Of a stretch of 64,000 nucleotides of DNA, positions 1-64,000 are shown piece after piece. Source of the DNA: Thermoplasmata archaeon. Lineage in GTDB: Archaea; Thermoplasmatota; DTKX01; VGTL01. The notes under the pieces were generated by a model. That model did not search any database and was not told where the DNA came from. It worked only from the letters and a program-made list of their open reading frames with translations. Positions within the stretch are counted from its first letter, which is position 1. Every line of letters starts with the position of its first letter. The position numbers were made by a program, and so were the translations under genes. The DNA lies in contig JAWCLH010000014.1 of the NCBI GenBank assembly GCA_038851035.1, forward strand, positions 1 to 64,000, in the 5' to 3' direction.

Positions 1-103
1 GCTTTCTCCTTGTGAGCTTCCGCATGTATTGATATGGTTTTAGGGCTCTTATATTTGCCGAGAGGAAGTTATTTCGGGATTCGACAAATTTTTAATCGCT
101 CCA

Positions 104-117
104 TAAAAATTATATAC
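104..117 (+). promoter_or_regulatory. TATA-type promoter for the first surface-protein gene
   Basis: An A/T block ending in TTATATACA lies about 40 bases upstream of the ATG at 154 and is the only clear TATA-like element before that gene. A G-rich stretch (six or more G) just before the ATG can act as ribosome binding site, so this mRNA probably has a short leader. Confidence 0.5.
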
Positions 118-153
118 ACCCGGCACAAAAGAGTATTGGGGGGGAATATTAAA

Positions 154-2985
154 ATGGAAAAGGAGTCAATCAAATCTTTCTGGGTCCAGTCCATAACGGT
201 CTCGCTGCTCCTGCTTGTCGGGGCGCTGCCTGCGGCTCTATACGCGGAGAACGGCACGCGGATTGGCGCGGATGTCGAGCCCGGGAACAATCAATCATCG
301 GGCGCCTCCTACCTTGACCCTGACGAAGTGGTAATGGGTAGCCTGATGCGTACCTCTGCCGATGACAATTATGATTATTATAAAATCAACGTCCCTCCCC
401 AAAAAGTGGTGAATGTAAGCATGTGCATCCTCGACTGGGATCCGGACAATCCGGGGAAAGTGAACTTTGACCTTTATATCTATAACTCCGCCGACTATTA
501 CTCTTATATATGGCTCAATACCACCAATCAGTGGGAGGCGGCTATAATGTTCCAGATTTCCAGCTCGACCGCCACCATTGTGATACTTGTCTTCAAATCA
601 TATTCAGGGAGCCAGCCCGGCAACTACACCATCAGCGCCTCCTACAGCGACCCGATTTTGATCGGCACCGGCACCTATCAGGGGGAGCTGACCAGCAACG
701 GCCCCAACATCGGAAAGCTCTACAAGCTGGAGCAGCCTATCCCCGACGACAAACACCTCTTTGCCAGGCTGACCTGCCCCCAGACGGGCAACTTCGACCT
801 CTTCGGCTACACAGTCTGGAGCTACGACGGCGCCTGGTGGCTCCAGAACGCGTCGAAGCAGAACGGCACAGGAAACAATGAGGAAATCAGGATGACGGGG
901 TGCAACGGAACATCATATTTAATGGTCCGGGCTCGGGAGGGCTCGGGGTGCTATACACTCAGCACGGAGTTATTTGACTACACCCCCGACGACAACAACA
1001 TACCCTCCAAGGCCACTCTTATCACAGACAACGAGCCTAGGAGGGACCACGTTGACCAGGGGCTCGACCCCGTGGACTGGTTCTGTGTAAACGCGAGGGC
1101 GAACAAGCCCGTCCGGAATGTACTTTTCACACTGGAGGGCGCGGGCCGCGGCAACACATACAACTTCTCGGCCCGGGACAGGGACTTTAACATTCTCAAG
1201 AGCGGCTCCACCTACTACGGTTACTACACCTCAATCAATCTGGGCGACGTCAGCGTTCCCTATGATGGGCCGATATACTTCGTCGTGAAGGCCGTCTCCC
1301 ACTGGACCCAGTCTGGCGAGGACTCGTCCCAGCACTACCCCGCCTACCACGACTACACCATAAGCGTCGAGCTGCCCAACGAGGCCCCCTTCCTCAACGG
1401 CACCATTCCCGAAATCAGGATGCAGGAGGATAGCACCTACGACGGCTTGGTGCTTTCCGAGTATTTCGTTGACCCGGACGGCCACGCCCTCACCTACTCT
1501 CTCTACGGCACGGGCTACAAGACGAGGCCCACTGTGAACCAGAGCTCCGGAAGGGTCACCTTCAGGCCCCAGGAGAACTGGTCCGGGAGCGAGGTCGTCC
1601 GCTTCCGGGTGACGGACAGCGGACCGGGGAATCCGTTCTGCCTAACCGCAGTGAATGTGGTGGTCGAGCCCGTCAACGACCTGCCCTATATAATTTCACC
1701 ACTCTCCGACCTCACCCTGCAGGAGGGCGAGGTCGGGTACACTTCGGAGCTGAGCACCATTTTCAAGGACATCGACGATCCCTTTGACAATTTGACCCTC
1801 AGCTCTAGAGTTGTCTGGTCCGAGGCCCGTCCCCGGAACTCGACCCTGCCAGTTGTATACGAAAAGAGCAGCAGGCACTACAAAATTGGTCCGGCGAATT
1901 TCTTTTTCGGCAGCTTCCTCCTTGAGGTCTCCTGCACCGATGGCCACGAGGGAACCATTCCAGTGATGACGAGCTTCTATGTGAACATCACCCATGTCAA
2001 TCACCCACCCTCGCTCGCCCCGTCAATACCCGACCCCTATCCTGTAATCATCAGGGAGGGTGGAAAGGACGACCACCTCAATGCCTACGAGCTCTTCACC
2101 GACCCCGACACGCCTGAGGACTACGCCGCTGACACCTTGTCCTTCAGCCTGACGATTCCCTCTGGGAACAAGGTCAGGGTAAGTCTGGCGAGGGACGGGA
2201 GAATAACATTTGACGCCGGTGGGGAGGAATACCTGCCCGGCAAGAATTATGAAGAGAAACTCATTCTCACGGCCAGGGACGAGGCGGGCCTCAGGGCGAT
2301 GCTGAACATCACCATAAGCATCGAGCCAGAAGACGACCCGCCCTATTTTACTAAGGTCACACCCGATGAACCGACCGTGGTGATGAAGGAGAACGAGAAG
2401 AAGAGCTTCAGCGTGGCGGCGAGCGACATCGACACCCCCGAGCTGAGCTACTCCTGGTATCTTGATGGTGCGAAGGACAAGACCGCCAGAGGGTTCACTT
2501 ACATCTTCACCCCAGACTTCAATATGGGCGGAAGGACCTATAACCTTCGCGTGGACATCTCAGACAGCCAGACCACGATAAGCTTCCAGTGGAACATCAC
2601 CGTTAATGAAGCTAACCGGCCTCCAAGCGCATACATAAAGACACCCCTGAATATGTCGACATTCAAGAAGGGGGCTTATGTGAGCTTCAGCGCCGAAGGC
2701 TTGGACGAGGATGGAGACAGCCTGACCTTCGTTTGGAGGGACCAGACGGGCGCCGAGCTCGGCAGGGGGCCAACATTCTCGACGAATAAGCTGCCGAAGG
2801 GTACCCAGATGGTTACGCTCGAGGTGAGCGACGGGAAGAGCACCGTGACGCAGACGGTCACGATAATAATCAGAGAACCGGGGGGTGGAGGGGGCGGAGG
2901 AGGGCTTCCCGGGTTCGAGACCGTAGTAGCGCTGGCGGCCGCGGTCGTCTGCGGCCTCATTCTCGCGCAGCGCAGGAGGCGATGA
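154..2985 (+). CDS. Giant secreted surface protein, PPC plus cadherin-like repeats, PGF-CTERM tail
   Basis: A 943-residue exported protein. The ATG at 154 is preferred over upstream in-frame starts because it follows a G-rich ribosome site and opens directly into a signal peptide (residues 1-31). A PPC-like beta domain follows (about 37-170, with the acidic DVEPGNN entry motif), then a second beta region. From about residue 408 come at least five cadherin/Ig-like modules, each opened by a linker such as PVNDLP, NHPPS, DDPPYF or NRPPS and carrying acidic calcium-type DPDG motifs. The protein ends in a glycine run, LPGFETVV, a hydrophobic helix and RRRR, which is the tripartite PGF-CTERM sorting signal handled by archaeosortase A in other euryarchaea. 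It is a tandem paralogue of the next gene. Adhesion or S-layer-associated structural role is inferred; no catalytic motif is visible. Confidence 0.85.
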   Translation: MEKESIKSFWVQSITVSLLLLVGALPAALYAENGTRIGADVEPGNNQSSGASYLDPDEVVMGSLMRTSADDNYDYYKINVPPQKVVNVSMCILDWDPDNPGKVNFDLYIYNSADYYSYIWLNTTNQWEAAIMFQISSSTATIVILVFKSYSGSQPGNYTISASYSDPILIGTGTYQGELTSNGPNIGKLYKLEQPIPDDKHLFARLTCPQTGNFDLFGYTVWSYDGAWWLQNASKQNGTGNNEEIRMTGCNGTSYLMVRAREGSGCYTLSTELFDYTPDDNNIPSKATLITDNEPRRDHVDQGLDPVDWFCVNARANKPVRNVLFTLEGAGRGNTYNFSARDRDFNILKSGSTYYGYYTSINLGDVSVPYDGPIYFVVKAVSHWTQSGEDSSQHYPAYHDYTISVELPNEAPFLNGTIPEIRMQEDSTYDGLVLSEYFVDPDGHALTYSLYGTGYKTRPTVNQSSGRVTFRPQENWSGSEVVRFRVTDSGPGNPFCLTAVNVVVEPVNDLPYIISPLSDLTLQEGEVGYTSELSTIFKDIDDPFDNLTLSSRVVWSEARPRNSTLPVVYEKSSRHYKIGPANFFFGSFLLEVSCTDGHEGTIPVMTSFYVNITHVNHPPSLAPSIPDPYPVIIREGGKDDHLNAYELFTDPDTPEDYAADTLSFSLTIPSGNKVRVSLARDGRITFDAGGEEYLPGKNYEEKLILTARDEAGLRAMLNITISIEPEDDPPYFTKVTPDEPTVVMKENEKKSFSVAASDIDTPELSYSWYLDGAKDKTARGFTYIFTPDFNMGGRTYNLRVDISDSQTTISFQWNITVNEANRPPSAYIKTPLNMSTFKKGAYVSFSAEGLDEDGDSLTFVWRDQTGAELGRGPTFSTNKLPKGTQMVTLEVSDGKSTVTQTVTIIIREPGGGGGGGGLPGFETVVALAAAVVCGLILAQRRRR

Positions 2986-3112
2986 GACCGACTGCCTCCC
3001 CCTCTCGCCCACAGCTCATTCTATTACTCCGGCTTTTATATTGAATATAGGACCAATAATTATATAGCCCCAGCTCCACCTATCGTTCTCGGACAGATCA
3101 GAGGCAGGGGTG

Positions 3113-5995
3113 ATGGAAGTGATAGTCTCAGGCAGGCCCGCAAGATTTCAGGCCGCGGTAGTGTGCCTCCTGCTCTTTGGAGCGATGGTTCCGGGGACAC
3201 TTCAAGGGGAGGAGATGGAGGAGCGGGGGCGGGGCGTTGACCTAGAGCCAAACAATACTAGGGATGAGGCGATTCCGCTCTCAAACGGCGAATCTGTTGA
3301 GGGAACCCTGCTGACGAACCCCTCGATGGACCGCGAGGACTGGTACAGCATCCAGGTGCCCTACGGGAAGGTTCTCAACGCCAGCCTCTATATGGTGGAC
3401 TACAACGAGACGGACCGTGGCAAGTACAATTTTCACCTCGTTCTCTATGGCCTCGACTCTTCCCGGACCACCAATCGCTGGGAAACTGTAATCGGCGTCC
3501 AGACATGGAACCCCAGCGGAAGCGGAACGATGTACATTCAGGTCGTTGTCAACATGACCGATACCAATCCGCCCGAGGTCGCCACCCAGCCGGGTAGCTA
3601 TATACTGAGTGTCTCGCTTGGCGACCCTAGGGTCTACGGCGGTGGGACTGCATCTGGAAGCCTGAGCATTGAGTCACCCCCGGGTCGTGAGCTCTGGCGT
3701 ATCGACACTCCTCCCGGGGATGACCAGTTGATGCAGGTAAAGGTGAAGTGCCCACAGACCGGGATATTCGGTCTGAGGGTCTACCATGTCTGGCCGGTGG
3801 ATGGCGGATTCTACCTACGGAATGGCTCCTGGGCAGCGGTCGCCGGTGGAGAGCAGGTAGTGATCTGCAGCGGGCTTGGCGGGAGCTGGTACGCGATCGT
3901 CCACGCGATATCCGGATACGGCTGCTACACCCTGAGCACCCAGTACGCCGGGCAGGCGATGGACCGCGACAACTTCCCCTCCGGGGCGACCTTCGTGAAT
4001 GACCTCTACCCTCACTCCGGCTTCGCGGACCAGGGAGTTGACTGGGTGGACTGGTGGTGCGTGAGCGCGAGACCGGGCAAAGCGATAACGGAGGCCTACC
4101 TAGTCTTCACTGCGGGTTACTTCGAACCAGGGAGCTATTTCCACCTCTCCGCGTGGGACAGGAACCTGAACTATATCGGCGGGGACTACATGCCCCAGCA
4201 GGGTGGAGGGGCCTATGCCAGGCTCACGGACATCACGGTTGGATACGAGGGCCCGGTCTATTTTGCGGTCCGGGCCATCGGCTGCTCCGCATCCTCAAGC
4301 AACTTCGTGCCCGGGAGGGGCTGGTACAAGCTAACCTTCACTCTTCCCAACGACCCCCCGGTGTATACCGGGGGAATTCCTGAGATTCATATGCAGGAGG
4401 ACAGTGTGGACGACACCCTCGTCCTCTCCGACTACTTTACCGACCCGGAGGGACATAGCATCTCCTACAGCCTCTTCGGCTCCCTCGCGATGTACCATAC
4501 AAAGCCTTCGGTTAATAAAACAACCGGCAGAGTGACCTTTATTCCTGAGGCCGATTGGTTCGGTGCCGAGGATGTCCGGTTCAGAGCCACGGATGACGGT
4601 CCGGGGAACAAGTCAACGGATGTTACCGTGAGGGTTGTTGTGGAACCTGTTAACGACCCACCCGTGACAACGGGATATTTAGAGAACGTTTATGTCTCGG
4701 AGGGGCAGCCCTGGAAGACCCCTGACCTCAGGACGATTTTCTACGACAGGGACGACCCCTCAGAGAACCTCACCTTCACGGTGGTCGTCGCTGGTCAGGA
4801 CACTCGCCCACCGGGTGCGGAGCTACCGAACAGGTATGAGGAATCCATTCACGCTTTCAGACTCGGTCCCGTGGAGTACGCCTTCGGCTCCTTCGAGCTT
4901 GAAGTTCGGTGCAGTGACGGCCACCCCGGGACCACGCCTGCCTCGACGCGCTTCAACTTCACCGTTACCCATAAAAACCACCCGCCCTCTGTGAGGCAGG
5001 GCGTGGACGACCCCATCCATCTAAAAGTGAAAGAGGGAGGAAGCGATTCTAGCCTCTTCCTCCCGGACCTCTTCCTCGACCCGGACACACCGGCGGATTA
5101 CGCTGGCGACAAGCTCACGTTCAGCGTTGCCGCGAGCGGCGAGAGTCGCCTCACTGTCAATATCACTGAAGATGGGACCCTAGTCATAGACACGGGGAGT
5201 GAGGAGTTTGCACCGGGTGTTGACTACCAAGAGTTCTTCCGGATAACAGCCACGGACAGGTTCGGGCTGAAGGCCACGCTGAACATCTCGGTATCCGTCG
5301 AGCCTGTGAACGACCCACCATACTTCCCCAACCCGCCAGAGGAGACCGATGTAGAGGTGGAGGAAGGTGGGAGGAAGTCATTCAGCATTATTGCCTGCGA
5401 TGTCGACACGCCCGACCTCATCTACAAATGGTACATCAATGGAATTCTGGAGCCCGGAGCCAAGGGCTTCTCCTTCACATTTGCCCCAGACTTCACGATG
5501 GGCGGAAATACCTACCAGCTCAGGGTCGATGTCTTTGACAGACAAACGACGATAAGTGCGATGTGGAATATTACGGTCATCGACGTGAACCGGCCACCAA
5601 CCGCGGCAATAAAGCTGCCGCTCAACATGTCTGTCTACAAGAAAGGCGCCGGAATTCTCTTCATGGGCGATGGCTCGGACCCCGATGGAGACGAGCTCAC
5701 GTTCGTTTGGAAGCTGGAGAGCGGTGTGGAACTCGGGCGCGGGCGGAACATAACATACAGCCTCCTTCCAAAGGGCACCCACATCGTAACCCTGGAGGTC
5801 AACGATTCGAGGGCGAGCGCCCTGACCACGGTCACGGTCGTCGTCAAGGAGGTGGGGACTGGCGGGGGCGGCAAAGGAGTTCCGGGGCTTCAGACTCCGG
5901 TTCTTGCCCTAGCCGTCATCACCGCTATCATCATTGTCAGGGCCCTCAAGGGACGCGGACCCGGCCCGAGGAGCTTCTCCCCATTCCGCGAATGA
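3113..5995 (+). CDS. Giant secreted surface protein, paralogue of the preceding gene, PGL-type tail
   Basis: A 960-residue paralogue of the gene at 154 with the same domain order: signal peptide (about 1-32), PPC-like domain opening with DLEPNNTRDEA and containing the typical DWYSIQVP strand, a second beta domain, then cadherin-like modules joined by NDPPV, VNDPPV, NHPPS, VNDPPYF and NRPPT (about residues 413, 513, 622, 732, 826). The tail is GGGGKGVPGLQTP, a hydrophobic helix and a basic end, so the diagnostic Phe of PGF is Leu here and the basic tail is longer. GTG at 3110 directly precedes ATG at 3113; the ATG is preferred, with GGCAGGGG just upstream. Tandem duplication with divergence is the simplest explanation. 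Surface anchoring is inferred. Confidence 0.85.
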   Translation: MEVIVSGRPARFQAAVVCLLLFGAMVPGTLQGEEMEERGRGVDLEPNNTRDEAIPLSNGESVEGTLLTNPSMDREDWYSIQVPYGKVLNASLYMVDYNETDRGKYNFHLVLYGLDSSRTTNRWETVIGVQTWNPSGSGTMYIQVVVNMTDTNPPEVATQPGSYILSVSLGDPRVYGGGTASGSLSIESPPGRELWRIDTPPGDDQLMQVKVKCPQTGIFGLRVYHVWPVDGGFYLRNGSWAAVAGGEQVVICSGLGGSWYAIVHAISGYGCYTLSTQYAGQAMDRDNFPSGATFVNDLYPHSGFADQGVDWVDWWCVSARPGKAITEAYLVFTAGYFEPGSYFHLSAWDRNLNYIGGDYMPQQGGGAYARLTDITVGYEGPVYFAVRAIGCSASSSNFVPGRGWYKLTFTLPNDPPVYTGGIPEIHMQEDSVDDTLVLSDYFTDPEGHSISYSLFGSLAMYHTKPSVNKTTGRVTFIPEADWFGAEDVRFRATDDGPGNKSTDVTVRVVVEPVNDPPVTTGYLENVYVSEGQPWKTPDLRTIFYDRDDPSENLTFTVVVAGQDTRPPGAELPNRYEESIHAFRLGPVEYAFGSFELEVRCSDGHPGTTPASTRFNFTVTHKNHPPSVRQGVDDPIHLKVKEGGSDSSLFLPDLFLDPDTPADYAGDKLTFSVAASGESRLTVNITEDGTLVIDTGSEEFAPGVDYQEFFRITATDRFGLKATLNISVSVEPVNDPPYFPNPPEETDVEVEEGGRKSFSIIACDVDTPDLIYKWYINGILEPGAKGFSFTFAPDFTMGGNTYQLRVDVFDRQTTISAMWNITVIDVNRPPTAAIKLPLNMSVYKKGAGILFMGDGSDPDGDELTFVWKLESGVELGRGRNITYSLLPKGTHIVTLEVNDSRASALTTVTVVVKEVGTGGGGKGVPGLQTPVLALAVITAIIIVRALKGRGPGPRSFSPFRE

Positions 5996-6107
5996 CAGGG
6001 TCGGGCCATTCAGAGTTCCCCCGGCTCGTCAGAACGGAGGAGCGTCCCTGTCCCATCCGATAGTGTGGCTCTAACAGAATGTGCGCGCAACCTCGAGGGC
6101 AATAAAA

Positions 6108-6117
6108 ATCTATTTAA
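6108..6117 (+). promoter_or_regulatory. TATA box for the 6153 gene
   Basis: The element AATCTATTTAAG sits about 40 bases before the ATG at 6153 and about 30 before an in-frame GTG at 6144. Transcription would begin just before these codons, excluding the longer ORF that starts at 6081. Confidence 0.55.
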
Positions 6118-6152
6118 GTCCTGTTCCCCATACCAGCCCGGAAGTGGTGCAG

Positions 6153-6746
6153 ATGCCGGACGACCTGTTTGCCCAGCTGGACGCAGAGTTGAACGAGCTC
6201 GCCGAAGACATAACGGACGACATGGGCAAGCTGAGCGAGAGGAAGGCGGCGATAAACAAAAGCCTGATTGAGAACTTCTGGAAGATATGGATAAGGTTCG
6301 ACAAGAGAAAGATACACTTCACGATGGAGCCCAGCCCTGGCACCTTCGCCACCTTCGAGGAGTTCCCGGACAAGTGGAGCTTCCGTGACAACTTTCGATT
6401 CGCTGATTGCTCCTCCATATCCCTCATAGACAAGACACAGGATCAGGGCCGCACCGGCGACTCCCTGAAGGCCTGGTACTACCCTGTGGGCAAAGAGCTG
6501 CACTTCCGCCTTGTGTTCGAGTATTGCGAGGGTGAGCACTACTACAAGTACTCCGGCTGGAAGAGAATATTCGCCCAGCAGATTCTATACGACTCCCCAG
6601 TTGACAAGGTCAATCTGAACAAGATATGGGAGATTCTCGCAGGGCTTGTCAAGGTCTGGTTCGAGTCGCACCTCCGCAGGAATAGGGAGCTCCTGCTGAA
6701 GTACGTCAGGGAGAATTTCGAGAAGGGCGAGACCTTCACCCAATAA
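6153..6746 (+). CDS. Uncharacterised soluble protein
   Basis: A 197-residue protein I do not recognise. It has no signal peptide or membrane segment. Residues 1-45 are acidic and predicted helical (DAELNELAEDITDDMGKL), followed by a mixed, aromatic-rich domain with several Trp, Phe and Tyr and paired basic/acidic patches, ending in a charged helix. The start is placed at ATG 6153 because the TATA box at 6108 makes the upstream ATG at 6081 untranscribed; GTG 6144 is an alternative. It stands alone between the surface-protein pair and the GcvT-GlyA gene. Function unknown; the even codon use and promoter support a real gene. Confidence 0.75.
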   Translation: MPDDLFAQLDAELNELAEDITDDMGKLSERKAAINKSLIENFWKIWIRFDKRKIHFTMEPSPGTFATFEEFPDKWSFRDNFRFADCSSISLIDKTQDQGRTGDSLKAWYYPVGKELHFRLVFEYCEGEHYYKYSGWKRIFAQQILYDSPVDKVNLNKIWEILAGLVKVWFESHLRRNRELLLKYVRENFEKGETFTQ

Positions 6747-6960
6747 CGCAGGAGATTTTCGACCCTTCTTGATTTGCTGTCCCTGGGATGGGGGCATATT
6801 CGACCAGCGAGCACCAATGTTCCCTCACCCTACCAGATCCCCGCCTGCCTCGGGTGCAGCTGGAAAGGGAGCAGGGGATGGGTGCCAGATGGGACCGGCT
6901 ATTTCAACGACGCGTGCCCCGTTAGATTAACTCCGATTACGATATCAATCAAATCAACAA

Positions 6961-6972
6961 CAATATTTATAC
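6961..6972 (+). promoter_or_regulatory. TATA box for gcvT-glyA
   Basis: CAATATTTATACC lies about 40 bases before the ATG at 7010, in an AT-rich pocket of an otherwise GC-rich 260-base spacer (6747-7009) in which I see no other gene. Confidence 0.6.
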
Positions 6973-7009
6973 CAACGCAAGCTTTCTCGCGCGCCGGGAG
7001 AGTGGGTGG

Positions 7010-9676
7010 ATGAATCGCACGCCTCTCTATGAAGAGCATATCGCCCTTAATGCCAGGATGGTTGACTTCAACGGCTGGGAGATGCCGTTGCACTATGATC
7101 CTGGAATTCTGGAGGAGCATCTGGCGACGAGAAGGGCTGCTGGTCTGTTCGACGTCTCTCACATGGGCCGCTTCCTCATCACAGGGAGGGACGCCCTCGC
7201 CTTTCTCCAGTATACCCTGACCAACAACGCCGCCGCGCTTGAGCCCGAAAGGGCGCAGTACACTCTAATTCCTAATGAAAACGGCGGCGCCGTGGACGAC
7301 GCGTACCTCTACAGACTCACGAAAGATGAATATCTCTTGGTCGTCAACGCCGCCAACACGAAGAAGGACTGGGACTGGCTGCAGAAGTACATCCTCCGCT
7401 TCCCGGATGTGAGGATGGAGGACAAGACGGCCGAGATCGCCATGCTGGCTTTTCAGGGCCCCGAGTCGAGGAGTGTGCTTGAAGCAATGCTTGACCAGGG
7501 CAGCCAGCTTCCGGACCCAGCCCGAAACTGTTTGAGAAAAGCAAGAATCGGGGGCGTGGAGGTCTATATCTCCAGAACGGGCTACACGGGAGAGCCGCTC
7601 TGCTTTGAGCTCTTTATTCCGAGAGAGGCAGCCCGGGAGATATGGAGGAGAATTCTGGAGCTCGGGAGGGGGAAGGGCATCTTGCCCGTGGGTCTAGGCG
7701 CCCGCGACACCTTGAGGCTCGAGGCTGGGCTACCTCTCTACGGCCACGAGCTCGGCACCGACCCCGAGGGAAAGGAGATACCGATTTTCGCCCTGACCCA
7801 GGGGAGAATGGCTGTGTCTTTTTCTCGCGAGAAAGGCGACTTCGTTGGAAAGCGTGCGCTCGCGGAGCAACTCGAGGAGCTCAAGCAGAGGGAGGCCGGG
7901 ACGTTGCGAAAGCCGAAAGAGAAGCAGCTCGTGCCCCGGCGCATATACCCCATCGCGGTCATGGGCCAGGGAATCTGCAGGCGGGGAGATGAGGTCCGTG
8001 TGGGCAACATTAAAGTGGGATACGTTACCAGCGGCACGATGACGGCCTACTGCAAATTCGAAGGGAAGGGTGTGATGTCCCGAATCACCTGCGAAGTGGA
8101 GAAAAGGGCACTGGGCCTCGCCCTCCTCGACGCGGACATAAGAGACGGCCAGGTCATTCACATCAGGACAAAGACCCGCGTGATTGATGCCAGGGTCGTG
8201 AAGCGGAATCTGGGGGCCGAGGCTCCCCCCCACTCGAGACCCATTCTCTTCGAGGAGGTCGAGAGGAAGAAAGTGAGCGAGGAGAGGGAGCTATTCTCTG
8301 TGAGGGCCAGGGAGCTGGTGCAGAGGGCCGCGGAGAACACGAGGTGGCGCAGGACACAGTGCATCAACCTGATTCCATCGGAGCAGACGCCTTCGGCTCT
8401 GGTTAGAGCACTCACGATAATGGACCCGGAGGGGAGGTACGCGGAGCACAGGCTGGTCAAGGCGCTCGGGAATGTTGAGGTCTACTATTATCAGGGAACG
8501 AAATTCATAACCTGGGTCGAGGAAGCGTTTCTGGAGGAGATGAGGAAGTTCCTGAGCTGCTCCGAGGTGGAGGCGCGCGTAATCTCCGGCCAGATGGCCA
8601 ACGCTGCCGTCTTCAGCGGCATAGTAGACTGGCTGAACAGGGTTGACAGGAAAAGCGAGCCGAAAAGAATTCGCAAGGTAATGAACCACCACATCGGCCG
8701 CGGTGGCCACCTTTCCTCCCAGCCGATGGGGGCGCTCAGGGACTACGTCGCTCACGATCCGATGTCGGACAGGCACGCGGTCGTGAACTTCCCAGTTCAG
8801 AAGGAAAACCCCTATAAAATAGACCTCGAGGAGACGGCTCGCCTCATGGAGGAGCACAGGCCCCAGCTGATAATTCTGGGAAAGAGCATGGTGCTCCACC
8901 CCGAGCCGGTGGTCAAGATGCGCAGGCTCGCCGATAGACTTCCCGAGAGGCCGCTGCTGATGTACGACATGGCTCACGTCCTCGGTCTCGTCGGCCCGTA
9001 CTTCCAGATGCCCTTCCAGGAGGGCGCGGACATAGTGACCGGCTCCACACACAAGACCTTCTTTGGGACCCAGAGGGGAATCATCTCGAGCAACATGTCC
9101 CCGGGGACGCAGTACGAGGAGCTCTGGGAGGCGATTCAGAGAAGAGTGTTCCCGGGCTCGGTCAGCAACCACCACCTCGGGACGCTTCTTGGAAACCTCA
9201 TGGCCGCCTACGAGCTCAACACCTATGGAAGGGAATACCAGAAGCAGATTCTGGACAACTCGAAGGCCTTTGCCAGGGCCCTGCACGACCACGGCGTTCA
9301 GGTGGAGGGCGACCCGTCAGTAGGCTACACCGAGACGCACCAGGTGCTCATAAGGGTGGGCTATGCGAGGGGAGTCGAGATCGCGCACAAGCTGGAGAAG
9401 AGCAACATCATCGCCAACTACCAGGCCCTCCCTGACGACGAGGGCTTCACCTCAGCCTCCGGTATCCGGATGGGGGTTCAGGAGATGACGCGCTTCGGTA
9501 TGAGGGAAGCGGACTTCGAGGAGCTCGCCTCGCTTGTCGCGGACGTTGTGCTGAGGGGCACGGATGTCGGGGAGAAGGCGAGGGCACTCCGCGGGAAGTT
9601 CCTTGAGATGAAATTCTGCCTGCCAGAGAGCGAGGCGGCGCCGCTGCTGGAGGAGCTGATGGCGGAGTTCAGATAG
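7010..9676 (+). CDS. gcvT-glyA: Fused aminomethyltransferase (glycine cleavage T protein) and serine hydroxymethyltransferase
   Basis: An 888-residue fusion of two one-carbon enzymes. Residues 1 to about 410 match GcvT: NGWEMPLHY, FDVSHMGRF, TNNAAAL, RTGYTGEP and GARDTLRLEAGLPLYGHEL are family landmarks; this half transfers the glycine aminomethyl carbon to a tetrahydropterin. After a charged linker, residues from about 425 match PLP-dependent SHMT: INLIPSEQTPS, EVYYYQGTKF, and the lysine motif TGSTHKTFFG with the Schiff-base Lys at 682. SHMT interconverts serine and glycine with the same methylene carrier, so the fusion couples consecutive steps. The SHMT start is unusual, YYQGTKF instead of the common YYGG(T/C). 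No H, P or L protein is in the window. The ATG at 7010 follows a good TATA box. Confidence 0.93.
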   Translation: MNRTPLYEEHIALNARMVDFNGWEMPLHYDPGILEEHLATRRAAGLFDVSHMGRFLITGRDALAFLQYTLTNNAAALEPERAQYTLIPNENGGAVDDAYLYRLTKDEYLLVVNAANTKKDWDWLQKYILRFPDVRMEDKTAEIAMLAFQGPESRSVLEAMLDQGSQLPDPARNCLRKARIGGVEVYISRTGYTGEPLCFELFIPREAAREIWRRILELGRGKGILPVGLGARDTLRLEAGLPLYGHELGTDPEGKEIPIFALTQGRMAVSFSREKGDFVGKRALAEQLEELKQREAGTLRKPKEKQLVPRRIYPIAVMGQGICRRGDEVRVGNIKVGYVTSGTMTAYCKFEGKGVMSRITCEVEKRALGLALLDADIRDGQVIHIRTKTRVIDARVVKRNLGAEAPPHSRPILFEEVERKKVSEERELFSVRARELVQRAAENTRWRRTQCINLIPSEQTPSALVRALTIMDPEGRYAEHRLVKALGNVEVYYYQGTKFITWVEEAFLEEMRKFLSCSEVEARVISGQMANAAVFSGIVDWLNRVDRKSEPKRIRKVMNHHIGRGGHLSSQPMGALRDYVAHDPMSDRHAVVNFPVQKENPYKIDLEETARLMEEHRPQLIILGKSMVLHPEPVVKMRRLADRLPERPLLMYDMAHVLGLVGPYFQMPFQEGADIVTGSTHKTFFGTQRGIISSNMSPGTQYEELWEAIQRRVFPGSVSNHHLGTLLGNLMAAYELNTYGREYQKQILDNSKAFARALHDHGVQVEGDPSVGYTETHQVLIRVGYARGVEIAHKLEKSNIIANYQALPDDEGFTSASGIRMGVQEMTRFGMREADFEELASLVADVVLRGTDVGEKARALRGKFLEMKFCLPESEAAPLLEELMAEFR

Positions 9677-9753
9677 GCTATGCGGGGGGCCGGGGAGATA
9701 CCGGGACCCCACGACCCTGAGCGCTCGATGATGCAACGGGGGTCTGCCTACCC

Positions 9754-12700
9754 TTAATTCTCCACCATAACATTTATGGTCTGAACGCCGACGTTGTCGA
9801 GCATGTCCCTCATCTCTGCCCTGAGCCAGTAGGAGCCGTTGCTGAGGGAGTGGGTGGACCAGCTCACCCCCCATCCATTGGAGCCGTCGCTGTCCACCGC
9901 TATCAGGTGCCAGTTGACGCCGTCGCTGGAGTAGTAGAATGTGCAGTTCCTCACATCCCCGGCCCCAGAGCCCTCGCTGACCGAGATGCTCACGACACCC
10001 GAGACGAAGTCATTCTGCTGGGGGGTGATGAACGAGGGAGAGGGGGGCGTGTTGTCGAGGACTAGTACCATTTCGGTCCCGCTCTCGTTATTCCCCGCCC
10101 TATCCTGGCTACCGTATATTATAGTATGGGGGCCGTCGGGGAGCTCTCTTAGGAAGAGCTCTGTGGCTTCTATATACTTCCCGTCGACTACGAACCAGGA
10201 AGCCTCGAGACCAGAGCAATCATCCGAGGCCGTTAGGGTGAGGTTTGTTCTTGAGCTCACGTTCCACCTGTCGGTCTCCTGCGCCCTGTGCTTCGGCGAG
10301 CCGATGCTCAGGCTCGTGGAGGGCGGGGTGTTGTCGGTCAGGACTGAGACGAAGAGGTAAGCGACGTTGCCGAGCACGTCCACAGCTCTCACCTCGACGG
10401 TGTGCGTGCCATCGCTCTCTGCGGCGGTGTCCCAACGCCACTCGAAGGGGGCGCTACTGGCAGCATATCTGGGGGAACCGTCGACAAGGTAGCTCACCGT
10501 GGCCACGCCGCTCCTGTCGGCCGCCGACGCCCGGACCTGGCGCACTCCATGGGGGACCACCCCCTCCGTGAGCCCCTCGAGAGAGAGCTCGGGCGGCGTC
10601 AGATCGAGATACAGGCGGAAGCTGCCAGAGGCCGCGTTGCCGAGGTTATCGGTGGCCTGGACCGACACAATGTGGTAGCCCTCAGCCAGCCCGGACAGGG
10701 AGAATGGCTCGCGGTACTGGGTCCAGGCGCCATTGTCTATCCTGAAGCTTACCTGCCCTACGCCCGAAAGCTGGTCGGCAGCGCGGATGGAAATCGGGGT
10801 CCGGTCTGATACGTTTGTTATATCATCTGGAGTGGCGGAAGCCTTTGGAGAGCCGATTTCAAGCTCCACATCAGGCGGGGAATTGTCAAGGTTAAGCGTG
10901 AGGGTCTGGACGGGCTGGACGTTGCCGGCGGCGTCTTCCGACCTCCACTGAAGCGATCTCGCTCCATCGGCACCAGTCAGGGCGAACTCACCGGTATGTC
11001 TCTGCCACTCCTCCAATTCCGAGAAGCGGAAGTAAATGGTCTCGGGCGCAAGGGGCTCGGAGCCGTGAGTGAAGGTGATGCGGGTGATGGAGGATATATT
11101 CCAGATGTGCTCGGGGGCGGCCCGGTACTTGGGCTCTGTGAGGACGAGCGAGGCGAGAGGGGGAACCGTGTCCACGAGAAGCTCCGCCGCCTGAGACCAC
11201 TCAGTCGGTGTCCCCATCGCGGTCAGGCCCCTGACCCTCCAGTAGTGCCTTCCATCAGGAAGGGGAGCTGGAGGGGTGTAGGGCGGCGATTGGGCGTGCC
11301 CGGAGAGCTCGAGCGAAAGGAAGGATGGATCGCGCGAGATCTGGACTTCATAGCCTGACGCTCCTTCCACAGGAGACCATTCGAAAGAGGGCAGGGGCTT
11401 GTTCGTCCAGGTTCCGTCTGGGGGCTGGAGACCAGAGGGCGGTGGAGGCAGATAGCTGGCGCTACAGACGGCTCCTCCGTAGCGCTCTCCGCTTGCCGCC
11501 ACGAGGATGAGCTCGTCCCAGACCCTGAGACCGGGGGCGGCGAAGACCGATGATGCGCCTGGCTGGAGGGTGCCCCTAAACAGAACCACTCCTGTTCTCG
11601 TCGCGGTGGCGATGAAGTGTAGCGGACCGATGGAAGCGGGGTCGCTGGAGATATTGACCTCCGCCGTCCCGGGCATCGTGGAGTTTAGGCGCGCCACCCA
11701 TGCCGTCCAAGGAGGGAGGGTGATTAGCAGCTCAGCTCCCCCCGAGCCGATGTCCTGGCTCGACTGGAGGACAGGCTGGGGGTACCTGAATCCCGGCTGC
11801 GTTCTCCACGCCAAGTAATCCCAGAAAAGCTCTTGCAAACTCTTCCCCATCTGGCTTGTGAGAGCCGCCAGCGGGTCCTTGCCTGAATGGAGCATAGTTT
11901 GGGAAAGGGATGCACCGAGGCCGCTCTCTACGAAGCGTTTCTGAAGGTACTCGTAGAATAGCCACGAGCTGGCCATGTCATCGGCGCTGCAGGACCATGA
12001 ATCAATGAAGCTCCGGCTCAGGTCCCGGCCGTTATCATACGGGTTGTATAGACGGGCGGCACGCATGTCCGACAATATGGTCTCGACCGTCGGAGCGGAC
12101 GGGTAGGTCTCGAGGGCCGCGGTCTGAAGGCCCTCAGCAGTTGCCATTCCTTCTCTTATGAATGCTGTGGCTTCCGAGGGCGCACCCCATTTCGCGAGCT
12201 GAATTAGGCACGCTATCTGGCGGGCGCAAAAATAGGCGTTGATAGCCCGGCCGGGGCCGAGCATCAGCGAAACTCTGCCACTCGCTTCGGTCACTCCGCC
12301 ATAGCTCGAGCCGTTGGTTACCCAAACTTCGAGGAGTGGCGCGCCACGGCTAGTGTTGCCGGAAGCGAAGGGCTCCCCGAGCCTCCTGAGCTGCTTCAGC
12401 GAATACTCGATATGGGCCGCCGCCTCCATCAGGAGAGCCCTCGATACGGGGCGGCCGGCGGGGAGGGAGACAGAGCCTGAGCCGAGGGAGAGTGTGGGGC
12501 TGAAGTGCCTCCCGCTCCTGAGCCAGATCACCTGCCGCACTCCCCCCGGCTCAACCTCGAGGATATTCGGCTCGCGGGGGCTGGGCGGGGAGGAGTTCCA
12601 AGCAGCGGGGTCGTATCTGGTGAGACCGATTCTCGAGGCTGATTCCCCCACCCTCAGATAGGGGCCGGGGGATGCCGGGGGCCAGGTCGCCCTGACAGCA

Positions 12701-13293
12701 TCGCCTCCTCCGCCCCCCCACCTGACGAAGTCCACAAGGCGGCCCTCGCTGTCGTAAAGACCGAGCTCGTCCTTGGCATCGAGCGTCAGGCCGGTTCCCG
12801 GCGGAAACTCCAGAAGCACATAGCGGAATCTGGTGCCGGGAGTCGAGGATATCCTGTAACCCCCATCGTCGTACGTCGTCAGCCTCCAGCCGCTCAAATC
12901 TGGTACGCCTTCGCCAACCTGAATCTCAACGTAGGGGGTGACCGAGCTGCCGGCCATCTCGGGCATGACCTCCGATATGAGAACGTCGGGGGCGGCTAGG
13001 GTGTCGTTCACGCCCGGCGGTGGCTTCGGGTGGGGGGTGACGACGGTCCCGGGTCTGCCCGTCAGGAGGACGGCCATGGTCGCGATGACGACAACCGCCA
13101 CGACCGCTACTGCCGCGAGCTTTCTTAGGTCGATGGAGGACCGGGGGAGCGGAGCTCTCTGCGCTCCCGCATGGCCGCCCTGTGCACCGGCAGAGGGCCC
13201 GGGCGGAGCATCGGGCGGCTCCTCCTCAACCATTAAAACCTCCTCGGCCTCAGGCAAACCCTCCTCATCCCACGACACAGCTCCGCCTTTCAT
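9754..13293 (-). CDS. Membrane-anchored surface protein: lamin-tail domain, gluzincin-like region without HExxH, Ig-like repeats
   Basis: 1179 residues. An acidic, Pro/Ala-rich cytoplasmic segment (1-56) precedes one membrane helix (about 60-78), so the bulk is extracellular. Residues 95-215 resemble a lamin-tail domain (VLISEVMPE, VEIQVG, DLSGWRLTTYD, LYDSEGRLVDFVRW). The region 240-520 looks like an extracellular peptidase-MA type fold: ARQIACLIQ followed about 15 residues on by FIREGMATAEG, the arrangement of HExxH...NEG(L/M)A, but the zinc-binding histidines are absent. Then come a fibronectin-III-like module (FEWSPVEGASGYEVQISRD) and at least four Ig-like modules of the DNTPP / AxDxxGN type. 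There is no C-terminal anchor, so it is a type II protein. ATG 13293 follows a GAGGGG ribosome site. It is convergent with gcvT-glyA. Confidence 0.85.
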   Translation of the reverse strand: MKGGAVSWDEEGLPEAEEVLMVEEEPPDAPPGPSAGAQGGHAGAQRAPLPRSSIDLRKLAAVAVVAVVVIATMAVLLTGRPGTVVTPHPKPPPGVNDTLAAPDVLISEVMPEMAGSSVTPYVEIQVGEGVPDLSGWRLTTYDDGGYRISSTPGTRFRYVLLEFPPGTGLTLDAKDELGLYDSEGRLVDFVRWGGGGGDAVRATWPPASPGPYLRVGESASRIGLTRYDPAAWNSSPPSPREPNILEVEPGGVRQVIWLRSGRHFSPTLSLGSGSVSLPAGRPVSRALLMEAAAHIEYSLKQLRRLGEPFASGNTSRGAPLLEVWVTNGSSYGGVTEASGRVSLMLGPGRAINAYFCARQIACLIQLAKWGAPSEATAFIREGMATAEGLQTAALETYPSAPTVETILSDMRAARLYNPYDNGRDLSRSFIDSWSCSADDMASSWLFYEYLQKRFVESGLGASLSQTMLHSGKDPLAALTSQMGKSLQELFWDYLAWRTQPGFRYPQPVLQSSQDIGSGGAELLITLPPWTAWVARLNSTMPGTAEVNISSDPASIGPLHFIATATRTGVVLFRGTLQPGASSVFAAPGLRVWDELILVAASGERYGGAVCSASYLPPPPSGLQPPDGTWTNKPLPSFEWSPVEGASGYEVQISRDPSFLSLELSGHAQSPPYTPPAPLPDGRHYWRVRGLTAMGTPTEWSQAAELLVDTVPPLASLVLTEPKYRAAPEHIWNISSITRITFTHGSEPLAPETIYFRFSELEEWQRHTGEFALTGADGARSLQWRSEDAAGNVQPVQTLTLNLDNSPPDVELEIGSPKASATPDDITNVSDRTPISIRAADQLSGVGQVSFRIDNGAWTQYREPFSLSGLAEGYHIVSVQATDNLGNAASGSFRLYLDLTPPELSLEGLTEGVVPHGVRQVRASAADRSGVATVSYLVDGSPRYAASSAPFEWRWDTAAESDGTHTVEVRAVDVLGNVAYLFVSVLTDNTPPSTSLSIGSPKHRAQETDRWNVSSRTNLTLTASDDCSGLEASWFVVDGKYIEATELFLRELPDGPHTIIYGSQDRAGNNESGTEMVLVLDNTPPSPSFITPQQNDFVSGVVSISVSEGSGAGDVRNCTFYYSSDGVNWHLIAVDSDGSNGWGVSWSTHSLSNGSYWLRAEMRDMLDNVGVQTINVMVEN

Positions 13294-13320
13294 TTTTCCC
13301 CTCGATTACCATAATTCTGC

Positions 13321-13336
13321 ATATATATATTAAATT
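13321..13336 (-). promoter_or_regulatory. TATA box for the 9754-13293 gene
   Basis: Read on the minus strand, TTTAATATATATATAT lies about 28-43 bases before the ATG at 13293, giving a short leader that contains the GAGGGGAAAA ribosome site. Confidence 0.6.
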
Positions 13337-13390
13337 CGGATGGCACAGCAAATTTATTTATTTGTTCTAAGGGGTAAGTCCTCCACCTCT

Positions 13391-15334
13391 CTATGCACGC
13401 GCCCTATTCTCGCAGAAATTCGCGTTCTCCCACTGGCCGTGTCCCTCACCCTCAATGTGAGCGGTGTCGGCAACGACCTGGCCCTCGTCGAAGCGCACCT
13501 CGGCTAACGCGCGCGATGCCGCGTCCGTCCCCTCTCTGATAGCGACGAAGAGCGCGGCCCTCTTGACGACGTCATACCCGCTTCGCTCGGGCACCTCCGA
13601 TTGGACTGCCATGTGCCACGCGTCCTCCGAGACTTCCCAGCCGACGAGCCCAAAGAGGGAGCCGAGATTATAGTACCTATAGACTTCGTGGAAGTCAACT
13701 AGATTCGTTAAGAAAATTCTGAGGGCTTCCTGAGCTCCCTCCCTGAGCCCCAGCCGCTCGCAGGCCTCGGCGAGGTCCAAGAGCGCGTGAGCCATTAGGA
13801 CGGAGCCCTGGAACGTGACCCTCGTGTCCATGTTGTCCCAGAAGCGGGGGCATGAGCGGAGAGACATCAGCATTTCGTAGTAAGCTCTCGCAAGAAGGGC
13901 TGCCTCTTCGTCCCTTCTGCAGTTCTGGAGGTGGGTGTCGGCGATTCTGCGGAAGTCCGGCTCGATGTCCGCGCCGGGCGGGCTGCAGGCAAGGCATAAT
14001 GGCGCAAAGACAACTCCCGCATAGGCCCTCAGGAATTCCCAAGACTGCTCCGGCCCCCATCTAGTTCCAGGGGCCATGCAGCGACCCAGCCCATCCAGTA
14101 CAGTCCTCCTTACCACGCGCTCCACGCGCTCCTGGACCTTCATGAAGCCCTGCTTCCAAATCTGCGAGATTCTGGTGCCCCGGTGTACCCTCGAGATCAC
14201 TAGGCCATCCCAGCGACGGATTCCCGTCCACCGAGTGTCAGAGGAGTAATCGACACCTTGGTCCATGTAATCAGACCAGGACGAGAACTCACGTATCTCC
14301 ACCCTGAAGCGCTCGTCCTCCATCTCGCCCTCCCAGCGCCTGTACTCGCCCGTGAGCTTCCGGTGGAGAAAAACTGGGGTGCTGAGCAGCTCCACGCCGA
14401 CCTCCCGCAACCGCCTCCGCAGGGTGCGGAGCCTCTCGCCTTGGTCGGCCGAGGAGGCGAGTGACTCGAGGTCGCTCGCCATGGTCAGAGCGTACTCAAT
14501 TCCCTTTTTTTCCTTAACATCGTCCGTGTGTGTGGAGATGATCAGGCCAACGAGCTCGGGAATCGTTCCCTCTCTGAACGCCCAGCGATCGCTCAGGGCC
14601 CTGTCCCTGCCGAAAACGATGACCCTCTCTCCGTTCAGGAGGACGAAATTGGCTGAGAGAGCGGCCTGGGGGAGCTGGAGACCCAGGAACTGGTGGCGGT
14701 CGAGCAGGATGAAGAGGTGCTTTCCGGCGGATAGCTCTCCCACTCCGCTTGCGTCGCCACCTCCCGACCTTGGTGCCCTACTCGCGAATCTCCTGCCAAA
14801 GGCTTCCCCGACGCTCCTTCCAGCCTCCCTGGAGTAGAGCCCCTCCGGGAACCAGAAACCGATCGGAGATTCAGGTTCCGGGGCGATAAGAAGCTCGTGG
14901 AGGCTGAACGCGAGGTCGGCCAAGATGCGCTGTTCTTCAGGCGCAACATGGGGTAGAAGGACATGGAACGGCGCGGTGCAGATAAGGTCGATTACTCGTT
15001 CCTCGATGAGGCGCCTGAGCGCCCGGAAGGAGCCTGGGTGCCTCTGCACTAAAAGCTGGAGCGTGGCGGGCTCGATGTCCACGGAGCAGAAGGGAGCGAC
15101 TCCCGGGCTACCCCCTTCTCTCCCCATCTCTTCAAATAGCCTCCATATCTCTCTGTAGAACCCGAGCATCGCGCCCGTCCAGTTCTCGCCCTTGATAAGC
15201 CTGTCGCCCGCTTTTAGGCCTACAGGCGACCGCCTCTCCAGAAACACTGGGGTCTCCATCGGGCTCCCGGGCCTCCTGAGAATGATATCACCAGGCTGGT
15301 AGCCGTGGAAGTGGAAGCAGAGCTTGAGGTGCAT
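13391..15334 (-). CDS. Glycoside hydrolase family 57 protein (alpha-glucan enzyme)
   Basis: A 647-residue GH57-type (beta/alpha)7-barrel protein. The N-terminal HFHGYQPGD corresponds to family region 1 (HxHQP), and GFWFPEGLYS to the region that carries the nucleophilic Glu; HTDDVKEKKG is a candidate for the acid/base Asp region. GH57 members include amylases, 4-alpha-glucanotransferases and branching enzymes; which activity is present cannot be read here. The longer ORF opens at 15403, but the minus-strand TATA box at about 15377 places transcription start near 15350, so ATG 15334 (MHLKLCFHFHGYQ) is chosen; it also matches the usual GH57 N-terminus. It is divergent from galT and close to glgA, consistent with glycogen or alpha-glucan turnover. 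Confidence 0.82.
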   Translation of the reverse strand: MHLKLCFHFHGYQPGDIILRRPGSPMETPVFLERRSPVGLKAGDRLIKGENWTGAMLGFYREIWRLFEEMGREGGSPGVAPFCSVDIEPATLQLLVQRHPGSFRALRRLIEERVIDLICTAPFHVLLPHVAPEEQRILADLAFSLHELLIAPEPESPIGFWFPEGLYSREAGRSVGEAFGRRFASRAPRSGGGDASGVGELSAGKHLFILLDRHQFLGLQLPQAALSANFVLLNGERVIVFGRDRALSDRWAFREGTIPELVGLIISTHTDDVKEKKGIEYALTMASDLESLASSADQGERLRTLRRRLREVGVELLSTPVFLHRKLTGEYRRWEGEMEDERFRVEIREFSSWSDYMDQGVDYSSDTRWTGIRRWDGLVISRVHRGTRISQIWKQGFMKVQERVERVVRRTVLDGLGRCMAPGTRWGPEQSWEFLRAYAGVVFAPLCLACSPPGADIEPDFRRIADTHLQNCRRDEEAALLARAYYEMLMSLRSCPRFWDNMDTRVTFQGSVLMAHALLDLAEACERLGLREGAQEALRIFLTNLVDFHEVYRYYNLGSLFGLVGWEVSEDAWHMAVQSEVPERSGYDVVKRAALFVAIREGTDAASRALAEVRFDEGQVVADTAHIEGEGHGQWENANFCENRARA

Positions 15335-15371
15335 TTGCACCGGTCGGCAATCCCCGCGTGCGCAATAAACC

Positions 15372-15383
15372 TTTTCTATAAAG
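15372..15383. promoter_or_regulatory. Overlapping divergent TATA elements between GH57 and galT
   Basis: The short sequence TTTTCTATAAAG serves as a TATA-like element on both strands: CTATAAAG about 35 bases before the galT ATG (15417) and TTTATAGAAAAG about 40 before the GH57 ATG (15334). Only 82 bases separate the two start codons, so both genes must share this core promoter region. Confidence 0.55.
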
Positions 15384-15416
15384 GGCCCGTTTACAGGTAG
15401 CAAGAGTGGCCTGAAG

Positions 15417-16424
15417 ATGCCCGAGCTGAGGAAGGACTACATCACGCACGGCTGGGTGGTTCTCTCGAGCGAGAGGGGCGCGAGGCACGTCGAACTGAAG
15501 ACGAGCCCGGCGACACCCGATACTCCCGATGAAAAATGCCCCTTTTGCCCCGGCAGGGAGCAACAGACCCCCCCTGAGATTCTCGCCTACCGCTCGCCGG
15601 GGACGCAGCCTAACTCGCCCGGCTGGTGGATTCGGGTGGTTCCGAACAAGTTCCCCGCGCTGAAGATAGAGGGAGAAGTAAATCACAAGGTAAATCATCT
15701 TTTCAACAGAATGAATGGTGTGGGTGCGCACGAGGTTTTAATTGAGACGCCGGAGCACTGCGCCTCCATCGCTACCCTACCAGAGCACCAGGTCAACGAA
15801 ATCGTCTGCGCCTACAAGGACCGCTACAACGACCTGACGAAGGACAGAAGGCTGAAGTACATCATGATATTCAAGAACCAGGGAAGGGAGGCCGGGGCCT
15901 CCCTCCCCCATCCCCACTCCCAGATAATTGCCACGCCAATGATACCGCGCAGAATAATGGACGAGCTCGAGGGAGCGAGAAACTACTACTTCTCGACCGG
16001 CGGCAGCTGCATCTACGACGACATCGTGAAACACGAGCTCGAGGAGAAGGAGCGCGTTGTTTTGGAGACAGACGCTTTTGTTGCGATATGCCCCTACGCC
16101 CCCAGATTCCCTTATGAGACTTGGATTCTGCCGAAAAGCCACGATCCGATATTCGAGGATGTTGGGGACGAGGAGAGGGGGAAGCTAGGGTATATTTTGA
16201 AGTGGGTGCTGAGAGCGATGCACGACCGTCTCAACGACCCGCCCTACAACTACTATATCCACACCGCGCCATCCGACAGGAACGATTATAGGTTCTACCA
16301 TTGGCATCTAGAAATTATGCCTAGGCTCTCGCAGGCCGCAGGCTTCGAGAGGGGGACGGGCTTCTATATAAACCCCGTGACACCGGAGGAGGCCGCTGCG
16401 CTACTTAGGCAGGGACCGGCGTGA
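15417..16424 (+). CDS. galT: Galactose-1-phosphate uridylyltransferase
   Basis: 335 residues of the HIT-superfamily GalT: UDP-glucose plus galactose-1-phosphate to UDP-galactose plus glucose-1-phosphate. The zinc site CPFCPG (residues 41-46), the active-site motif PHPHSQIIATP with the nucleophilic His (second His of HPH), and the C-terminal FYHWHLEIMPRL metal/substrate motif are all present. The active motif has Ser where many bacterial enzymes have Gly (HPHGQ), which is common in archaeal and ADP-glucose-type relatives, so related sugar-phosphate nucleotidyl transfer is possible. The ATG at 15417 is set by the promoter 35 bases upstream. It is head-to-head with GH57 and near glgA. Confidence 0.92.
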   Translation: MPELRKDYITHGWVVLSSERGARHVELKTSPATPDTPDEKCPFCPGREQQTPPEILAYRSPGTQPNSPGWWIRVVPNKFPALKIEGEVNHKVNHLFNRMNGVGAHEVLIETPEHCASIATLPEHQVNEIVCAYKDRYNDLTKDRRLKYIMIFKNQGREAGASLPHPHSQIIATPMIPRRIMDELEGARNYYFSTGGSCIYDDIVKHELEEKERVVLETDAFVAICPYAPRFPYETWILPKSHDPIFEDVGDEERGKLGYILKWVLRAMHDRLNDPPYNYYIHTAPSDRNDYRFYHWHLEIMPRLSQAAGFERGTGFYINPVTPEEAAALLRQGPA

Positions 16425-16515
16425 CGCCTGCGGGTGCTTAGATTAAAAGAGCCAGGCCCCGCCCCTTGCACCGTTCCAAGGCGATTGGCGAATTCCTCCG
16501 CCCGCCACTCGCGAG

Positions 16516-16818
16516 CTAAGGCTTCGGCGCATCCACGAGCCTGAACTTGACCAGCTTCCCGTCCCTTATCTGGGTGATTTTGCCCTCACGCGCCAGCCAG
16601 CCGAGCGCCCCGTGAACCTCGTCAGACGTCAGCTTTGTCTCGTTCTGAATCATTCTGGGCGTTGCGGTCCCGATTTTGTTGAGTGCGTTCCAGACCTTGC
16701 CCGCGTTCACACCGAATGTGGTCTCTATATTCACCACTTCCTCAGCCATCTTCTCTCGCTCCCCGTCCTCTCGCTCAACGGACTGATCGGATTTAAGGGT
16801 ATTGGTCAGCGAGTTCAT
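16516..16818 (-). CDS. Winged-helix protein of the DUF2582 type
   Basis: 100 residues, with the core VNAGKVWNALNKIGTATP...VHGALGWLAREGKI typical of the small DUF2582 winged-helix family; probably DNA binding or a protein-interaction winged helix. ATG 16818 overlaps the glgA stop codon (ATGA), indicating translational coupling; an internal ATG at 16749 (MAEEVVNIE) fits the family N-terminus better and may be the true start. It is the last gene of the unit PCC protein - glgA - this gene, suggesting a link to glycogen control, though that is inference. Confidence 0.8.
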   Translation of the reverse strand: MNSLTNTLKSDQSVEREDGEREKMAEEVVNIETTFGVNAGKVWNALNKIGTATPRMIQNETKLTSDEVHGALGWLAREGKITQIRDGKLVKFRLVDAPKP

Positions 16819-18281
16819 TCGACCCGCCCCATCGCCTCCTCGTAGACCTCCAGATACCTCCGCGCCGAGGCCCTCCAGGAGAAGTCCGCGGCCATTCCCC
16901 TGAGGACTAGGGCCCTCCAGCGGTCGGGATCCCGGAAGAGAGTTCGGGCTCTCTCCACGGCCTCCACGAAAGCTGCGGGGGTGTAGTCGTCGAAAACGAA
17001 TCCGTTCCCATCGGGCCTGGAGGCATCGATGACGGTGTCCGCGAGACCACCCGTCCGACGCACTATCGGAATCGCGCCGTACCTCAGGCTAATCATCTGG
17101 CCTAGGCCGCATGGCTCGTACTTGGAAGGCATCAAGAACGCGTCACAGCTTGCGTATATCCGTCTTGCGAGTCGGTCGTCGAAGTCCAGCACCACCCGCA
17201 GGTTGTCGGGGTACTCCTCGGCAAGCGCTTTCATCATGGACATATAACCCTCGTCCCCGGTCCCTAGCGCGACCATCTGTGTCCCCGGCACCAGAATTCG
17301 GGGGATGGCGGGGGCCAAGATGTCCAAACCTTTCTGGACTGTGAGCCGGGAGACGAAACCGAGAAGGAATGCATCTGGCGCCTCGGGGAGGGCGAGCTCC
17401 CTCTGGAGCGCTATCTTGTTCCGGGCCCTGAGCCCAACGGACCTGAGCCCGAAGCGCTGCGTCAGCGCCGCGTCCCTCTCCGGGTCCCAGAGGTTATAGT
17501 CCAGGCCATTTAAGATACCTCTGAGCTTGCGCGAGTGGGCGCGCAAAAACCCGTCCAGCCCTCCTCCAAACTCTGGCGTCTGAATCTCACGGGCGTAGCT
17601 CTCGCTCACCGTGTTCACAATGTCCGAGAAGAGGATGCCGGCCTTCATCAGGTTGACGGAGCCATAGAACTCAATCCCGTCGGGGTTGAAGAGTTCCCAT
17701 GGAAGGCCAAGCGCATCCATGGCCTCCGGGCCAAAGCGCCCCTGGTACTCGATGTTGTGGATGGTGAATACCGTCCTAACGCTCGAGTGCCTCCCCTCCT
17801 TTTTGTAGAAGAGCTTCAGATAAGCAGGAATCAGCGCGCTCTGCCAGTCGTGACAATGGATGATGGCGGGCTCCCACTCCACTTTATCGAGTGCTTCAAG
17901 CACGGCCCTGCAGAAGAACCCGAACCTCTCCGCGTCGTCCGGATATCCATAGAGCGAGGGTCTGTCGAAGTAGCGATAGCACTCTATCAAATACGCGGGG
18001 ACACCTTGCTCCAGCCGCGCTTCCTTCACGACAGCGGTCTCGACAATACCCCTCCCCATAGGCACTGCGAAGTCAGCGACATAGTCCAGAGAGGCCCTTA
18101 CGGCTCTGTAGCGGGGCATCACCACCCGAACGTCGCATCCCAGCTCCTTCAGGGCTAAAGGTAGGCTCCCTGCAACGTCCGCGAGACCGCCGGTCTTGGC
18201 CAGGGGGTGAATCTCGGGCGAGACGAAGAGAACCTTCAACCCTGTCCCTCTGCCCTCGCCGCTCCTGCCGCGTCGCTGCAT
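16815..18281 (-). CDS. glgA: Glycogen synthase (GT5)
   Basis: 488 residues from ATG 18281. It polymerises ADP- or UDP-glucose into alpha-1,4-glucan. The GT5 signature KVLFVSPEIHPLAKTGGLADV at the N-terminus contains the KTGGL nucleotide-sugar loop; the C-terminal half has FVSRLTVQKGLD, MPSKYEPCGLGQM and the RRTGGLADTV motif. A TTG at 18320 opens the ORF 39 bases earlier, overlapping the preceding gene, but ATG 18281 is preceded by GAGGGA at good spacing and leaves a short Arg/Gly-rich extension before the fold. It lies 19 bases downstream of the PCC-domain gene and overlaps the winged-helix gene by 4 bases, so the three are co-transcribed. Archaea often use this enzyme with GH57 branching or debranching enzymes such as the one nearby. 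Confidence 0.93.
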   Translation of the reverse strand: MQRRGRSGEGRGTGLKVLFVSPEIHPLAKTGGLADVAGSLPLALKELGCDVRVVMPRYRAVRASLDYVADFAVPMGRGIVETAVVKEARLEQGVPAYLIECYRYFDRPSLYGYPDDAERFGFFCRAVLEALDKVEWEPAIIHCHDWQSALIPAYLKLFYKKEGRHSSVRTVFTIHNIEYQGRFGPEAMDALGLPWELFNPDGIEFYGSVNLMKAGILFSDIVNTVSESYAREIQTPEFGGGLDGFLRAHSRKLRGILNGLDYNLWDPERDAALTQRFGLRSVGLRARNKIALQRELALPEAPDAFLLGFVSRLTVQKGLDILAPAIPRILVPGTQMVALGTGDEGYMSMMKALAEEYPDNLRVVLDFDDRLARRIYASCDAFLMPSKYEPCGLGQMISLRYGAIPIVRRTGGLADTVIDASRPDGNGFVFDDYTPAAFVEAVERARTLFRDPDRWRALVLRGMAADFSWRASARRYLEVYEEAMGRVE

Positions 18282-18300
18282 CGGCCGGTCCCTCGGGGTC

Positions 18301-18798
18301 TCAGTCGAGGTCGAGTTCAAGGGAGCCGCTCCTCTGTCTGGCCACGTGGCCCAGAACCGGCTTCGTTTCGCTTGCCTTCTGTATAATCAGCTCCATGAGA
18401 CCGCTCTTCTCGCTCTTCTTCCTAGTCAGCTCGATGTCCACGAGCCTGAGGAGGTATATCTCGTTGAGGTAGTGCGCCTTCGCAGAGACCAAATGACCCC
18501 CCAGGAGCTGGTGCTCCTTGTTGGCGACGGCGGCGTGGAGATGGAGATGTGGCTTGCCGTTGACCCACGCGGTAGAACCGGAGAGTTTGACGAGCTCGTG
18601 GGGCTCCGAGAGCTCCCTCGTCACATAATCCCTCCCATCGTAATAACCGAGTTTCAGGTCCGTCAGCATCCCAACCCCGCCCAGAAAAACCCCCGACTTT
18701 ATCGTTTGCTGGGCAAAGAGCCGCTCGAGGGTGGAATGGACCTCCTCGCCGTCATCGAGTTTGATGACGTACACATTCGCCTCCTTCCCGAAGTGCAT
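18301..18798 (-). CDS. PCC/PPC-domain (DUF296) protein
   Basis: 165 residues. The core (MHFGKEANVYVIKLDDGEEV, GVFLGGVGMLTDLKLGYYD, GKPHLHLHAAVA, GGHLVSAKAHYLNEIYLL) matches the DUF296 fold found in plant AT-hook proteins and in prokaryotic stand-alone proteins; the HLHLH stretch is the likely metal or ligand site. The ORF opens with GTG at 18831, but that codon abuts the TATA box at 18832-18842, so it cannot be in the mRNA; ATG 18798, about 30 bases downstream of the box, is the start. Function of prokaryotic members is unsettled. It heads the unit with glgA and the winged-helix gene. Confidence 0.85.
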   Translation of the reverse strand: MHFGKEANVYVIKLDDGEEVHSTLERLFAQQTIKSGVFLGGVGMLTDLKLGYYDGRDYVTRELSEPHELVKLSGSTAWVNGKPHLHLHAAVANKEHQLLGGHLVSAKAHYLNEIYLLRLVDIELTRKKSEKSGLMELIIQKASETKPVLGHVARQRSGSLELDLD

Positions 18799-18831
18799 GC
18801 CCCTTCCCCACGCCCGAGTGATGGTTTGCAC

Positions 18832-18842
18832 CTATTATAATT
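18832..18842 (-). promoter_or_regulatory. TATA box for the PCC-glgA-winged-helix unit
   Basis: On the minus strand AAAATTATAATAG lies about 35 bases before ATG 18798. Its position decides the start of that gene. Confidence 0.65.
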
Positions 18843-18870
18843 TTGCCGTCCGGGACCGCCCGGTAGCGAA

Positions 18871-18880
18871 GATATTATTA
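18871..18880 (+). promoter_or_regulatory. TATA box for the alpha/beta hydrolase gene
   Basis: GATATTATTA ends 25 bases before ATG 18905, the spacing of a leaderless archaeal mRNA, and excludes the longer ORF that opens at 18731 on the far side of the divergent promoter. Confidence 0.6.
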
Positions 18881-18904
18881 CGCTATCGGGAAATTGCCTC
18901 GGGG

Positions 18905-19900
18905 ATGAAGAAAGCGCGTTGCAGGGTCTGTGGTGCGGCGGTGAGGCCGGCGAGGCTGGAGAGGCACATGAGATTCGCCCACCCCGGGGCAAGCCCGGAG
19001 ATGGGCCGGGCTTCTCGCTGCGCGGAGAGGCGGAAGGGCGCCCGGCTTGCGCTCTCCGAGGGACGCAGTGGTCGCTCCCGTCTCTTACGCTTCCGCCCAC
19101 TTATCCTAGCCACCGTTGGAGTCCTTATGGTCGGGCTCGTCGCGATGCTCCTGGCCCGCGTCTATGGCCCCAAACCAGGCGAGGGGGAAGAAGAGGTCGA
19201 GAACGCCGACCCGAACACGGTCAATGTCCAATTCAGGACCGACGATGGTTTCGAACTAAAGGGGACTTACTATCGCACGGGCTCCTCCGCGCCTCTAGTG
19301 ATTCTCGTACACGGGCTGAATGAGGACCGCAAGGCATATAACTCTTTCATACCCCAGCTCCGCTCCAGCGGCTTCAATGTGCTTGCGTTCGACTCCCGGG
19401 GCCACGGCCAGAGCCTATACCAGAACGGGAGGAGGAGGCCGTGGACCGATGAATCGGGACTGGGCTTCACCGAGGATGACTTCAGGGCCATGCCCCTCGA
19501 CATCGCCGCCGCGGAGCAGTACGCTCTGGCGTCGTTCGAGAGCGCGCCACTGGTTGCGATTGTCGGGGCGAGCATCGGGGCCAATGAGGCACTCCATTTC
19601 GCTGCGTCGCGGGAAATTCCCGAGCTCAGGGCGCTCGTACTACTCTCACCTGGACGTGATTATCGGGGTCTGGAGAGTGGCCCGCCTGCCCAGAATCTCA
19701 GCGAGCGGGGAACCGTGGCGATATTCTTCGCCGCCAGCCAGGGGGACTCCTCCTCGTCCATATGCGCACTAGAACTGCACGCAGGTTTCAAGGGGCGCCG
19801 GGAAATCGACATCCAGCCCGGAAGCGCCCACGGAACCGGACTGCTCTCCAACGCGGAACTCTGTAACAAATTGCTTGCCTTCCTCAAGGAGAACCTCTGA
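18905..19900 (+). CDS. Membrane-anchored alpha/beta hydrolase with an N-terminal C2H2 zinc finger
   Basis: 331 residues. Residues 1-30 form a compact CxxC...HxxxxH unit (Cys6, Cys9, His21, His26), a C2H2-type finger. A basic stretch and a membrane helix (about 65-85, LILATVGVLMVGLVAMLLA) follow, then an alpha/beta-hydrolase domain: oxyanion strand ILVHGLNEDRKAY, DSRGHGQS, the nucleophile elbow GASIGA, and the C-terminal catalytic His in GSAHGTGLL. The fold resembles dienelactone-hydrolase/BAAT-like serine esterases; substrate unknown. Finger at the cytoplasmic end and hydrolase outside is the expected topology by the positive-inside rule. The start is fixed by the promoter 25 bases upstream. 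Confidence 0.85.
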   Translation: MKKARCRVCGAAVRPARLERHMRFAHPGASPEMGRASRCAERRKGARLALSEGRSGRSRLLRFRPLILATVGVLMVGLVAMLLARVYGPKPGEGEEEVENADPNTVNVQFRTDDGFELKGTYYRTGSSAPLVILVHGLNEDRKAYNSFIPQLRSSGFNVLAFDSRGHGQSLYQNGRRRPWTDESGLGFTEDDFRAMPLDIAAAEQYALASFESAPLVAIVGASIGANEALHFAASREIPELRALVLLSPGRDYRGLESGPPAQNLSERGTVAIFFAASQGDSSSSICALELHAGFKGRREIDIQPGSAHGTGLLSNAELCNKLLAFLKENL

Positions 19901-19982
19901 GTAGCGTGGTGGGCAGAGGCCCACGGCCCCGCTACTGTCGGGTAGGCAGAGGTTCTGGGTTCGCTCCCTATCGAGCGGGCCC
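19901..19982 (+). other. Two consecutive strong hairpins in the 3' region of the hydrolase gene
   Basis: Hairpin 1 (19901-19935) has outer arms GTAGCG/CGCTAC and an inner stem TGGGC-agag-GCCCA. Hairpin 2 (19957-19982) pairs GGGTTCGCTC with GAGCGGGCCC over a six-base loop, allowing two G-U pairs. They begin right after the hydrolase stop codon and end just before the nadA promoter. They may be a structured 3' UTR or a small RNA; no T-run follows, so a simple terminator is less likely. Confidence 0.4.
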
Positions 19983-19997
19983 ATCCGAGCCCAATGT

Positions 19998-20005
19998 TTT
20001 TATAG
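19998..20005 (+). promoter_or_regulatory. TATA box for nadA
   Basis: TTTTTATAGC lies 23-30 bases before ATG 20028, the leaderless spacing. Confidence 0.65.
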
Positions 20006-20027
20006 CGCTAGTCATGTTGTAGTCCCG

Positions 20028-20939
20028 ATGCCCGAGGAGGCCGGCGAAATCGAGCGGTTGAAGAGGGAGAAAAACGCTGTGATTCTGGCCCACAACTACC
20101 AGCGGCCAGAGGTACAGGATATTGCGGACTTCGTCGGCGACAGCCTAGGGCTGTCCATTCAGGCCTCGAGAACCGACGCCCGGGCGATAATATTCTGCGG
20201 CGTGGACTTCATGGCCGAGAACGCCGCGATTCTCAATCCTGAAAAGGTGGTCGTTCATCCCGTCCCTGAGGCGATGTGCCCGATGGCGATGATGATAGAC
20301 GACGCGGGTCTGAAGGAGATGAAGGAGCAACACCCGGGCGTCCCGGTGGTCGCCTATGTTAACACCCCGGCGGAGGTCAAGGCCGAGAGCGATGTCTGTT
20401 GCACATCCTCGAACGCGGTGAAAGTGGTGCGGAGCCTCCCGGACAAGGAGGTCATATTTGTCCCGGACGCGAACCTCGGTGCCTATGTCCAGCGTTCCGT
20501 GAAGGATAAGCTCCTCCATCTCTGGCCCGGCTACTGCCCCACCCACCAGAGAATTCGGAGGGAGGACATCGCAGCGTTGAAGAGGGAGCACCCGGGTGCG
20601 CTGGCGCTAGTCCACCCGGAGTGTTTGCCGGAGGTGATAGACATCGCCGACGGCGTCTTCTCAACAGAGGGCATGGTCAGCTTCATCAAGAGTTCCCGGT
20701 CGAGGGAGTTCATCATAGGCACTGAGAGCGGGCTGATTCACCGTCTGAGGAAGATGCTCCCAGACAGGGTTTACTACGAGCTCCCCGGTGCCGTTTGCCC
20801 GACGATGAAGAAAATAACCCTCGACAAAATTTTACACAGCCTTCGTACGCTGGAGCCCCGCGTGGTCCTGCAACCGGAGGTTCTGAAGAAGGCGAGAGGG
20901 CCGATCGAGAAAATGCTCGCCGTCGGTCGTGGGGACTGA
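20028..20939 (+). CDS. nadA: Quinolinate synthase
   Basis: 303 residues, the usual length for NadA. It condenses iminoaspartate with dihydroxyacetone phosphate to quinolinate in NAD synthesis. Landmarks: AVILAHNYQRPEVQD, DFVGDSLGLS, IIFCGVDFMAE (first cluster Cys), CPMAMM, YVNTPAEVKAESDVCCTSSNA (second Cys), DANLGAYV, HPECLPEV and PGAVCPTMKKIT (third Cys), giving the three-cysteine [4Fe-4S] site. It is monocistronic behind its own promoter; nadB/aspartate dehydrogenase and nadC are not in the window. Confidence 0.96.
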   Translation: MPEEAGEIERLKREKNAVILAHNYQRPEVQDIADFVGDSLGLSIQASRTDARAIIFCGVDFMAENAAILNPEKVVVHPVPEAMCPMAMMIDDAGLKEMKEQHPGVPVVAYVNTPAEVKAESDVCCTSSNAVKVVRSLPDKEVIFVPDANLGAYVQRSVKDKLLHLWPGYCPTHQRIRREDIAALKREHPGALALVHPECLPEVIDIADGVFSTEGMVSFIKSSRSREFIIGTESGLIHRLRKMLPDRVYYELPGAVCPTMKKITLDKILHSLRTLEPRVVLQPEVLKKARGPIEKMLAVGRGD

Positions 20940-21035
20940 GCTATCCCTCTCCTTGTGCTTTACGGGCCTGGCAGTCCTCCCCCGTTCCCCCGAGCCGCTT
21001 TTTCGCCCTCTCCGCCGTCTTCTAAGACCATGCGC

Positions 21036-21296
21036 TCAGGTCAGCCTCGTCTGCCTGCCCCTCCTCTTCTTTTCCGGGCCTTCAGAGGGGCGCGAACGGG
21101 TGTGGGAGGGTTCACCAGAGGAGGGGGACCTGCGGAGCGGCCTGGAGCAGATCGCGAACTCGTCCCCGTCGAAATAGACCTCCTCGTCCGGAACCTTTCT
21201 CCGAATCTCCTCCATCTTCTCAAAGACGTCCTTCAGGCTCAGGCTCCGGTCGTCCCTCCGGATGCGAAACCAGACTTTGACCTCCGCGTCAGACAT
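21036..21296 (-). CDS. Small uncharacterised protein
   Basis: 86 residues from ATG 21296 (MSDAEVKVWFRIRR); an upstream ATG at 21323 would lie almost on the TATA-like CAATATTG at 21325-21332 and is unlikely. The first 52 residues look like one alpha/beta domain with DVFEKMEEIRRKVPDEEVYFDGDEFAI, and the last 30 are a basic, Pro/Ser/Arg-rich tail. GCAGGGA before the ATG is a ribosome site. I do not recognise the family; the promoter and conserved-looking core support a real gene. Confidence 0.6.
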   Translation of the reverse strand: MSDAEVKVWFRIRRDDRSLSLKDVFEKMEEIRRKVPDEEVYFDGDEFAICSRPLRRSPSSGEPSHTRSRPSEGPEKKRRGRQTRLT

Positions 21297-21393
21297 TTCC
21301 CTGCGTTCCCCGCTCCCTAACAATATTGAATTGATTGGGGTCGGTGTATTTATGCTTTACTAAGTCCCGCTCGTGGCCCCTCTCCACGCACCA

Positions 21394-22248
21394 TCAAATG
21401 CGGCCCCTTCCGAGCACCTTGGAAGGGTTGTCGGAGTGTATCCTCCACCCCTGTTCCTCCGTGAGGGCGCCCTTTCTGAAGAGCTCCAGAGTGCGCTTGG
21501 GTACCGTCGCTGGGCCGAGCACTGCTCCCGGCCTCGCAGGGTCGTCTAGGTAATCGGTCTCGAGCATAAAGCGCGTACCCTGCGCCAGCGCCCTCTCGAG
21601 CGCCCCCTTTCCCGCTAGAATGGAAGGGAAGAGGCCGTGGTTCTCGCTCACTTTCACGATGGGCGGGGAGAAGTGCTTGATAACCCTTTCAGGGTCCGCC
21701 CCAGCCCTCCGTGCGGTTTCCGCTAGCTCCGCGAAAACCTCAGGCGTTGCGCTCTCGGTGTGGAGAATGAGCGCGCAGTCCAGCTCCCTCGCAAGCCTCA
21801 TGGCGGCCTCCATCACCTCGTTGGATGCACGCCAGACCTCCTCTTCAACAGCGAAGTGTGGTCTCCCGATCTCACCGAGCGCGTGAGCCTGTCCCTCCGC
21901 CACAAGCCTCCCTGCGAGCCAGAGGGCCCCGAACATTACCTCCTTAGCCCCAACCATACCAAGAACACTTTTGAGGCGGGGTAGCTCCGCGGGGTGGGGT
22001 CCAACCGCGACCAGCACGCCCAGACCAGTCCTTTCCCTCACCCTGCGCGCCATTTCAATCGTATCCCTGAACCCCTCCCCGAAATCCTCAACAGATCGGC
22101 AAGGGCGTGAGAGGGGCTTTGTCACCAAGAGGAAACCGGTGCCGCCGAGTCTCCGGAAGTCCCTCGCGGCCTCCACCCCCAAGCCACCCGTGTCTAGATG
22201 AATGTGTGCATCAAAAACTGGGAAAGGGAGCCGCTGATTCTCAGGCGT
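21394..22248 (-). CDS. TatD-family metal-dependent hydrolase with an apparent ACG start
   Basis: About 284 residues of the TatD-like amidohydrolase barrel. The HxH metal motif (PVFDAHIHLDTGG) is encoded at 22203-22230, upstream of the first ordinary start codon in frame (TTG at 22182), and the frame is closed by TAA at 22255. Between that stop and the HxH there is no ATG, GTG or TTG, but ACG at 22248-22246 lies 8 bases after a strong GGAGGAGGT ribosome site and gives (M)PENQRLPFPVFDAHIHLD. Other landmarks: VAVGPHPAEL, LGEIGRPHF, ILHTESAT, VIKHFSPP and the C-terminal LETDYLDDP with the catalytic Asp region. Either ACG is the start or ATG was misread or mutated. It lies 34 bases downstream of the PKD-protein gene. 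DNase or other phosphodiesterase/amidohydrolase activity cannot be specified. Confidence 0.8.
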   Translation of the reverse strand, partial: TPENQRLPFPVFDAHIHLDTGGLGVEAARDFRRLGGTGFLLVTKPLSRPCRSVEDFGEGFRDTIEMARRVRERTGLGVLVAVGPHPAELPRLKSVLGMVGAKEVMFGALWLAGRLVAEGQAHALGEIGRPHFAVEEEVWRASNEVMEAAMRLARELDCALILHTESATPEVFAELAETARRAGADPERVIKHFSPPIVKVSENHGLFPSILAGKGALERALAQGTRFMLETDYLDDPARPGAVLGPATVPKRTLELFRKGALTEEQGWRIHSDNPSKVLGRGRI

Positions 22249-22282
22249 CGGATCTTACCTCCTCCGTGGCGGGACCCTCCTA

Positions 22283-23551
22283 CTATAGTGTGACAGTGAC
22301 ATAAGCCTCGTCTGTTGCGAACTCGCCGTTACTGTCCGTCACGGTGAGCTGGACCCTGTAGATGAGTTGGGAGGTGGGGTCCGGGGCTTTTGTGTATACG
22401 TGCGTTACCTTCACTCCCTCCTCCCCGGTATCGTCTCCGAAATTCCAGTAGTAATTCACGAGGGTGGCGCCCTCGTAGGCAATGGACCCCGAACCGTCGA
22501 ATGTCACCACAGCCCCTCCCGTGGAGAACTTCCACTGTGCGGTCCTGTCTGGGCCAGCGTTCGCGGTCGGTGGAATTCTCACAGGTATGGTGGTCTGCAG
22601 TGATTTAACGTCTAAGGCTAGGGTTTCAATTCTCGAAATAGGTGTCTCTTTCTTGATATTGGAGTTGAGGAACGCTACGGAGACGGTGTAGTTGCCGTTT
22701 CCAGGGACTGGGTATGTGGCGACGTACTGAGCCAAGCCCTCAATTTTCGGTGTGTACACGGCTGGGGCCTCGCCTTCCCTCGCCACCTTTATCTCAAGTG
22801 CGTCGCCGGGGGTCGCCTTCTGGGAGATGCCCGCACTGTCCATGAAGGTCACGATGACCCCGATTCTGGCTTTCCCAGGCGGAACGAGGGTAGCGTTCAA
22901 TTGGTTCGTGATCACATATGCGGTGGCGTTAATCCCCTCGATGATGCTTCGAACGGGAAAGATTGTCGAGGCGCGCTTTCCTTGGAACGAGACCTCTACC
23001 CGATAGTCCCCCCTACCAACCGCGAACTCACTGAAAGGGAGTCTCCTGATGCCGCGACTCCCGTCGATTTGAATGGTTCCAGCGTATGTAACGCTCCCGT
23101 TGAGCGATACCCTGAGCTCGGCGGAGCCCGAGAGGCTTGATGGCTTGCCAGCGTCCACATGGACCACTATAAACATGCCATATATCCCCTCCCCAGCTCT
23201 GGACACGGTGGTGTTGGTGTATTGGTGGGCAATGAGGTCTATTTTCTTTATCTCACCCGCGGGTCCATAATAAAAATATACTGCTCCAACGATGGGGACC
23301 ATGATTACGAGCACCACGATAACGGCGTGGAGCCAGACTTTTGATGGCGTCCCCTTCGCTTGGCGCCTATGGCCTGTCGGGGTGGGCCACTGTCCCGAGA
23401 CCTTCCTTTCCGCCATTCTCCCCCGGGGGACCCCCCTTTCCCTCCTTCGCCCTCCTTTACCTAGCTCCTCCTTTCCCCTCCCCTCCTCATTTTCTCCTGC
23501 CATACCCTCCATCTCCGGCCTAGCAATACCATATCCCGTGCTCAATTTCAT
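22283..23551 (-). CDS. Membrane-anchored extracellular protein with a C-terminal PKD domain
   Basis: Up to 422 residues. A highly charged cytoplasmic segment (1-72, rich in Glu/Gly/Arg) precedes one membrane helix (about 73-95, HAVIVVLVIMVPIVGAVYFYY); the remainder is extracellular beta structure. The last ~100 residues are a PKD domain (ANAGPDRTAQ, VTFDGSGS, NYYWNFGDD, YRVQLTVTDSNG). The start is uncertain: ATG 23551 opens the ORF, while ATG 23503 has GGAGGG close upstream. No TATA box is evident before 23551, so it may be co-transcribed with the PGF-tailed gene upstream. Role unknown; PKD domains usually mediate protein or carbohydrate contact. Confidence 0.8.
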   Translation of the reverse strand: MKLSTGYGIARPEMEGMAGENEEGRGKEELGKGGRRRERGVPRGRMAERKVSGQWPTPTGHRRQAKGTPSKVWLHAVIVVLVIMVPIVGAVYFYYGPAGEIKKIDLIAHQYTNTTVSRAGEGIYGMFIVVHVDAGKPSSLSGSAELRVSLNGSVTYAGTIQIDGSRGIRRLPFSEFAVGRGDYRVEVSFQGKRASTIFPVRSIIEGINATAYVITNQLNATLVPPGKARIGVIVTFMDSAGISQKATPGDALEIKVAREGEAPAVYTPKIEGLAQYVATYPVPGNGNYTVSVAFLNSNIKKETPISRIETLALDVKSLQTTIPVRIPPTANAGPDRTAQWKFSTGGAVVTFDGSGSIAYEGATLVNYYWNFGDDTGEEGVKVTHVYTKAPDPTSQLIYRVQLTVTDSNGEFATDEAYVTVTL

Positions 23552-23670
23552 GGTGAAAAGCTCTGTAGCGCAGGCTCCGTCTCCAGAGCAATCGCCTCAG
23601 CCCGACCATGTCCCTCCACACCCCCCCAACGTCCCTTCTTCCCTTGAACGTCGTTCAGGTGGAAGGAGAT

Positions 23671-24567
23671 TCACTGCCTGTTCCTTTTAATAAGAACAGC
23701 TCCAATAGCCAAAGCGGCCATCAGGAAAAGCGGGTTGAAGCCCGGCAGATAGGGGCCGCCGTGCTCGTATGCGTAGAGTGGATAGGTCTGGGACACGAGC
23801 TGCTGGCCTGTCTCTCTCGCGCCGAGTGATGTCGCCCTGACAGTTATCATCGTGGGCTCGTTCTTCCAAACCGTCGGTGTACGCGGGGCCTGTGCCGTGA
23901 TCTTGACAACCCTGTACTCGCCGGCGTTGACCCTGGCGATCTGTGTGGTCGATAGGGTGACGGTCCAGCCCTTTCCCACGATGTCCTTGAGATTCACAAT
24001 CTCGAGCTCGTAGGAGTCGATGGCGTTGCCCTGGTTCCATACCTTGAAGCTGTAAAAGGTCTGCGAGCCGGGCGCAATTTCTCTATAAGGAGCGTCAGAT
24101 TCGATCTGCAATCTGTAGTATGGAGCAACAACTATTGTGCCTGTCGTGGTTGTGGTGTCTTGGAACCCTCCCCCCTGCGCCCTTCCGGTAATCGTCAAGG
24201 TGCCTGTGGGGGTTACGGGTGTCGCCTGGGGAACTATAACGGTTACCGAGAATGACTGGGGCTGGGTGCTGGTGAAGACCATTGTGCTGGGGGTTATCGC
24301 CGCCGCCCATCCAGTATCGGTGCTGACCGTCAGGTCAACGACAACCCTCTCAACAGGGAGTTTATCGAGAGAGACCGAGCCGGTGAACGGGGCCGTACCC
24401 TGGGCGCTTTCCGAGACCCTCGCCTCAAGACTGGACGTATCCAGTCTGATGCTAAGGGCGGGCACGGGGTTTATAGCGGCTTCGCTCAATGGTATAATTC
24501 CAAGGAGCAGGACCGTGAGCATCAGGATAGCCGCCGCTCTCGCGAACAAGCCCGGCGAAACTGCCAT
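23671..24567 (-). CDS. Secreted surface protein with PGF-CTERM tail
   Basis: 298 residues from ATG 24567 (an earlier codon at 24639 lies upstream of the TATA box). Signal peptide 1-31 (ARAAAILMLTVLLLGIIPLSEA). Residues 45-160 form a beta domain (SLDKLPVERVVVDL, DTGWAAAITPSTMVFTS, VPQATP, GRAQGGGFQDTTT) that is shared with the gene at 57900 and, more distantly, with the ectodomain of the regulator at 24714. A NEW3-like or Ig-like domain follows (WNQGNAIDSYELEIVN). The C-terminus YLPGFNPLFLM, hydrophobic helix and KRNRQ form a PGF-CTERM signal, so it is probably processed and lipid-anchored by an archaeosortase encoded elsewhere. It lies directly downstream of the membrane regulator gene. Confidence 0.85.
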   Translation of the reverse strand: MAVSPGLFARAAAILMLTVLLLGIIPLSEAAINPVPALSIRLDTSSLEARVSESAQGTAPFTGSVSLDKLPVERVVVDLTVSTDTGWAAAITPSTMVFTSTQPQSFSVTVIVPQATPVTPTGTLTITGRAQGGGFQDTTTTTGTIVVAPYYRLQIESDAPYREIAPGSQTFYSFKVWNQGNAIDSYELEIVNLKDIVGKGWTVTLSTTQIARVNAGEYRVVKITAQAPRTPTVWKNEPTMITVRATSLGARETGQQLVSQTYPLYAYEHGGPYLPGFNPLFLMAALAIGAVLIKRNRQ

Positions 24568-24600
24568 TCCTTGCACCTCTTTACGACTGTATTGCCCATA

Positions 24601-24611
24601 CGATATATAAC
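24601..24611 (-). promoter_or_regulatory. TATA box for the PGF-tailed surface-protein gene
   Basis: On the minus strand GTTATATATCG lies 34-44 bases before ATG 24567, leaving a short leader with GAGGTGCAAGGA as ribosome site. Confidence 0.65.
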
Positions 24612-24713
24612 CCTTTTCTACGCATTTCATCTGTCTCACCGTCCTGCCCTTAGATAATTTCTCTTCTCAGTATAAAAGGAGTTTGGTTCCGGTTTTTACC
24701 CAAGCCTCCCACG

Positions 24714-26138
24714 CTAGGCCTTTATGTCCCTGATGAGTTCGGGAATCTCCGCGGGGGCCTCCTCTTCCGTTTTCGGTGGCCGTTCCCCCTCCACACCCGA
24801 GACAAAACACCTTGTGAGTTGGCCTTCACGCTCGACCCTGACGAGGCCCGCCTTGGAGAGCACTCTGATATGGTAGGCGACAACCTGCTTACTCTCTCCG
24901 AGCATTCTGGCCAGCCCACTCTGGCTGGTTCCAGGGTTATTCTTCAGTGCAGAAAGGATGTCCTGCTGGATCCGCGTGAGCTCCCTCTCTCTCCTTGGAA
25001 TTTTCATGTGCCTCGGGTAGAACCTCCTGTAGATTCCATCCCTAACAGAAACAATGTAGTCCTCTCTTTCAAGCACCTTGAGATGGTACGCAAGGACTCC
25101 ATTTTCCAGCTCTAGGTGCTCTTGGATGGCCAGGTAGTGGGCGCCGGGATTGGCCCTGATGAACCCGAATATCTGGCCACGCGTGAAGCGGTCGAGCACC
25201 TTCTCTCTCTTTATCCGCACGAACAGAGGCACGAGAACGACCTGGACGAATGCGAGCAGACCGACTTCGGTGCCGCTGATGAATGCGACTAGGCAGACGC
25301 ACACGAGGAGCAGCGGAACCCCCGCCCAGAGCCAGAGGTCCGGCACCGACTGCGCGGGCAGTGGAGAGGGTTTGTCCTTAACAACGATAGTGAGCGGTAG
25401 TCCCCTGAAGGAATTATATGATTCGGAGCTCTGGACAGTCAAAATGACAACGTACGAGCCGGGGTGCGCATCCCGAGGCAACGCGACCTCTACACTCAAG
25501 TATGCGGATTCGCCCGGCGCGACTTCGACCTCTCCCTTGTCGACGCGGAACGATATGCCCCTCAGGAGCGGGGGCTTCTCCTCAACAGACTGAGTGAAAG
25601 TGTCGGGTGTGGAGCCATAGTTGAGGAGTTTGATTCTGAAGCTCACGGTCTCCCCCGGGTAGCTCTCCCTCTGGGTCTCGTCGCAGCTCACCCTGACCCT
25701 GTTCCTCACGACGGTGACGGTCACAATGCCCTGGGCCAAAGCGGGCGGGGAGCCGTGCGACTCAGCGCGGGCAAGAACCCTGACGGGATAGTCCCCCTCC
25801 TCGGCTTCTAGAGGCGCTGTCACGAGTGCGGAGAAGGAAAGGCTGGTATTCCCAGTCACGGTTCTGCTCGAGGGTGTGATTGTGCCCGGCCAGCCGCCCG
25901 TGTCCAGCTCGAGGCCGACATCCGCCGTCTGGAACTCATTGCCCTTGATGTGCACAGTGCCCGAGAAGGAGGCAGTCATGGGGGAGGGGACCGAAGCATC
26001 TATCTTGACCTCTGGCTGGGGAATCTCCACTTGGACCTCCGGGGTCCTTGCCTCTCCGCCCGGCAGGTCCAGCAGGAACGCCGCAAGAAGGACCGCGCCC
26101 GTAAAAAAGCGCGGTGCCGACCGTGCCATCAGTCCCAT
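24714..26138 (-). CDS. Membrane-bound winged-helix transcriptional regulator with an extracellular sensor domain
   Basis: 474 residues from ATG 26138, about 25 bases after the TATA box. Order: signal or anchor peptide (1-30); extracellular beta domain (ASFSGTVHIKGNEF, GGWPGTITPSS) related to the 23671 and 57900 proteins; a NEW3/Ig-like domain (LLNYGSTPDTF, YPGETVSF); one or two membrane segments (WLWAGVPLLLVCVCLVAFI and VGLLAFVQVVLVPLF); then the archaeal block KREKVLDRFTRGQIFGFI-RANPG followed by two tandem winged helices (AIQEHLELENGVLAYHLKVLERE; LARMLGESKQVVAYHIRVLSKAG). It should pass an outside signal to DNA without a kinase. Adjacent surface-protein genes are the obvious targets, which is inference. 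The number of membrane passes is ambiguous from sequence. Confidence 0.87.
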   Translation of the reverse strand: MGLMARSAPRFFTGAVLLAAFLLDLPGGEARTPEVQVEIPQPEVKIDASVPSPMTASFSGTVHIKGNEFQTADVGLELDTGGWPGTITPSSRTVTGNTSLSFSALVTAPLEAEEGDYPVRVLARAESHGSPPALAQGIVTVTVVRNRVRVSCDETQRESYPGETVSFRIKLLNYGSTPDTFTQSVEEKPPLLRGISFRVDKGEVEVAPGESAYLSVEVALPRDAHPGSYVVILTVQSSESYNSFRGLPLTIVVKDKPSPLPAQSVPDLWLWAGVPLLLVCVCLVAFISGTEVGLLAFVQVVLVPLFVRIKREKVLDRFTRGQIFGFIRANPGAHYLAIQEHLELENGVLAYHLKVLEREDYIVSVRDGIYRRFYPRHMKIPRRERELTRIQQDILSALKNNPGTSQSGLARMLGESKQVVAYHIRVLSKAGLVRVEREGQLTRCFVSGVEGERPPKTEEEAPAEIPELIRDIKA

Positions 26139-26160
26139 CGCTGCGTTAATTGTCACTGGA

Positions 26161-26170
26161 GGTATATTAA
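26161..26170 (-). promoter_or_regulatory. TATA box for the membrane regulator gene
   Basis: On the minus strand TTAATATACC lies about 23-32 bases before ATG 26138, excluding the GTG at 26156 that opens the ORF. Confidence 0.6.
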
Positions 26171-26234
26171 GCAGATTGGTGGCCCTTTTTTACCGGCTGC
26201 GAATTACGGTCCGTGAGTTCCTGAGGGCGCGCAA

Positions 26235-26250
26235 TTTTTAATATTTAAAT
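26235..26250 (+). promoter_or_regulatory. TATA box for the CBS-GTPase operon
   Basis: TTTTTAATATTTAAAT lies 16-31 bases before ATG 26266, making a leaderless or nearly leaderless mRNA. Confidence 0.65.
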
Positions 26251-26265
26251 ACGCAATGGTGAAAA

Positions 26266-26889
26266 ATGATGCGCATCGGGGACGTGATGACCCGCAGGGT
26301 GGTCAGGCTCAGACCGGACCACACCGTAAGGGAGGCGCTGCGAGCCTTCGCCCTCAACGGCATCACCGGCGCACCGGTGGTTGATGAGGGCAACAGAGTC
26401 ATCGGAATTCTCACTGAAATGGACATACTGCGGAGGCTTGAACTGGGCTCGATAGTGGTCTCTCCGAAGGCGGCGGCGGGCGACCATAGCCAGACGGCCC
26501 CGGATGACTCCGTGTTGGAGGCGCCGGACCACCTGTGCCTCGTCTCTCTCGCGGAGGCGCTGAAGAACATCGAGGGGCTCAAGGTCTCCCAGCTGATGAC
26601 CCCAGGCGCCATAACCGTCCACCCGGGGGACCGGGTAGAAGAGAAAATGGCCCTCATGATTCACCGGCGAATTCGTCGACTGCCCGTCGTCGACTCAAGG
26701 GGCGTTCTCATCGGCGTGATTTCCCGCAAGGATCTCATAAGGGTCCTATACTCCGTGGCGCTACGCCGCGGGAGGACGGGGGCGGCGGCCAGGAACCCCC
26801 GGAGGAGAAGGGGTACTAGAAATCCCCTGAAGTGGGTGGGGGGCCGGAGGACCCGATGCGCCACAGCGAGGCGGAGGGGCGGGGGATGA
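26266..26889 (+). CDS. CBS-domain pair protein with a basic tail
   Basis: 207 residues. CBS motif 1 (about 1-60: IGDVMTRRVVRL, ALNGITGAPVVDEGNRVIGILTEMDIL) and CBS motif 2 (about 108-165: VSQLMTPGAITVHP, MIHRRIRRLPVVDSRGVLIGVISRKDLIRVL) form a Bateman module that normally binds adenine nucleotides. The last 40 residues are strongly basic (clusters of Arg), possibly binding nucleic acid or membrane. ATG codons occur at 26266 and 26269. The stop codon overlaps the start of the Ras-like gene (ATGA), so the two are translationally coupled; the CBS module may sense energy state for its GTPase-like partner, which is inference. Confidence 0.88.
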   Translation: MMRIGDVMTRRVVRLRPDHTVREALRAFALNGITGAPVVDEGNRVIGILTEMDILRRLELGSIVVSPKAAAGDHSQTAPDDSVLEAPDHLCLVSLAEALKNIEGLKVSQLMTPGAITVHPGDRVEEKMALMIHRRIRRLPVVDSRGVLIGVISRKDLIRVLYSVALRRGRTGAAARNPRRRRGTRNPLKWVGGRRTRCATARRRGGG

Positions 26890-27533
26890 GGGGTGTTGCG
26901 CCGGTCGCGAGGAGGGCGGAGCCCGGGGAAAGGCGCGAGATGATTAAAAAAGTCTGCATTGTGGGTGACTCCGGTGTTGGAAAGAACACGATCGCGGGCA
27001 TCGTGGCGCCTTTCGAGAGGGGCCTTGACAGGCTGGTTGAGAGAATAGGGGCCGCAGTCACGAAGTACGGCGCGGAGTTCCAGGTGGGTGCCCAGAGGCT
27101 CAGGCTCACAATTCTCGTCTGGGACGTGACGGGGAGGAGGGACTTCAGGCGGCTCTGGTCCCGGTACTACACCGGCGCCGAGGGCTTTATCGTAGTCGCT
27201 GACGCGTCCAGACCCTCCACCCTCGTCAGTCTACCCCTTTGGATAAGCGCCGTCAGGGGAGTGGGCGGGAAATCTGTCCCTATCGTGGTTGTGGTCAACA
27301 AGACTGGAGTGGTCCCGGGGGGAGAGCTTGCAGAGCTCCGCCAGCAGCTCACCCGGGCCCTCGCGGACCCCGACATTCCCATTTTTCTAGTCGACGCCGT
27401 CTCATCCTCGAAGTCAGTCCTCAAGGCCCCCTTCAGGGAGCTCGCGCGCAGGATTGCGAGGAGAGAGGCGGTGAGGGATTCAGGGGGCCTGCGGGGGAAT
27501 CTGGTGAAGAGGCTTGCCGGCTCCCCAAACTAG
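26886..27533 (+). CDS. Ras/Arf-like small GTPase homologue with degenerate nucleotide motifs
   Basis: 215 residues from ATG 26886, whose ATGA overlap with the CBS gene supports the start (MIKKVCIVGD at 26940 is the other choice). The fold is clear: P-loop GDSGVGKNT, WDVTG (DxxG), ARYYTGAEG-like switch region SRYYTGAEGFIVVADAS, and VVVVNKTG. But three key positions are changed: the Mg-binding Ser/Thr after GK is Asn, the residue after DxxG (Gln61 of Ras) is Arg, and the base-specifying Asp of NKxD is Gly. In Ras the first change (S17N) abolishes normal GTP-state function. This is therefore likely a pseudo-GTPase or one with altered nucleotide preference. Co-translated with the CBS protein. Confidence 0.85.
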   Translation: MRGVAPVARRAEPGERREMIKKVCIVGDSGVGKNTIAGIVAPFERGLDRLVERIGAAVTKYGAEFQVGAQRLRLTILVWDVTGRRDFRRLWSRYYTGAEGFIVVADASRPSTLVSLPLWISAVRGVGGKSVPIVVVVNKTGVVPGGELAELRQQLTRALADPDIPIFLVDAVSSSKSVLKAPFRELARRIARREAVRDSGGLRGNLVKRLAGSPN

Positions 27534-27650
27534 AATGCGAGTAGAATGCGAGGCGCGGAGCGTGCGCCGGTTGGGCGGCCCACCCTCTGCTCAGTTGGAA
27601 CAACTCCCCAAACCCAGATGCCCGCACCGAATTCGTCTCTGATTACCCGC

Positions 27651-29696
27651 TCAGGGGATGGGGAGCAGAACCACCTGAGACCTTCCCGGCGGCAGGAGCC
27701 GAAGCACTTCCTCGGGGGTGCACTCGAGCTCGCGCGCCAGCCTGCGCGCCACAGTTATGGCCTCATCCTGGCCCGGCTGGATGCCGGCGATTTTCCGTGA
27801 GTGTTTTCGCAACGCGCTTTCGGGCCCGCACATCAGAAGCCTCTCTCCCTCGTGCTCCACCCAGCCAATCGCGAGTCTGAGCTCGAGATTATGTAAGAAG
27901 TTCTTCCGACCGCGGACCACGAATGCCCCCTTGGGTAGGTACTCCCCGCTCTCGGGCGTTTTGCTCACCTGCTCCGGCCTCACCCAGTACGCGCTACCGG
28001 AGGCAAGCCCCGCGGCCCAGGCCTTCGAGCACGCGAGCGCGAAGAGGCAGGCCTCTCGAAGGGTCTGCTCCGGTAACCCCGCGCTTCCTCCGCCTCCCCT
28101 CTCCTCACCCTCCCTCCGCGCGCCGCGACTCTCTCCTTCAGCTCCCCATCTCCTCTCGGACGCCTTCACAACAACGCTCGGGGCCCCATGGAGGTCCGCG
28201 TGAGCGTAGAAGTCCCCCTCCTTCATGTGCCTCTTCACGAGCCTCTCGTTGCTGGAAGCGTCCCTTCCAGCGAGGACAAGGAAGCCCTCGCTCGATATAA
28301 ACCATCTGTACCTCTCAAACCAGAACGGCTTCGTCCGCCTCTTCTTCTCCGGTCCTCCAGCCCCAGCTACGGGGCCGGGGGCTCCCGCGGCAGCCTCCCC
28401 TCTCGCCTCGAGTGAGCGGAGCTTCTCCATCGCCTCCTCCAGAGCCTTGCTGGCCCGCTGGGCCTTCTCCGAAGCCTGCTTTGCTTTCTCGAAGTGGGCC
28501 GAGATGTTCTCCCTAGCGCTCCTCCGGATATCGAGCTCCGCCTGACCCGCCTCAAGCTCCAGCACAACGGTCCCAGCGGGGGGCCTGGCCTCTCTTACGC
28601 ATTCCAGACGACCAGCGGAAAGAGCCTCTTGGACCGATTCCCAGCCGCCACTTGCGTGGAGCCTCCTGAGCTCTTCCAAGAGGCGCTCAAGCTCCTCTGC
28701 CCTGCTCGATAACTCCCCCGCCACCTGCCTACCGGCCCTAGCCTGCTGCTCGCACGCCTCTATCGCCCTTCTCTGGCTCTCGATCTGCCTGCGTAGGCGC
28801 TCAAGCTCCTCGCCAATGCCCCGCCTCCTTTCCTCAAATCTCTTTTTTTTCCTCCAGTATCCCACATAGAACGATATCGCATCATTGACCGTGGCAAGGC
28901 AGCGGGAGGGACGGCCGAGGTCGATCCGGAGCGGAATCGGGGTAAAGTCAACAGGAATTTCGCCCTCAAGGAGTACAACCGGGCTCCTTCGCGAGGAGAC
29001 CTCGTCGAAGAGGCTAGTGATTGCCTCGATAAGGCCTCCAGCATCGGTGGCTGGGAGCCTCGCCGCTTTCAGACTCCTCTCCAGACCGGTGCGTGCGCAG
29101 ACCTCCTCCGCGTACCTTCCACCCAAGTTCACCGACACCGCGAGCGTCCGGACGAGGTCGCCTTTAGAGGCCCTGAGGAGGGCAAGGAGCTCCTTCTCCC
29201 CCAGCGTGCGAGGGTCGGTCCTTGCCGGTGGAAAAAGGTAGGGCTGGCCTCTCCTCACCCTCCGGTGTTCCCAGTCCTCCTCGCGGAGCGGCTGGACAAT
29301 CGTCCCGTTCCTGACGAGCACGATATTCCCCTCGCCGAAGAGCTCGAGCACAAGCTCAGAGTCCTCGAAACCCAGCACAACTAGGCGCTCGAATCCCCTC
29401 TGCTCAACGGACCTCAGCCGTTGATTCTCTAGGTGCTTCCTAAGGAGCATCGCGAAGGCCGGTGGTGGCGGGAGCTCCTCCTGGGACCTATCGCGCGTGT
29501 AGAGCCACCGCCCCTCCTCGACCACGAGCTCCACTCTCCCCCTACCCGGTGTCCTCAACCGGAGGAATAGCTCTCGATCCGAGGGCTGGAAGACCTTCTC
29601 AACGAAGCCCCCCACGACTCCCCGGAGCTCATCGACGAGGGCCAGAACGTCGAATGCTGTCAGCTCTGTTTTGGGAGGGCTGGCGGGGGCCTCCAT
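27651..29696 (-). CDS. rqcH: NFACT protein RqcH (Rqc2 homologue), ribosome quality control
   Basis: 681 residues. It binds the 50S subunit carrying a stalled peptidyl-tRNA and, in bacteria and by homology in archaea, directs C-terminal tailing. NFACT-N begins with LTAFDVLALVDELRG, includes FAMLLRKHLENQRL and LFGEGNIVLV; a helix-hairpin-helix region and a long charged coiled coil (about 285-440) follow; NFACT-R is marked by WFERYRWFISSEGFLVLAGRDASSNE and DFYAHADLHGAPSVVVK. The ATG at 29696 lies about 28 bases after a TATA-like GTTATATTGAT located at the end of the neighbouring gene. A low-complexity Gly/Glu/Arg insert (GAEGESRGARREGEE) interrupts NFACT-R. Confidence 0.93.
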   Translation of the reverse strand: MEAPASPPKTELTAFDVLALVDELRGVVGGFVEKVFQPSDRELFLRLRTPGRGRVELVVEEGRWLYTRDRSQEELPPPPAFAMLLRKHLENQRLRSVEQRGFERLVVLGFEDSELVLELFGEGNIVLVRNGTIVQPLREEDWEHRRVRRGQPYLFPPARTDPRTLGEKELLALLRASKGDLVRTLAVSVNLGGRYAEEVCARTGLERSLKAARLPATDAGGLIEAITSLFDEVSSRRSPVVLLEGEIPVDFTPIPLRIDLGRPSRCLATVNDAISFYVGYWRKKKRFEERRRGIGEELERLRRQIESQRRAIEACEQQARAGRQVAGELSSRAEELERLLEELRRLHASGGWESVQEALSAGRLECVREARPPAGTVVLELEAGQAELDIRRSARENISAHFEKAKQASEKAQRASKALEEAMEKLRSLEARGEAAAGAPGPVAGAGGPEKKRRTKPFWFERYRWFISSEGFLVLAGRDASSNERLVKRHMKEGDFYAHADLHGAPSVVVKASERRWGAEGESRGARREGEERGGGGSAGLPEQTLREACLFALACSKAWAAGLASGSAYWVRPEQVSKTPESGEYLPKGAFVVRGRKNFLHNLELRLAIGWVEHEGERLLMCGPESALRKHSRKIAGIQPGQDEAITVARRLARELECTPEEVLRLLPPGRSQVVLLPIP

Positions 29697-29734
29697 GGGT
29701 GCTCAAAGGCCGTCGGCTGATATCAATATAACGC

Positions 29735-32700
29735 CTACCTCTGCGTCCTTCCGCACTTGCGGCACTGGTAAACTCCCTCCCCGATGAGTAGGAGCCTCGA
29801 GCCGCAGGCGTAGCAGAGCCTAGTCGTCAGGACCGCGCGGGCAGGCCCAGCTCCCTTTGTGGCATCCTCTCCCAGTAATTGTGCTGAACTCCCTAGGGCA
29901 GGTCCCTCGCGCTCCCTGGCCGCCTGCATGGCCTCGATTCTCTGCTTCCGCCTGAGCGCGAATAGGTAGAATCCTATCGCCCCTCCCAGAATCGCGGCGA
30001 CGAGGGCCGCGGGCCCCGCCCAGAGCATGAAACCGGAGTCTCCGGCAATCCCGCCCTTCGAGACCGGTCTAGGCACAATTACAACACTCACATTGGTGAC
30101 CACAGTGTTGCCATCGCTGTCCGTTACTGAGACGGTGATATCGTCCCTTCCCGTCTTTCCAAGCGATTTTACTCTCATGAGCCCGCTGGCATCAATACTA
30201 ACTTCGAGAAGGCCCCGGTCGACTCCGGTCACGTTGAACCTGAGGCCGAACTGGCCGTCCTCCCTGTCACTCGCATACATCGTCAGATCGATCTGGACCT
30301 CCCTCCCCACCTCGACCCTGAGTTCCCCGATGGCCTCAATGAAGCTCGGGGGGAAGGAAAGGAGAATCTGGATATCAACATGCCCTGCAGCCTTTCCGTC
30401 GCTTACCGTTATTCTGACTAGCTCATTCTCGAGGTTCTCGTCGTGGGGGTAGTTGAATGTCACGGTGAAGCCTTGCACTGAGGCGTAAATCGTACTGACC
30501 ATGACCCTGAGCTGGCTGGGCTCATTGTCCACATCGGACACGAAGGGCCTGAGGTCTAGGGTAAGTGGTACTCCCACCGGGACCGTCTGAGGAGGAATCG
30601 GGGCAATCACGGGCGGGTCGTTGACGGAGAGTACTTTGAGCGTCAGGTTTACCATAGCCTCCAGTCCACCGGTGTCCCTCACGATGAGAAGCATCGTGCC
30701 CTCGCCACTCAAATTCGGCAAGGGATAAATTCTGAGGGTGTTGTTTTCATCGATTTCAACGGTGAGCAGCTCGGCCGGGATGTTCTCTGCCCTCCACCTA
30801 AGCGCGCTCGGGGCGTCCTCCTCGTCGAATGCGAAGGGTGCAAGGTCTAGTGTGAGGTTCGTGTCCTCGTTTGTAGTCAGGGGTGGAATCGGCAGCGTCA
30901 CCGGGCGGTCGTTCACGCCCCGAATTTTAACTTGCAGCACGCCGTTAGCAGTTGCGCTGCCGTCTGAGAGCGTTAGGTTGATGCTCTCCCCGCCAATGTC
31001 TATCGGGTAGTGGAAGGTAATATTCAGGCCCTCAACCTGAGCATAGAGCGAGGTCATTGTTAGCCGGAGCTGGCCGGGGTTGTTGTCAACATCGCCCACG
31101 AATGGACCGAGGTCGAATGTGTAGAAGGTGTCCTCCGTTACATTGACGACCGGTAGCTCAGCGAAGTAGGGGGGATCATTGACCGGTGCGATGGTTACAT
31201 TGATAAGCTCCGAGTCCGTGAAGACGCCGCCCCTGTCGGTAGCCCTCACTCCGATTCTTCTAGTGCCGTACCAGTCCCGTGTGCCCGAGTAGACACTCAG
31301 CCAGGTGCCGTTCACCGCCGCGTGCACCTTGGACGCCTCCTGTTCATATACCACGCTGTAGCTCAGCTCGCCGGGGTAGATGTCGTCTGTGAAGTATTCG
31401 TTTAGGTTCAGGGCGTTCTCGAGGGAACCATCCTCGGGGAAGGAAATTGCGGGGAAGGCCCTGATCTGGGTTGGCGGGCCGTTCAGGAAGAAATACCCCA
31501 GCGCCGACCAGGGGCTGAAGCGGCCCGTTTCGTAGACGGCCCGGACGCGCCAGTAATATTTCCCTCCCCTGATTTTTGAGGGGGTGTAGGAGGCTCCCTC
31601 CGGGTCGACGAGCTTCTCGTCCTCGTCGGGGCTGGAGAAAGTGGAGTTGTCGTCTATCTGCACGTGATAGTTGACGATGGGGTCGTGTGTGGTCGGGTAT
31701 ATCCAACACTCGAGCATCTTCATCCAAGTCAGCCGGGGCATGACGTTGTTGAAGAGCGCGCCGTCCGGAGGCCCAGTAATAATCGGCGTGAGCAGAGGGA
31801 CGTTTCTCGGTGTTCCGCCGTTCGAAGTGGCCCGGCCCGCGCCCTTTCCCCCATAGCTCCCGCCCCCTGCCGAAGTCTTCCCATCGCCCTTTGTTCCCCC
31901 GACCGCGGTGATATGGACGAAGTCCGCCGGAATGGAGCCCTGAAGGCAGTAGAACGCCACCTCTGCGTCTCCGCCGTCGCCGGTGTTGCCCGTCGCCTGC
32001 CCCTCGCCCGCGCTACCGGAATAGGAGCCGCCCCCGGAGCCAGTGTAGCCCCCTCCGCCACCGCCAGCGTTGCTCCCTCCGGAGCCGCCGGTCCCGCCGT
32101 TGCCGCCCGAGCCTCCCGTGGCGTTGATGTAGGACGAGTTGAACCAGAGATAGTTGAGTGCAGTCATGCGGACGAGTGCCATGCCCCCCCTCCCGACGTT
32201 GCTCGAAGCACTCCCGCTGCCCGCGGAACCCTGATAGCTGTAATAACCTGCCCCACCCCCGCCGCCGTAGCCCCCTCCTCCACCTCCGCCGTAAGACCCT
32301 CCCTTTCCGCCTGTGCCTCCGTTGCCAGCGTTGCCCCCGCGGAGGTTGAGCGAGCTGTTGACGGCCCATATATTCTGGGCAGTAATGACCAGTGTGGCGT
32401 TGCCTCCCGCGCCCACGTTCCCCGAGGCGGTCCCGGCTCCTCCGCCGTTGTAGCCCCCGCCGCCACCGCCGCCACCGTACCCCCCTCCCCCGCCTCCTCC
32501 GTAGTTCCCGTCGCCGCCCGTTCCCCCGCTGGCCGAGTTACCTCCCGTGCAAAAGAGCGAGAGGCCGTCCAAGGTGAGGTTGTTGCATGACACGCTCATG
32601 TTGGCCTCGCCCCCCGCACCTACGTTTCCCCCCGCGGCGCCGCTTCCCCCTGTCGCGTAGGAGCTCCCTCCTCCACCGCCTGCGAAGCCACCCCCACCGC

Positions 32701-33814
32701 CACCGGCTGAGTAGTAGGGGTAATTCGAGACGCTGCCCCCTCTGCCTCCAGCACCTGGCGTACCTCCGTTGCCGCCTTTGAGGATAGCTGTGGCGCTTCG
32801 GATGGTCGCGTTCTCCGCCTCTACCACAAACATCGCATAGCCCCCAGCGCCCACATTATCAGAGACCGACGCGCTCTTGCCAGAGCTCTGGTAGTTTTCG
32901 CCCCCGTCGCCGCCGGCATACCCGCCACCTCCACCACCGCCACTATAATAATATTGGCTGCCGCTGGAGGTCGATCCCGCGCCGCCGTTTCCCGCGTCCC
33001 CACCCTTTCCAGCACTGCAATCTAGCATAACGTTTTCAATGAGTACCGTGCGGCCGCTGACATGTACTACGCCATCCCCCCCAGAGCCTACGAAGCCCGA
33101 CACCCTTCCTCCATTGCTATAGCCACCGCCCTGCCCGCCGGTTCCCCCGCTACCGGCCTTTCCGTCCGCGGCCCGGCCCCCGTCCCTGCCAATTGTGGTG
33201 AACTTTGAGCCGCCGGAGAGCTCTACATAGGGCGTTTGCGGCCCGCCAAGTCTTATCAGGCCCCGGCCGCCCGCGGATATGTAGCCCGATAGTGGACCCG
33301 AGGTCCAGGGAGTGGTGGTCCCTCTCCCGTTCCCGCCGATGCACTTGATTTCAGACCCTCCGGTCACCCTGACGAACCCAGATGCGTTAACGCTGACTAT
33401 CGCCTCTCCCCCCTGGCTCAAGTCCATCGTGGCTGCGCCGTCTGGAGCCATCAAGGTGATTTTACTGCCGCCCGAGACGTTGAAATCGATGCAATCACCA
33501 GCGATCACCGCGTCCAGGCCCGGAGTGGTCTGCGTGACGGCGACGGTGCCCCCGGAGGCGATGAAGCTCCCCCCCTCCAAATGGATTGATTTGGCGTTGA
33601 GGGTTGTGCCCTGCGGGATAATCAGAGTTCCTCCTTCTCTAATTACAATCAGCTCCCAGGTCTCGGTCCCCGAAACGCGGTACTCCGAGCTAACTATCAG
33701 ATTCTGGCCCGCGGGCCGGCCACCCTCTCCAAAGACAGGGAGCAGAGGCGTCAGGGCGGTCACAGCCATCGCCACGACAGCAACCCACGCAGTATAAAGA
33801 CGGCCGACGCTCAT
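29735..33814 (-). CDS. Giant glycine-rich surface protein with cadherin-like repeats, membrane helix and cytoplasmic zinc ribbon
   Basis: 1359 residues from ATG 33814 (AAAGGGG ribosome site about 7 bases upstream; the TATA at 33884 excludes the ORF opening at 33928). Signal peptide 1-29. A beta-helix-like N-terminal region is followed (about 200-680) by five or more repeats of 75-85 residues, each anchored by NVGAGG-A and containing long Gly/Tyr/Ser runs. Next come a fibronectin-III-like domain (WRVRAVYETGRFSPWS) and about five cadherin-like modules (VNDPPYF, VNDRPV, VNDPPVI). A membrane helix (MLWAGPAALVAAILGGAIGFYLF) leads to a cytoplasmic tail ending in a CxxC...CxxC zinc ribbon (CYACG, CRKCG). 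The glycine repeats suggest an extended, flexible surface fibre; role unknown. Confidence 0.85.
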   Translation of the reverse strand: MSVGRLYTAWVAVVAMAVTALTPLLPVFGEGGRPAGQNLIVSSEYRVSGTETWELIVIREGGTLIIPQGTTLNAKSIHLEGGSFIASGGTVAVTQTTPGLDAVIAGDCIDFNVSGGSKITLMAPDGAATMDLSQGGEAIVSVNASGFVRVTGGSEIKCIGGNGRGTTTPWTSGPLSGYISAGGRGLIRLGGPQTPYVELSGGSKFTTIGRDGGRAADGKAGSGGTGGQGGGYSNGGRVSGFVGSGGDGVVHVSGRTVLIENVMLDCSAGKGGDAGNGGAGSTSSGSQYYYSGGGGGGGYAGGDGGENYQSSGKSASVSDNVGAGGYAMFVVEAENATIRSATAILKGGNGGTPGAGGRGGSVSNYPYYSAGGGGGGFAGGGGGSSYATGGSGAAGGNVGAGGEANMSVSCNNLTLDGLSLFCTGGNSASGGTGGDGNYGGGGGGGYGGGGGGGGYNGGGAGTASGNVGAGGNATLVITAQNIWAVNSSLNLRGGNAGNGGTGGKGGSYGGGGGGGYGGGGGAGYYSYQGSAGSGSASSNVGRGGMALVRMTALNYLWFNSSYINATGGSGGNGGTGGSGGSNAGGGGGGYTGSGGGSYSGSAGEGQATGNTGDGGDAEVAFYCLQGSIPADFVHITAVGGTKGDGKTSAGGGSYGGKGAGRATSNGGTPRNVPLLTPIITGPPDGALFNNVMPRLTWMKMLECWIYPTTHDPIVNYHVQIDDNSTFSSPDEDEKLVDPEGASYTPSKIRGGKYYWRVRAVYETGRFSPWSALGYFFLNGPPTQIRAFPAISFPEDGSLENALNLNEYFTDDIYPGELSYSVVYEQEASKVHAAVNGTWLSVYSGTRDWYGTRRIGVRATDRGGVFTDSELINVTIAPVNDPPYFAELPVVNVTEDTFYTFDLGPFVGDVDNNPGQLRLTMTSLYAQVEGLNITFHYPIDIGGESINLTLSDGSATANGVLQVKIRGVNDRPVTLPIPPLTTNEDTNLTLDLAPFAFDEEDAPSALRWRAENIPAELLTVEIDENNTLRIYPLPNLSGEGTMLLIVRDTGGLEAMVNLTLKVLSVNDPPVIAPIPPQTVPVGVPLTLDLRPFVSDVDNEPSQLRVMVSTIYASVQGFTVTFNYPHDENLENELVRITVSDGKAAGHVDIQILLSFPPSFIEAIGELRVEVGREVQIDLTMYASDREDGQFGLRFNVTGVDRGLLEVSIDASGLMRVKSLGKTGRDDITVSVTDSDGNTVVTNVSVVIVPRPVSKGGIAGDSGFMLWAGPAALVAAILGGAIGFYLFALRRKQRIEAMQAAREREGPALGSSAQLLGEDATKGAGPARAVLTTRLCYACGSRLLLIGEGVYQCRKCGRTQR

Positions 33815-33883
33815 CGCGAACATCCCCTTTGACCTTTTGATACACGGCGACTGTATTTTAGATTTTCCCATGAGCAGGTAAAT

Positions 33884-33893
33884 CTTTAAATAG
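33884..33893 (-). promoter_or_regulatory. TATA box for the glycine-rich surface-protein gene
   Basis: On the minus strand CTATTTAAAGATT lies about 70-80 bases before ATG 33814, predicting a leader of about 45 bases with the AAAGGGG ribosome site. Confidence 0.55.
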
Positions 33894-34122
33894 TCCCCTT
33901 CAGCCAGTCTTGCATCGGCCGCGTCCACCCCACCGCCCGCGTCTGAAGCCGGAAATAGCGCGTGAAAAGCCCCATTAACTCAGCGCTTTCCGCGCGCCCA
34001 CAGGCAGAGACACACTCTTATTGATGGAACATGCTATCACACCGCATACCTTCTGGGAAAAGATTATCAAATCGAACGCTGTTCACAGCACTCGCCAGGG
34101 GACTGGCAGAAGGGGGTAATGA

Positions 34123-35373
34123 ATGGTCGAGGAGCTGAATCCGTTCAAGATAGCGCAGAAGCAACTGGAGATGGCTGCGGAGAAGTTGGGGCTGGACCAA
34201 GCGACGACCGAGCTGCTCAAGTGGCCGATGAGGGAGTTCGTTTTCACAATCCCTCTTAAAATGGACGATGGCTCGACGAGAATTCTCAGGGCCTACCGCG
34301 TGCAGTACAACCACGCGCGGGGCCCGAACAAAGGTGGAATTCGCTGGCACCCGGACGAGACGATAGACACGGTCAGAGCGCTGGCGGCCTGGATGACCTG
34401 GAAGACCGCCGTCGTGGACCTCCCGCTCGGCGGGGGCAAGGGTGGGGTCACAGTGGACCCGAAGAAGCTCTCCACCGCCGAGAAGGAGAGGCTCGCGCGG
34501 GCGTACATGAGGGCAGTGGCCCACGAGGTCGGGGTACACAAGGACGTTCCCGCGCCCGACGTCTACACCGATCCGCAGATAATGGCCTGGATGATGGACG
34601 AGTACGAGACCATCGTCCAGCACAGCCACCCCGGCGTCATCACCGGCAAGCCGATTCCGCTCGGTGGCTCGCAGGGCAGGGGCGACGCAACTGCGCGCGG
34701 AGGCATCTATGTTACCCGCGAGGCGGCCAAAAAGCTCGGCATGAAGACCCAGGGGGCGACGATGGCGATTCAGGGCTTTGGAAACGCCGGCCAGTTCGCC
34801 GCCCAGCTCGGTACCGAGATTCTGGGCCTGAAGCTGATCGCCGCGAGCGACTCCCAGGGGGGGGTGATAAACGAGAAGGGGATTGACTACAAGGCGCTCA
34901 TCGAGCACAAGAACAAGACCGGCAAGGTCGGTGGCTTCCCGGGGACGAAGCCAATAAGCAACGAGGAGCTGCTCGAGCTGAAGTGCGACATTCTCTTCCC
35001 GGCGGCGCTCGAGAACGTGATAACATCAAAGAACGCGAAGAACATCAAGGCGAAAATCGTCTGCGAGCTCGCCAACGGACCCACCACGCCAGAGGCCGAC
35101 GAGGTCCTCTACAAGAACGGGGTCCTCGTGCTGCCGGACTTCCTCGCGAACGCGGGCGGGGTCACGGTCTCCTACTTCGAGCAGGTCCAGAACACCTACA
35201 ACTACTACTGGCCTCTCGAGGAGGTCCACAGGCAGCTCGACGCCAAGATGACGAAGGCCTTCAATGACGTCTACGAGATGTCGAAGAGGGAGAAGGTCCA
35301 CATGCGCCTCGCGGCCTACATGGTCGCCGTGAAGCGCGTGGCGGACGCCTGCAAGCTGCGCGGGTGGGTCTGA
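34123..35373 (+). CDS. gdhA: Glutamate dehydrogenase
   Basis: 416 residues, typical of hexameric archaeal GDH: L-glutamate plus NAD(P) to 2-oxoglutarate and ammonia. Landmarks: [34 protein letters not shown], the catalytic [10 protein letters not shown] lysine loop, [12 protein letters not shown], and the Rossmann motif [10 protein letters not shown]. The residue after the second Rossmann strand is not clearly diagnostic of NAD or NADP (ASDSQGG). ATG 34123 is preceded by AGGGGGT. It is monocistronic, divergent from the glycine-rich gene across a 300-base spacer that also holds that gene's promoter and a TATA-like GATTATCAAA near 34063. Confidence 0.96.
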
Positions 35374-35532
35374 GGGGCCGGGCGCGAGGGGCGGGCCCGT
35401 GAGGGCCCGCCGCGCCATCCGCCCTTCCGCCGGGGGTCGGCTGAGTCGCGCCCGGGGGCTGGGAAAGGCGGTCCCCCGCGAGCGGGTGAAAATGGTTCCC
35501 TTAAAAACCTTTTTTATACGCGTACACCTCGC

Positions 35533-35542
35533 AAAATATTTA
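35533..35542 (+). promoter_or_regulatory. TATA box of the broken transglutaminase gene
   Basis: AAAATATTTA lies about 50-60 bases before the candidate start codons ATG 35584/35596, at the left edge of the AT-rich stretch. Confidence 0.45.
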
Positions 35543-35791
35543 ATGACCAGAAGTAATGAATTAAAGGCAGGGGAGATGTTCTCATGTCTTTAGTTATGAA
35601 AATTGGGGGGAGGACGCCATAGAATAATCTGTATCGTGGTCATCCTGTCCATTTAAATCTTCCCGGGCCTGATTCATATTCCGTTTATCACTGCTGATGA
35701 AGAAATAATAATACTCTCAATAAAAGAGTTCGACATTCAGCCCCCATCTGGTCCCGACCCCTTTTCAGGTAGCTTTCCATGGGAATCTCCT

Positions 35792-36475
35792 ATGGAATGG
35801 TGTTTGGAGATTCAGCATCGGGCCTGGAACGACCGTCTGACGATCATTTTACAGAGTCACGTAAAAGACGGTCCTTACTGGTTCGATTGGTATAGTCTGG
35901 AAAATGCTATTGGCGAGTCTGAAGCTTATGACAGCGATGATTCCTTTACCAATGTCGAATTGAGGGACTTTTACGGTGTGAGCTATGAGCTTGAAAATAC
36001 TGAAGGTGACGGTTACCTTGAAATCAACCCCGATGTGACCAATTCTGATGAAATATATCATCTGGGGTTTAGATATTATGCAGATGGCGACCAGAGCGTG
36101 CTGAGGATAATGTCGATCGGCGCCGGGTCGGACTATATCCTGAGTGTTTCTACGGCGTATCCCGCAGGGGCGGACCTGGATTTTGCCCCCTGCCCCAAAC
36201 TCGGCGAATATCAAATTAGGATTGTTAGAGACTTCGATTTTCAATACGATGAGGGTAAATATTTTGAGGATCGATACTATCTTAAAGGATATGCAAAACC
36301 ATATAATTCTCTTTCAATGGGAAGAGCCCCAGTCGAGCGAAATTACATTTCAGAGCTGTATTATCTTACCTGGGAGAATGGCCATGATTTACCGGAGTAT
36401 GGTGTAGAAACAAATTTATTTCAAATTGGAGAGCAGCGGCTGGGACGACCCTACAACACACGATATCGACAATGA
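35792..36475 (+). CDS. Fragment 1 of the broken gene: N-terminal beta domain
   Basis: 227 residues in one open stretch, continuous upstream in the same frame back to TAA 35654. Rich in Tyr, Asp and Glu, beta-type, no catalytic motif. Its last 15 residues (after about 36425) are probably out of frame. Confidence 0.5.
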   Translation: MEWCLEIQHRAWNDRLTIILQSHVKDGPYWFDWYSLENAIGESEAYDSDDSFTNVELRDFYGVSYELENTEGDGYLEINPDVTNSDEIYHLGFRYYADGDQSVLRIMSIGAGSDYILSVSTAYPAGADLDFAPCPKLGEYQIRIVRDFDFQYDEGKYFEDRYYLKGYAKPYNSLSMGRAPVERNYISELYYLTWENGHDLPEYGVETNLFQIGEQRLGRPYNTRYRQ

Positions 36476-37205
36476 TGGACTTTCCGATTATATAGAAGCG
36501 GACCTTCAAACGAATCCCGAAAATGTCAATAGCCCGAATATTGCCGTGACTTGCCCCTACGGGTGGGGAACATTGAGATACGAATGGACAAAATCGGTCG
36601 CTCAAATTGTTGAATGGGAACAACTTATATATGCTGTTGACACGACAGCGGTGGTGCGGAGGGGGGCGACGGTTTCAATTTATTCAAATCCATCTCGAGA
36701 TATTGAAATATTTGATTTTTATCAATGGTCTTTACTATGGGGTGCTAATGGATGGGACGGAGCTACTTTGCAGAGAACCGATACAGGGTATGAATTAACT
36801 ATAGGTCTAGATTCGCCTGTAGGAATCATCCGTATCAGTAGCGGTAACTGGCACTCTCAGGATGGCCAACTGGTTTGGCAGGAGCATTCCCGGATTCTCC
36901 TGATAATCGTTTTCCAATTGCCGGCCTATCTTTTTGGGGACCCGCTTGAGTGCTACGGGTACAGAGAAGACGGAGACGCTGGCCCCGTTCCAAGTGCCAA
37001 CGATAGATGCGAAAATGCGGCTTTTTATACCAATCACGATTCAACGCACAAAGAGCAGAGAACATACATTTTAAAATCCTTTAGCCTATACTCCCCCCAA
37101 CGGCCGGAGTATCGGAACCCAACCAGCCGGCTTTCCTGGCGGCTGCAGCCGCTCATGGAACAACTGACCACGTTACCGCTGCACAGAGATTGGCAAGAGT
37201 GGTAA
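36426..37205 (+). CDS. Fragment 2 of the broken gene: TSP3-like calcium motif and beta region
   Basis: The open stretch begins at a TTG that is unlikely to be a real start. SSGWDDPTTHDIDNDGLSDY is a thrombospondin type-3/dockerin-like calcium loop. The residues after about 37092 (PEYRNPTSRLSW onward) are a frame artefact, because the neighbouring frame encodes the natural continuation. Confidence 0.5.
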   Translation: MESSGWDDPTTHDIDNDGLSDYIEADLQTNPENVNSPNIAVTCPYGWGTLRYEWTKSVAQIVEWEQLIYAVDTTAVVRRGATVSIYSNPSRDIEIFDFYQWSLLWGANGWDGATLQRTDTGYELTIGLDSPVGIIRISSGNWHSQDGQLVWQEHSRILLIIVFQLPAYLFGDPLECYGYREDGDAGPVPSANDRCENAAFYTNHDSTHKEQRTYILKSFSLYSPQRPEYRNPTSRLSWRLQPLMEQLTTLPLHRDWQEW

Positions 37206-38299
37206 ATCAGCGAATTCAGTGGACTACAGATGGTGGGGGAGCAGCTAATTGGTATGTTAGGGCCGATAATTCACATAAAGACGCTTCATATTATCTCGGT
37301 CCACATGTAATACGCCCATTTGGTGGCCAAATTAACATTCAACCTCTAGCTATATACAAAGTGCGGTGCGTAGCCAGAAATGAAAAAGATATGACGGATT
37401 TCAATGATAATAATGGTATTTATCTAACTCGAGGGCAATGCCATGATTTTGCCTGCGTGTTGACATCCTTATTAAGAGCCATTGGAATTCCATCGAGACC
37501 AGTTTCTGCCCTGGGTTCAAACCAGAATGAGGAGATGTGGCCTACATATCACATATGGACAGAGATGTGGGTTGATGAACCTCCACATAATTTTCCTGAA
37601 TTTGATTTTTGGTATGTAGTTGATTGCTGTGACGAATATTCAACAGGACATTATACAGGAGAAAAACATATCGAGGAATCTATTGACCCACGGATTGACT
37701 ACTATCGGAGCTACAAAATACTCAATGATGTAGATGCCGACAATACAAGGGCAATCGGAAATGAAATCTATACGGCACCCCTTACATGGACACCGGATTA
37801 TATTATACCACAAGGTTGGCCAGCTCCATATCAAAATGCGGACCCATGGCAACCAAAACCTGATACAGGAGATGATCCAATCACCTATATCACTGTACCA
37901 AGAGTTAGTTTAACAGATATCAAGAGCACATATACGAAAGATTCCACAGACATCGAGATTTATCAACTAAATACCGATGGTGTCCTTTTGAGAAATGACT
38001 ATGATTACTATAGAATTCCGGCTGAGACTGTTGGTGATAGCAAAATACTAAGTTTCACTTTCGGGAATCTGGCACAGGGAGACCCTGCCCAGAACAATGC
38101 GGCGATCTGGATAAGCGACAGCGCTTATCCCAGAAACGGGAATTCTCCCAATGCAAAGATCAATCTCGTGGGAGAGTCTACCACTTACCAATTGATGGGT
38201 GGTAAAGATTATTACATCTGCATAACAGCAGGGGTTCTACAATCGCAAGTTTCTAATGGTAACCATTATTATTATACAATAACATTGACACCGGTCTGA
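37190..38299 (+). CDS. Fragment 3 of the broken gene: transglutaminase-like domain
   Basis: 369 residues with the papain-like transglutaminase core: nucleophile in GQCHDFACVLTSLLRAIGIP, His in YHIWTEMW and Asp in YVVDCCDEYS, then a C-terminal PPC-like beta domain (NDYDYYRIPAE, GGKDYYICITAG). The frame is open upstream to about 37085, showing that it is the continuation of a longer gene and not an independent one. Confidence 0.6.
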   Translation: MARVVNQRIQWTTDGGGAANWYVRADNSHKDASYYLGPHVIRPFGGQINIQPLAIYKVRCVARNEKDMTDFNDNNGIYLTRGQCHDFACVLTSLLRAIGIPSRPVSALGSNQNEEMWPTYHIWTEMWVDEPPHNFPEFDFWYVVDCCDEYSTGHYTGEKHIEESIDPRIDYYRSYKILNDVDADNTRAIGNEIYTAPLTWTPDYIIPQGWPAPYQNADPWQPKPDTGDDPITYITVPRVSLTDIKSTYTKDSTDIEIYQLNTDGVLLRNDYDYYRIPAETVGDSKILSFTFGNLAQGDPAQNNAAIWISDSAYPRNGNSPNAKINLVGESTTYQLMGGKDYYICITAGVLQSQVSNGNHYYYTITLTPV

Positions 38300-38341
38300 T
38301 ATGGAAATCAACCTATTATTCCAATAATGTACGATAGTATT

Positions 38342-38353
38342 TATTAATATAAA
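38342..38353 (+). promoter_or_regulatory. TATA box for the Kelch surface-protein gene
   Basis: TATTAATATAAA lies 45-55 bases before ATG 38397 and is too close to the GTG at 38361 that opens the ORF for that codon to be used. Confidence 0.55.
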
Positions 38354-38396
38354 AAATTGTGTGATTGCTGTGGCTGTAATCAAGGAATCAAGCGCC

Positions 38397-41300
38397 ATGG
38401 TCCGCGTGGGCTTCGTCCTCCTGACTTTGCTCTTTAGCCTCAACGCTAATGGCCTTAGCACCCGGAGGGATGGGGCAGAAGATTTTCAATACGGAGAAAT
38501 GCTCAACACTACAGCCAATAGTAAGGGCCTATTTCTTTCGCAATATAGCGAGCTGGACGAGAACTGGGTCAAAATGCCTTTTGAAGAGCCATATGCGGAT
38601 GGTTTCTGCAGAATGGCTTACAATAGAGCATTAGGAGAGTTCGTCCTTTTTGGGGGAGATAATGATGATTATAATAATATTACATGGATATATAATCTTA
38701 CCTTAAATAAATGGAATAAAATGAATTGTAGCAACAATCCCGTAGGAAGATGGGGACATGCAATGGCGTATGATGAAAAAAATGATAAAATCATTCTATT
38801 CGGCGCAAGTGAATACTGGGATTGCTCAACGTTTATCTATGATCTAAGAACAAATATATGGACCGAAAAAAAACCCCAGTTCCACCCGAATCCTACTTTT
38901 AGACCATCAATGGTCTATGATTCTATTCATGAAGAACTGATTATGTTTGGCGGCGCAAAGGACCCTCTTTTCTGGGAATTCTCTGACGAGACATGGACGT
39001 ATAATACTAAATCGAATCAATGGACCAAACGGATCGTTGATGCCGCCCCTCCACCCCGGTTTGAGCATGCCATGGCATTTGACCGTGACACCGGAGTAGT
39101 TATTCTATTCGGTGGGTGCATTTGGAAAGATTATTCCCATTCCCTGATACCTTTCAATGACACATGGACATATAATTTGACCCAGAACGTCTGGACCAAT
39201 ATGACCCCATCTATATCCCCTCCCAAACTGTACAACCCCCATCTGTCCTACGAAATGGTATATGACGAATATTTGAAAAAGATGGTCCTGTTCGGAAACG
39301 ACGAGACCTGGACCTACGATGTGAAGAGTAATGTCTGGACCAACATAACCAGTGAAATAAGGCCGTATGCGCGCGGCCTCCACGCATTCGCCTATGACCC
39401 GGTCAACAAGGCGGCCGTTCTTTTCGGGGGCTGGAACAGCTCCGCACGATTCGGCGATGTCTGGATATTTGACTCGGTCAACAGATCGTGGAGCTGCAGG
39501 AAGATGGTTCAATACCCCCGCCCACGAAATAGGCATACCATTGGATATGACGAACGGAATCAATTGGTTGTTATTTTTGGCGGTTTTGATGAATGGAGAG
39601 GCATAATAACTTTAAACGATGTCTGGACCTATGAAACTAGCACCAATACATGGACATATATTCCAGCACCCGACCCGCCGCCCACAAGACATGACCATGG
39701 GATGGTCTACGACTGCAGAAATGGTGAGTTCATTATCTTCGGCGGTGAACATCGGGAGATCAGTCCGAAGATATACATCAGTGAATCAGTTCTAAACGAC
39801 ACCTGGTCCTTCAATCTCTCGACCAGGACCTGGAAGAATTTAACGCCGATTATTTCCCCCAAGTCTCGATGTCACCATCTCATGGTATATGACTCCAGCC
39901 ATCACGAGATTGTTCTCTATGGCGGGATAGGCCAGTGGGATGCTTTATATCGGGACACATGGATTTTCAACATCAGCACCTGTACATGGAAGGAGGTTAC
40001 TCCAGCCACCTCACCATTTTGGGACCCACATCATGAAACCATCGCCTTCGCATTCGACCCGCAGAGTAATTTGTGCGTGATGATAGGAAACTACACATTT
40101 GGCATATGGCTCTACGATTATTATAATAATATATGGATTCAGAGGACCAATCCTTTTTCTCAAATTCGTGGAATATATAGAGCGATAATTGATTCAAAAC
40201 GGAATCAATTAATATTTGAGGTTAACGGAGATGAGCCAACCGAGATGTGGACCTATGACGTTAGGAACGATAGTTTGAGGAAAATCTGGGGGAGTTCGCA
40301 GTTCATTGGAATTGTGGGATGGTGGTATCCGGCCTATGATGCACTGAACGACGCCATCGTGTCGTTTTGGGGCTATGATGTCTACATTGATTTCCGGGGG
40401 TATATTTCATCCGGCGTGTATACCTCACCATCATTCTGGGCGGGTGGAGAGGCATACTTCGGTCGAATAAGTTGGGAGGGCACGGTCCCGGAGGGCACAT
40501 CAATAAAGCTCCAGCTCCGGTCCGCGAAGACGCTGGAGGAGCTGGAGCGGGCCCCGTTCGTCGGTCCCGACGGCTCCGCGGGCACTTTCTATCGTCGGAG
40601 CGGAGAGGCCGTAAGCAGCGCTCACAACGGCTCCTCCCGGTTCCAGTACAGAGCGTATCTCGAGACCTCCAGCCACACCCTCACTCCGGTGTTGAAGTCC
40701 GTGACAATAAACTACAACATCATCCACAATCTTACTGTTCTTCTCCCGGCCACGGGCGATGTCTGGACGGGCGAGAAGGAAATCGCCTGGCTGGCGAGCG
40801 ATGCCGATAACGACTCCCTTTCTTTCGATATCTATCTGGAGAGGGGGCCCGAAATCGCGGCACTGGTGACTGGCCTGCCGAACGAAACAAGAAAGTGGCT
40901 CTGGAACACCAGCGAGATTCCAAATGGAACCTACAGAATTCTTATCGTTGCCCGGGACAACAACCCGTCGATTCCTCTGAGTGTCAGCGCGAGCTCCGAG
41001 GAATTTGCGATACGCCATCCCTCCCCTCCGAACCATCCTCCGCTTGTGACTCTCGTATTCCCGCCCAATAACTCAATAATAAATTCCACAACGGCGGAGC
41101 TGATGTGGAACGGCACGGATTTCGATGGCGACGCATTGAATTACTCGGTTTACCAATCAGAAAATCCAGTATTCGACAACACGACCGGGGTCATTAAGAC
41201 AAATGAGACCTCTGTTGTTCTGGAGGGCCTAAAGGACTTGACCACATACTACTGGTCGGTGGATGCATGGGACGGGAAGGCCGGCTGCACGGGCTTCCCC

Positions 41301-42011
41301 CTGGAGGTCTGGAGCTTCACGGTCCGGCTGCCCCCGGCCAACCGGCTGCCCAGAATCGCTCCCATCCCGGCACTTTCCGTGATGGCCGGCGAGGAACTGA
41401 TTTACAACGTAACGGCAACGGACGAGGATGGTGATGCGCTCGTTTTCTCCCTGATTCAAGGCCCTTCGAACCTTTCAATCGATTCTGGCACGGGCAGGCT
41501 GCGCTGGAAGCCGGAGCCATCTGACGCCGGGAGCCACAACGCGACGGTCCGGGTTTCGGATGGAAGGGGTGGTGAGGACGAACAGAGTTTCTCTATAACC
41601 GTTCTTCCCCCTCCTCCCCCCCAGAAGCCCACATGCAGAATCACCCACCCTGCCAACGGGACGAGGGTGAGCGGCCGCATCCAGGTACGCGGTACTGCGG
41701 CTGACGGAGCCCTGGCCCTGGTCTCAGTCCAGGTAAGAGTCGACGGCCGCACCTGGCTTGAGGCAGAGGGTCTGCACAACTGGTCCTGCTCGCTCGACAC
41801 AAAGAAGCTGAGCAACGGGAGGCATTGCGTTGAAGCGAGGGCGTTTGATTCCAAGTTCTATTCTGAAGCGGCCTCCATCGACCTTCTGGTGACCAACCCG
41901 GGGCCCGGCGTCTCGATGGATCGGCCTCCATGGACTCTTCCACTGGTCATTATGGCCGCCACTATCACCGTGGGAATATATTTGGCGGTCCGCAGGAGAA
42001 CAAGAGAATAA
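38397..42011 (+). CDS. Kelch-propeller surface protein with fibronectin/cadherin-like modules and C-terminal anchor
   Basis: 1204 residues. Signal peptide 1-20 (VGFVLLTLLFSLNANG). About residues 45-640 contain roughly ten Kelch repeats (FGG...NDTWTYN...WT pattern), enough for one or two beta-propellers. Next are a jelly-roll-like stretch (PSFWAGGEAYFGRISW), Ig/fibronectin modules (NLTVLLPATGDVW; HPPLVTLVFPPNNS; TYYWSVDAWDG), a cadherin-like module (NRLPRIAPIPALSV, DEDGDALVF) and a last Ig-like module. A C-terminal membrane helix (LPLVIMAATITVGIYLAV) and RRRTRE anchor it. The Kelch part is AT-rich in third positions, while from about 40,450 the DNA returns to the GC-rich style of the genome, suggesting a mosaic origin. 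Binding or enzymatic role unknown; Kelch propellers of this type include galactose-oxidase relatives, but no copper ligands are recognised. Confidence 0.87.
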   Translation: MVRVGFVLLTLLFSLNANGLSTRRDGAEDFQYGEMLNTTANSKGLFLSQYSELDENWVKMPFEEPYADGFCRMAYNRALGEFVLFGGDNDDYNNITWIYNLTLNKWNKMNCSNNPVGRWGHAMAYDEKNDKIILFGASEYWDCSTFIYDLRTNIWTEKKPQFHPNPTFRPSMVYDSIHEELIMFGGAKDPLFWEFSDETWTYNTKSNQWTKRIVDAAPPPRFEHAMAFDRDTGVVILFGGCIWKDYSHSLIPFNDTWTYNLTQNVWTNMTPSISPPKLYNPHLSYEMVYDEYLKKMVLFGNDETWTYDVKSNVWTNITSEIRPYARGLHAFAYDPVNKAAVLFGGWNSSARFGDVWIFDSVNRSWSCRKMVQYPRPRNRHTIGYDERNQLVVIFGGFDEWRGIITLNDVWTYETSTNTWTYIPAPDPPPTRHDHGMVYDCRNGEFIIFGGEHREISPKIYISESVLNDTWSFNLSTRTWKNLTPIISPKSRCHHLMVYDSSHHEIVLYGGIGQWDALYRDTWIFNISTCTWKEVTPATSPFWDPHHETIAFAFDPQSNLCVMIGNYTFGIWLYDYYNNIWIQRTNPFSQIRGIYRAIIDSKRNQLIFEVNGDEPTEMWTYDVRNDSLRKIWGSSQFIGIVGWWYPAYDALNDAIVSFWGYDVYIDFRGYISSGVYTSPSFWAGGEAYFGRISWEGTVPEGTSIKLQLRSAKTLEELERAPFVGPDGSAGTFYRRSGEAVSSAHNGSSRFQYRAYLETSSHTLTPVLKSVTINYNIIHNLTVLLPATGDVWTGEKEIAWLASDADNDSLSFDIYLERGPEIAALVTGLPNETRKWLWNTSEIPNGTYRILIVARDNNPSIPLSVSASSEEFAIRHPSPPNHPPLVTLVFPPNNSIINSTTAELMWNGTDFDGDALNYSVYQSENPVFDNTTGVIKTNETSVVLEGLKDLTTYYWSVDAWDGKAGCTGFPLEVWSFTVRLPPANRLPRIAPIPALSVMAGEELIYNVTATDEDGDALVFSLIQGPSNLSIDSGTGRLRWKPEPSDAGSHNATVRVSDGRGGEDEQSFSITVLPPPPPQKPTCRITHPANGTRVSGRIQVRGTAADGALALVSVQVRVDGRTWLEAEGLHNWSCSLDTKKLSNGRHCVEARAFDSKFYSEAASIDLLVTNPGPGVSMDRPPWTLPLVIMAATITVGIYLAVRRRTRE

Positions 42012-42180
42012 TTGAGAATCGCTCCGAGCACCTCGTGCACGGGGGGCTCAGCCGGCACCGCCGTTTGCGCCTGGGGGTATTATCAAATCCTTTCCTTCCT
42101 GACCTTTGGAGAACTAGTAAATTGTATATCCTGCCCGCCCCCGGGAAAGGCTTTTAAGCCGCGCCGCCCAATTCTCGGGC

Positions 42181-42387
42181 ATGGCGGAGGGAAAGCTGCC
42201 CCAGCACAGGCACTGCACCGTCTGCGGAAGGGCGATAAGGCTCAGGGAGCAGTACTGCTCGGCGGAGTGCGAGGCCGAGTGGACCAGGATGTCGAGGACG
42301 AAGAAGAACCTCCAGATGGTGCTCTACATCTCAATGACCGTGATGATTGTCGTCCTTGTGCTCTCGATGGCGATGGGGGGTCGGTAG
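42181..42387 (+). CDS. DUF2116 zinc-ribbon small membrane protein
   Basis: 68 residues. HRHCTVCGRAIRLREQYCSAEC is the DUF2116 zinc ribbon (CxxC...CxxxC) followed by one membrane helix (LQMVLYISMTVMIVVLVLSMAM). Proteins of this kind are common in euryarchaea, often near translation or membrane genes; function unknown. A TATA-like GCTTTTAAGCC lies about 25 bases upstream of the ATG, the leaderless spacing. It is followed after 3 bases by the PPAT-DUF84 gene, so they form one unit. Confidence 0.85.
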   Translation: MAEGKLPQHRHCTVCGRAIRLREQYCSAECEAEWTRMSRTKKNLQMVLYISMTVMIVVLVLSMAMGGR

Positions 42388-42390
42388 AGG

Positions 42391-43488
42391 ATGGGCGCCC
42401 CGCGGCGGAGACGCCCGACTAGGGTCTGCGTCGGCGGAACTTTCGACAGACTCCACATCGCCCACAGAGTTCTCCTGACGAGGGCCTGGGAGGCCGCCGC
42501 CGGCGTCCGGTGCGCCGCGCCGCTCCTTCCGCCGAAAAGGGGAGCGCGCGGGCCCCGGGGACCCAGTTATCCGCGGCCGAAAAGGCGGGGCGTGGTAGTG
42601 GTCGGGGTGGCCTCGGACAGAATGGCGGCTCGCAAGGGGCGGGGGGCGGTCCAGAGTTACGCGGTCAGGGCCGCGGCCGTGTCTCGCTTCCTGAGGTCGA
42701 TAGGGGCCGATTTCAGGGTCGTGAGGCTGGAGAGCCGAGAGGGGGCCGCGGCCACAGAGGACTTCGACGCCATTGTTGTTTCGGAGGAGACGGAGCCCGT
42801 GGCCCGCCGGATAAACCGCCTCAGGCGCGCGAGGGGCCTCAGGCCTCTGGCCATAATAACCGTCCCGATGGTCCCCGCCGAGGACGGCCTCCCCGTGTCC
42901 TCCTCGAGAATTCGCTCGGGCGAGCTCGACCGGGAGGGGCGGCTGAGGAGGCTCAGGGTCGCCGTCGGCTCCACAAACCCGGTGAAGCTCGCCGCGGTCA
43001 GGGCGGCGCTGAAGCGGGTCTTCAGGGGCAGGAGGGTGAGCGTCAGGTCGGTCCGGGTGAGCCCCGGCGTCCCGGCCGAGCCCATCGGGAATGATGTAAT
43101 CCGGGGAGCGGTGAACCGCGCGAGGGAGGCGCTCCGCCGGAGCCGCGCGGACCTCGGGGTGGGCATCGAGGCGGGCCTTTTCTGGTTGCGGGCCCTGCGC
43201 GATTTTCTCGACGTCCAATATTGCGCAATTGCGGACAGGGGCGGAAGGGTGACGCTGGGCCACGGCCCCGGCTTCAGATACCCCCCGGCGGTGATTGAGA
43301 GGGTTCGCGCGGGCGAGACCGTGGGCGGGGCGATGGGCGGGATAACCGGGATAAAGCGCATCGGCAGGAAGGGGGGCGTGGTGGGCTATCTCTCGAGAGG
43401 GGCTCTGGACAGGAGGAGGCTGACCGAGAGCGCCGTGATTGCCGCCCTCATACCGCGCCTGAGCCCGGGGCTCTACTCCGGCCCCTGA
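42391..43488 (+). CDS. Fused phosphopantetheine adenylyltransferase and DUF84 (XTP/ITP) phosphatase
   Basis: 365 residues. The N-terminal domain (1-190) is an archaeal PPAT, the fourth step of CoA synthesis: VCVGGTFDRLHIAHRVLL is the nucleotidyltransferase GGTFD...H..H signature, and PVSSSRIRSGE the ISSTxI motif. The C-terminal domain (192-360) is DUF84/YjjX, an inosine/xanthosine triphosphatase that removes damaged purine nucleotides: VAVGSTNPVKLAAV, GNDVIRGAVNRA, GVGIEAGLF, YCAIAD. A basic, Pro/Arg-rich insert of about 30 residues (PKRGARGPRGPSYPRPKRR) interrupts the PPAT domain after the first helix. The 3' end overlaps the convergent TrmB-type gene by 16 bases. Confidence 0.9.
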   Translation: MGAPRRRRPTRVCVGGTFDRLHIAHRVLLTRAWEAAAGVRCAAPLLPPKRGARGPRGPSYPRPKRRGVVVVGVASDRMAARKGRGAVQSYAVRAAAVSRFLRSIGADFRVVRLESREGAAATEDFDAIVVSEETEPVARRINRLRRARGLRPLAIITVPMVPAEDGLPVSSSRIRSGELDREGRLRRLRVAVGSTNPVKLAAVRAALKRVFRGRRVSVRSVRVSPGVPAEPIGNDVIRGAVNRAREALRRSRADLGVGIEAGLFWLRALRDFLDVQYCAIADRGGRVTLGHGPGFRYPPAVIERVRAGETVGGAMGGITGIKRIGRKGGVVGYLSRGALDRRRLTESAVIAALIPRLSPGLYSGP

Positions 43489-44342
43489 GGGCCCCCGGGC
43501 CTGTCCCCCTCCCCCTTCACAGCGCTCCGGGGTGCGGGCCCGGCGCGCGTGGCTCTGGATGCCCGGCGGCCGCTCCTCTGCGACTCGGCGACCAGATACT
43601 CCAGAAATCGCTCGAGGTGCTTTGAGAGCTCGGCGTTGTCCGTGAAGCCGCAGGCGCTCAGGTCGAGCGAGGCGAGCAGCGCCCTCTGGCCGTCGCTGAT
43701 GACGTCCGTGACCAGAAGGGAGTCGTTCCGGATGACCCTGACACTGTCCCTGACCCTCTGGAAGGGGGTCGTGATGACCGTGACGCTGACTCCCCTCTGA
43801 ATAGCGTTCGTGAACTTTTTTCCCAGATACTCCCTGATTTCCGAGAAGCAGGGGGTGCAGATGACGAACGAGCTTGTGGCGACGTCCAGCAGCTCCCGGA
43901 TTTTCGCGAGGACCCTTTCCTTCCCAGTGATCGTGTAGATCAGCTGCGGCTCTCCCCTGTCCGCCACGATTTCATGCAGGAGCTCGAGCTTGTCGAAGGT
44001 CTCCGAGATTCCCGACTGGACCCTCTCCCGGATTCTCGAGGGGGGCTCCGGCTTGTAAATGACGGGCCTCCCGCTGGTCGCGACGGCGAAGCCCTTCTGC
44101 CTCAGCGCCTGCAGCACCTTGTAGGCCGAGGTCCGCGGAATCCGGGCCGTCGAGGCTATGCTCTCAGCGTCTCCGTAGCCCCGCGCCACGAGGGCGATGT
44201 AGCTCATCGCCTCGTAGGGCGAGAGGCCGAGCAGACCGAGCCTCTCCGAGGCCTCCCTGAACTCCTCTGCTAGGTCAATGGAGCTGGCGAGCTCGGCCAC
44301 ACCCCTCTCCTTCAGAATCCGACGCATCTCCTCGACTTTCAT
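43473..44342 (-). CDS. TrmB-family transcriptional regulator
   Basis: 289 residues. The N-terminal winged helix (LGLSPYEAMSYIALVARGYGDAESIASTARIPRTSAYKVLQALRQKGF) is the TrmB signature, followed by a helical linker and a PLD-like effector domain (FVICTPCFSEIREYLGKKF, GVSVTVITTP). It lacks the longer sugar-binding C-terminal domain of classical TrmB. The last 35 residues are a low-complexity Arg/Gly/Pro tail. ATG 44342 lies about 25 bases after the minus-strand TTAAATTTATTG. It is divergent from the ferredoxin-geranylgeranyl-reductase pair, the most likely regulatory target. Confidence 0.9.
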   Translation of the reverse strand: MKVEEMRRILKERGVAELASSIDLAEEFREASERLGLLGLSPYEAMSYIALVARGYGDAESIASTARIPRTSAYKVLQALRQKGFAVATSGRPVIYKPEPPSRIRERVQSGISETFDKLELLHEIVADRGEPQLIYTITGKERVLAKIRELLDVATSSFVICTPCFSEIREYLGKKFTNAIQRGVSVTVITTPFQRVRDSVRVIRNDSLLVTDVISDGQRALLASLDLSACGFTDNAELSKHLERFLEYLVAESQRSGRRASRATRAGPAPRSAVKGEGDRPGGPQGPE

Positions 44343-44407
44343 AAGTAGTAGTAAACGCTACAATAAATTTAAGTGTTCTCAGGGTTCTCCGCAGGCGGGA
44401 TGAGAGG

Positions 44408-44593
44408 ATGGGGAAGAGGCCGGTGATTGACAGGACGCGCTGCATGCACTGCGGGGCCTGCGTAGGCTCCTGCCCGGAGAACGCCGCGACCCTCGAGGAG
44501 GTCTGGGTGGAGTTCGGCGAGGGCTGCACGGGCTGCGGCATCTGCTCGAGGGCCTGCCCCGCCGGAGCGATTTCGATGGAGGGCTCCGGATGA
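44408..44593 (+). CDS. 2[4Fe-4S] ferredoxin
   Basis: 61 residues with two complete CxxCxxCxxxC cluster motifs (CMHCGACVGSCPENA; CTGCGICSRACPAGA), a bacterial-type dicluster ferredoxin. Its stop codon overlaps the start of the geranylgeranyl reductase (ATGA), so it is very probably the dedicated electron donor for that enzyme. Confidence 0.93.
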   Translation: MGKRPVIDRTRCMHCGACVGSCPENAATLEEVWVEFGEGCTGCGICSRACPAGAISMEGSG

Positions 44594-45792
44594 GCGCGGA
44601 GCGGAGCGTGGAAGTGCTCGTCGTCGGTGCAGGGCCCGCGGGCAGCGTCAGCGCGAGGCACGCCGCTCGCGCAGGAGCGAGGACCCTGATAATAGAGAAG
44701 AGGCAGGAGATCGGCTCGCCGGTGCGCTGCGGCGAGGGCATCGCGCGCGCCTGGCTCGAGGAGCTGGGCATTCGCCCCGATAAGAGATGGATATCGCACG
44801 AGGTCAAGGGGGCCAGAATCATATCACCCGCCGGGCACGTCGTGACGCTGACCGAGAAGCTGGCTGGCAACGAGTGCGGCTATGTGATCAAGAGGGACGA
44901 GTTCGACAGGACGCTGGCGGAGGAGGCGGCGGACGCGGGCGCGGAGGTCATGGTCAAGACGAGCGCCGTGGGCGTGATTCGCGAGGGAGGGAGGGTGGCG
45001 GGCGTCAGGGCTAGGCATATGGGCGAACTCATCGACATCCACGCCAAAGTGGTCATCGGAGCCGACGGCTTCGAGTCGCAGCTCGGCAGATGGGCTGGGA
45101 TAGACACGTCGCTGAAACCCTCAGACATAAATGTTTGCTTTGAGTATACCCTGAAGGGCGTCGACATCAACCCCGACTTCAACGACTTCTACATCGGTTC
45201 CTGCGCGCCCGGTGGATACATCTGGGTCTTCGTGAAGGGCCCGGATAGCGCCAACGTGGGCATCGGGGTCCAGCTGAGCAAGATAAGGCCGGGGGAGAGG
45301 GGGGCGGCGAAGCGCTACCTCGACGCCTTCATAGCGAAGCACCCGGAGCTGGCGAAGGGGAGCCCCATCAGGGAGATCGCGGGCGCGGTCTCCTGCTGCC
45401 AGCCGCTCGAGAGCGTCGTGGCGGACGGAATTATGCTCGTCGGCGACGCGGCCCGGCAGATTGACCCCCTGACGGGCGGCGGCGTGGCGAACGCCTGCCG
45501 CGCGGGGAGGGTTGCGGGCGAGGTCGCGGCCGAGGCCGCGCGAACGGGCGACGCGAGCCGTCAGTTCCTCCAGAAGTACGAGAGGGGCTGGAGGAGAATC
45601 TTCGAGGACCAGATGTACAGGAACTGGATGGCGAAGGAGAAGCTCGTCACCCTTTCAGACGAGACATTCGACAAGGCCTGCGAGGTGCTGGCCTCAGCGG
45701 AGCTGGAGAGGGTCAACACAATAGAAATCCTGCGCCTCATCCAGAAGAAGTACCCAGAGCTCGTGAAGGAGTTCGAGGATCTGATCCACTGA
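44590..45792 (+). CDS. Geranylgeranyl reductase family flavoprotein (archaeal lipid saturation)
   Basis: 400 residues. FAD-binding GxGxxG motif VVGAGPAGSVSARHAA at the N-terminus, the GGR hallmark GSPVRCGEGI with the Cys conserved in archaeal enzymes, YVIKRDEFDRTLAEEA, GADGFESQLGRW and GDAARQIDPLTGGGVANA. It reduces the geranylgeranyl chains of archaeol precursors (digeranylgeranylglycerophospholipid reductase). Translational coupling to the ferredoxin indicates ferredoxin-dependent reduction. No other lipid-synthesis gene is adjacent. TrmB-type regulator divergent upstream. Confidence 0.93.
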   Translation: MSAERSVEVLVVGAGPAGSVSARHAARAGARTLIIEKRQEIGSPVRCGEGIARAWLEELGIRPDKRWISHEVKGARIISPAGHVVTLTEKLAGNECGYVIKRDEFDRTLAEEAADAGAEVMVKTSAVGVIREGGRVAGVRARHMGELIDIHAKVVIGADGFESQLGRWAGIDTSLKPSDINVCFEYTLKGVDINPDFNDFYIGSCAPGGYIWVFVKGPDSANVGIGVQLSKIRPGERGAAKRYLDAFIAKHPELAKGSPIREIAGAVSCCQPLESVVADGIMLVGDAARQIDPLTGGGVANACRAGRVAGEVAAEAARTGDASRQFLQKYERGWRRIFEDQMYRNWMAKEKLVTLSDETFDKACEVLASAELERVNTIEILRLIQKKYPELVKEFEDLIH

Positions 45793-45811
45793 GCCATCGA
45801 GGTCGCGCCGT

Positions 45812-45945
45812 GGAAGAGGGCGCATGTGCCCGACCTCGTGGGGTGAGTGAGATGACGAGCGTCGGGCACGAGAGGCGAGCCCCGATAGGGGCGAGCCTGC
45901 GGGCGGCGAAGCCGCCCGCGCGCGCAGTTATTTTTGTGCACTTTT
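45812..45945 (+). repeat. Tandem structured repeat, copy 1
   Basis: The unit starts GGAAGAGGGCGCATGTGCCC and is identical in copy 2 over about 110 bases apart from one C/T change, with a period of 149. It can fold as three hairpins: GTGCCCGACCTCGT with ACGAGCGTCGGGCAC (one bulge); GGCGAGCCCC with GGGGCGAGCC; GGGCGG with CCGCCC. It ends in TTTTTGTGCACTTTT. It begins 19 bases after the geranylgeranyl-reductase stop. It may be a small RNA gene or a REP-like element. Confidence 0.75.
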
Positions 45946-45960
45946 AGGAAGTTGGGAGGG

Positions 45961-46098
45961 GGAAGAGGGCGCATGTGCCCGACCTCGTGGGGTGAGTGAG
46001 ATGACGAGCGTCGGGCACGAGAGGCGAGCCCCGATAGGGGCGAGCCTGCGGGCGGCGAAGCTGCCCGCGCGCGAAGCATTCTTTTTGTGCACTTTTTC
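45961..46098 (+). repeat. Tandem structured repeat, copy 2
   Basis: Second copy of the unit at 45812. The C to T change (46051) weakens the third hairpin by one pair (G-C to G-U), i.e. it keeps pairing, as expected for a selected structure but from only one site. The AT-rich end of copy 1 (AGTTATTTTTG, about 45926-45936) sits 25-35 bases before this copy and could act as its TATA box. The unit runs into the hairpin terminator at 46091-46128. Confidence 0.75.
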
Positions 46099-46128
46099 TT
46101 TGGAACAATAGCCTAGATAAGAAAAAGT
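46091..46128. terminator. Bidirectional hairpin terminator between the repeat unit and tRNA-Phe
   Basis: ACTTTTTCTT (46091-46100) and AAGAAAAAGT (46119-46128) are perfect 10-base inverted arms around an 18-base loop. Each arm gives a T5 run for transcripts arriving from its own side: the repeat unit on plus, tRNA-Phe on minus. Confidence 0.6.
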
Positions 46129-46129
46129 G

Positions 46130-46227
46130 TGCCGCAGGCCGGACTTGAACCAGCGACCTCAAGATCTCCGCCCTGAGGCTGTGCGCAGGACTTCAGTCTT
46201 GCGCTCTCCCAGCTGAGCTACTGCGGC
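46130..46227 (-). tRNA. tRNA-Phe (GAA) with an intron
   Basis: On the minus strand the acceptor arms GCCGCAG/CTGCGGC pair perfectly, followed by discriminator A; CCA is not encoded. The D arm (AGCTCAGCTGGGAGAGC) and T arm (GCTGGTTCAAGTCCGGC) are canonical. The anticodon stem CAAGA/TCTTG encloses CTGAAG, giving anticodon GAA, and then about 25 extra bases (TCCTGCGCACAGCCTCAGGG...) before the loop resumes at A38. Removing them leaves a normal 73-base tRNA. This is the usual 37/38 intron position of archaeal tRNAs, cut by the EndA splicing endonuclease. Confidence 0.95.
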
Positions 46228-46386
46228 CCGCGCAGCAAAAAGAGGTAGGGATAGAAATACCTTATGGAGCCTGCGACCATCTCCTGGGAATGAAGAGCCC
46301 GGTCAGCCCCAGACCTCCTCGGTTGAGCGGGTGGGAGGGAGACTGATGAATTCGGGCCAGAGTTGCGGAGACCATCCCGGACCTAT

Positions 46387-46860
46387 TTAAAAAGAGAATA
46401 TGGAGTCCTCCCACTCCTGATTCATCCACGGCTCCCCTGTGGTGTGGGACCACCGGGCCTTGAAGCACTTTCCACCCGCCACGAACTCGATTGTGATGAT
46501 AATCGTGTAGCTGTCGTACTGGTCGCCCCTGAAGGTCAGGGCGTCGAGTCTATGGGGCGGCGCGAACGCCGGCACCGAACTCACCCTGTACTCCCTCTCA
46601 CCCATCTCTGAGTCTTTGGAGTCCACGACCTCAACTCGGAGAATCACCCTCTCCAGGGCGAGCGTGCCCGCGTTACGGAGCTCGGGGTCAATGTTGATTC
46701 GGTTCAGCACCCCCTCGTTGTAAAAGACCCTCACCTTCAGCTCCGTGCGCGGGATGACTACGAAGTAGAGTAGCGGCGGCAGGACGATGAGGAGGGCGAC
46801 GAGCGCCACCGCCCTCCGCCTCCTCTTCTTCAGCACCGCATCATCGCTCACCGTCATCAT
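46387..46860 (-). CDS. Small single-pass membrane protein, unknown function
   Basis: 157 residues: a basic cytoplasmic start (KKRRRR), one membrane helix (about 17-38, AVALVALLIVLPPLLYFVVI) and an extracellular beta domain (TELKVRVFYNEG, NAGTLALERVILRVEVVD) with an LEA/Ig-like look. Its ATG overlaps the stop of the upstream 1282-residue protein gene (ATGATG/TGA), so the two are co-translated and the products probably work together. No family recognised. Confidence 0.8.
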   Translation of the reverse strand: MMTVSDDAVLKKRRRRAVALVALLIVLPPLLYFVVIPRTELKVRVFYNEGVLNRINIDPELRNAGTLALERVILRVEVVDSKDSEMGEREYRVSSVPAFAPPHRLDALTFRGDQYDSYTIIITIEFVAGGKCFKARWSHTTGEPWMNQEWEDSIFSF

Positions 46861-49800
46861 CCCCCTAAAAGGCTCCAGAGCAGGGAGGCCACCGGGAGCG
46901 GCACGAGAAGATGGTCATCGCCCCTCGAGGCCCCGAGCGCGAGGCCATTCGAGAATAGCTGCATCCCGAGCGGGAGCGGGCCGCGGCTGCGCGAATCGAG
47001 CAGCACGAGCCTCCCCTCCCCATCCCCCCCTCCGGGACCAAAGCTGGTTCTGACGGAGAGCTGCAGGGTGTCCGCGCTGAGCCCGCAGAGGCTGAAGGTC
47101 GGGTAGGAGCCGAAGACGAGAGACGAGCCCAGGTCCAGGGACTTCAGAGCCTCCGCGTAGAGGCCCAGCGCCCTTATCCTCAGACCCTCCCGATACGGGA
47201 GGTCCCGGACGCGCAGGTACAGCTCCTCGACACCGTCCGAGCGAATTCTGTAGAACCCGCCCGAGTGCCGCGCGCTCAGGACCCTGCCCGCGTCCTTCAC
47301 CTCGACCTGGTAGGAGCTCCTCTGGCCAGTCGCCCGGCCGTCGAGGTCTATGAAAATGTCCAGGTCCGCCCTGTCGCTCTGAAGCGAGAGCTCCGGTAGA
47401 ATCTGCGTCGGCGGGTCCCGCGCCTCGAAGGATGGCGGGGGGTCCAGGGAGGCGTTGAGCGAGAGGGGGAGCTGGTGCAGAAGGACGGTGCTGGAGCGCC
47501 AGAAGTCCCTGACAAGCCTGGAGTTTTTTATGAAAAGGTGCTCGAGGTTAGAGGTCGCCTTATAATCTATACCGACCCGCTCGCCCATGCATCCCCGGAC
47601 GTCCATCTCCTCCGGCAGCGCCGAGCCGAAGGCTAGGAAGCGCGTGCTCATTGGGGGGAGGCGCGAGAGGGAGACGAGGAACGGCCCGAGCGCGGAAGAG
47701 GCCCTAAGCGCGAGCCCCGCCGCTAGTACCTCACGGCCGTAGGTTGCGTTCTGAGAGACGGTGCCATTAATAGAGAGGTCCAGAGCGGAGGGGAGACCTG
47801 TGAGGTAGGCAAGGATGTCCCTCCCCGCGACATTCTCCATGTCGAGAGCCATCCAGTCGTGGCGCGGGTGGAAGCCTTTTATTGCGATGGAAAAGCCGAG
47901 CTCGTCGCCCTCGCTCCGGCTCGAGAGCGAGGTCTCCCGGCCCAGCCTGAGGAAGAGGCGTGTGCTAAAGCATGTGGTGTTCCTTCCCTGCGGCTGGAGC
48001 TGCCTGGAGGCTATTCCGTGGACCCAAGGGGCCTCGACCAGCCTCCCCCTCTGGATGTCGCCTATCAGGGTGGTGTCGGAAAGGGCGCGGATGATTATGG
48101 TGGAGTTCCGGCCGAGGCCGGAGACCTGCTCCTCAATGAATCCGGAGATTCGTTCCGCCACATTGAGGATGTCCTCGCCGAGCTCGGTTACCGCGAAAAC
48201 CGCGGTGGAGAAGCCCACGATGCTCGTGGCGCCCATCAGGTCCGGTATCTCTAGTCCCCAGCCACCCAGAAGGGTGCCCATGCCGAGCGAGAGCTCCGCA
48301 GGCATCGGGTCAATGACGAGCCTAGCGGCGAAGTCTTCTGTGGTGTTGTCGATGTAGACCCGAAGGGGCTCGTCCGTCCTCAGGCCGAGCTCGACCCTCC
48401 CGTTCTCTCCCGTGGCAAGGCCGAGCCGTGTCAGGCCGGAGAAGGAGGCCCCGAAGGAGGTGCCGCCCCCGCCGGACCTGACCACGATGTGGTTGCCTCT
48501 GAGCGAGTAGAGCTCGCTGTCGGTCGCGAGAATTCCCAGTCTCTCCACGGGGCGCTCGGGGGGCGTCTCGATGACGAGCTCCTCCGGGCTCTGGCGCACA
48601 CTGATGCTCTCGGGCAGGCCCTCGACCGATATGCCCAGAAAGTGCTCCCTGACCCAGCCAGTGTAGACGAGGCGCTCTATGCTCTCGCTCGTCGAGACCC
48701 TCAGGGTCCTGTTCGAGGGCGACTGCTCGAGCACGAAAACGGAGGGCAGGGGCAAGACCTCCAGCGTAGCGTTGGACCTGCGGGGCTCGTCCACGAAGAG
48801 CGCCGTCAGGCCCTGCTTCGTCGAGCTCCTTAGGTTTATGAAGGTTCCGTTCCTGAAGTCGCCGTCGAGGCCTGCGAGGCCCGAGAGGCGGGCGCTGAAG
48901 GAGATGTTCATCACCGAGCCGGCCGACGTGGGGAGGGAGAGGTTGTAGAAGGATAGAAAATTTCCCTCCCTTAGTATATAGGGCCCACTCGCGAGCCAGA
49001 GCTCGAGCCCGCCCAGGCGCTGCTCTTGCGGCATGGAGAGCGAGACCCAGCCATCCCTCTCTGGCATCCTGAGGACGTTCTCAGGAATCGACCTCAGGGT
49101 CCGGGCGATGGTCGCGAACTTGCCTGCGAATCGGACCATGACGCTGTCGATCAGGCGCGCGACGAGACCCATCCCCGGCTCGTTGTTTATGATGAGCGGG
49201 GAGGCGCCCCCGACCTCGAAGGTCCCACGGAACTCGATGAGCGTGGGGACGTCTGTGAGTAGGACGTGCATGTGCTTGTACTCGCTTCTGTCCTTGCTGT
49301 AAAACTCCCATTCATTGTACTCGAAGCGAGCTATCCGTGCCGAGGCCTCGAAGCGCGCGTAGTTCCCCTCCGCAGAAGCGTTGTCCAGCCTGAGGACCAT
49401 GGACTCCGGGGCGCTCTGGATGGAGAGGGTTCCGTAGGTCAGGTTCCCCCTGTCCACCGAGACCTCGGCTTCGACACGGCAGGGCGCGTCCGCGCTCCAG
49501 CGGAGGTGGTTGAAGGGCATGTTAAAAGCGGGGCTATCCAACCAGACCGACATCTTCTCCGGCACAGCGAAGAAGCCGGGGGCGGTGCTGAGGTCGATTC
49601 TGAGCCAGCTCCTCTCGACGAGACTCCGCGAGACCGCCTTGGCGTATCCGAGCATCATCGAGAGGCTGTCGAGGGGACCCGTGGAGATACTGATGTTGTA
49701 GGGTCCAGATATGTCACCGATGAGGGATGCGTTGCCTAGCGTGAAGTTTTGTAGCAGTTCCCCGAGAATCTCGCGCAGGCTCCCGTGGGTGTTGACCTTG

Positions 49801-50705
49801 TCCGCGGTGACCGAGGCTTCGAAACGCTGGGGCAAATCCGTGAAGTTGAGGCTGATTATCCAGATATAGTTGAGGCCCTGATATGTGAAGGACTTCAGGA
49901 ACGAGACCTCTACAGGCAGGGGGGCGGCGGGGCCGGCGAGCCTCTCGATCTCCGCCCTTATGCCCCCGCTGAAGTTGAACTGCCAGTCCGAGAACTCGGG
50001 CGGTATAATGCTGACCAGGTGCGGCCTTTCAAATGTGTAGTTCTCTATAGTGACGGAGAGTCGGGCCCGGAGCTCGCTCCCCGAGGCGTTCCCGGTCGAG
50101 AGGTTCCCATCGGCGTCCACTTCCACCCACCTCTCCCAGTCCACGATGTGGACGCCGCTCTCGTCCACCCTGAAATCCAGCGTGGGCCGGAGGCTCCCCC
50201 TGCTCCAAGTCCTCAGGCCTCCGTGCAGCGTGGAGACCCAGTAATTGAGGGGGCCCTGAAGGAGCCACTCGAGTATCGAGGTGCCGTTGAGGTCGGTGTT
50301 TGATTCCGCATCCGTGAAAATGCCGGGAGGGGTGAAGGAGGGCATTTCCGGCTCGACCAGCTCGTACTCGAGTGAGGGCAAGACCTTCTCCATCTTCAAG
50401 GGCTGGATGGCATCTATCGCCCCATGCGCCTCCCTGAGAAGCGCCGGGGAGTTGTAGAGGGAGCGCATCGTGGCCTGGAGGGCCGTAAGGGCCTCGAGGA
50501 CGCCGTAGGTTGTTGAGGGCATGGGGGGCTCAGGCGGCCCAGCCGCTAGAAGCGGCAAGAGAGGGGTCACGATCACCGAAACCACCGTGGCCAGAATAAT
50601 TAAGCGGAGGCGCGGGAACCCCCCGCGCCGCCTGCCCGGAAAGCTCAAGAATCGACAATCGCCCCTCCCCGTGTACCCTTTCCGCTCCATGCGCCAAAAA
50701 CCCAT
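46857..50705 (-). CDS. Very large exported protein of unknown function with repeated beta modules
   Basis: 1282 residues. A basic N-terminus and hydrophobic segment (about 33-55, LRLIILATVVSVIVTPLLPLLAA) act as signal or anchor; there is also a weakly hydrophobic C-terminal end (LLVPLPVASLLWSLLGG). In between are many beta-rich units with a recurring pattern of a short LP or xLPxxI turn followed by alternating hydrophobic residues (for example DLPQRFEASV, GLPESISVRQS, GLPSALDLSIN, QLPLSLNASL, DLPYREGLRI). Such repeats recall long beta-groove or lamellar lipid-handling proteins, but I see no diagnostic motif and make no family call. About 30 bases separate a TATA-like GTTTAATACG from ATG 50705. 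Overlaps and is co-translated with the 157-residue membrane protein. Confidence 0.82.
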   Translation of the reverse strand: MGFWRMERKGYTGRGDCRFLSFPGRRRGGFPRLRLIILATVVSVIVTPLLPLLAAGPPEPPMPSTTYGVLEALTALQATMRSLYNSPALLREAHGAIDAIQPLKMEKVLPSLEYELVEPEMPSFTPPGIFTDAESNTDLNGTSILEWLLQGPLNYWVSTLHGGLRTWSRGSLRPTLDFRVDESGVHIVDWERWVEVDADGNLSTGNASGSELRARLSVTIENYTFERPHLVSIIPPEFSDWQFNFSGGIRAEIERLAGPAAPLPVEVSFLKSFTYQGLNYIWIISLNFTDLPQRFEASVTADKVNTHGSLREILGELLQNFTLGNASLIGDISGPYNISISTGPLDSLSMMLGYAKAVSRSLVERSWLRIDLSTAPGFFAVPEKMSVWLDSPAFNMPFNHLRWSADAPCRVEAEVSVDRGNLTYGTLSIQSAPESMVLRLDNASAEGNYARFEASARIARFEYNEWEFYSKDRSEYKHMHVLLTDVPTLIEFRGTFEVGGASPLIINNEPGMGLVARLIDSVMVRFAGKFATIARTLRSIPENVLRMPERDGWVSLSMPQEQRLGGLELWLASGPYILREGNFLSFYNLSLPTSAGSVMNISFSARLSGLAGLDGDFRNGTFINLRSSTKQGLTALFVDEPRRSNATLEVLPLPSVFVLEQSPSNRTLRVSTSESIERLVYTGWVREHFLGISVEGLPESISVRQSPEELVIETPPERPVERLGILATDSELYSLRGNHIVVRSGGGGTSFGASFSGLTRLGLATGENGRVELGLRTDEPLRVYIDNTTEDFAARLVIDPMPAELSLGMGTLLGGWGLEIPDLMGATSIVGFSTAVFAVTELGEDILNVAERISGFIEEQVSGLGRNSTIIIRALSDTTLIGDIQRGRLVEAPWVHGIASRQLQPQGRNTTCFSTRLFLRLGRETSLSSRSEGDELGFSIAIKGFHPRHDWMALDMENVAGRDILAYLTGLPSALDLSINGTVSQNATYGREVLAAGLALRASSALGPFLVSLSRLPPMSTRFLAFGSALPEEMDVRGCMGERVGIDYKATSNLEHLFIKNSRLVRDFWRSSTVLLHQLPLSLNASLDPPPSFEARDPPTQILPELSLQSDRADLDIFIDLDGRATGQRSSYQVEVKDAGRVLSARHSGGFYRIRSDGVEELYLRVRDLPYREGLRIRALGLYAEALKSLDLGSSLVFGSYPTFSLCGLSADTLQLSVRTSFGPGGGDGEGRLVLLDSRSRGPLPLGMQLFSNGLALGASRGDDHLLVPLPVASLLWSLLGG

Positions 50706-50754
50706 CCGGTCAATTATCGTTATAGAAGCGTATTAAACATTGTGGTGCGGTCGC

Positions 50755-51825
50755 TCAGGGGCCGCAGGGCGCCCGCGTGAGCACCCTCGCTCCCGAAGTG
50801 GTCACGAGAACGTCCTGCTCCACCCTCACTCCGCCCAGCCCCGGAATATAGACCCCGGGCTCCACCGTGAAAACCATACCCCTCTTCATCACATCTTTCG
50901 AGAATGGGCCGGCCGCTGGAGCCTCGTGGACCTCGAGCCCCAGTCCATGGCCGGTTGAGTGGACGAAGTACTTCTCTAGCCCTCGGGCCTCGAGAGCGCG
51001 CCTGCAAGCCCTGTCCACTGCGCTGAGCCTCTTCCCCGGCCCAACGGCCCTCACGCCTGCCCTGAGCGCCGCAAGAACCGCTCCGTGGGCCATCAGGAGG
51101 GACCGTGGAGGAGTTCCAACGGCAATCGTCCGGGTGATGTCGGAGCAGTATCCCCCCACATATACGCCGAAGTCGCAAACCACCATCGTGTCCCTGATGA
51201 CCGTCATATCGCTGTCATGGTGGGGGTAGGCGGCGTGAGGCCCCGCGGCGATGATCGTCGGGAACGCGAGCGCCTGCGCGCCCTCCGAGCGAAGGAGGCG
51301 GTCGAGCTCTCCCGCCGCCTCTAGCTCCGTTATTCCATTTTTCAGAATCGATGGCAGCTCCCTCGCCCCCCTGTCCGCGATGGCGCAGGCCTTTTTTATC
51401 AGCGCCAGCTCCTCATCGCTCTTTATGGCGCGCATCTTCTCCACTACGTCGAGCTGCGTCTGCTTGAGGCTCCCCAGCCCCTCGATTCTCCTGTCAACGA
51501 GAACTCTCCCGGCGCCGAGCCCTTTAAGAATTCGCCTCAGCGCAACCGGCGCGGTCCTGCCCTCCGACCTCCTTCCGGGGAGGCGCCCCCAGACCCTGAC
51601 CGAGCCCACGGCGCACTCCGCCTCTGTTCTGTTTTTCTCGAGGAAGGACGTGAGAGCGAGGGGGGCTTCACCGTTCGTGAAAACGAGATAGGTTGGCGGA
51701 GCTGCGGTGTATAGATGGGAGCAACAGAGGTATCGGATATTCGCTGGGTAGTGGACAACAAAGGCCCGGGCGCGCGACTTCTCGATGGCAAGTCCGATTC
51801 TCCTCCACCGACGGTCGTACTCCAA
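50755..51825 (-). CDS. M24-family metallopeptidase (Xaa-Pro dipeptidase/aminopeptidase type)
   Basis: 356 residues: an N-terminal creatinase-like domain (VVHYPANIRYLC) and a C-terminal pita-bread catalytic domain from about residue 125 (EKMRAIKSDEELALIKKA). The five metal ligands are visible: Asp in VCDFGVYVGGY, Asp in CSDITRT, His in HSTGHGLGLEVHE, Glu in TVEPGVYI and Glu in GVRVEQDVL. It should release dipeptides or N-terminal residues before proline in the cytoplasm. ATG 51825 opens the ORF. It is divergent from mptE and convergent with nothing; downstream lies the promoter of the giant exported protein gene. Confidence 0.93.
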   Translation of the reverse strand: MEYDRRWRRIGLAIEKSRARAFVVHYPANIRYLCCSHLYTAAPPTYLVFTNGEAPLALTSFLEKNRTEAECAVGSVRVWGRLPGRRSEGRTAPVALRRILKGLGAGRVLVDRRIEGLGSLKQTQLDVVEKMRAIKSDEELALIKKACAIADRGARELPSILKNGITELEAAGELDRLLRSEGAQALAFPTIIAAGPHAAYPHHDSDMTVIRDTMVVCDFGVYVGGYCSDITRTIAVGTPPRSLLMAHGAVLAALRAGVRAVGPGKRLSAVDRACRRALEARGLEKYFVHSTGHGLGLEVHEAPAAGPFSKDVMKRGMVFTVEPGVYIPGLGGVRVEQDVLVTTSGARVLTRAPCGP

Positions 51826-51904
51826 GCGAAGACCTCCGCCCCCGGATGGGGCGGGAAGGTTATTAATGGTTGGGCAGGGAACCCCGTTGGCCCGGGCTTG
51901 CGCA

Positions 51905-51915
51905 ACCTATATATC
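51905..51915 (+). promoter_or_regulatory. TATA box for mptE
   Basis: ACCTATATATC lies 26-36 bases before ATG 51941 and excludes the longer ORF opening at 51785. Confidence 0.65.
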
Positions 51916-51940
51916 TAACCATCTATTAGTGGCCAGTGCA

Positions 51941-52633
51941 ATGGACTTCAGCGAGTGGGAGAAGTACTACAAGCAAATCCTGCTCGACTTCGGCTACGAC
52001 CGCTCTAAGGACGAAGAGGCGGCAGAGGTTCTGGCCGGGCTCTCAGAGGGCCACGAGCTAGCCGGCCCCGAGGAGCTGAGGAAGCAGCTTTCCGACAGGG
52101 AGGTTTGTGTGTTCGGTGATGGACCAAGCCTCGGGGAGGCGCTCGAGAGCAAGCAATTCCACGGGACTCTCGTGGCGGCAGACGGCGCGACCTCGGCCCT
52201 GATGGCAAAGGGAATCGTTCCGGACATTATTGTGACGGACCTTGACGGCAAAGTCGAAGACCAGGTAGCCGCAAACGAGAGGGGCGCGATAGTGGTCGTC
52301 CTGGCACACGGGGACAACATCCCGGCGCTGAGAGAGTGGGTGCCTAAGTTCAGGGGCAAGCTCGTTGTCACCAGCCAGTCCGCTCCAGTGAAGCACCTGC
52401 ACAACTTCGGGGGCTTCACGGACGGTGACCGGGCGGTCTATCTTGCGGACCACTTTGGCGCGAGAAGGATAACACTCGTCGGTTTCGACTTCGCGAGTGA
52501 CCGCGGTCCTCCATACACAGACCCCGACGAGCTCGACATGAGCGACAGAGCGAAGGTGAAGAGACGAAAGCTGACCTGGGCCAACGTCCTGATCGCTATG
52601 CTCGACAACCCGGCGATTGAGTTTTTCAAATAA
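51941..52633 (+). CDS. mptE: 6-hydroxymethyl-7,8-dihydropterin pyrophosphokinase, archaeal MptE type (DUF115)
   Basis: 230 residues. The DUF115 core is complete: VCVFGDGPSLGEAL, VAADGATSALMAKGIVPDIIVTDLDG, VVLAHGDNIPAL and ITLVGFDFASDRGP. The family transfers pyrophosphate from ATP to 6-hydroxymethyl-dihydropterin, the branch point to tetrahydromethanopterin or folate, which fits the tetrahydropterin-using GcvT-GlyA fusion at 7 kb. ATG 51941 is set by the TATA box at 51905 and gives a leaderless mRNA. Confidence 0.93.
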   Translation: MDFSEWEKYYKQILLDFGYDRSKDEEAAEVLAGLSEGHELAGPEELRKQLSDREVCVFGDGPSLGEALESKQFHGTLVAADGATSALMAKGIVPDIIVTDLDGKVEDQVAANERGAIVVVLAHGDNIPALREWVPKFRGKLVVTSQSAPVKHLHNFGGFTDGDRAVYLADHFGARRITLVGFDFASDRGPPYTDPDELDMSDRAKVKRRKLTWANVLIAMLDNPAIEFFK

Positions 52634-52676
52634 TTTACATTACCTCGTTTCAAATCAGTTATTAATTAAAATCAAC

Positions 52677-53567
52677 TCATAGCCCCCTCATCCACTCTGG
52701 CCTGAAGGCCTTCTCCCTCAGCGCGAGGTCTATCTGCTCCAGGACCTTTTGTTTATCGCCCAGAAGGGTGCCACCAATCGGGGCATAGTTTGAGGCGTGG
52801 TTCGCCCTGAATACGCAGTTGGATACTTCCAGCCCCTCGACCACCCTTCTCAGCTCCATCAGCGATTCGGCGGGGCCGAGCGGCGTCAGCCGCCCCGCCT
52901 CGACCTCCCTGCATATCGGCGCTGGCTCGACGAGCATCAGCGTCAGGGCGGCGGCGTATTCCGGGTCCATCGCATTCAGCACGCGGGCGGTCTCCCGTGC
53001 GTGCTCCTCAGTTCTCTCCCTTCCTCCGAGGCCGAGAATCCAGATGACCGATAGGGCGATGCCAGCTCCTCTGACCTTCGTGGCTGCGTCGATCATGTCC
53101 TCGGAGCTCGCCCCTTTCCTCACCGCTTTCAGTATAGTGTCGGAGCCGCTCTCCAGACCGAGATACACAATTCCCAGCCCAGCCTCTTTGAGCGCCTTCA
53201 GCTCCTCACAGGTCTTTCTCTTGATATTCATTGGGGAGCCGTATACGCCCACCCTCTCCAACCTCGGAAAGTACCTGCGGAGCATCTCCAGAATTCGCAG
53301 GAGGCGGGGTGCGGGAATCGTGAGAGCGTCGCCGTCAGCTAGGAATATGCGTTTGGTGTCCCTAAAAAATGGAAGGACCGCCCTCACATCCCTCTCGAGC
53401 TCCTCGAGGGACTTCACCCTAAATTTCTTGTCCAGATAGGAAACGCAAAAAGTGCACCTGTTGTATGAGCAGCCGATGGTAGCCTGGAGAATCAGGCTGG
53501 TTGCCTCCGATGGTGGGCGGTAGACGGTACCCTCGTAAATCGAATTGAGCGGGTCTGGGAATCGCAT
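52677..53567 (-). CDS. Radical SAM protein (Elp3/B12-binding-like, unknown substrate)
   Basis: 296 residues from ATG 53567 (MRFPDPLNSIYEGTVYRPPSE). ATIGCSYNRCTFC carries the CxxxCxxC cluster motif; GVYGSPMNI, GIVYLGLESGSDTIL and IWILGLGGRERTEEHA are SAM-barrel strands. The C-terminal part (VSNCVFRANHASNYAPIGGTL, DKQKVLEQID) is shared with a widespread family of single-domain radical SAM proteins of unknown reaction. The ORF opens at 53678, but a minus-strand TTAATAAC at 53590-53598 places the start at 53567, about 25 bases downstream. Divergent from the DtxR-type gene. Confidence 0.88.
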   Translation of the reverse strand: MRFPDPLNSIYEGTVYRPPSEATSLILQATIGCSYNRCTFCVSYLDKKFRVKSLEELERDVRAVLPFFRDTKRIFLADGDALTIPAPRLLRILEMLRRYFPRLERVGVYGSPMNIKRKTCEELKALKEAGLGIVYLGLESGSDTILKAVRKGASSEDMIDAATKVRGAGIALSVIWILGLGGRERTEEHARETARVLNAMDPEYAAALTLMLVEPAPICREVEAGRLTPLGPAESLMELRRVVEGLEVSNCVFRANHASNYAPIGGTLLGDKQKVLEQIDLALREKAFRPEWMRGL

Positions 53568-53699
53568 TGGTGGAGAGAGAGGGATGGGCGTTATTAACCT
53601 GTCGCCCTCGCGCGGGGGTTCCGCGGCCCAGGGGCGGGAGGGGATCTGGGCTCCTGCGGCCCGCGCGCGGCCACCCAAGCAACGGCTCGGGTTCCACCG

Positions 53700-53713
53700 A
53701 AAATATTATATTT
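53700..53713 (+). promoter_or_regulatory. TATA box for the DtxR-feoB operon
   Basis: AAAATATTATATTT lies 34-47 bases before ATG 53747 and runs directly into the palindromic operator. Confidence 0.65.
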
Positions 53714-53727
53714 TAGGGTGCCCTAAA
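53712..53727. promoter_or_regulatory. DtxR/IdeR-type iron operator
   Basis: TTTAGGGTGCCCTAAA is a perfect inverted repeat (seven-base arms around TG) with the TTAGG...CCTAA half-sites typical of DtxR/IdeR/MDR1 operators. It overlaps the 3' edge of the TATA box and the expected start of transcription, so an iron-loaded regulator bound here would block its own operon including feoB. Confidence 0.7.
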
Positions 53728-53746
53728 CCTCCTCCAGAGGGGAGCG

Positions 53747-54436
53747 ATGCCGAAGGAGGAGACTGAGGAGTACCTGGAGGCCATCCTAGACATTGGAGGG
53801 AGCGACGGTACAGCCAAGACCTCGGCGCTGTCCAAGAGGCTGAGGGTCACCCCGGCCAGCGTCACCGAGGCTCTCCAGAGGCTCTCCAGGGACGGCATGG
53901 TCCGCTACACGCGCTATAAAGGTGCCTCCTTGACCCCCCGGGGCCGGAGGCGCGCCGAGAAGCTGAAGCGCAAGCACAGGCTCCTCGAGGTTTTTCTGAC
54001 GAGGGTCCTGCGCATGATGCCTCGGAGGGCCCATGTCGAAGCCTGCCGAATGGAGCATTCCCTATCTGATGAGACTGAGCGAGCCCTCTGCCGGAGCCTC
54101 GGGGGCCCGGAGAGCTGCCCGGACGGCAACCCGATACCGGCGTGTGACGTGGGCGAGCCAAGGTGTTCGGAGTGCACGCAAGCCGGCGGCGCTGCGAAGG
54201 AGCGAGCCAAGCCCACCCCATTGACCTCTCTCAAGCCTGGCTCCAGCGCTAAGGTGGCGTTCATCAATGGAGGGAGAGGTGTGGTACGGAGGCTGGCCGA
54301 GATGGGACTCACGCCCGGCTCACCCGTGCGCCTCCTCCGTGAGGCGCCGCTGAAGGGCCCCGTGGAAGTGGAGGTTAGGGGCTGCTGCCTCGCGATCGGG
54401 CGAGGAATCGCCTCGAGGATTTTCGTGGAGACATGA
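53747..54436 (+). CDS. DtxR-family metal-dependent regulator with C-terminal FeoA/SH3-like domain
   Basis: 229 residues. N-terminal winged helix (ETEEYLEAILDI, TSALSKRLRVTPASVTEALQRLSRDGMV), dimerisation and metal-binding domain (HVEACRMEHSLSDETERAL with the Glu, Cys and His ligands; CPDGNPIP, normally CPHGNPIP), a short Cys-rich segment (ACDVGEPRCSEC) not usual in the family, and a FeoA-like domain (about 155-229: VVRRLAEMGLTPGSPVRLLREAP). It should repress iron uptake when Fe(II) is bound. ATG 53747 follows AGGGGAG. feoB follows after 18 bases, and the operator overlaps the promoter, so autoregulation is likely. Confidence 0.92.
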   Translation: MPKEETEEYLEAILDIGGSDGTAKTSALSKRLRVTPASVTEALQRLSRDGMVRYTRYKGASLTPRGRRRAEKLKRKHRLLEVFLTRVLRMMPRRAHVEACRMEHSLSDETERALCRSLGGPESCPDGNPIPACDVGEPRCSECTQAGGAAKERAKPTPLTSLKPGSSAKVAFINGGRGVVRRLAEMGLTPGSPVRLLREAPLKGPVEVEVRGCCLAIGRGIASRIFVET

Positions 54437-54454
54437 GTCCTGGGGGAGCGCCGG

Positions 54455-56413
54455 ATGGAGGGAGAAGGGAGTGTGAGGGACGAGACCATCCGGCTTGGCG
54501 CAGGAGATGAGCTCGTACTCGCGCTCGTGGGCAACGCGAACGTCGGAAAGAGCGCCATATTCAACCAGCTCACGGGGCTGGAGCAGATCGTCGGGAATTG
54601 GCCGGGGAAGACGGTCGAAGTGGCCGAGGGTACTCTCGACCACCACGGCAGGAGAATTCGGGTCTACGACCTCCCGGGGACCTACTCTCTCTCCCCATTC
54701 TCGTCGGACGAGGAGGTCACCAGGTGTTTCCTGCTCTCCCGCAAAGCGGACGTCGTCGTCAATGTTGTGGACGCCACAGCTCTCGAGAGAAACCTCTACC
54801 TGACCCTGCAGATTCTAGAACTCGGTGTGCCGGTCGTCCTCGCGCTCAACTTCGCTGATGTCGCGAGAAAAAAGGGTGTGGTGATTGACGCAGCGAGGCT
54901 GTCGGAACTCTTGCAGATTCCCGTTGTCACTACGGTGGCGGTCAGAGGGCAGGGAATCCACGAGCTCGTCGACGCCGCGCTGGAACAGATAGGAAAAACG
55001 CATCCAATGCCCAGCCCTCGCTACGGTCCGGAGGTGGAGAAGAGGCTCCAGAAGCTGGAGAGCCTGCTCAACAGGTTGGTAGTCCACTACCCAGCGAGGT
55101 GGGCCGCACTCAGGCTTCTTGAGGGCGACGAGCGGCTTCTCGAGGAGCTGTCCTCGAAATACCCAGAGATACGCAGGGCCGTGGAGGTTCTCTCCGAGGA
55201 ATGCTCCGCGATTCACCGGGAGCCGTGCCCGACGGTCATAGCTTCCGAGAGATACGCCTTGGTGGGTAGAATTGTCGCTGAGGTGCAGACTCTGATAATG
55301 CGCGATAGGCGCTCCAGGGCGGAGAAGCTGGACGCGATGAGCATGCACCCCGTCTGGGGGTACGTGATAATGCTCGTCGTGATGCTCTCGATACTTTTTC
55401 TGATTTCGCGGGTTGGAGGGTGGGTTGCATCAGCAATCGAGGATGGCTTCGAGGCACTCAACCCCCACGTGGGGGGCTTCTGGAGCGAGCTCTTCTGGAA
55501 TGGGGCGGTGCTCGGCCTCTCGGCCGCTCTCGGCGTAGCGCTGGGCTTCCTCCTCCCCTTCTACCTCATCCTGAGCGCCCTGGAGAACTCGGGCTATTTG
55601 CCTAGAATAGCCTTCATCATGGACCGCCCCTGCCATTTCGTGGGGCTTCATGGAAAGGCGAGCATTCCACTCATTGTGGCCTTCGGGTGCAACGTGCCCG
55701 CCACTGTGGGCTGCAGAATTATAGAGACGCCGCGTGACCGTCTCATCGCGACCTTCCTCTCCACCCTTGTCCCCTGCTCCGCCAGAACCGTTGTCATTTT
55801 GGGAATCGTCGGGACCTACATGGGCCCAGCCTGGGCGATGGGGCTCTATCTTTTCGACTTCTTGCTGATATTCAGCCTTGGACGCGTTATGCACGCGCTC
55901 ATGAGAGGACACTCGCGCGGAATAATCATGGAGATTCCGCCGTTCAGGACCCCCCTCCCGCGTGTGGTCGCGAAACAGGCCTGGACCCGCTTCCGGCCCT
56001 TCCTCACGATAGCGATCCCCCTGATTGTGGTGGGCAGCACGGCAATAGAGCTTCTCAGGCTGCTGGGGTGGCTCGACGACATCACCTCCGCCATGACCCC
56101 CGTCACAGTCGCCTGGCTCGGCCTGCCCGAGTTCACAGGTGTACTATTCATTTTAGGAATTCTACGAAAGGAGGCTGGCGTCGCCCTTCTCGCGGCCATG
56201 GCCGGCACGTCGGACATCCCATCGGTGATGACCCCCCTCCAAATGCTCGTTTTCACCCTGGTCATGATGATCTACATCCCTTGCATAGCAACCATCGCTG
56301 CTCTCGTGAAGGAAGAGGGCTGGAGGTTTGCGACCCTCGTGACACTCATAGAAATCGGCCTCGCCCTTCTGATTGGAGGGCTCGCCTTTAGAGTACTGGC
56401 GCCATTCTTATGA
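54455..56413 (+). CDS. feoB: Ferrous iron transporter FeoB
   Basis: 652 residues. The cytoplasmic G domain has G1 GNANVGKS, G2/G3 DLPGTYSLSPFS, and a G4 read as NFAD, with the usual helical S domain (to about 280). The membrane part contains the two gate motifs: YLPRIAFIMDRPCHFVGLHGKASIPLIVAFGCNVPATVG and the later ILRKEAGVALL, plus about nine helices. The N-terminus carries a 20-residue lead before the G1 strand. It shares the iron-controlled operon with the DtxR-FeoA gene, whose C-terminal domain may replace a separate FeoA. A further flavoprotein gene follows after 48 bases. Confidence 0.96.
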   Translation: MEGEGSVRDETIRLGAGDELVLALVGNANVGKSAIFNQLTGLEQIVGNWPGKTVEVAEGTLDHHGRRIRVYDLPGTYSLSPFSSDEEVTRCFLLSRKADVVVNVVDATALERNLYLTLQILELGVPVVLALNFADVARKKGVVIDAARLSELLQIPVVTTVAVRGQGIHELVDAALEQIGKTHPMPSPRYGPEVEKRLQKLESLLNRLVVHYPARWAALRLLEGDERLLEELSSKYPEIRRAVEVLSEECSAIHREPCPTVIASERYALVGRIVAEVQTLIMRDRRSRAEKLDAMSMHPVWGYVIMLVVMLSILFLISRVGGWVASAIEDGFEALNPHVGGFWSELFWNGAVLGLSAALGVALGFLLPFYLILSALENSGYLPRIAFIMDRPCHFVGLHGKASIPLIVAFGCNVPATVGCRIIETPRDRLIATFLSTLVPCSARTVVILGIVGTYMGPAWAMGLYLFDFLLIFSLGRVMHALMRGHSRGIIMEIPPFRTPLPRVVAKQAWTRFRPFLTIAIPLIVVGSTAIELLRLLGWLDDITSAMTPVTVAWLGLPEFTGVLFILGILRKEAGVALLAAMAGTSDIPSVMTPLQMLVFTLVMMIYIPCIATIAALVKEEGWRFATLVTLIEIGLALLIGGLAFRVLAPFL

Positions 56414-56461
56414 GAGCCCGGCAAAGCTTATTTCCAGCAAGCCATTGACGTCCTGATACGA

Positions 56462-57844
56462 ATGCGAGTGGTTGTAATAGGGGGCGGCGCCGCAGGAAGC
56501 ACCGCGGCCCAGTTCGCTCGGAAGACCAGCCGAAGGGCAGAGGTGATTCTGGTCAATCTCGAAAGGCACACAATGTACTCCCGCTGCGGCCTCCCCTACG
56601 CCATTTCAGGAAGAATTCTGTCCTTTGACGACCTGATAGAGTTCGACGAGGGGTGGTTCAGGAGGGCAGGCATAGAACTCAAACTCGGAACGGAGGCATT
56701 CAGCATCGACACTTCAAAGAGAACAGTAGCGGTGAGACCAGTGGGGGAGGATGGTGGCGAGGAGCTCAATTATGATTCTCTCGTCATCGCCACTGGCGCC
56801 TCGCCCCGGATGCCACCGGTCGAGGGGGCCCTGCGCTCTGGAGCACCTCTCGAAGGCATCCATCTCCTGCGAACCATCGAGGACGGAAGGGCGATTGCCG
56901 ACCGCGCGGTCCGGGGCGCGCGCGCAGTTGTTGTCGGTGCGGGCTTGATAGGTCTTGAGATGGCAGAGGCGCTGTGTGCAAGGGGGGTGGAGGTGGCCAT
57001 GATAGAAATTCTCCCAGAAATCCTTCTCGCCTCTCTGGATCCGGACATGGCGGCCGCGGCGAGGGAGCTCATTGAGAAAAGCGGTGTTGCAATGCACTGC
57101 GGCCACCGGGCTGTGGCAGTGCTCGGGGAAGGGCGAGTGCGGGGGGTTGTCATCGAGAATGTCTCGACGGGCGAGAGGAGAGAGCTTCTCGCGGACCTTC
57201 TGGTTTTCTCGACGGGCGCCAGTGGGAACACCGGGCTCGCGAAGAATGCGGGGTGCGAGATCGGGCCGACTGGGAACATAAAGGTAAATTCGAGATGTGA
57301 GACTTCGGTCAAGGGCATCTACGCCGCGGGCGACTGCACAGAATATATCGATTTAATAACGCGCGCCCCTGTGGCCGTGGGGATGGGCACGGTGGCGACC
57401 CGGCAAGGCATCGTGGCGGGCACGAACGCCGCCGGTGGAGCGGCCGAGATGCCGCCCGGCATCCTAAACACCCGCGTGAGCGAGGCCTTCGGAATGCAGC
57501 TCGCCGCCGTGGGGCCGACAGAGGAGCAGCTCAGACGCGCTGGAATCGAGCCGGTCGCCGGAAAGTTCACAGGCTCCACCCTTCCGTCCTACTTCCCAGG
57601 TGGAAAGCCGCTCACCGTCAAAGTGCTGGCCCATCCCGAGAGCGGGAGGCTTCTCGCAGCGCAGATAGTCGGCATGGAGAGGGTGCACATGAGAATCAAC
57701 GCTCTCGCCGTCGCCATTCTCGCCGGGGTTAGCGTGGAGGAAATGGCGAGGCTAGAGACAGCCTACGCCCCGCCCATCGCCCCGACGCTGGACCCGGTAA
57801 CTCTGGCGTGCGAGGCGGCCCGGAGGAGGCTGGGGCGGGGCTGA
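56462..57844 (+). CDS. CoA-disulfide reductase / NADH oxidase-like flavoprotein
   Basis: 460 residues of the class III pyridine-nucleotide disulfide oxidoreductases. FAD motif VVIGGGAAGSTAAQFAR, redox Cys in MYSRCGLPYAISG (Cys43), ATGASPRMPP, second nucleotide motif VVGAGLIGLEMAEAL, and GIYAAGDCTEYID; the C-terminal dimerisation domain is present. The single active-site Cys (SxxxxC type) fits CoA-disulfide reductase, NADH oxidase or polysulfide/elemental-sulfur reductase; sequence alone does not separate these. ATG 56462 lies about 25-30 bases after AGCTTATTTCC. It may be expressed with feoB or from its own weak promoter. Confidence 0.88.
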   Translation: MRVVVIGGGAAGSTAAQFARKTSRRAEVILVNLERHTMYSRCGLPYAISGRILSFDDLIEFDEGWFRRAGIELKLGTEAFSIDTSKRTVAVRPVGEDGGEELNYDSLVIATGASPRMPPVEGALRSGAPLEGIHLLRTIEDGRAIADRAVRGARAVVVGAGLIGLEMAEALCARGVEVAMIEILPEILLASLDPDMAAAARELIEKSGVAMHCGHRAVAVLGEGRVRGVVIENVSTGERRELLADLLVFSTGASGNTGLAKNAGCEIGPTGNIKVNSRCETSVKGIYAAGDCTEYIDLITRAPVAVGMGTVATRQGIVAGTNAAGGAAEMPPGILNTRVSEAFGMQLAAVGPTEEQLRRAGIEPVAGKFTGSTLPSYFPGGKPLTVKVLAHPESGRLLAAQIVGMERVHMRINALAVAILAGVSVEEMARLETAYAPPIAPTLDPVTLACEAARRRLGRG

Positions 57845-57899
57845 GCTTTATATATCCTTCAGAAAATTACTTATAGCTCCAGGGACAGATAATTGAGTG

Positions 57900-58517
57900 A
57901 TGCGTCTGCTCCCCCTTGCACTGTCAATCATCCTTGTGATGCTGCCCCACGCCGCAGCGCAGGGCCCGATAGTGCCCCAGCTGACGCTGGAGCTCAATCC
58001 TGTCCATACTTCGGTGAACTCCACCTCCCTCCACGACACAAATGTCACGTTCGAAGGAACTGCGAAATTGGAGAAGCTCCCGCTTGTCAGGGCCGTTGTG
58101 GACCTCTCCAGCCAGGTTGACACGGGCTGGGCGAGCGAGGTCTCCCCCTCCTCAATGGTGTTTACGAGCAGCGGTTCCCAGAACTTCACAGTAGTGGTGG
58201 TAGTCCCCTCAGGCACGCGGGAAACAGAAGCCACGCTACGTGTGGACGGGAGGGCGGTCTGCCTGGGCCTCCAGGACACGACCACTGTAACCGCCGTAAT
58301 AGCGGTGTTGGGCGCGCCGGACCTGAACTCATCGCTGCAGAACACCACGGGGAAAAACGGGAGCGCGTCATGGGGTCAGGGAGGGTCCGGTACCGGTGCT
58401 CAGTCCTGGACGAGCTATGCTCTCCCCGGCGGCGCCGCTGCCGTCATTGTGGCCTCCGCCGCCGGCCTCGTCGTCTGGCGGAAGAGGAGATTCCGCGCCG
58501 CCCCCGGCGTGTTCTGA
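57900..58517 (+). CDS. Secreted, C-terminally anchored surface protein
   Basis: 205 residues: signal peptide (1-20, LLPLALSIILVMLPHAAA), one beta domain (about 30-140) clearly homologous to that of the 23671 protein (KLEKLPLVRAVVDL, DTGWASEVSPSSMVFTS, VPSGT, GRAVCLGLQDTTT), a Gly/Ser/Asn linker and a C-terminal membrane helix (LPGGAAAVIVASAAGLVVW) with basic end RKRRFR. LPGG replaces PGF, so this is either a plain anchor or a degenerate sorting signal. ATG 57900 (GTG 57897 adjoins) lies about 25 bases after TTACTTATAGC. Role unknown. Confidence 0.85.
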   Translation: MRLLPLALSIILVMLPHAAAQGPIVPQLTLELNPVHTSVNSTSLHDTNVTFEGTAKLEKLPLVRAVVDLSSQVDTGWASEVSPSSMVFTSSGSQNFTVVVVVPSGTRETEATLRVDGRAVCLGLQDTTTVTAVIAVLGAPDLNSSLQNTTGKNGSASWGQGGSGTGAQSWTSYALPGGAAAVIVASAAGLVVWRKRRFRAAPGVF

Positions 58518-58594
58518 GGGGCTCCTCACCCGGAGGGCGGAAGCAGGGCCCGCACCGATAATTTAATATCATCTGACGGGGCATCCCAACCCAG

Positions 58595-60247
58595 ATGGTC
58601 GAGACGGGGGGCCGGAACCCGCGGGAGAGCCAGCAGTCGCGCGGGCCAGCGATTCCCGGGCCAGCGGCTCCGCAGCCGATATATAACCGGTCCGGGCCCG
58701 GGAGGCCGGTGGACGGTGTTCCCCCTCCAGCCCCGGCCCGGCCGCCCTCACCGGTCCGTCCCCCGTCCCCCCCGCTCCATCCGCACTACCAGCCCCCGGC
58801 CTACCAGCCCAGGCAGCCATTCCAAGTAGCCGGTGCGAGTGCATCCTCCTCGCTCGAGGAGTGGCAGAGGAGCCGCGCCGCAGCCCCCGTGCTCGAAGAG
58901 CATGAGGAGCAGCTGAGAAGAAGCCTCCTCCGGCCACAACCGGGAGAGGAGGCTCCGGCTCCTCTCAGAGGCGATGCGAGCTATCCGGGCGTTTCGGGAG
59001 CCCTTTATACTCCAGCCGAGGCGGGCCCCCCAGTCCCAATGGGCGTCACCCAGCCGCCGCTGCCCTCCAGACCACGGACGAGGAGCCACTGGCCCGTCGT
59101 GAAGGGCGTCACCGTCATCGTTGTCACCGCTCTCGTTCTCGGGGTCCTCCAGGCATCCGGGGCAATGGCGGGCTTCCGCGAATTTCTAGATAGGGAAGTA
59201 TATAAGGGCCTGCCCGTTTACAGAAGCTACCCCATCTCCTCGGAGTTCGAGTTCAACAGGGTCATGGTCACAAGGACGAGCGGCGGAATCGTCGAGTACA
59301 GCGTGGACATCAGCATCCCGAGCACGATTCCAGGCCTGCAGGAGGTGGTCTCCCTGAGCACAAACCCCACCCCCACCTCGAGCACGGCAACCCAGTGGAC
59401 GTGGTCGGGCACTCTGACGGGAGGGAGAGACCTCCAGGTTGTGATCGGATACCACGCGAGAGCGACCTTCAAGCAGTGGAAACTGAAGCCCGCTGACTCT
59501 GGGACAGTCTCCGACATTCCAGCGAGCTACTCAAAATACCTTGGCGACTGCTGGAAGTTCCAGCCGAGCAACCCCACAGTCAGGGAGCTAGCGCAGAGGT
59601 TGGCCGGGGGAACCAGAAATGTTCTCGAAAAGGTGACGAGGGTCTATGAGTATATCAGGGCGAACATCGCCTACATGAGTAACAGCCCAGAGGAGCCGAA
59701 GGACCCCGTGAGAACCCTTAGCGAGAGGAACGGCGACTGCGACGACCAGTCCTACCTATTCGGCTCCCTGCTAAGAGCTCAGGGGGTTCCTGTCTGGATG
59801 GAGCTTGGCCTTCTGTACGACCAGTCCAGGCGCGCGTGGGGTGGCCATGCCTGGGTCAGGGTCTATATCCCGCTCAAAAGCGGCGGGGGGGAAGTCGTGA
59901 ATATCGACACCGCCAACGACCAGTTCCTCTTTCGAGACGCAAACCGGTTGACGGATTACATAGATGACGGCGATGCCGGCCACCTCCAGAGCTACTACGT
60001 CTCCTGGCGCTTTACCTACACCGGTCCCCCCCCAGTTCGGGAGGATAGGTACGATGCCCTGCGCTTCACCCCGAGCGATAAAACGGTGATAATAGAAAGT
60101 AGCGGCCCCGGGCCGGGTGCTCAGGCGGTCGGGGAGCTGTGGAAGATGCCGGGGCTAGAAGCCGGGGCCACTGCTTTTTCCGTGGCGGTAGCCCTCGTTC
60201 TCATTCAAGTTAGACGCCGCCGCACTTTTCTGCACCACCGGAGCTAA
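58595..60247 (+). CDS. Membrane-anchored transglutaminase-like protein with proline-rich cytoplasmic tail and PGL-type end
   Basis: 550 residues. Residues 1-165 are low complexity, Pro/Ala/Arg-rich and lack a signal peptide. One membrane helix (about 170-190, GVTVIVVTALVLGVLQASG) precedes an extracellular region with a transglutaminase core: NGDCDDQSYLFGSLLRAQGVP (Cys), GGHAWVRVYI (His), VNIDTAND (Asp), so the triad is complete and protease or cross-linking activity is possible. The C-terminus MPGLEAGATAF, hydrophobic helix and RRRR resembles the PGL tail of the 3113 protein. The promoter TAATTTAATATC lies 25-35 bases upstream. It overlaps the convergent zinc-ribbon gene by 4 bases. It is an intact counterpart of the broken transglutaminase at 35.6-38.3 kb. 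Confidence 0.88.
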   Translation: MVETGGRNPRESQQSRGPAIPGPAAPQPIYNRSGPGRPVDGVPPPAPARPPSPVRPPSPPLHPHYQPPAYQPRQPFQVAGASASSSLEEWQRSRAAAPVLEEHEEQLRRSLLRPQPGEEAPAPLRGDASYPGVSGALYTPAEAGPPVPMGVTQPPLPSRPRTRSHWPVVKGVTVIVVTALVLGVLQASGAMAGFREFLDREVYKGLPVYRSYPISSEFEFNRVMVTRTSGGIVEYSVDISIPSTIPGLQEVVSLSTNPTPTSSTATQWTWSGTLTGGRDLQVVIGYHARATFKQWKLKPADSGTVSDIPASYSKYLGDCWKFQPSNPTVRELAQRLAGGTRNVLEKVTRVYEYIRANIAYMSNSPEEPKDPVRTLSERNGDCDDQSYLFGSLLRAQGVPVWMELGLLYDQSRRAWGGHAWVRVYIPLKSGGGEVVNIDTANDQFLFRDANRLTDYIDDGDAGHLQSYYVSWRFTYTGPPPVREDRYDALRFTPSDKTVIIESSGPGPGAQAVGELWKMPGLEAGATAFSVAVALVLIQVRRRRTFLHHRS

Positions 60248-60798
60248 CCCACCAGCGAGTATTTTCCGGGCGAGGGTTCGTAGACGAGCCCCATCTGCTT
60301 GAGTTTCTCAAGGCGGAGCTCGAGTTCTGCGACAGAGATTTTTTCACCGAGCGCCACGGCGAGTTTTTCGGCTGAGGAGGGCCCCGCGCGGGACAGGAAC
60401 TCCAGAACCCTTTTCTCTAGTCGCGCCCCCCTCACCCCCTCCCCCTCCCGGAACCGAGCGGACCCATTGGTCCTTTCTACGTGACCGACCTCCGTCATCC
60501 CCTCGCCCGCACCGCTCGAGCGCTCCCTCTCCCCGCGGGCCTGAGGTTCGCCGCCACTCGTGCCTCCCCTACCTTTCTCTTTTCTATCCCCCAGACAAGT
60601 CTCGAGCCCCCCTCTCAGTTGAGCATTCATCCGACCCACCGCTTCGGCTAGGTCGGTCAGGGAACTCGTTCTGAAGTACTTCCTCAGCTTCTGGAGGGTG
60701 AGGGATCGACCGCAGCCTGGGCATCTCGCCGTTTTCGCACTTTCGCGGGCTCCCCTCGCCCGCCTGCACTTCGAGCAGACCACGACAACATAGGCCAC
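60244..60798 (-). CDS. Zinc-ribbon (DUF5817-like) and winged-helix protein
   Basis: 184 residues from GTG 60798 (VAYVVVVCSKCRRARG). The N-terminal CxxC...CPGCG ribbon followed by LQKLRKYFRTSSLTDLAEAVGRMNAQ matches the small archaeal ribbon-plus-helix family seen in haloarchaea and Thermoplasmata. A 55-residue charged, disordered linker follows, then a C-terminal winged helix (KRVLEFLSRAGPSSAEKLAVAL, LEKLKQMGLVYEP). The ORF extends up to 61026, but that part is atypical and lies upstream of the GATTATTG promoter element at about 60825-60832; GTG at family position 1 is preferred. GGAGGGAG precedes it at somewhat long spacing. Probably DNA- or RNA-binding; function unknown. Confidence 0.8.
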   Translation of the reverse strand: MAYVVVVCSKCRRARGARESAKTARCPGCGRSLTLQKLRKYFRTSSLTDLAEAVGRMNAQLRGGLETCLGDRKEKGRGGTSGGEPQARGERERSSGAGEGMTEVGHVERTNGSARFREGEGVRGARLEKRVLEFLSRAGPSSAEKLAVALGEKISVAELELRLEKLKQMGLVYEPSPGKYSLVG

Positions 60799-61052
60799 AG
60801 ACCTAGATCTCCCTCCAGTACAATAATCATTTGCAGTGGCTCGACCAAATTGATAAATAAGACACCCACCTTTCGGATCCGTAGGTTCGAGGGGGTGATA
60901 GAATACCAGGAGCAAGACCCAAGAAATTTCGCGCGGATGAAGGGACTCAGGCACCCCCCTCCAGCCCCGAGTGCCAGGTTTCTCATCCGGACCCCCAAAA
61001 AAATTCCTATCTCTCTGGAAAAACAATAGAACCTGTCCAAATTCGTAGGGGC

Positions 61053-62099
61053 ATGAGCGTTGAGGAGCTGGTAGAGCTCTACTCCGGCACAGGCTACAAT
61101 GCCCGGAGGCTCGCCGAGGCCTGCGAGCTCTACGAGAGGATGATTAAGGAGGGGGCGACGATATGCCTCACCCTCTCGGGCGCAATGACGCCCGTCGGCA
61201 TGGGCGGCGTTATCGTCTCACTGATGGAGGCGGGCTTTATAGACTGGATGGTTTCGACGGGCGCCAACCTGTATCACGACCTTCACAGGCCCTTCAACTT
61301 CCCGGTGGTTCAGGGGCACTTTGCAGTGGACGACAGCGAGCTCCACAGGGCCGGCGTGGCCAGAATATACGATGTCTTCATTCCGGAGGAGGGGGCCCTC
61401 ACCGCAACGGACTGGGTAATTCAAGAAGCGCTCATCAGAAGGACCCTTCCGGAGCGCTTCTCCACCGCCGACATTCACCACAATTTAGGGAGGGAGGTGG
61501 CCAGAAATGCGCCACACCCTGAGAAGTCCGTGCTCGCCGCTGCGGCCAGGCTCGATGTTCCAATATACGTCCCCGCCCACGCCGACTCCTCTATCGGCAT
61601 GAATCTCGCTCTGAAATATGCCTTGGGCAGCCCCCTCGAGCCGTCTCCGAGCCTCGATATACTGGAATCCTGTGCCATCGTTGCTGGGTCCGAGAAGAAC
61701 GGCGCGGTCGAGGTCGGCGGGGGGACGCCCAAGAACTTCTTCATGCAGACCCAGCCGATGCTCTGGCAGTTCCTGAAGAAGAACAAGGGTGGCCACGACT
61801 ACTTCATCCAACTCACAGACGCCAGACCCGACACGGGGGGTCTCTCGGGCGCAACGCCATCGGAGGCGAAGTCCTGGGGTAAGATCAAGGACCCTAAGAA
61901 GAACAACGTGGTCGTCTACGGCGACGCCACCATCTCTCTCCCGATTCTTGCGGTTTGGGTGCTCTCAAGGTGCCCCCCAAGAAAACCTCGGCGGCTTTAT
62001 AGGGCCAAGGGGGAGCTAACCGAGGCGCTTGTCAGAGATTACCTTGGTAGGTCCCGCAAAGGCGGAGAGAGCCGCCAGAATAAGCAAGCGGGCAAGTGA
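61053..62099 (+). CDS. dys: Deoxyhypusine synthase
   Basis: 348 residues. Transfers the aminobutyl group of spermidine to a lysine of aIF5A in hypusine formation. Landmarks: CLTLSGAMTPVGMGG, VSTGANLYHDLH, FSTADIHHNLG, PIYVPAHADSSIGMNL and GGGTPKNFFMQTQP, which holds the catalytic Lys; NNVVVYGDATISLPIL follows. The TPKNF form of the lysine motif differs from the eukaryotic IKHH and marks the archaeal/bacterial DHS-like subgroup, some of which act as homospermidine synthases, so substrate is not fully certain. GTAGGGGC precedes ATG 61053. The stop codon overlaps a GTG that could couple to purM. Confidence 0.93.
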   Translation: MSVEELVELYSGTGYNARRLAEACELYERMIKEGATICLTLSGAMTPVGMGGVIVSLMEAGFIDWMVSTGANLYHDLHRPFNFPVVQGHFAVDDSELHRAGVARIYDVFIPEEGALTATDWVIQEALIRRTLPERFSTADIHHNLGREVARNAPHPEKSVLAAAARLDVPIYVPAHADSSIGMNLALKYALGSPLEPSPSLDILESCAIVAGSEKNGAVEVGGGTPKNFFMQTQPMLWQFLKKNKGGHDYFIQLTDARPDTGGLSGATPSEAKSWGKIKDPKKNNVVVYGDATISLPILAVWVLSRCPPRKPRRLYRAKGELTEALVRDYLGRSRKGGESRQNKQAGK

Positions 62100-62134
62100 T
62101 AATTACCAGCAGGACGATACACGGGAGTGGAAAA

Positions 62135-63160
62135 ATGGGGATGACCTACGCCCGGTCTGGGGTCGATATTGACGCCAAGTCCAGGGCGATTTCGGCGCTC
62201 GTGAAGCAGCTCGCGTTCCGCCGGGAGGGCCGCGGGGCCCCCGTCGAGCTCTGTGGGCACTTCTCCGGACTGATTGACTTCGGAGACTGCTACCTCTCCA
62301 TGTGCACGGACGGCGTAGGCACCAAACTGATGGTCGCCGAGGCCCTGAACAAATGGGACACGGTCGGAATAGACTGCGTGGCGATGAATGCCAACGACAT
62401 GATATGCGTGGGTGCGGAGCCGCTGGCCTTCGTCGACTATATCGCCGTGGACCGCCCGAGGCCGGAGGTGGTTGCGGAGATTGGAAAAGGGCTCTCCCGC
62501 GGCGCGGAGCTCGCCAACGTATCGGTAATTGGTGGCGAGACCGCAGTGCTCCCGGAGATGGTCAGGGGCCTGGACCTATCAGGAACCTGCCTCGGGTACG
62601 TTAACAAGGGCAGGGAGGTGACGGGCCGCTCGATAGCTGTGGGTGATGTCGTGGTGGGTGTGGAGAGCTCGGGAATTCACTCCAACGGTCTCACGCTCGC
62701 ACGCCGGGTATTCAGGGACGCCGGGGTCAATCTACTAGACACCCTTCCCGGAGAAGAGACCAGCGTGGGTGAGGAGCTCCTACGGCCGACCCATATCTAT
62801 GTGCGCCCGGTGATTGAAATCCTCCGGAGAACCGAGGTCCACGGAATCGCCAACATCACCGGCGGTGGTCTCCGGAACCTCTTGAGGCTCAGGAAGGGCG
62901 TCCAGATAAGGATAGAGCACCCCCTCCCGCCCCAGCCGGTGTTTGGGGCGATTCAGAAGCTAGGCAGGGTGACCACCAGGGAAATGTACCAGACATTCAA
63001 CATGGGCATGGGCCTCGCGCTCATAGCGCCCCAGAGCTCGGTCGAAACAATCACTGAGGTGTTCTCAAAGCATGGCCTAAGGGCGGAGGCGGTCGGGAGG
63101 GTGGCGCGGGGCAATGGCGTCGCTCTCGTGAAGCACAAGCTCCTCTACACGAAATATTGA
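62135..63160 (+). CDS. purM: Phosphoribosylformylglycinamidine cyclo-ligase
   Basis: 341 residues from ATG 62135. Fifth step of purine synthesis, FGAM plus ATP to AIR. Landmarks: TYARSGVDIDAKS, MCTDGVGTKLMVA, GIDCVAMNANDMICVGAEPLAFVDY, SVIGGETAVLPEM, GVESSGIHSNGLTLAR, ANITGGGLRNLLRL and FNMGMGLALI. A GTG at 62096 overlapping the dys stop (GTGA) opens the ORF 39 bases earlier; ATG 62135, with GGAGTGG upstream, matches the family N-terminus better. Close spacing indicates co-transcription with dys. Confidence 0.95.
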   Translation: MGMTYARSGVDIDAKSRAISALVKQLAFRREGRGAPVELCGHFSGLIDFGDCYLSMCTDGVGTKLMVAEALNKWDTVGIDCVAMNANDMICVGAEPLAFVDYIAVDRPRPEVVAEIGKGLSRGAELANVSVIGGETAVLPEMVRGLDLSGTCLGYVNKGREVTGRSIAVGDVVVGVESSGIHSNGLTLARRVFRDAGVNLLDTLPGEETSVGEELLRPTHIYVRPVIEILRRTEVHGIANITGGGLRNLLRLRKGVQIRIEHPLPPQPVFGAIQKLGRVTTREMYQTFNMGMGLALIAPQSSVETITEVFSKHGLRAEAVGRVARGNGVALVKHKLLYTKY

Positions 63161-63179
63161 GCCCCTTGCCACCTATCAT

Positions 63180-63935
63180 TCAACGCCCTTTCTTTCCCCC
63201 GGCCCAGAACTCCGCCTGCGCCTCCAGAATTCTGTCCTTGAGCTCCCGGGCGGTTTTGTTGTTGGGGTTGAGCCTGAGGGCCTCCTCGAGGGAGAGCATC
63301 GCCTCCCTATATCTTCCCATACTAGCTAAGGCCGCCCCCTTTGTCTCCCAGACGCCGTCGTCGTTCGGGTTGAGGGCAATGGCCTTATTGGCGGCCTCCA
63401 GGGCCTTTTTGTACTTGCCCTGGTTGTTCAGGGCCATTGCGAGTATGGAGAGGGCCTTCCAGGTCTTTGGGTTCCCCGGCGGGTACATTTCTAGAATGTG
63501 CTCCGCGACGAGCTGGGCGTCGACGTATTTCCCCATGTTGTTCAGAGCCGCGGCCTTGCCCTCGAGCGAGATTCTATAGTGGGGGTTTAGCTGGAGGACT
63601 CTGTTGAAGCACTCGACCGCTTCGGCGTAGCGGCCCAGGCAGTAGTAGGCCTTCCCTTTGTTGTGCCACATGTCGATGTCGTTGGGGTTGAGAGCGAGTC
63701 CCCTGTCGTAGCACTTGATAGCGTCCTCGTACCTGTGCAGGTGCTCGCCAAGGGCGATGCCCTTATTGTACCAGCCGTCCACATACGTTGGGAAACGGCG
63801 CAGTAGCTCGTCGTAGCAGGCGATAGCCTCGGCGTAGCGGCCCTCACGTAGCAGGATTAGCGCACGGCTTGCGATTTTCTCATAGTCAACCTTTGAGGGC
63901 TGGGCCGTGGACTGCGGTGGTGGGTATCCTGCCAT
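63180..63935 (-). CDS. Tetratricopeptide-repeat protein
   Basis: 251 residues. After a Pro/Gln-rich start, about six TPR units follow at 34-residue spacing (for example EGRYAEAIACYDELLRRFP, RYEDAIKCYDRGLALNP, RYAEAVECFNRVLQLNP, KYKKALEAANKAIALNP, RYREAMLSLEEALRLNP). It is a soluble protein-interaction scaffold; the partner is unknown. The ATG at 63935 lies about 30 bases after TTTAATACG on the minus strand. Convergent with purM. Confidence 0.92.
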   Translation of the reverse strand: MAGYPPPQSTAQPSKVDYEKIASRALILLREGRYAEAIACYDELLRRFPTYVDGWYNKGIALGEHLHRYEDAIKCYDRGLALNPNDIDMWHNKGKAYYCLGRYAEAVECFNRVLQLNPHYRISLEGKAAALNNMGKYVDAQLVAEHILEMYPPGNPKTWKALSILAMALNNQGKYKKALEAANKAIALNPNDDGVWETKGAALASMGRYREAMLSLEEALRLNPNNKTARELKDRILEAQAEFWAGGKKGR

Positions 63936-64000
63936 CAAACAGAGAGAATATCTAATGACGTATTAAATGTTGTGTAACCGGAAAAGACTTTATTCGGAGA

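Follow-up and report, generated by a model that had tools for sequence, protein, structure and literature searches.

A conserved Ras-like pseudo-GTPase, predicted from its sequence, overlaps a CBS-pair gene in an archaeon of the Thermoplasmatota

The window (the whole stretch of 64,000 nucleotides analysed here) encodes a Ras-like protein that, judged by its motifs, is a conserved and maintained pseudo-GTPase; it probably no longer works as a GTPase and serves as a lasting partner without enzymatic activity. Its gene (26886..27533, + strand; 215 amino acids, ATG at 26886) was identified from its open reading frame, Pfam matches, motifs, position in a tree and a structural model. It begins within the end of a gene for a 207-residue CBS-pair (Bateman) protein (26266..26889, + strand), which was assigned from its open reading frame, Pfam, a model and an orthologue in a second genome (G001). 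The whole reading, in which this conserved pseudo-GTPase is the non-hydrolysing partner of an adenylate-type CBS sensor, is considered reasonably probable, and the evidence for the CBS partnership is suggestive.

The two genes share an ATGA start/stop overlap (26886..26889, + strand). The sequence-only reading had pointed to this overlap with a Bateman-module gene, and it recurs in the orthologous pair of G001; it is thus kept across genera (G000, the genome of the window, and G001) at about 50% protein identity. The CBS and Ras-like genes probably form a short, co-translated operon. Just upstream of the CBS start, an A/T-rich, TATA-like stretch (26236..26251, + strand) is a candidate archaeal promoter; no sigma-70-type site was found, as expected for an archaeon. 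A convergent NFACT/RqcH/NEMF gene (27651..29696, − strand; Pfam NFACT_N, 1.7e-54) lies outside the pair and neighbours it in G001 too.

Several other features of these regions were recorded. A secreted or membrane protein is encoded divergently from the CBS-GTPase operon (24714-26156, − strand), and towards its C-terminus it resembles two DNA-binding domains of the winged-helix (HTH) type, making it a possible membrane-bound regulator. Adjoining the NFACT gene is a gene for a very large glycine-rich surface-type protein (29735-33928) with a counterpart in the other genus (L072:4452-7688); both proteins combine Ig/cadherin-like domains with a membrane segment and have a CxxC...CxxC zinc ribbon at the C-terminus. 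Open frames on contig C11 of G001 contain repeats of short peptides (GSKAARQQ, GSMAAWQH) at L105:6408-7205 and 10410-11276, probably an intergenic repeat array read through.

The Ras-like protein matched the Pfam families Roc (4.4e-14, 53.2 bits; cut-off 27) and Ras (2.3e-13, 50.5 bits; cut-off 21.6). Its residues are given below with Ras positions in brackets, a numbering based on alignment to the corresponding Ras residues. The P-loop (GDSGVGKNT, 26964..26990, + strand) keeps K33 (16) and carries N34 (17) in place of the Ras serine, while the switch-I threonine is replaced by R53 (35; 27042..27044, + strand). The G3 motif (DVTGR, 27123..27137, + strand; WDVTGR in context) keeps D80 (57) and G83 (60) and has R84 (61) at the catalytic Gln position. 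G4 reads NKTG (27297..27308, + strand), with N138 and K139 kept and G141 (119) in place of Asp, and G5 reads DA for SA (27393..27398, + strand), with D170 (145). The sequence-only reading had named the S17N-type change, the Arg at the Gln position and NKTG, and R53 and D170 are further changes beyond those three. Its description of the fold as otherwise intact fits the AlphaFold model (pTM 0.74; pLDDT 74.7 on average, falling below 50 in parts of both switches) and the best Foldseek matches of that model, which are Rab GTPases (Sec4, E 5.4e-13, TM by target 0.77).

An active small GTPase was taken to have Ser/Thr17, Gln61, NKxD and SAK all present; the window protein has N34, R84, G141 and D170-A171 instead. 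By the sequence criterion of PMC10731463, a pseudoGTPase is recognised when key residues of the conserved G motifs have been replaced non-conservatively. To this definition we added that the changes be kept in orthologues, and position 17 of the P-loop and G5 are changed in all three orthologues, the window protein included.

Clear orthologues were found in two genomes among 60 relatives: G001, of the same family but another genus (53% identity), and G002, of the same class (42%). The window's own genome is 99% complete. The motifs read GDSGVGKKT, WDVTGKED and NKTD in G001 and GDSGVGKKT, WDITGKED and TKVD in G002, with NA and TS, respectively, at G5. Common to all three proteins are the P-loop change (Lys at position 17 in both orthologues), a basic residue at the Gln61 position (Lys in both) and the loss of SA from G5, and all three keep GxxxxGK, D57, G60 and the lysine of NKxD; Ras T35 and D119 are kept in two of the three. 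The claims about the P-loop and the catalytic Gln were therefore borne out beyond the window, positions 17 and 61 being altered in both orthologues. NKTG is present in the window protein as claimed, but it and the switch-I Thr-to-Arg change are confined to the window; NKTG was rejected as a family trait and is therefore no defining mark of the family. Because the orthologues in two other genomes share a residue other than Ser/Thr at position 17, sequencing error was ruled out. Seven other Ras-like genes of the same superfamily were found in G000 using the window protein as query (27-40% identity to it), and all seven, unlike the window protein, keep Thr at position 17, NKxD and SA.

A profile of the three orthologues was searched against 389 genomes of the phylum and gave matches in at least 47 of them at E ≤ 1e-15; at most eight candidates per genome were scored, and the resulting domain set comprises most of the matches listed and is incomplete. 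Motifs were read in 158 loci. After removal of duplicates, of fragments contained in other entries and of loci known to repeat others, these yielded 172 distinct domains, of which 171 have a complete P-loop; most come from the phylum, but seven entries come from six named loci, three of which are Lokiarchaeota. Position 16 is Lys in 171/171 domains. At position 17, 164 domains have T, 4 have S, 2 have K and 1 has N, and those with K or N are the window protein and the orthologues in G001 and G002. The switch-I position 35 is T or S in 170 of the 171 domains with a letter there, the window being the exception. Of the 166 domains with letters at NKxD, 162 have an intact motif (the others being the window with G, G002 with T for N, one H-for-N and one E-for-D). 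SA of G5 is present in 159 of 164 with letters; its loss, which the three orthologues share, is rare outside them. Non-Gln residues at position 61 are common (42 of 167 domains with a letter, 39 of these outside the clade), and Arg at this position was therefore dropped as strong evidence on its own. The spacing from GK to the switch-I T/R-I-G is 22 in exactly the three orthologues, against 21 in 164 of 167 measurable domains.

The proteins being one residue longer here, the Lys or Asn was also considered as an insertion before an old Thr17. Substitution followed by a later insertion was preferred, because the residue after the P-loop Thr is still hydrophobic (I, I and V in the three orthologues versus L in 96%) and because GKKT proteins of the Lokiarchaeota phylum, described below, align by eye without an insertion. 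Under substitution and insertion alike, the residue that follows the P-loop lysine is not Ser/Thr.

The 389 genomes of the phylum were also scanned at the DNA level. The pattern GDxxVGK[K/N]T gave four matches, namely the three orthologues and one unrelated membrane protein. The pattern GDxxVGK-(C- or G-starting codon)-T gave 12 matches in the 389 genomes and 2 in 148 genomes of the Lokiarchaeota phylum, and among the 14 there was no match to the Ras-like profile. Both patterns demanded GD, V and Thr18, and at position 17 they covered C- and G-starting codons and AAN codons.

Other architectures were seen among the Ras-like loci of the phylum. In G014, G023 and G031, Ras-like domains stand at the C-terminus of 330-360-residue frames (L013, L014, L015, L020, L021, L022, L027 and L033), the N-terminal parts of which look TPR-repeat-like by eye at L014, L015 and L022. 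In two genomes of one genus (G292 and G381; L047 and L052), about four Ras-like genes lie in a tandem cluster, with a GKTS P-loop and a WDIMG[EQ]KGF switch II.

In a quick IQ-TREE tree of 163 domains, the three orthologues formed one clade (SH-aLRT 99, stem 0.83). The window branch is longer than that of G001 (0.59 vs 0.27), and the window copy may therefore be more decayed than the G001 copy. Between G000 and G001, dN and dS were 0.44 and 1.92 for the pseudo-GTPase, 0.46 and 1.53 for the CBS gene, 0.41 and 1.25 for the NFACT gene and 0.40 and 1.39 for the next gene, with dS saturated in all four. Third codon positions are the most divergent in the pseudo-GTPase, as they are in its three neighbours, and by these comparisons it appears to be under purifying selection. 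Six canonical paralogue pairs evolve more slowly (dN 0.12-0.28), so that the constraint on the pseudo-GTPase appears weaker than on these paralogues. Residues specific to the clade follow the P-loop (T35, G38, A41) and switch I (A57, Y61) and are also found at T82, at V169 and in the region of the last helix (S177, L179, K180, P182); they would suit a private binding surface. The sequence-only reading of a pseudo-GTPase is thus largely borne out by three orthologues in one maintained clade, although NKTG, one of its original grounds, is not shared by the other two.

The CBS protein matched Pfam CBS (E 1.9e-28) in two stretches, CBS1 at residues 4-58 and CBS2 at about 105-162, with a low-confidence linker (66-79) between them; the model has a pLDDT of 73.7 and a pTM of 0.61. 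The basic C-terminal tail (residues 163-207; 26752..26886, + strand) was delimited by composition, its 45 residues comprising 16 Lys/Arg and no Asp/Glu, and is mostly of low model confidence. The adenylate-type ligand motif of CBS domains is G-h-x-T/S-x-x-D. One such motif is found in each domain (GILTEMD and GVISRKD), in agreement with a CBS-pair (Bateman) assignment, and the type is kept in G001. Among solved structures, MJ1225, AcuB and CBSX proteins are closest, and several of these were crystallised with AMP, ADP or ATP, and the best Foldseek matches of the model include CBSX2-AMP and AcuB with AMP/ADP/ATP. A nucleotide-sensing partner is plausible because both motifs are kept and Foldseek returns CBS proteins bound to AMP, ADP or ATP.

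The suggestion of a nucleotide-sensing pair is limited by the distribution of the coupling, which was found in two of the three genomes that have the pseudo-GTPase. The CBS protein scored E 2.3e-124 in G000 and its orthologue E 6.9e-107 in G001, whereas an orthologous CBS was not found in G002 (88% complete), G003 or G004 (best E 1.5e-8, 2.1e-8 and 1.3e-9, respectively). With G002 lacking it, an ancestral CBS coupling in the clade is unsupported. The nearest CBS paralogue in G000 (L104) stands near HisS- and HflX-like genes (names by eye) and no Ras-like neighbour was seen, so that this paralogue gave no sign of the pairing being a common arrangement in these genomes.

In the reading that we prefer, the pseudo-GTPase keeps a Ras fold and the phosphate loop GxxxxGK, while Asn in the window protein, or Lys in its orthologues, stands for the canonical Mg2+ ligand, Arg or Lys occupies the catalytic Gln position, and base recognition is degenerate in G5 and, in the window, in G4 too. 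With the P-loop lysine intact and Asn or Lys next to it, nucleotide binding is expected to be weak, Mg2+-independent or absent, without useful GTP hydrolysis, and the protein would act as a fixed-state surface. The CBS pair would be the likelier sensor: adenylate binding would change the CBS dimer, and the pseudo-GTPase would dock on this dimer and pass its state on, as ARL15 does on the CNNM CBS pair. The motif losses, their conservation in three genomes, the single clade, the gene overlap in two genomes and the CBS motifs were established by computation, and from them we infer the nucleotide behaviour, the physical complex, the ligand and the output; for the mutual binding and an allosteric role, the argument comes from the operon structure and the ARL15-CNNM precedent. 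The small number of orthologues, three in all, counts against this explanation.

Because D57 is kept in all three proteins and T35 and D119 in two of them, GTP or GDP may still be bound, perhaps with a rearranged Mg2+ site and above all in G001, and Thr18 might act as the Mg2+ ligand instead. An atypical working switch would go further, binding GTP/GDP and cycling; Mg2+ would be held by Thr18 or Asp57, and the CBS protein would be a GEF- or GAP-like regulator. It would be compatible with these retained residues, with the GxxxxGK and G60 of all three proteins, and with the frequency of non-Gln61 residues in the phylum, but Ser/Thr17 and SA of G5 are gone in all three, the Asp of NKxD is lost in the window and its Asn in G002, and the spacer to switch I is longer; we regard such a switch as unlikely. 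That the gene is simply a GTPase in decay and on its way out is very unlikely: faster evolution than in the paralogues and the extra losses in the window lineage would agree with decay, whereas frames that are open in three genomes with shared derived residues, the excess of third-position change and a dN/dS like that of the neighbours speak against it.

The partnership itself must be weighed against two other arrangements. The genes could share an operon although their products form no complex, the CBS protein sensing adenylates and the pseudo-GTPase serving as a scaffold, each acting apart under shared expression, which is a possible but doubtful alternative. G002 fits it, since its pseudo-GTPase occurs without the CBS protein and carries an N-terminal zinc-ribbon-like segment (DZR match weak, below the cut-off), as does the G000 CBS paralogue without a Ras-like neighbour; the ATGA overlap, kept between diverged genera, argues for a closer tie. 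The pair could also be a ribosome-linked device, with the basic, disordered CBS tail binding ribosomes in an energy-dependent manner and the pseudo-GTPase helping near NFACT/RqcH. Besides the tail and the NFACT neighbour in two genera, sequence matches of the CBS protein to 9sr9, 9znf and 9e6q, which we take to be ribosome-complex entries, would favour such a device, as would the existence of archaeal CBS modules that are ribosome hibernation factors (HibA and Dri; PMC13324472). However, the NFACT gene is convergent and outside the operon, and it lies on a different contig from the pseudo-GTPase in G002. The archaeal CBS modules of PMC13324472 (HibA, Dri and CM-1 to CM-6) share CBS domains with the window protein, and HibA binds AMP best. 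In HibA, four CBS domains make up a module that is fused to HPF/RaiA, whereas the window protein has one CBS pair with a basic tail and gave no HPF/RaiA match (Pfam, E up to 1). The ribosome-linked device is rated as quite improbable.

For the preferred pairing of pseudo-GTPase and CBS sensor, the nearest precedent appears to be ARL15-CNNM, although homology of the two pairings is not claimed. According to PMC10348743, ARL15 is a small Ras-superfamily protein that has Ala at the catalytic position and binds GTP very weakly (about 20 uM), and nucleotide has little effect on its binding to the CBS pair of CNNM2; the window pair resembles it in lacking the catalytic Gln and in having a CBS-pair partner. 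ARL15 is Arf-type and eukaryotic, whereas the window protein is Rab/Ras/Roc-like and archaeal and has a change in the P-loop itself; CNNM is a membrane Mg2+ transporter, whereas the window CBS protein has no transporter part. The eukaryotic pseudoGTPases CENP-M, Rnd and the p190RhoGAP domains likewise combine a Ras-like fold and broken G motifs with a binding or scaffold role (PMC10211241), but the window protein has Asn (Lys in its orthologues) after an otherwise intact P-loop and is encoded in an archaeal operon. An archaeal CBS/pseudo-GTPase pair was not found in the open-licence literature searched.

Similar P-loops occur beyond the clade. In the 148 genomes of the Lokiarchaeota phylum, to which G390, the source of a Lokiarchaeota locus, belongs, the pattern GDxxVGK[K/N]T gave three matches, one of them outside any Ras-like frame. 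The other two, from two genomes (L192, G485:C237; L194, G492:C116), are Ras-like (Pfam Ras 2.7e-20 and 2.2e-23) with Lys17 and a degraded G3 (WVIPQ, WELGG), and at L192 a tandem neighbour is also GKKT and has lost G3. Downstream of the L194 gene is an open reading frame with MEASFPKKCLISCSYKDAD near its start, TIR-like by eye. Every non-Ser/Thr17 Ras-like protein found by the patterns has Lys, except for the Asn of the window; the numbers are small, but this fits the idea that the lysine may stand in for Mg2+. A recurrent metal-free type of pseudo-GTPase, in which Lys or Asn at the Mg2+ place would neutralise the nucleotide phosphates and lock one state, and which would have arisen at least twice (in the CBS-partner clade and in the broken-G3 proteins of the Lokiarchaeota phylum), is a tentative idea and unlikely.

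The three proteins make up an orthologous prokaryotic pseudoGTPase set with a signature of its own: the P-loop reads GDSGVGK[K/N]T, the stretch leading to switch I is one residue longer, and G5 is lost. The pseudoGTPase examples in the consulted parts of the cited literature are eukaryotic, whereas this set is prokaryotic and stands in a two-gene operon with a CBS sensor. As a minimal pair, it makes a GTPase-fold/CBS partnership like that of ARL15-CNNM testable, and if lysine does replace Mg2+, GKKT would be a sequence marker for metal-free Ras-like proteins.

Follow-up and report, generated by a model that had tools for sequence, protein, structure and literature searches.

What are the two nearly identical, hairpin-rich units that stand in tandem behind a tRNA-Phe gene in this archaeon: duplicated small RNA genes, mobile repeats, or something else? 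The window analyzed here is the whole 64,000-nucleotide stretch of contig JAWCLH010000014.1, from a genome (G000) apparently assembled from a metagenome. The array is anchored on an intron-containing tRNA-Phe gene (46130–46227, minus strand; GAA anticodon, by reading), and both units lie directly 3′ of it. On the far side of the array is a geranylgeranyl reductase gene (44590–45792, plus strand).

Positions 45812–45924 match 45961–46073 at every base but one, a direct repeat of 113 nt with a period of 149; the original prediction had given about 110 identical bases at the same period. It had also called three strong hairpins per unit, and these were located (hairpins II, III and IV). The distal unit (45812–45945) contains these three and a remnant of a fourth hairpin, I; the proximal unit (45961–46129), which adjoins the tRNA 3′ end, contains all four, and both are given on the tRNA's strand (minus), as are the hairpins. 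Hairpin II spans 46048–46068 in the proximal unit (distal counterpart 45899–45919) and hairpin III 46022–46047 (45873–45898), with a tandem GA/GA mismatch on the plus strand. Hairpin IV, of 44 nt, spans 45975–46018 (45826–45869) and has the form GTGCCCGAC...GTCGGGCAC. The units fold at −77.7 and −81.0 kcal/mol (z-scores of −5.8 and −5.9), and for each, none of 200 dinucleotide shuffles did as well.

Hairpin I (46090–46129, minus strand), absent from the earlier list, is T-rich and bridges the proximal unit and the last base of tRNA-Phe at 46130. Its arms, 46090–46100 and 46119–46129, pair around an 18-nt loop (46101–46118) that is conserved in the copy at tRNA-Phe of a sister genus and in the copy at the RNase P RNA gene of G000. 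Of the T-rich GTGCAC elements that had been assigned to the unit ends, the proximal one includes an arm of hairpin I. Since the distal unit keeps only a remnant of hairpin I, the tandem duplication seems to have started inside that hairpin. The one base that differs between the copies, near 46062, is C in the distal and T in the proximal unit. This change had been predicted to keep pairing, which is true of the plus strand alone, where G-C becomes G-U; on the tRNA's strand it makes an A-C mismatch. A coding reading was dropped, as in the original prediction: the overlapping ORFs matched no Pfam family, and a period of 149 is not divisible by three. Neither window unit has a copy of the tRNA end, and no direct repeats of the tRNA 3′ end surround them.

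The units have relatives. Besides the two window copies, a DNA search of G000 returned divergent ones near tRNA-Val and immediately behind tRNA-Gly and the RNase P RNA gene. Reading the 3′ flanks of all 42 G000 tRNA genes added further units of this kind, type A, behind tRNA-Glu and two tRNA-Ala genes, some of them decayed (amino-acid identities of tRNAs other than tRNA-Phe are anticodons read by eye), and also exposed a second arrangement, type B. An all-against-all comparison backs this grouping. About seven type A relatives lie elsewhere in G000, with few exceptions at the 3′ end of a stable RNA gene; the genome has some eight loci of type A and four of type B, and type B is commoner in the sister genus. 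At L003 (1300–1581, G000 contig C23) we noted a complete type A pair of hairpins III and IV that does not directly follow any recognized RNA gene; the imperfect, T-rich inverted repeat upstream of it could be the sign of a small RNA gene missing from the annotation.

The sister genus, of the same family, is represented by GenBank VGTL01 (G001; "Euryarchaeota archaeon isolate M_DeepCast_200m_m1_298"), a metagenome assembly that probably originates from Lake Tanganyika, the sample name occurring in PMC8245535. G001 is syntenic at tRNA-Phe, with the geranylgeranyl reductase gene, the element, tRNA-Phe and two conserved minus-strand genes. Two proteins encoded in the window at 46387–50705 (minus strand), of 1282 and 157 aa, have no Pfam match and are conserved and syntenic in G001. 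A single unit stands at the G001 tRNA-Phe, and its four hairpins are those of the window in unchanged order. Its arms differ from those of the window yet still pair, so that compensatory change retains the fold at this site, and the hairpin I loop is largely kept. The G001 RNase P RNA gene has no unit behind it, unlike that of G000, and at several orthologous tRNAs one genome has type A where the other has type B. The synteny at tRNA-Phe, the RNase P absence and the swaps of type together indicate both retention and turnover. In G002, from another family of the same class, we found none of these arrangements in the 37 tRNA flanks read, of 42.

Type B units were surveyed over the tRNA 3′ flanks of G000 and G001 (L018–L059 and L085–L127). 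They lie behind many G001 tRNAs and some G000 tRNAs, often in tandem. The order begins with the tRNA 3′ strand, a trailer of ∼15–20 nt, an inverted copy of the tRNA 3′ strand and a hairpin, hpA; a linker, often GAATC, then leads to a second hairpin, hpB, and a direct copy of the tRNA 3′ strand. Loops are conserved (hpA like GATACGGTAGAGA, hpB like GAGCGTATGCGAG) and the paired stems are variable. Inverted copies of the tRNA 3′ end of at least 12 nt were found in 14 of 41 G001 flanks, 7 of 42 G000 flanks and 1 of 37 G002 flanks, compared with 0.3% of shuffles; for direct copies of at least 14 nt the counts were 14 of 41, 5 of 42 and 0 of 37, compared with 0.1% of shuffles. One array mixes the two types in the order tRNA-Ala, B, tRNA end, B, tRNA end, A, partial A.

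In G001, two units of type B lie away from tRNA genes. At contig C113:6500–6660 (L185/L209) a lone tRNA-Ala 3′ end, without tRNA body, precedes one unit of type A and one of type B. At C105:4726–4803 (L187/L210) a type B unit is located at the stop codon of a protein gene read as porB-like, and here an inverted copy of that gene's own 3′ end replaces the tRNA end.

Stems of both types change while staying paired. In the hpB stem 163 of 165 cells were paired, and 10 of 11 pairs had changed on both sides, with no one-sided change seen; covariation was 0.553 against 0.186 when shuffled (0/500 as high). Covariation was also seen in hairpins III/IV, with modest counts from a type A alignment of five sequences. 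Of the stem pairs ∼98% were Watson-Crick; G-U was almost absent, and neither strand was clearly preferred. Type A arms were set manually and, read on the tRNA's strand, comprised 398 Watson-Crick, 2 G-U and 5 A-C pairs; a broader set had 5 G-U and 4 A-C, detection penalizing both alike. Control tRNA acceptor stems had 9 G-U and 0 A-C. In an RNA under ordinary selection, G-U steps are expected on one strand. Compared with type B trailers in reverse complement, the type A loop scores 9.0 against 7.83 for shuffles (sd 0.16, 0/500), a resemblance that spacer inversion would give; in forward orientation the value was 8.08 (26/500). This was a simple test with mononucleotide shuffles on related sequences.

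The family is confined to one lineage as far as we searched. Of 60 relatives searched with covariance models of type B (R1) and of type A hairpins III and IV (R2), only G000 and G001 gave strong matches, and no strong copy was found outside their family, represented by these two genomes. Weak R1 matches in other genomes of the phylum (best E-value 9e-5) were treated as chance. The hairpin IV pattern occurred in 2 of 243 phylum genomes (control 0), and a scan of ∼85,000 species returned 14 contigs, of which the sole archaeal one was VGTL01; we put the remainder, from scattered bacteria, at about chance level by our own estimate. Rfam searches of the window and seven array loci, at gathering and permissive thresholds, gave no RtT match (RF00391), and only tRNAs and RNase P RNA were convincing. 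Viral origin was rejected, the hpB core being absent from viral sequences and the two hpA-loop matches there both lacking the stem.

The search for a mover gave little. The REP-associated Y1 transposase (PF01797) is absent from G000, with three pieces in G001, and G000 has no reverse transcriptase, so both were set aside as movers. The single tyrosine recombinase of G000 has a counterpart of similar score in G002, which is without units. With neither Y1 nor reverse transcriptase in G000 and a recombinase of similar score in a unit-free genome, a dedicated mobilizer is not evident. In G001 a tyrosine recombinase match (C27:4787–5448) starts ∼150 bp after a tRNA-Arg-like gene; this locus is probably an ordinary integrated element.

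The original prediction had named two candidates, duplicated small RNA genes and REP-like mobile elements, and proposed that many dispersed copies would favor a REP element and one or two syntenic copies an ncRNA. Both patterns occur, and both further copies and retained pairing were found in relatives. With G-U nearly absent, neither strand clearly preferred and tRNA-end copies present in the sister arrays, the balance leans toward a REP/RtT-like repeat over a plain small RNA gene; the "mobile" part of that proposal is not proven. Within one archaeal family, the cassettes anchor on stable RNA genes, tRNA genes included, at the 3′ end. They share a four-hairpin anatomy, synteny across genera at tRNA-Phe, variable paired stems with conserved loops, a companion type B and growth in tandem. 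Their shape is kept while sequence changes, probably by copying of DNA; a simple new small RNA is the less likely reading.

We infer that template switching and tandem duplication at the DNA level fit better than an ordinary small RNA gene. The turnover of stems with almost no G-U and with perfect arms points to template switching; loops are conserved, for which copying alone would be insufficient, so selection acts too. Template switching has been reported to generate perfect hairpins and repair them (PMC8794818), and spacer inversion by it is reported as well (PMC8604942). Under our proposal, replication template switching would copy one arm in reverse complement, yielding a paired stem, and would also homogenize arms and invert the loop; tandem duplication would multiply the cassettes, which may then be kept as a terminator or 3′ boundary where short RNA genes with strong transcription end. 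REP/BIME elements behind bacterial genes can mark such a boundary or terminator. This role is the likeliest function we can suggest for the cassettes, yet it is the most speculative step, and function is unproven. Against our reading, template-switch events were not traced directly, and a few copies lie away from known RNA genes (L003 in G000; C7 and C105 in G001). The joint reading, a lineage-specific non-coding pair of type A cassettes within RNA-gene-anchored arrays, shaped by DNA-level copying and with a boundary or terminator role, we judge reasonably probable. A bolder version seems to us unlikely: a new archaeal element that would write inverted and direct copies of the host gene 3′ end around fixed-loop hairpins, re-tailoring itself to each tRNA or protein gene, and would serve either as a 3′ boundary that repairs itself or as a decoy for integrases that target tRNA genes.

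Could the type A unit instead be a structured ncRNA, transcribed on the plus strand towards the tRNA and ending in T-runs, or a processed 3′ trailer of the tRNA transcript like the rtT RNA of E. coli? The strong fold of each unit, its retention at a syntenic site across genera, the covariation in hairpins III/IV and the T-runs at unit ends would all suit such a gene. The plus strand has some claim, since the five A-C pairs of type A on the tRNA's strand are G-U there, against two the other way, and the tandem GA mismatches also lie on it. But G-U pairs are very few overall with no clear strand bias over both types, and units shift between RNA genes and get lost. By eye we saw no consistent TATA-like promoter upstream, and a match in Rfam is absent. 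A small RNA gene is possible, though on balance rather unlikely. Compensatory change by itself does not prove a functional RNA.

It is more doubtful still that these are non-autonomous mobile elements using RNA-gene 3′ ends as att-like targets, moved by a tyrosine recombinase or other enzyme in trans, with the direct tRNA-end copies as att duplications. Such copies around type B units, the tandem arrays, the G001 unit with a tRNA-Ala end away from any tRNA and the differing presence of units between genera would follow naturally. The inverted copies would not, fitted as they are to each locus, including a protein gene's own end; known integrases, to our knowledge, make no such locus-tailored inverted copies. 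The enzyme survey of G000 also speaks against movement in trans (its lone recombinase is matched in unit-free G002, and Y1 transposase and reverse transcriptase are missing), as does the want of a tRNA-end copy in the window units. Misassembly of the tandem copy or arrays deserves mention since the genomes look like metagenome assemblies and, in G001, one unit is located at a contig end. It is very improbable: the window copies differ by a base and in their ends, an independent genome carries a unit at the syntenic place, and stems are distinct at many loci.

If our reading of DNA-level copying holds, these arrays are a natural case, with many tRNA loci per genome, of stems turning over while staying paired, and the part of template switching in making and keeping hairpins becomes directly testable. 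They also reveal an RNA-gene 3′ flank of a kind for which standard annotation has no name. Our literature search found the arrangement unreported in archaea, with most subscription papers out of reach, and as far as it showed, this hairpin-rich repeat family appears not to have been described before.

Among known systems, the rtT RNA/tyrT repeats of E. coli (Rfam RtT, RF00391) likewise form structured units that recur and are linked to tRNA genes. Like type B, the tyrT repeats include part of the tRNA 3′ end; the window units carry none. rtT has been described as released from tRNA operon transcripts (PMC4986893) and as similar to BIMEs (PMC2965389), whereas our units, known from DNA alone, have no RtT match, another sequence, an archaeal host, and both inverted and direct tRNA-end copies. 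REP/BIME elements are also short extragenic palindromic units right behind genes, sometimes in tandem, and REPs have been reported in archaea too (PMC12306157). The units here differ in being few, in being tied to RNA-gene 3′ ends and in conserving loops rather than stem sequences, and G000 has no RAYT/Y1 transposase. Elements integrated at tRNA genes with att repeats resemble type B in its flanking direct copies of the tRNA 3′ end; our units are gene-free, only ∼120–150 bp long and, in the window, without a tRNA-end copy. Template-switch hairpins (PMC8794818, PMC8604942) share the perfect arms, multi-base compensatory change and spacer inversion, but there the process is a general one of mutation, and here it would act repeatedly on fixed conserved loops at one kind of site. 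The missing Rfam match, tRNA-end copy in the window units and REP transposase keep the family apart from REP/BIME and from rtT. It works most like these two, and is a variant of structured extragenic repeats that is a member of neither; it is best read as a lineage-specific, REP/RtT-like family of cassettes anchored on the 3′ ends of RNA genes.
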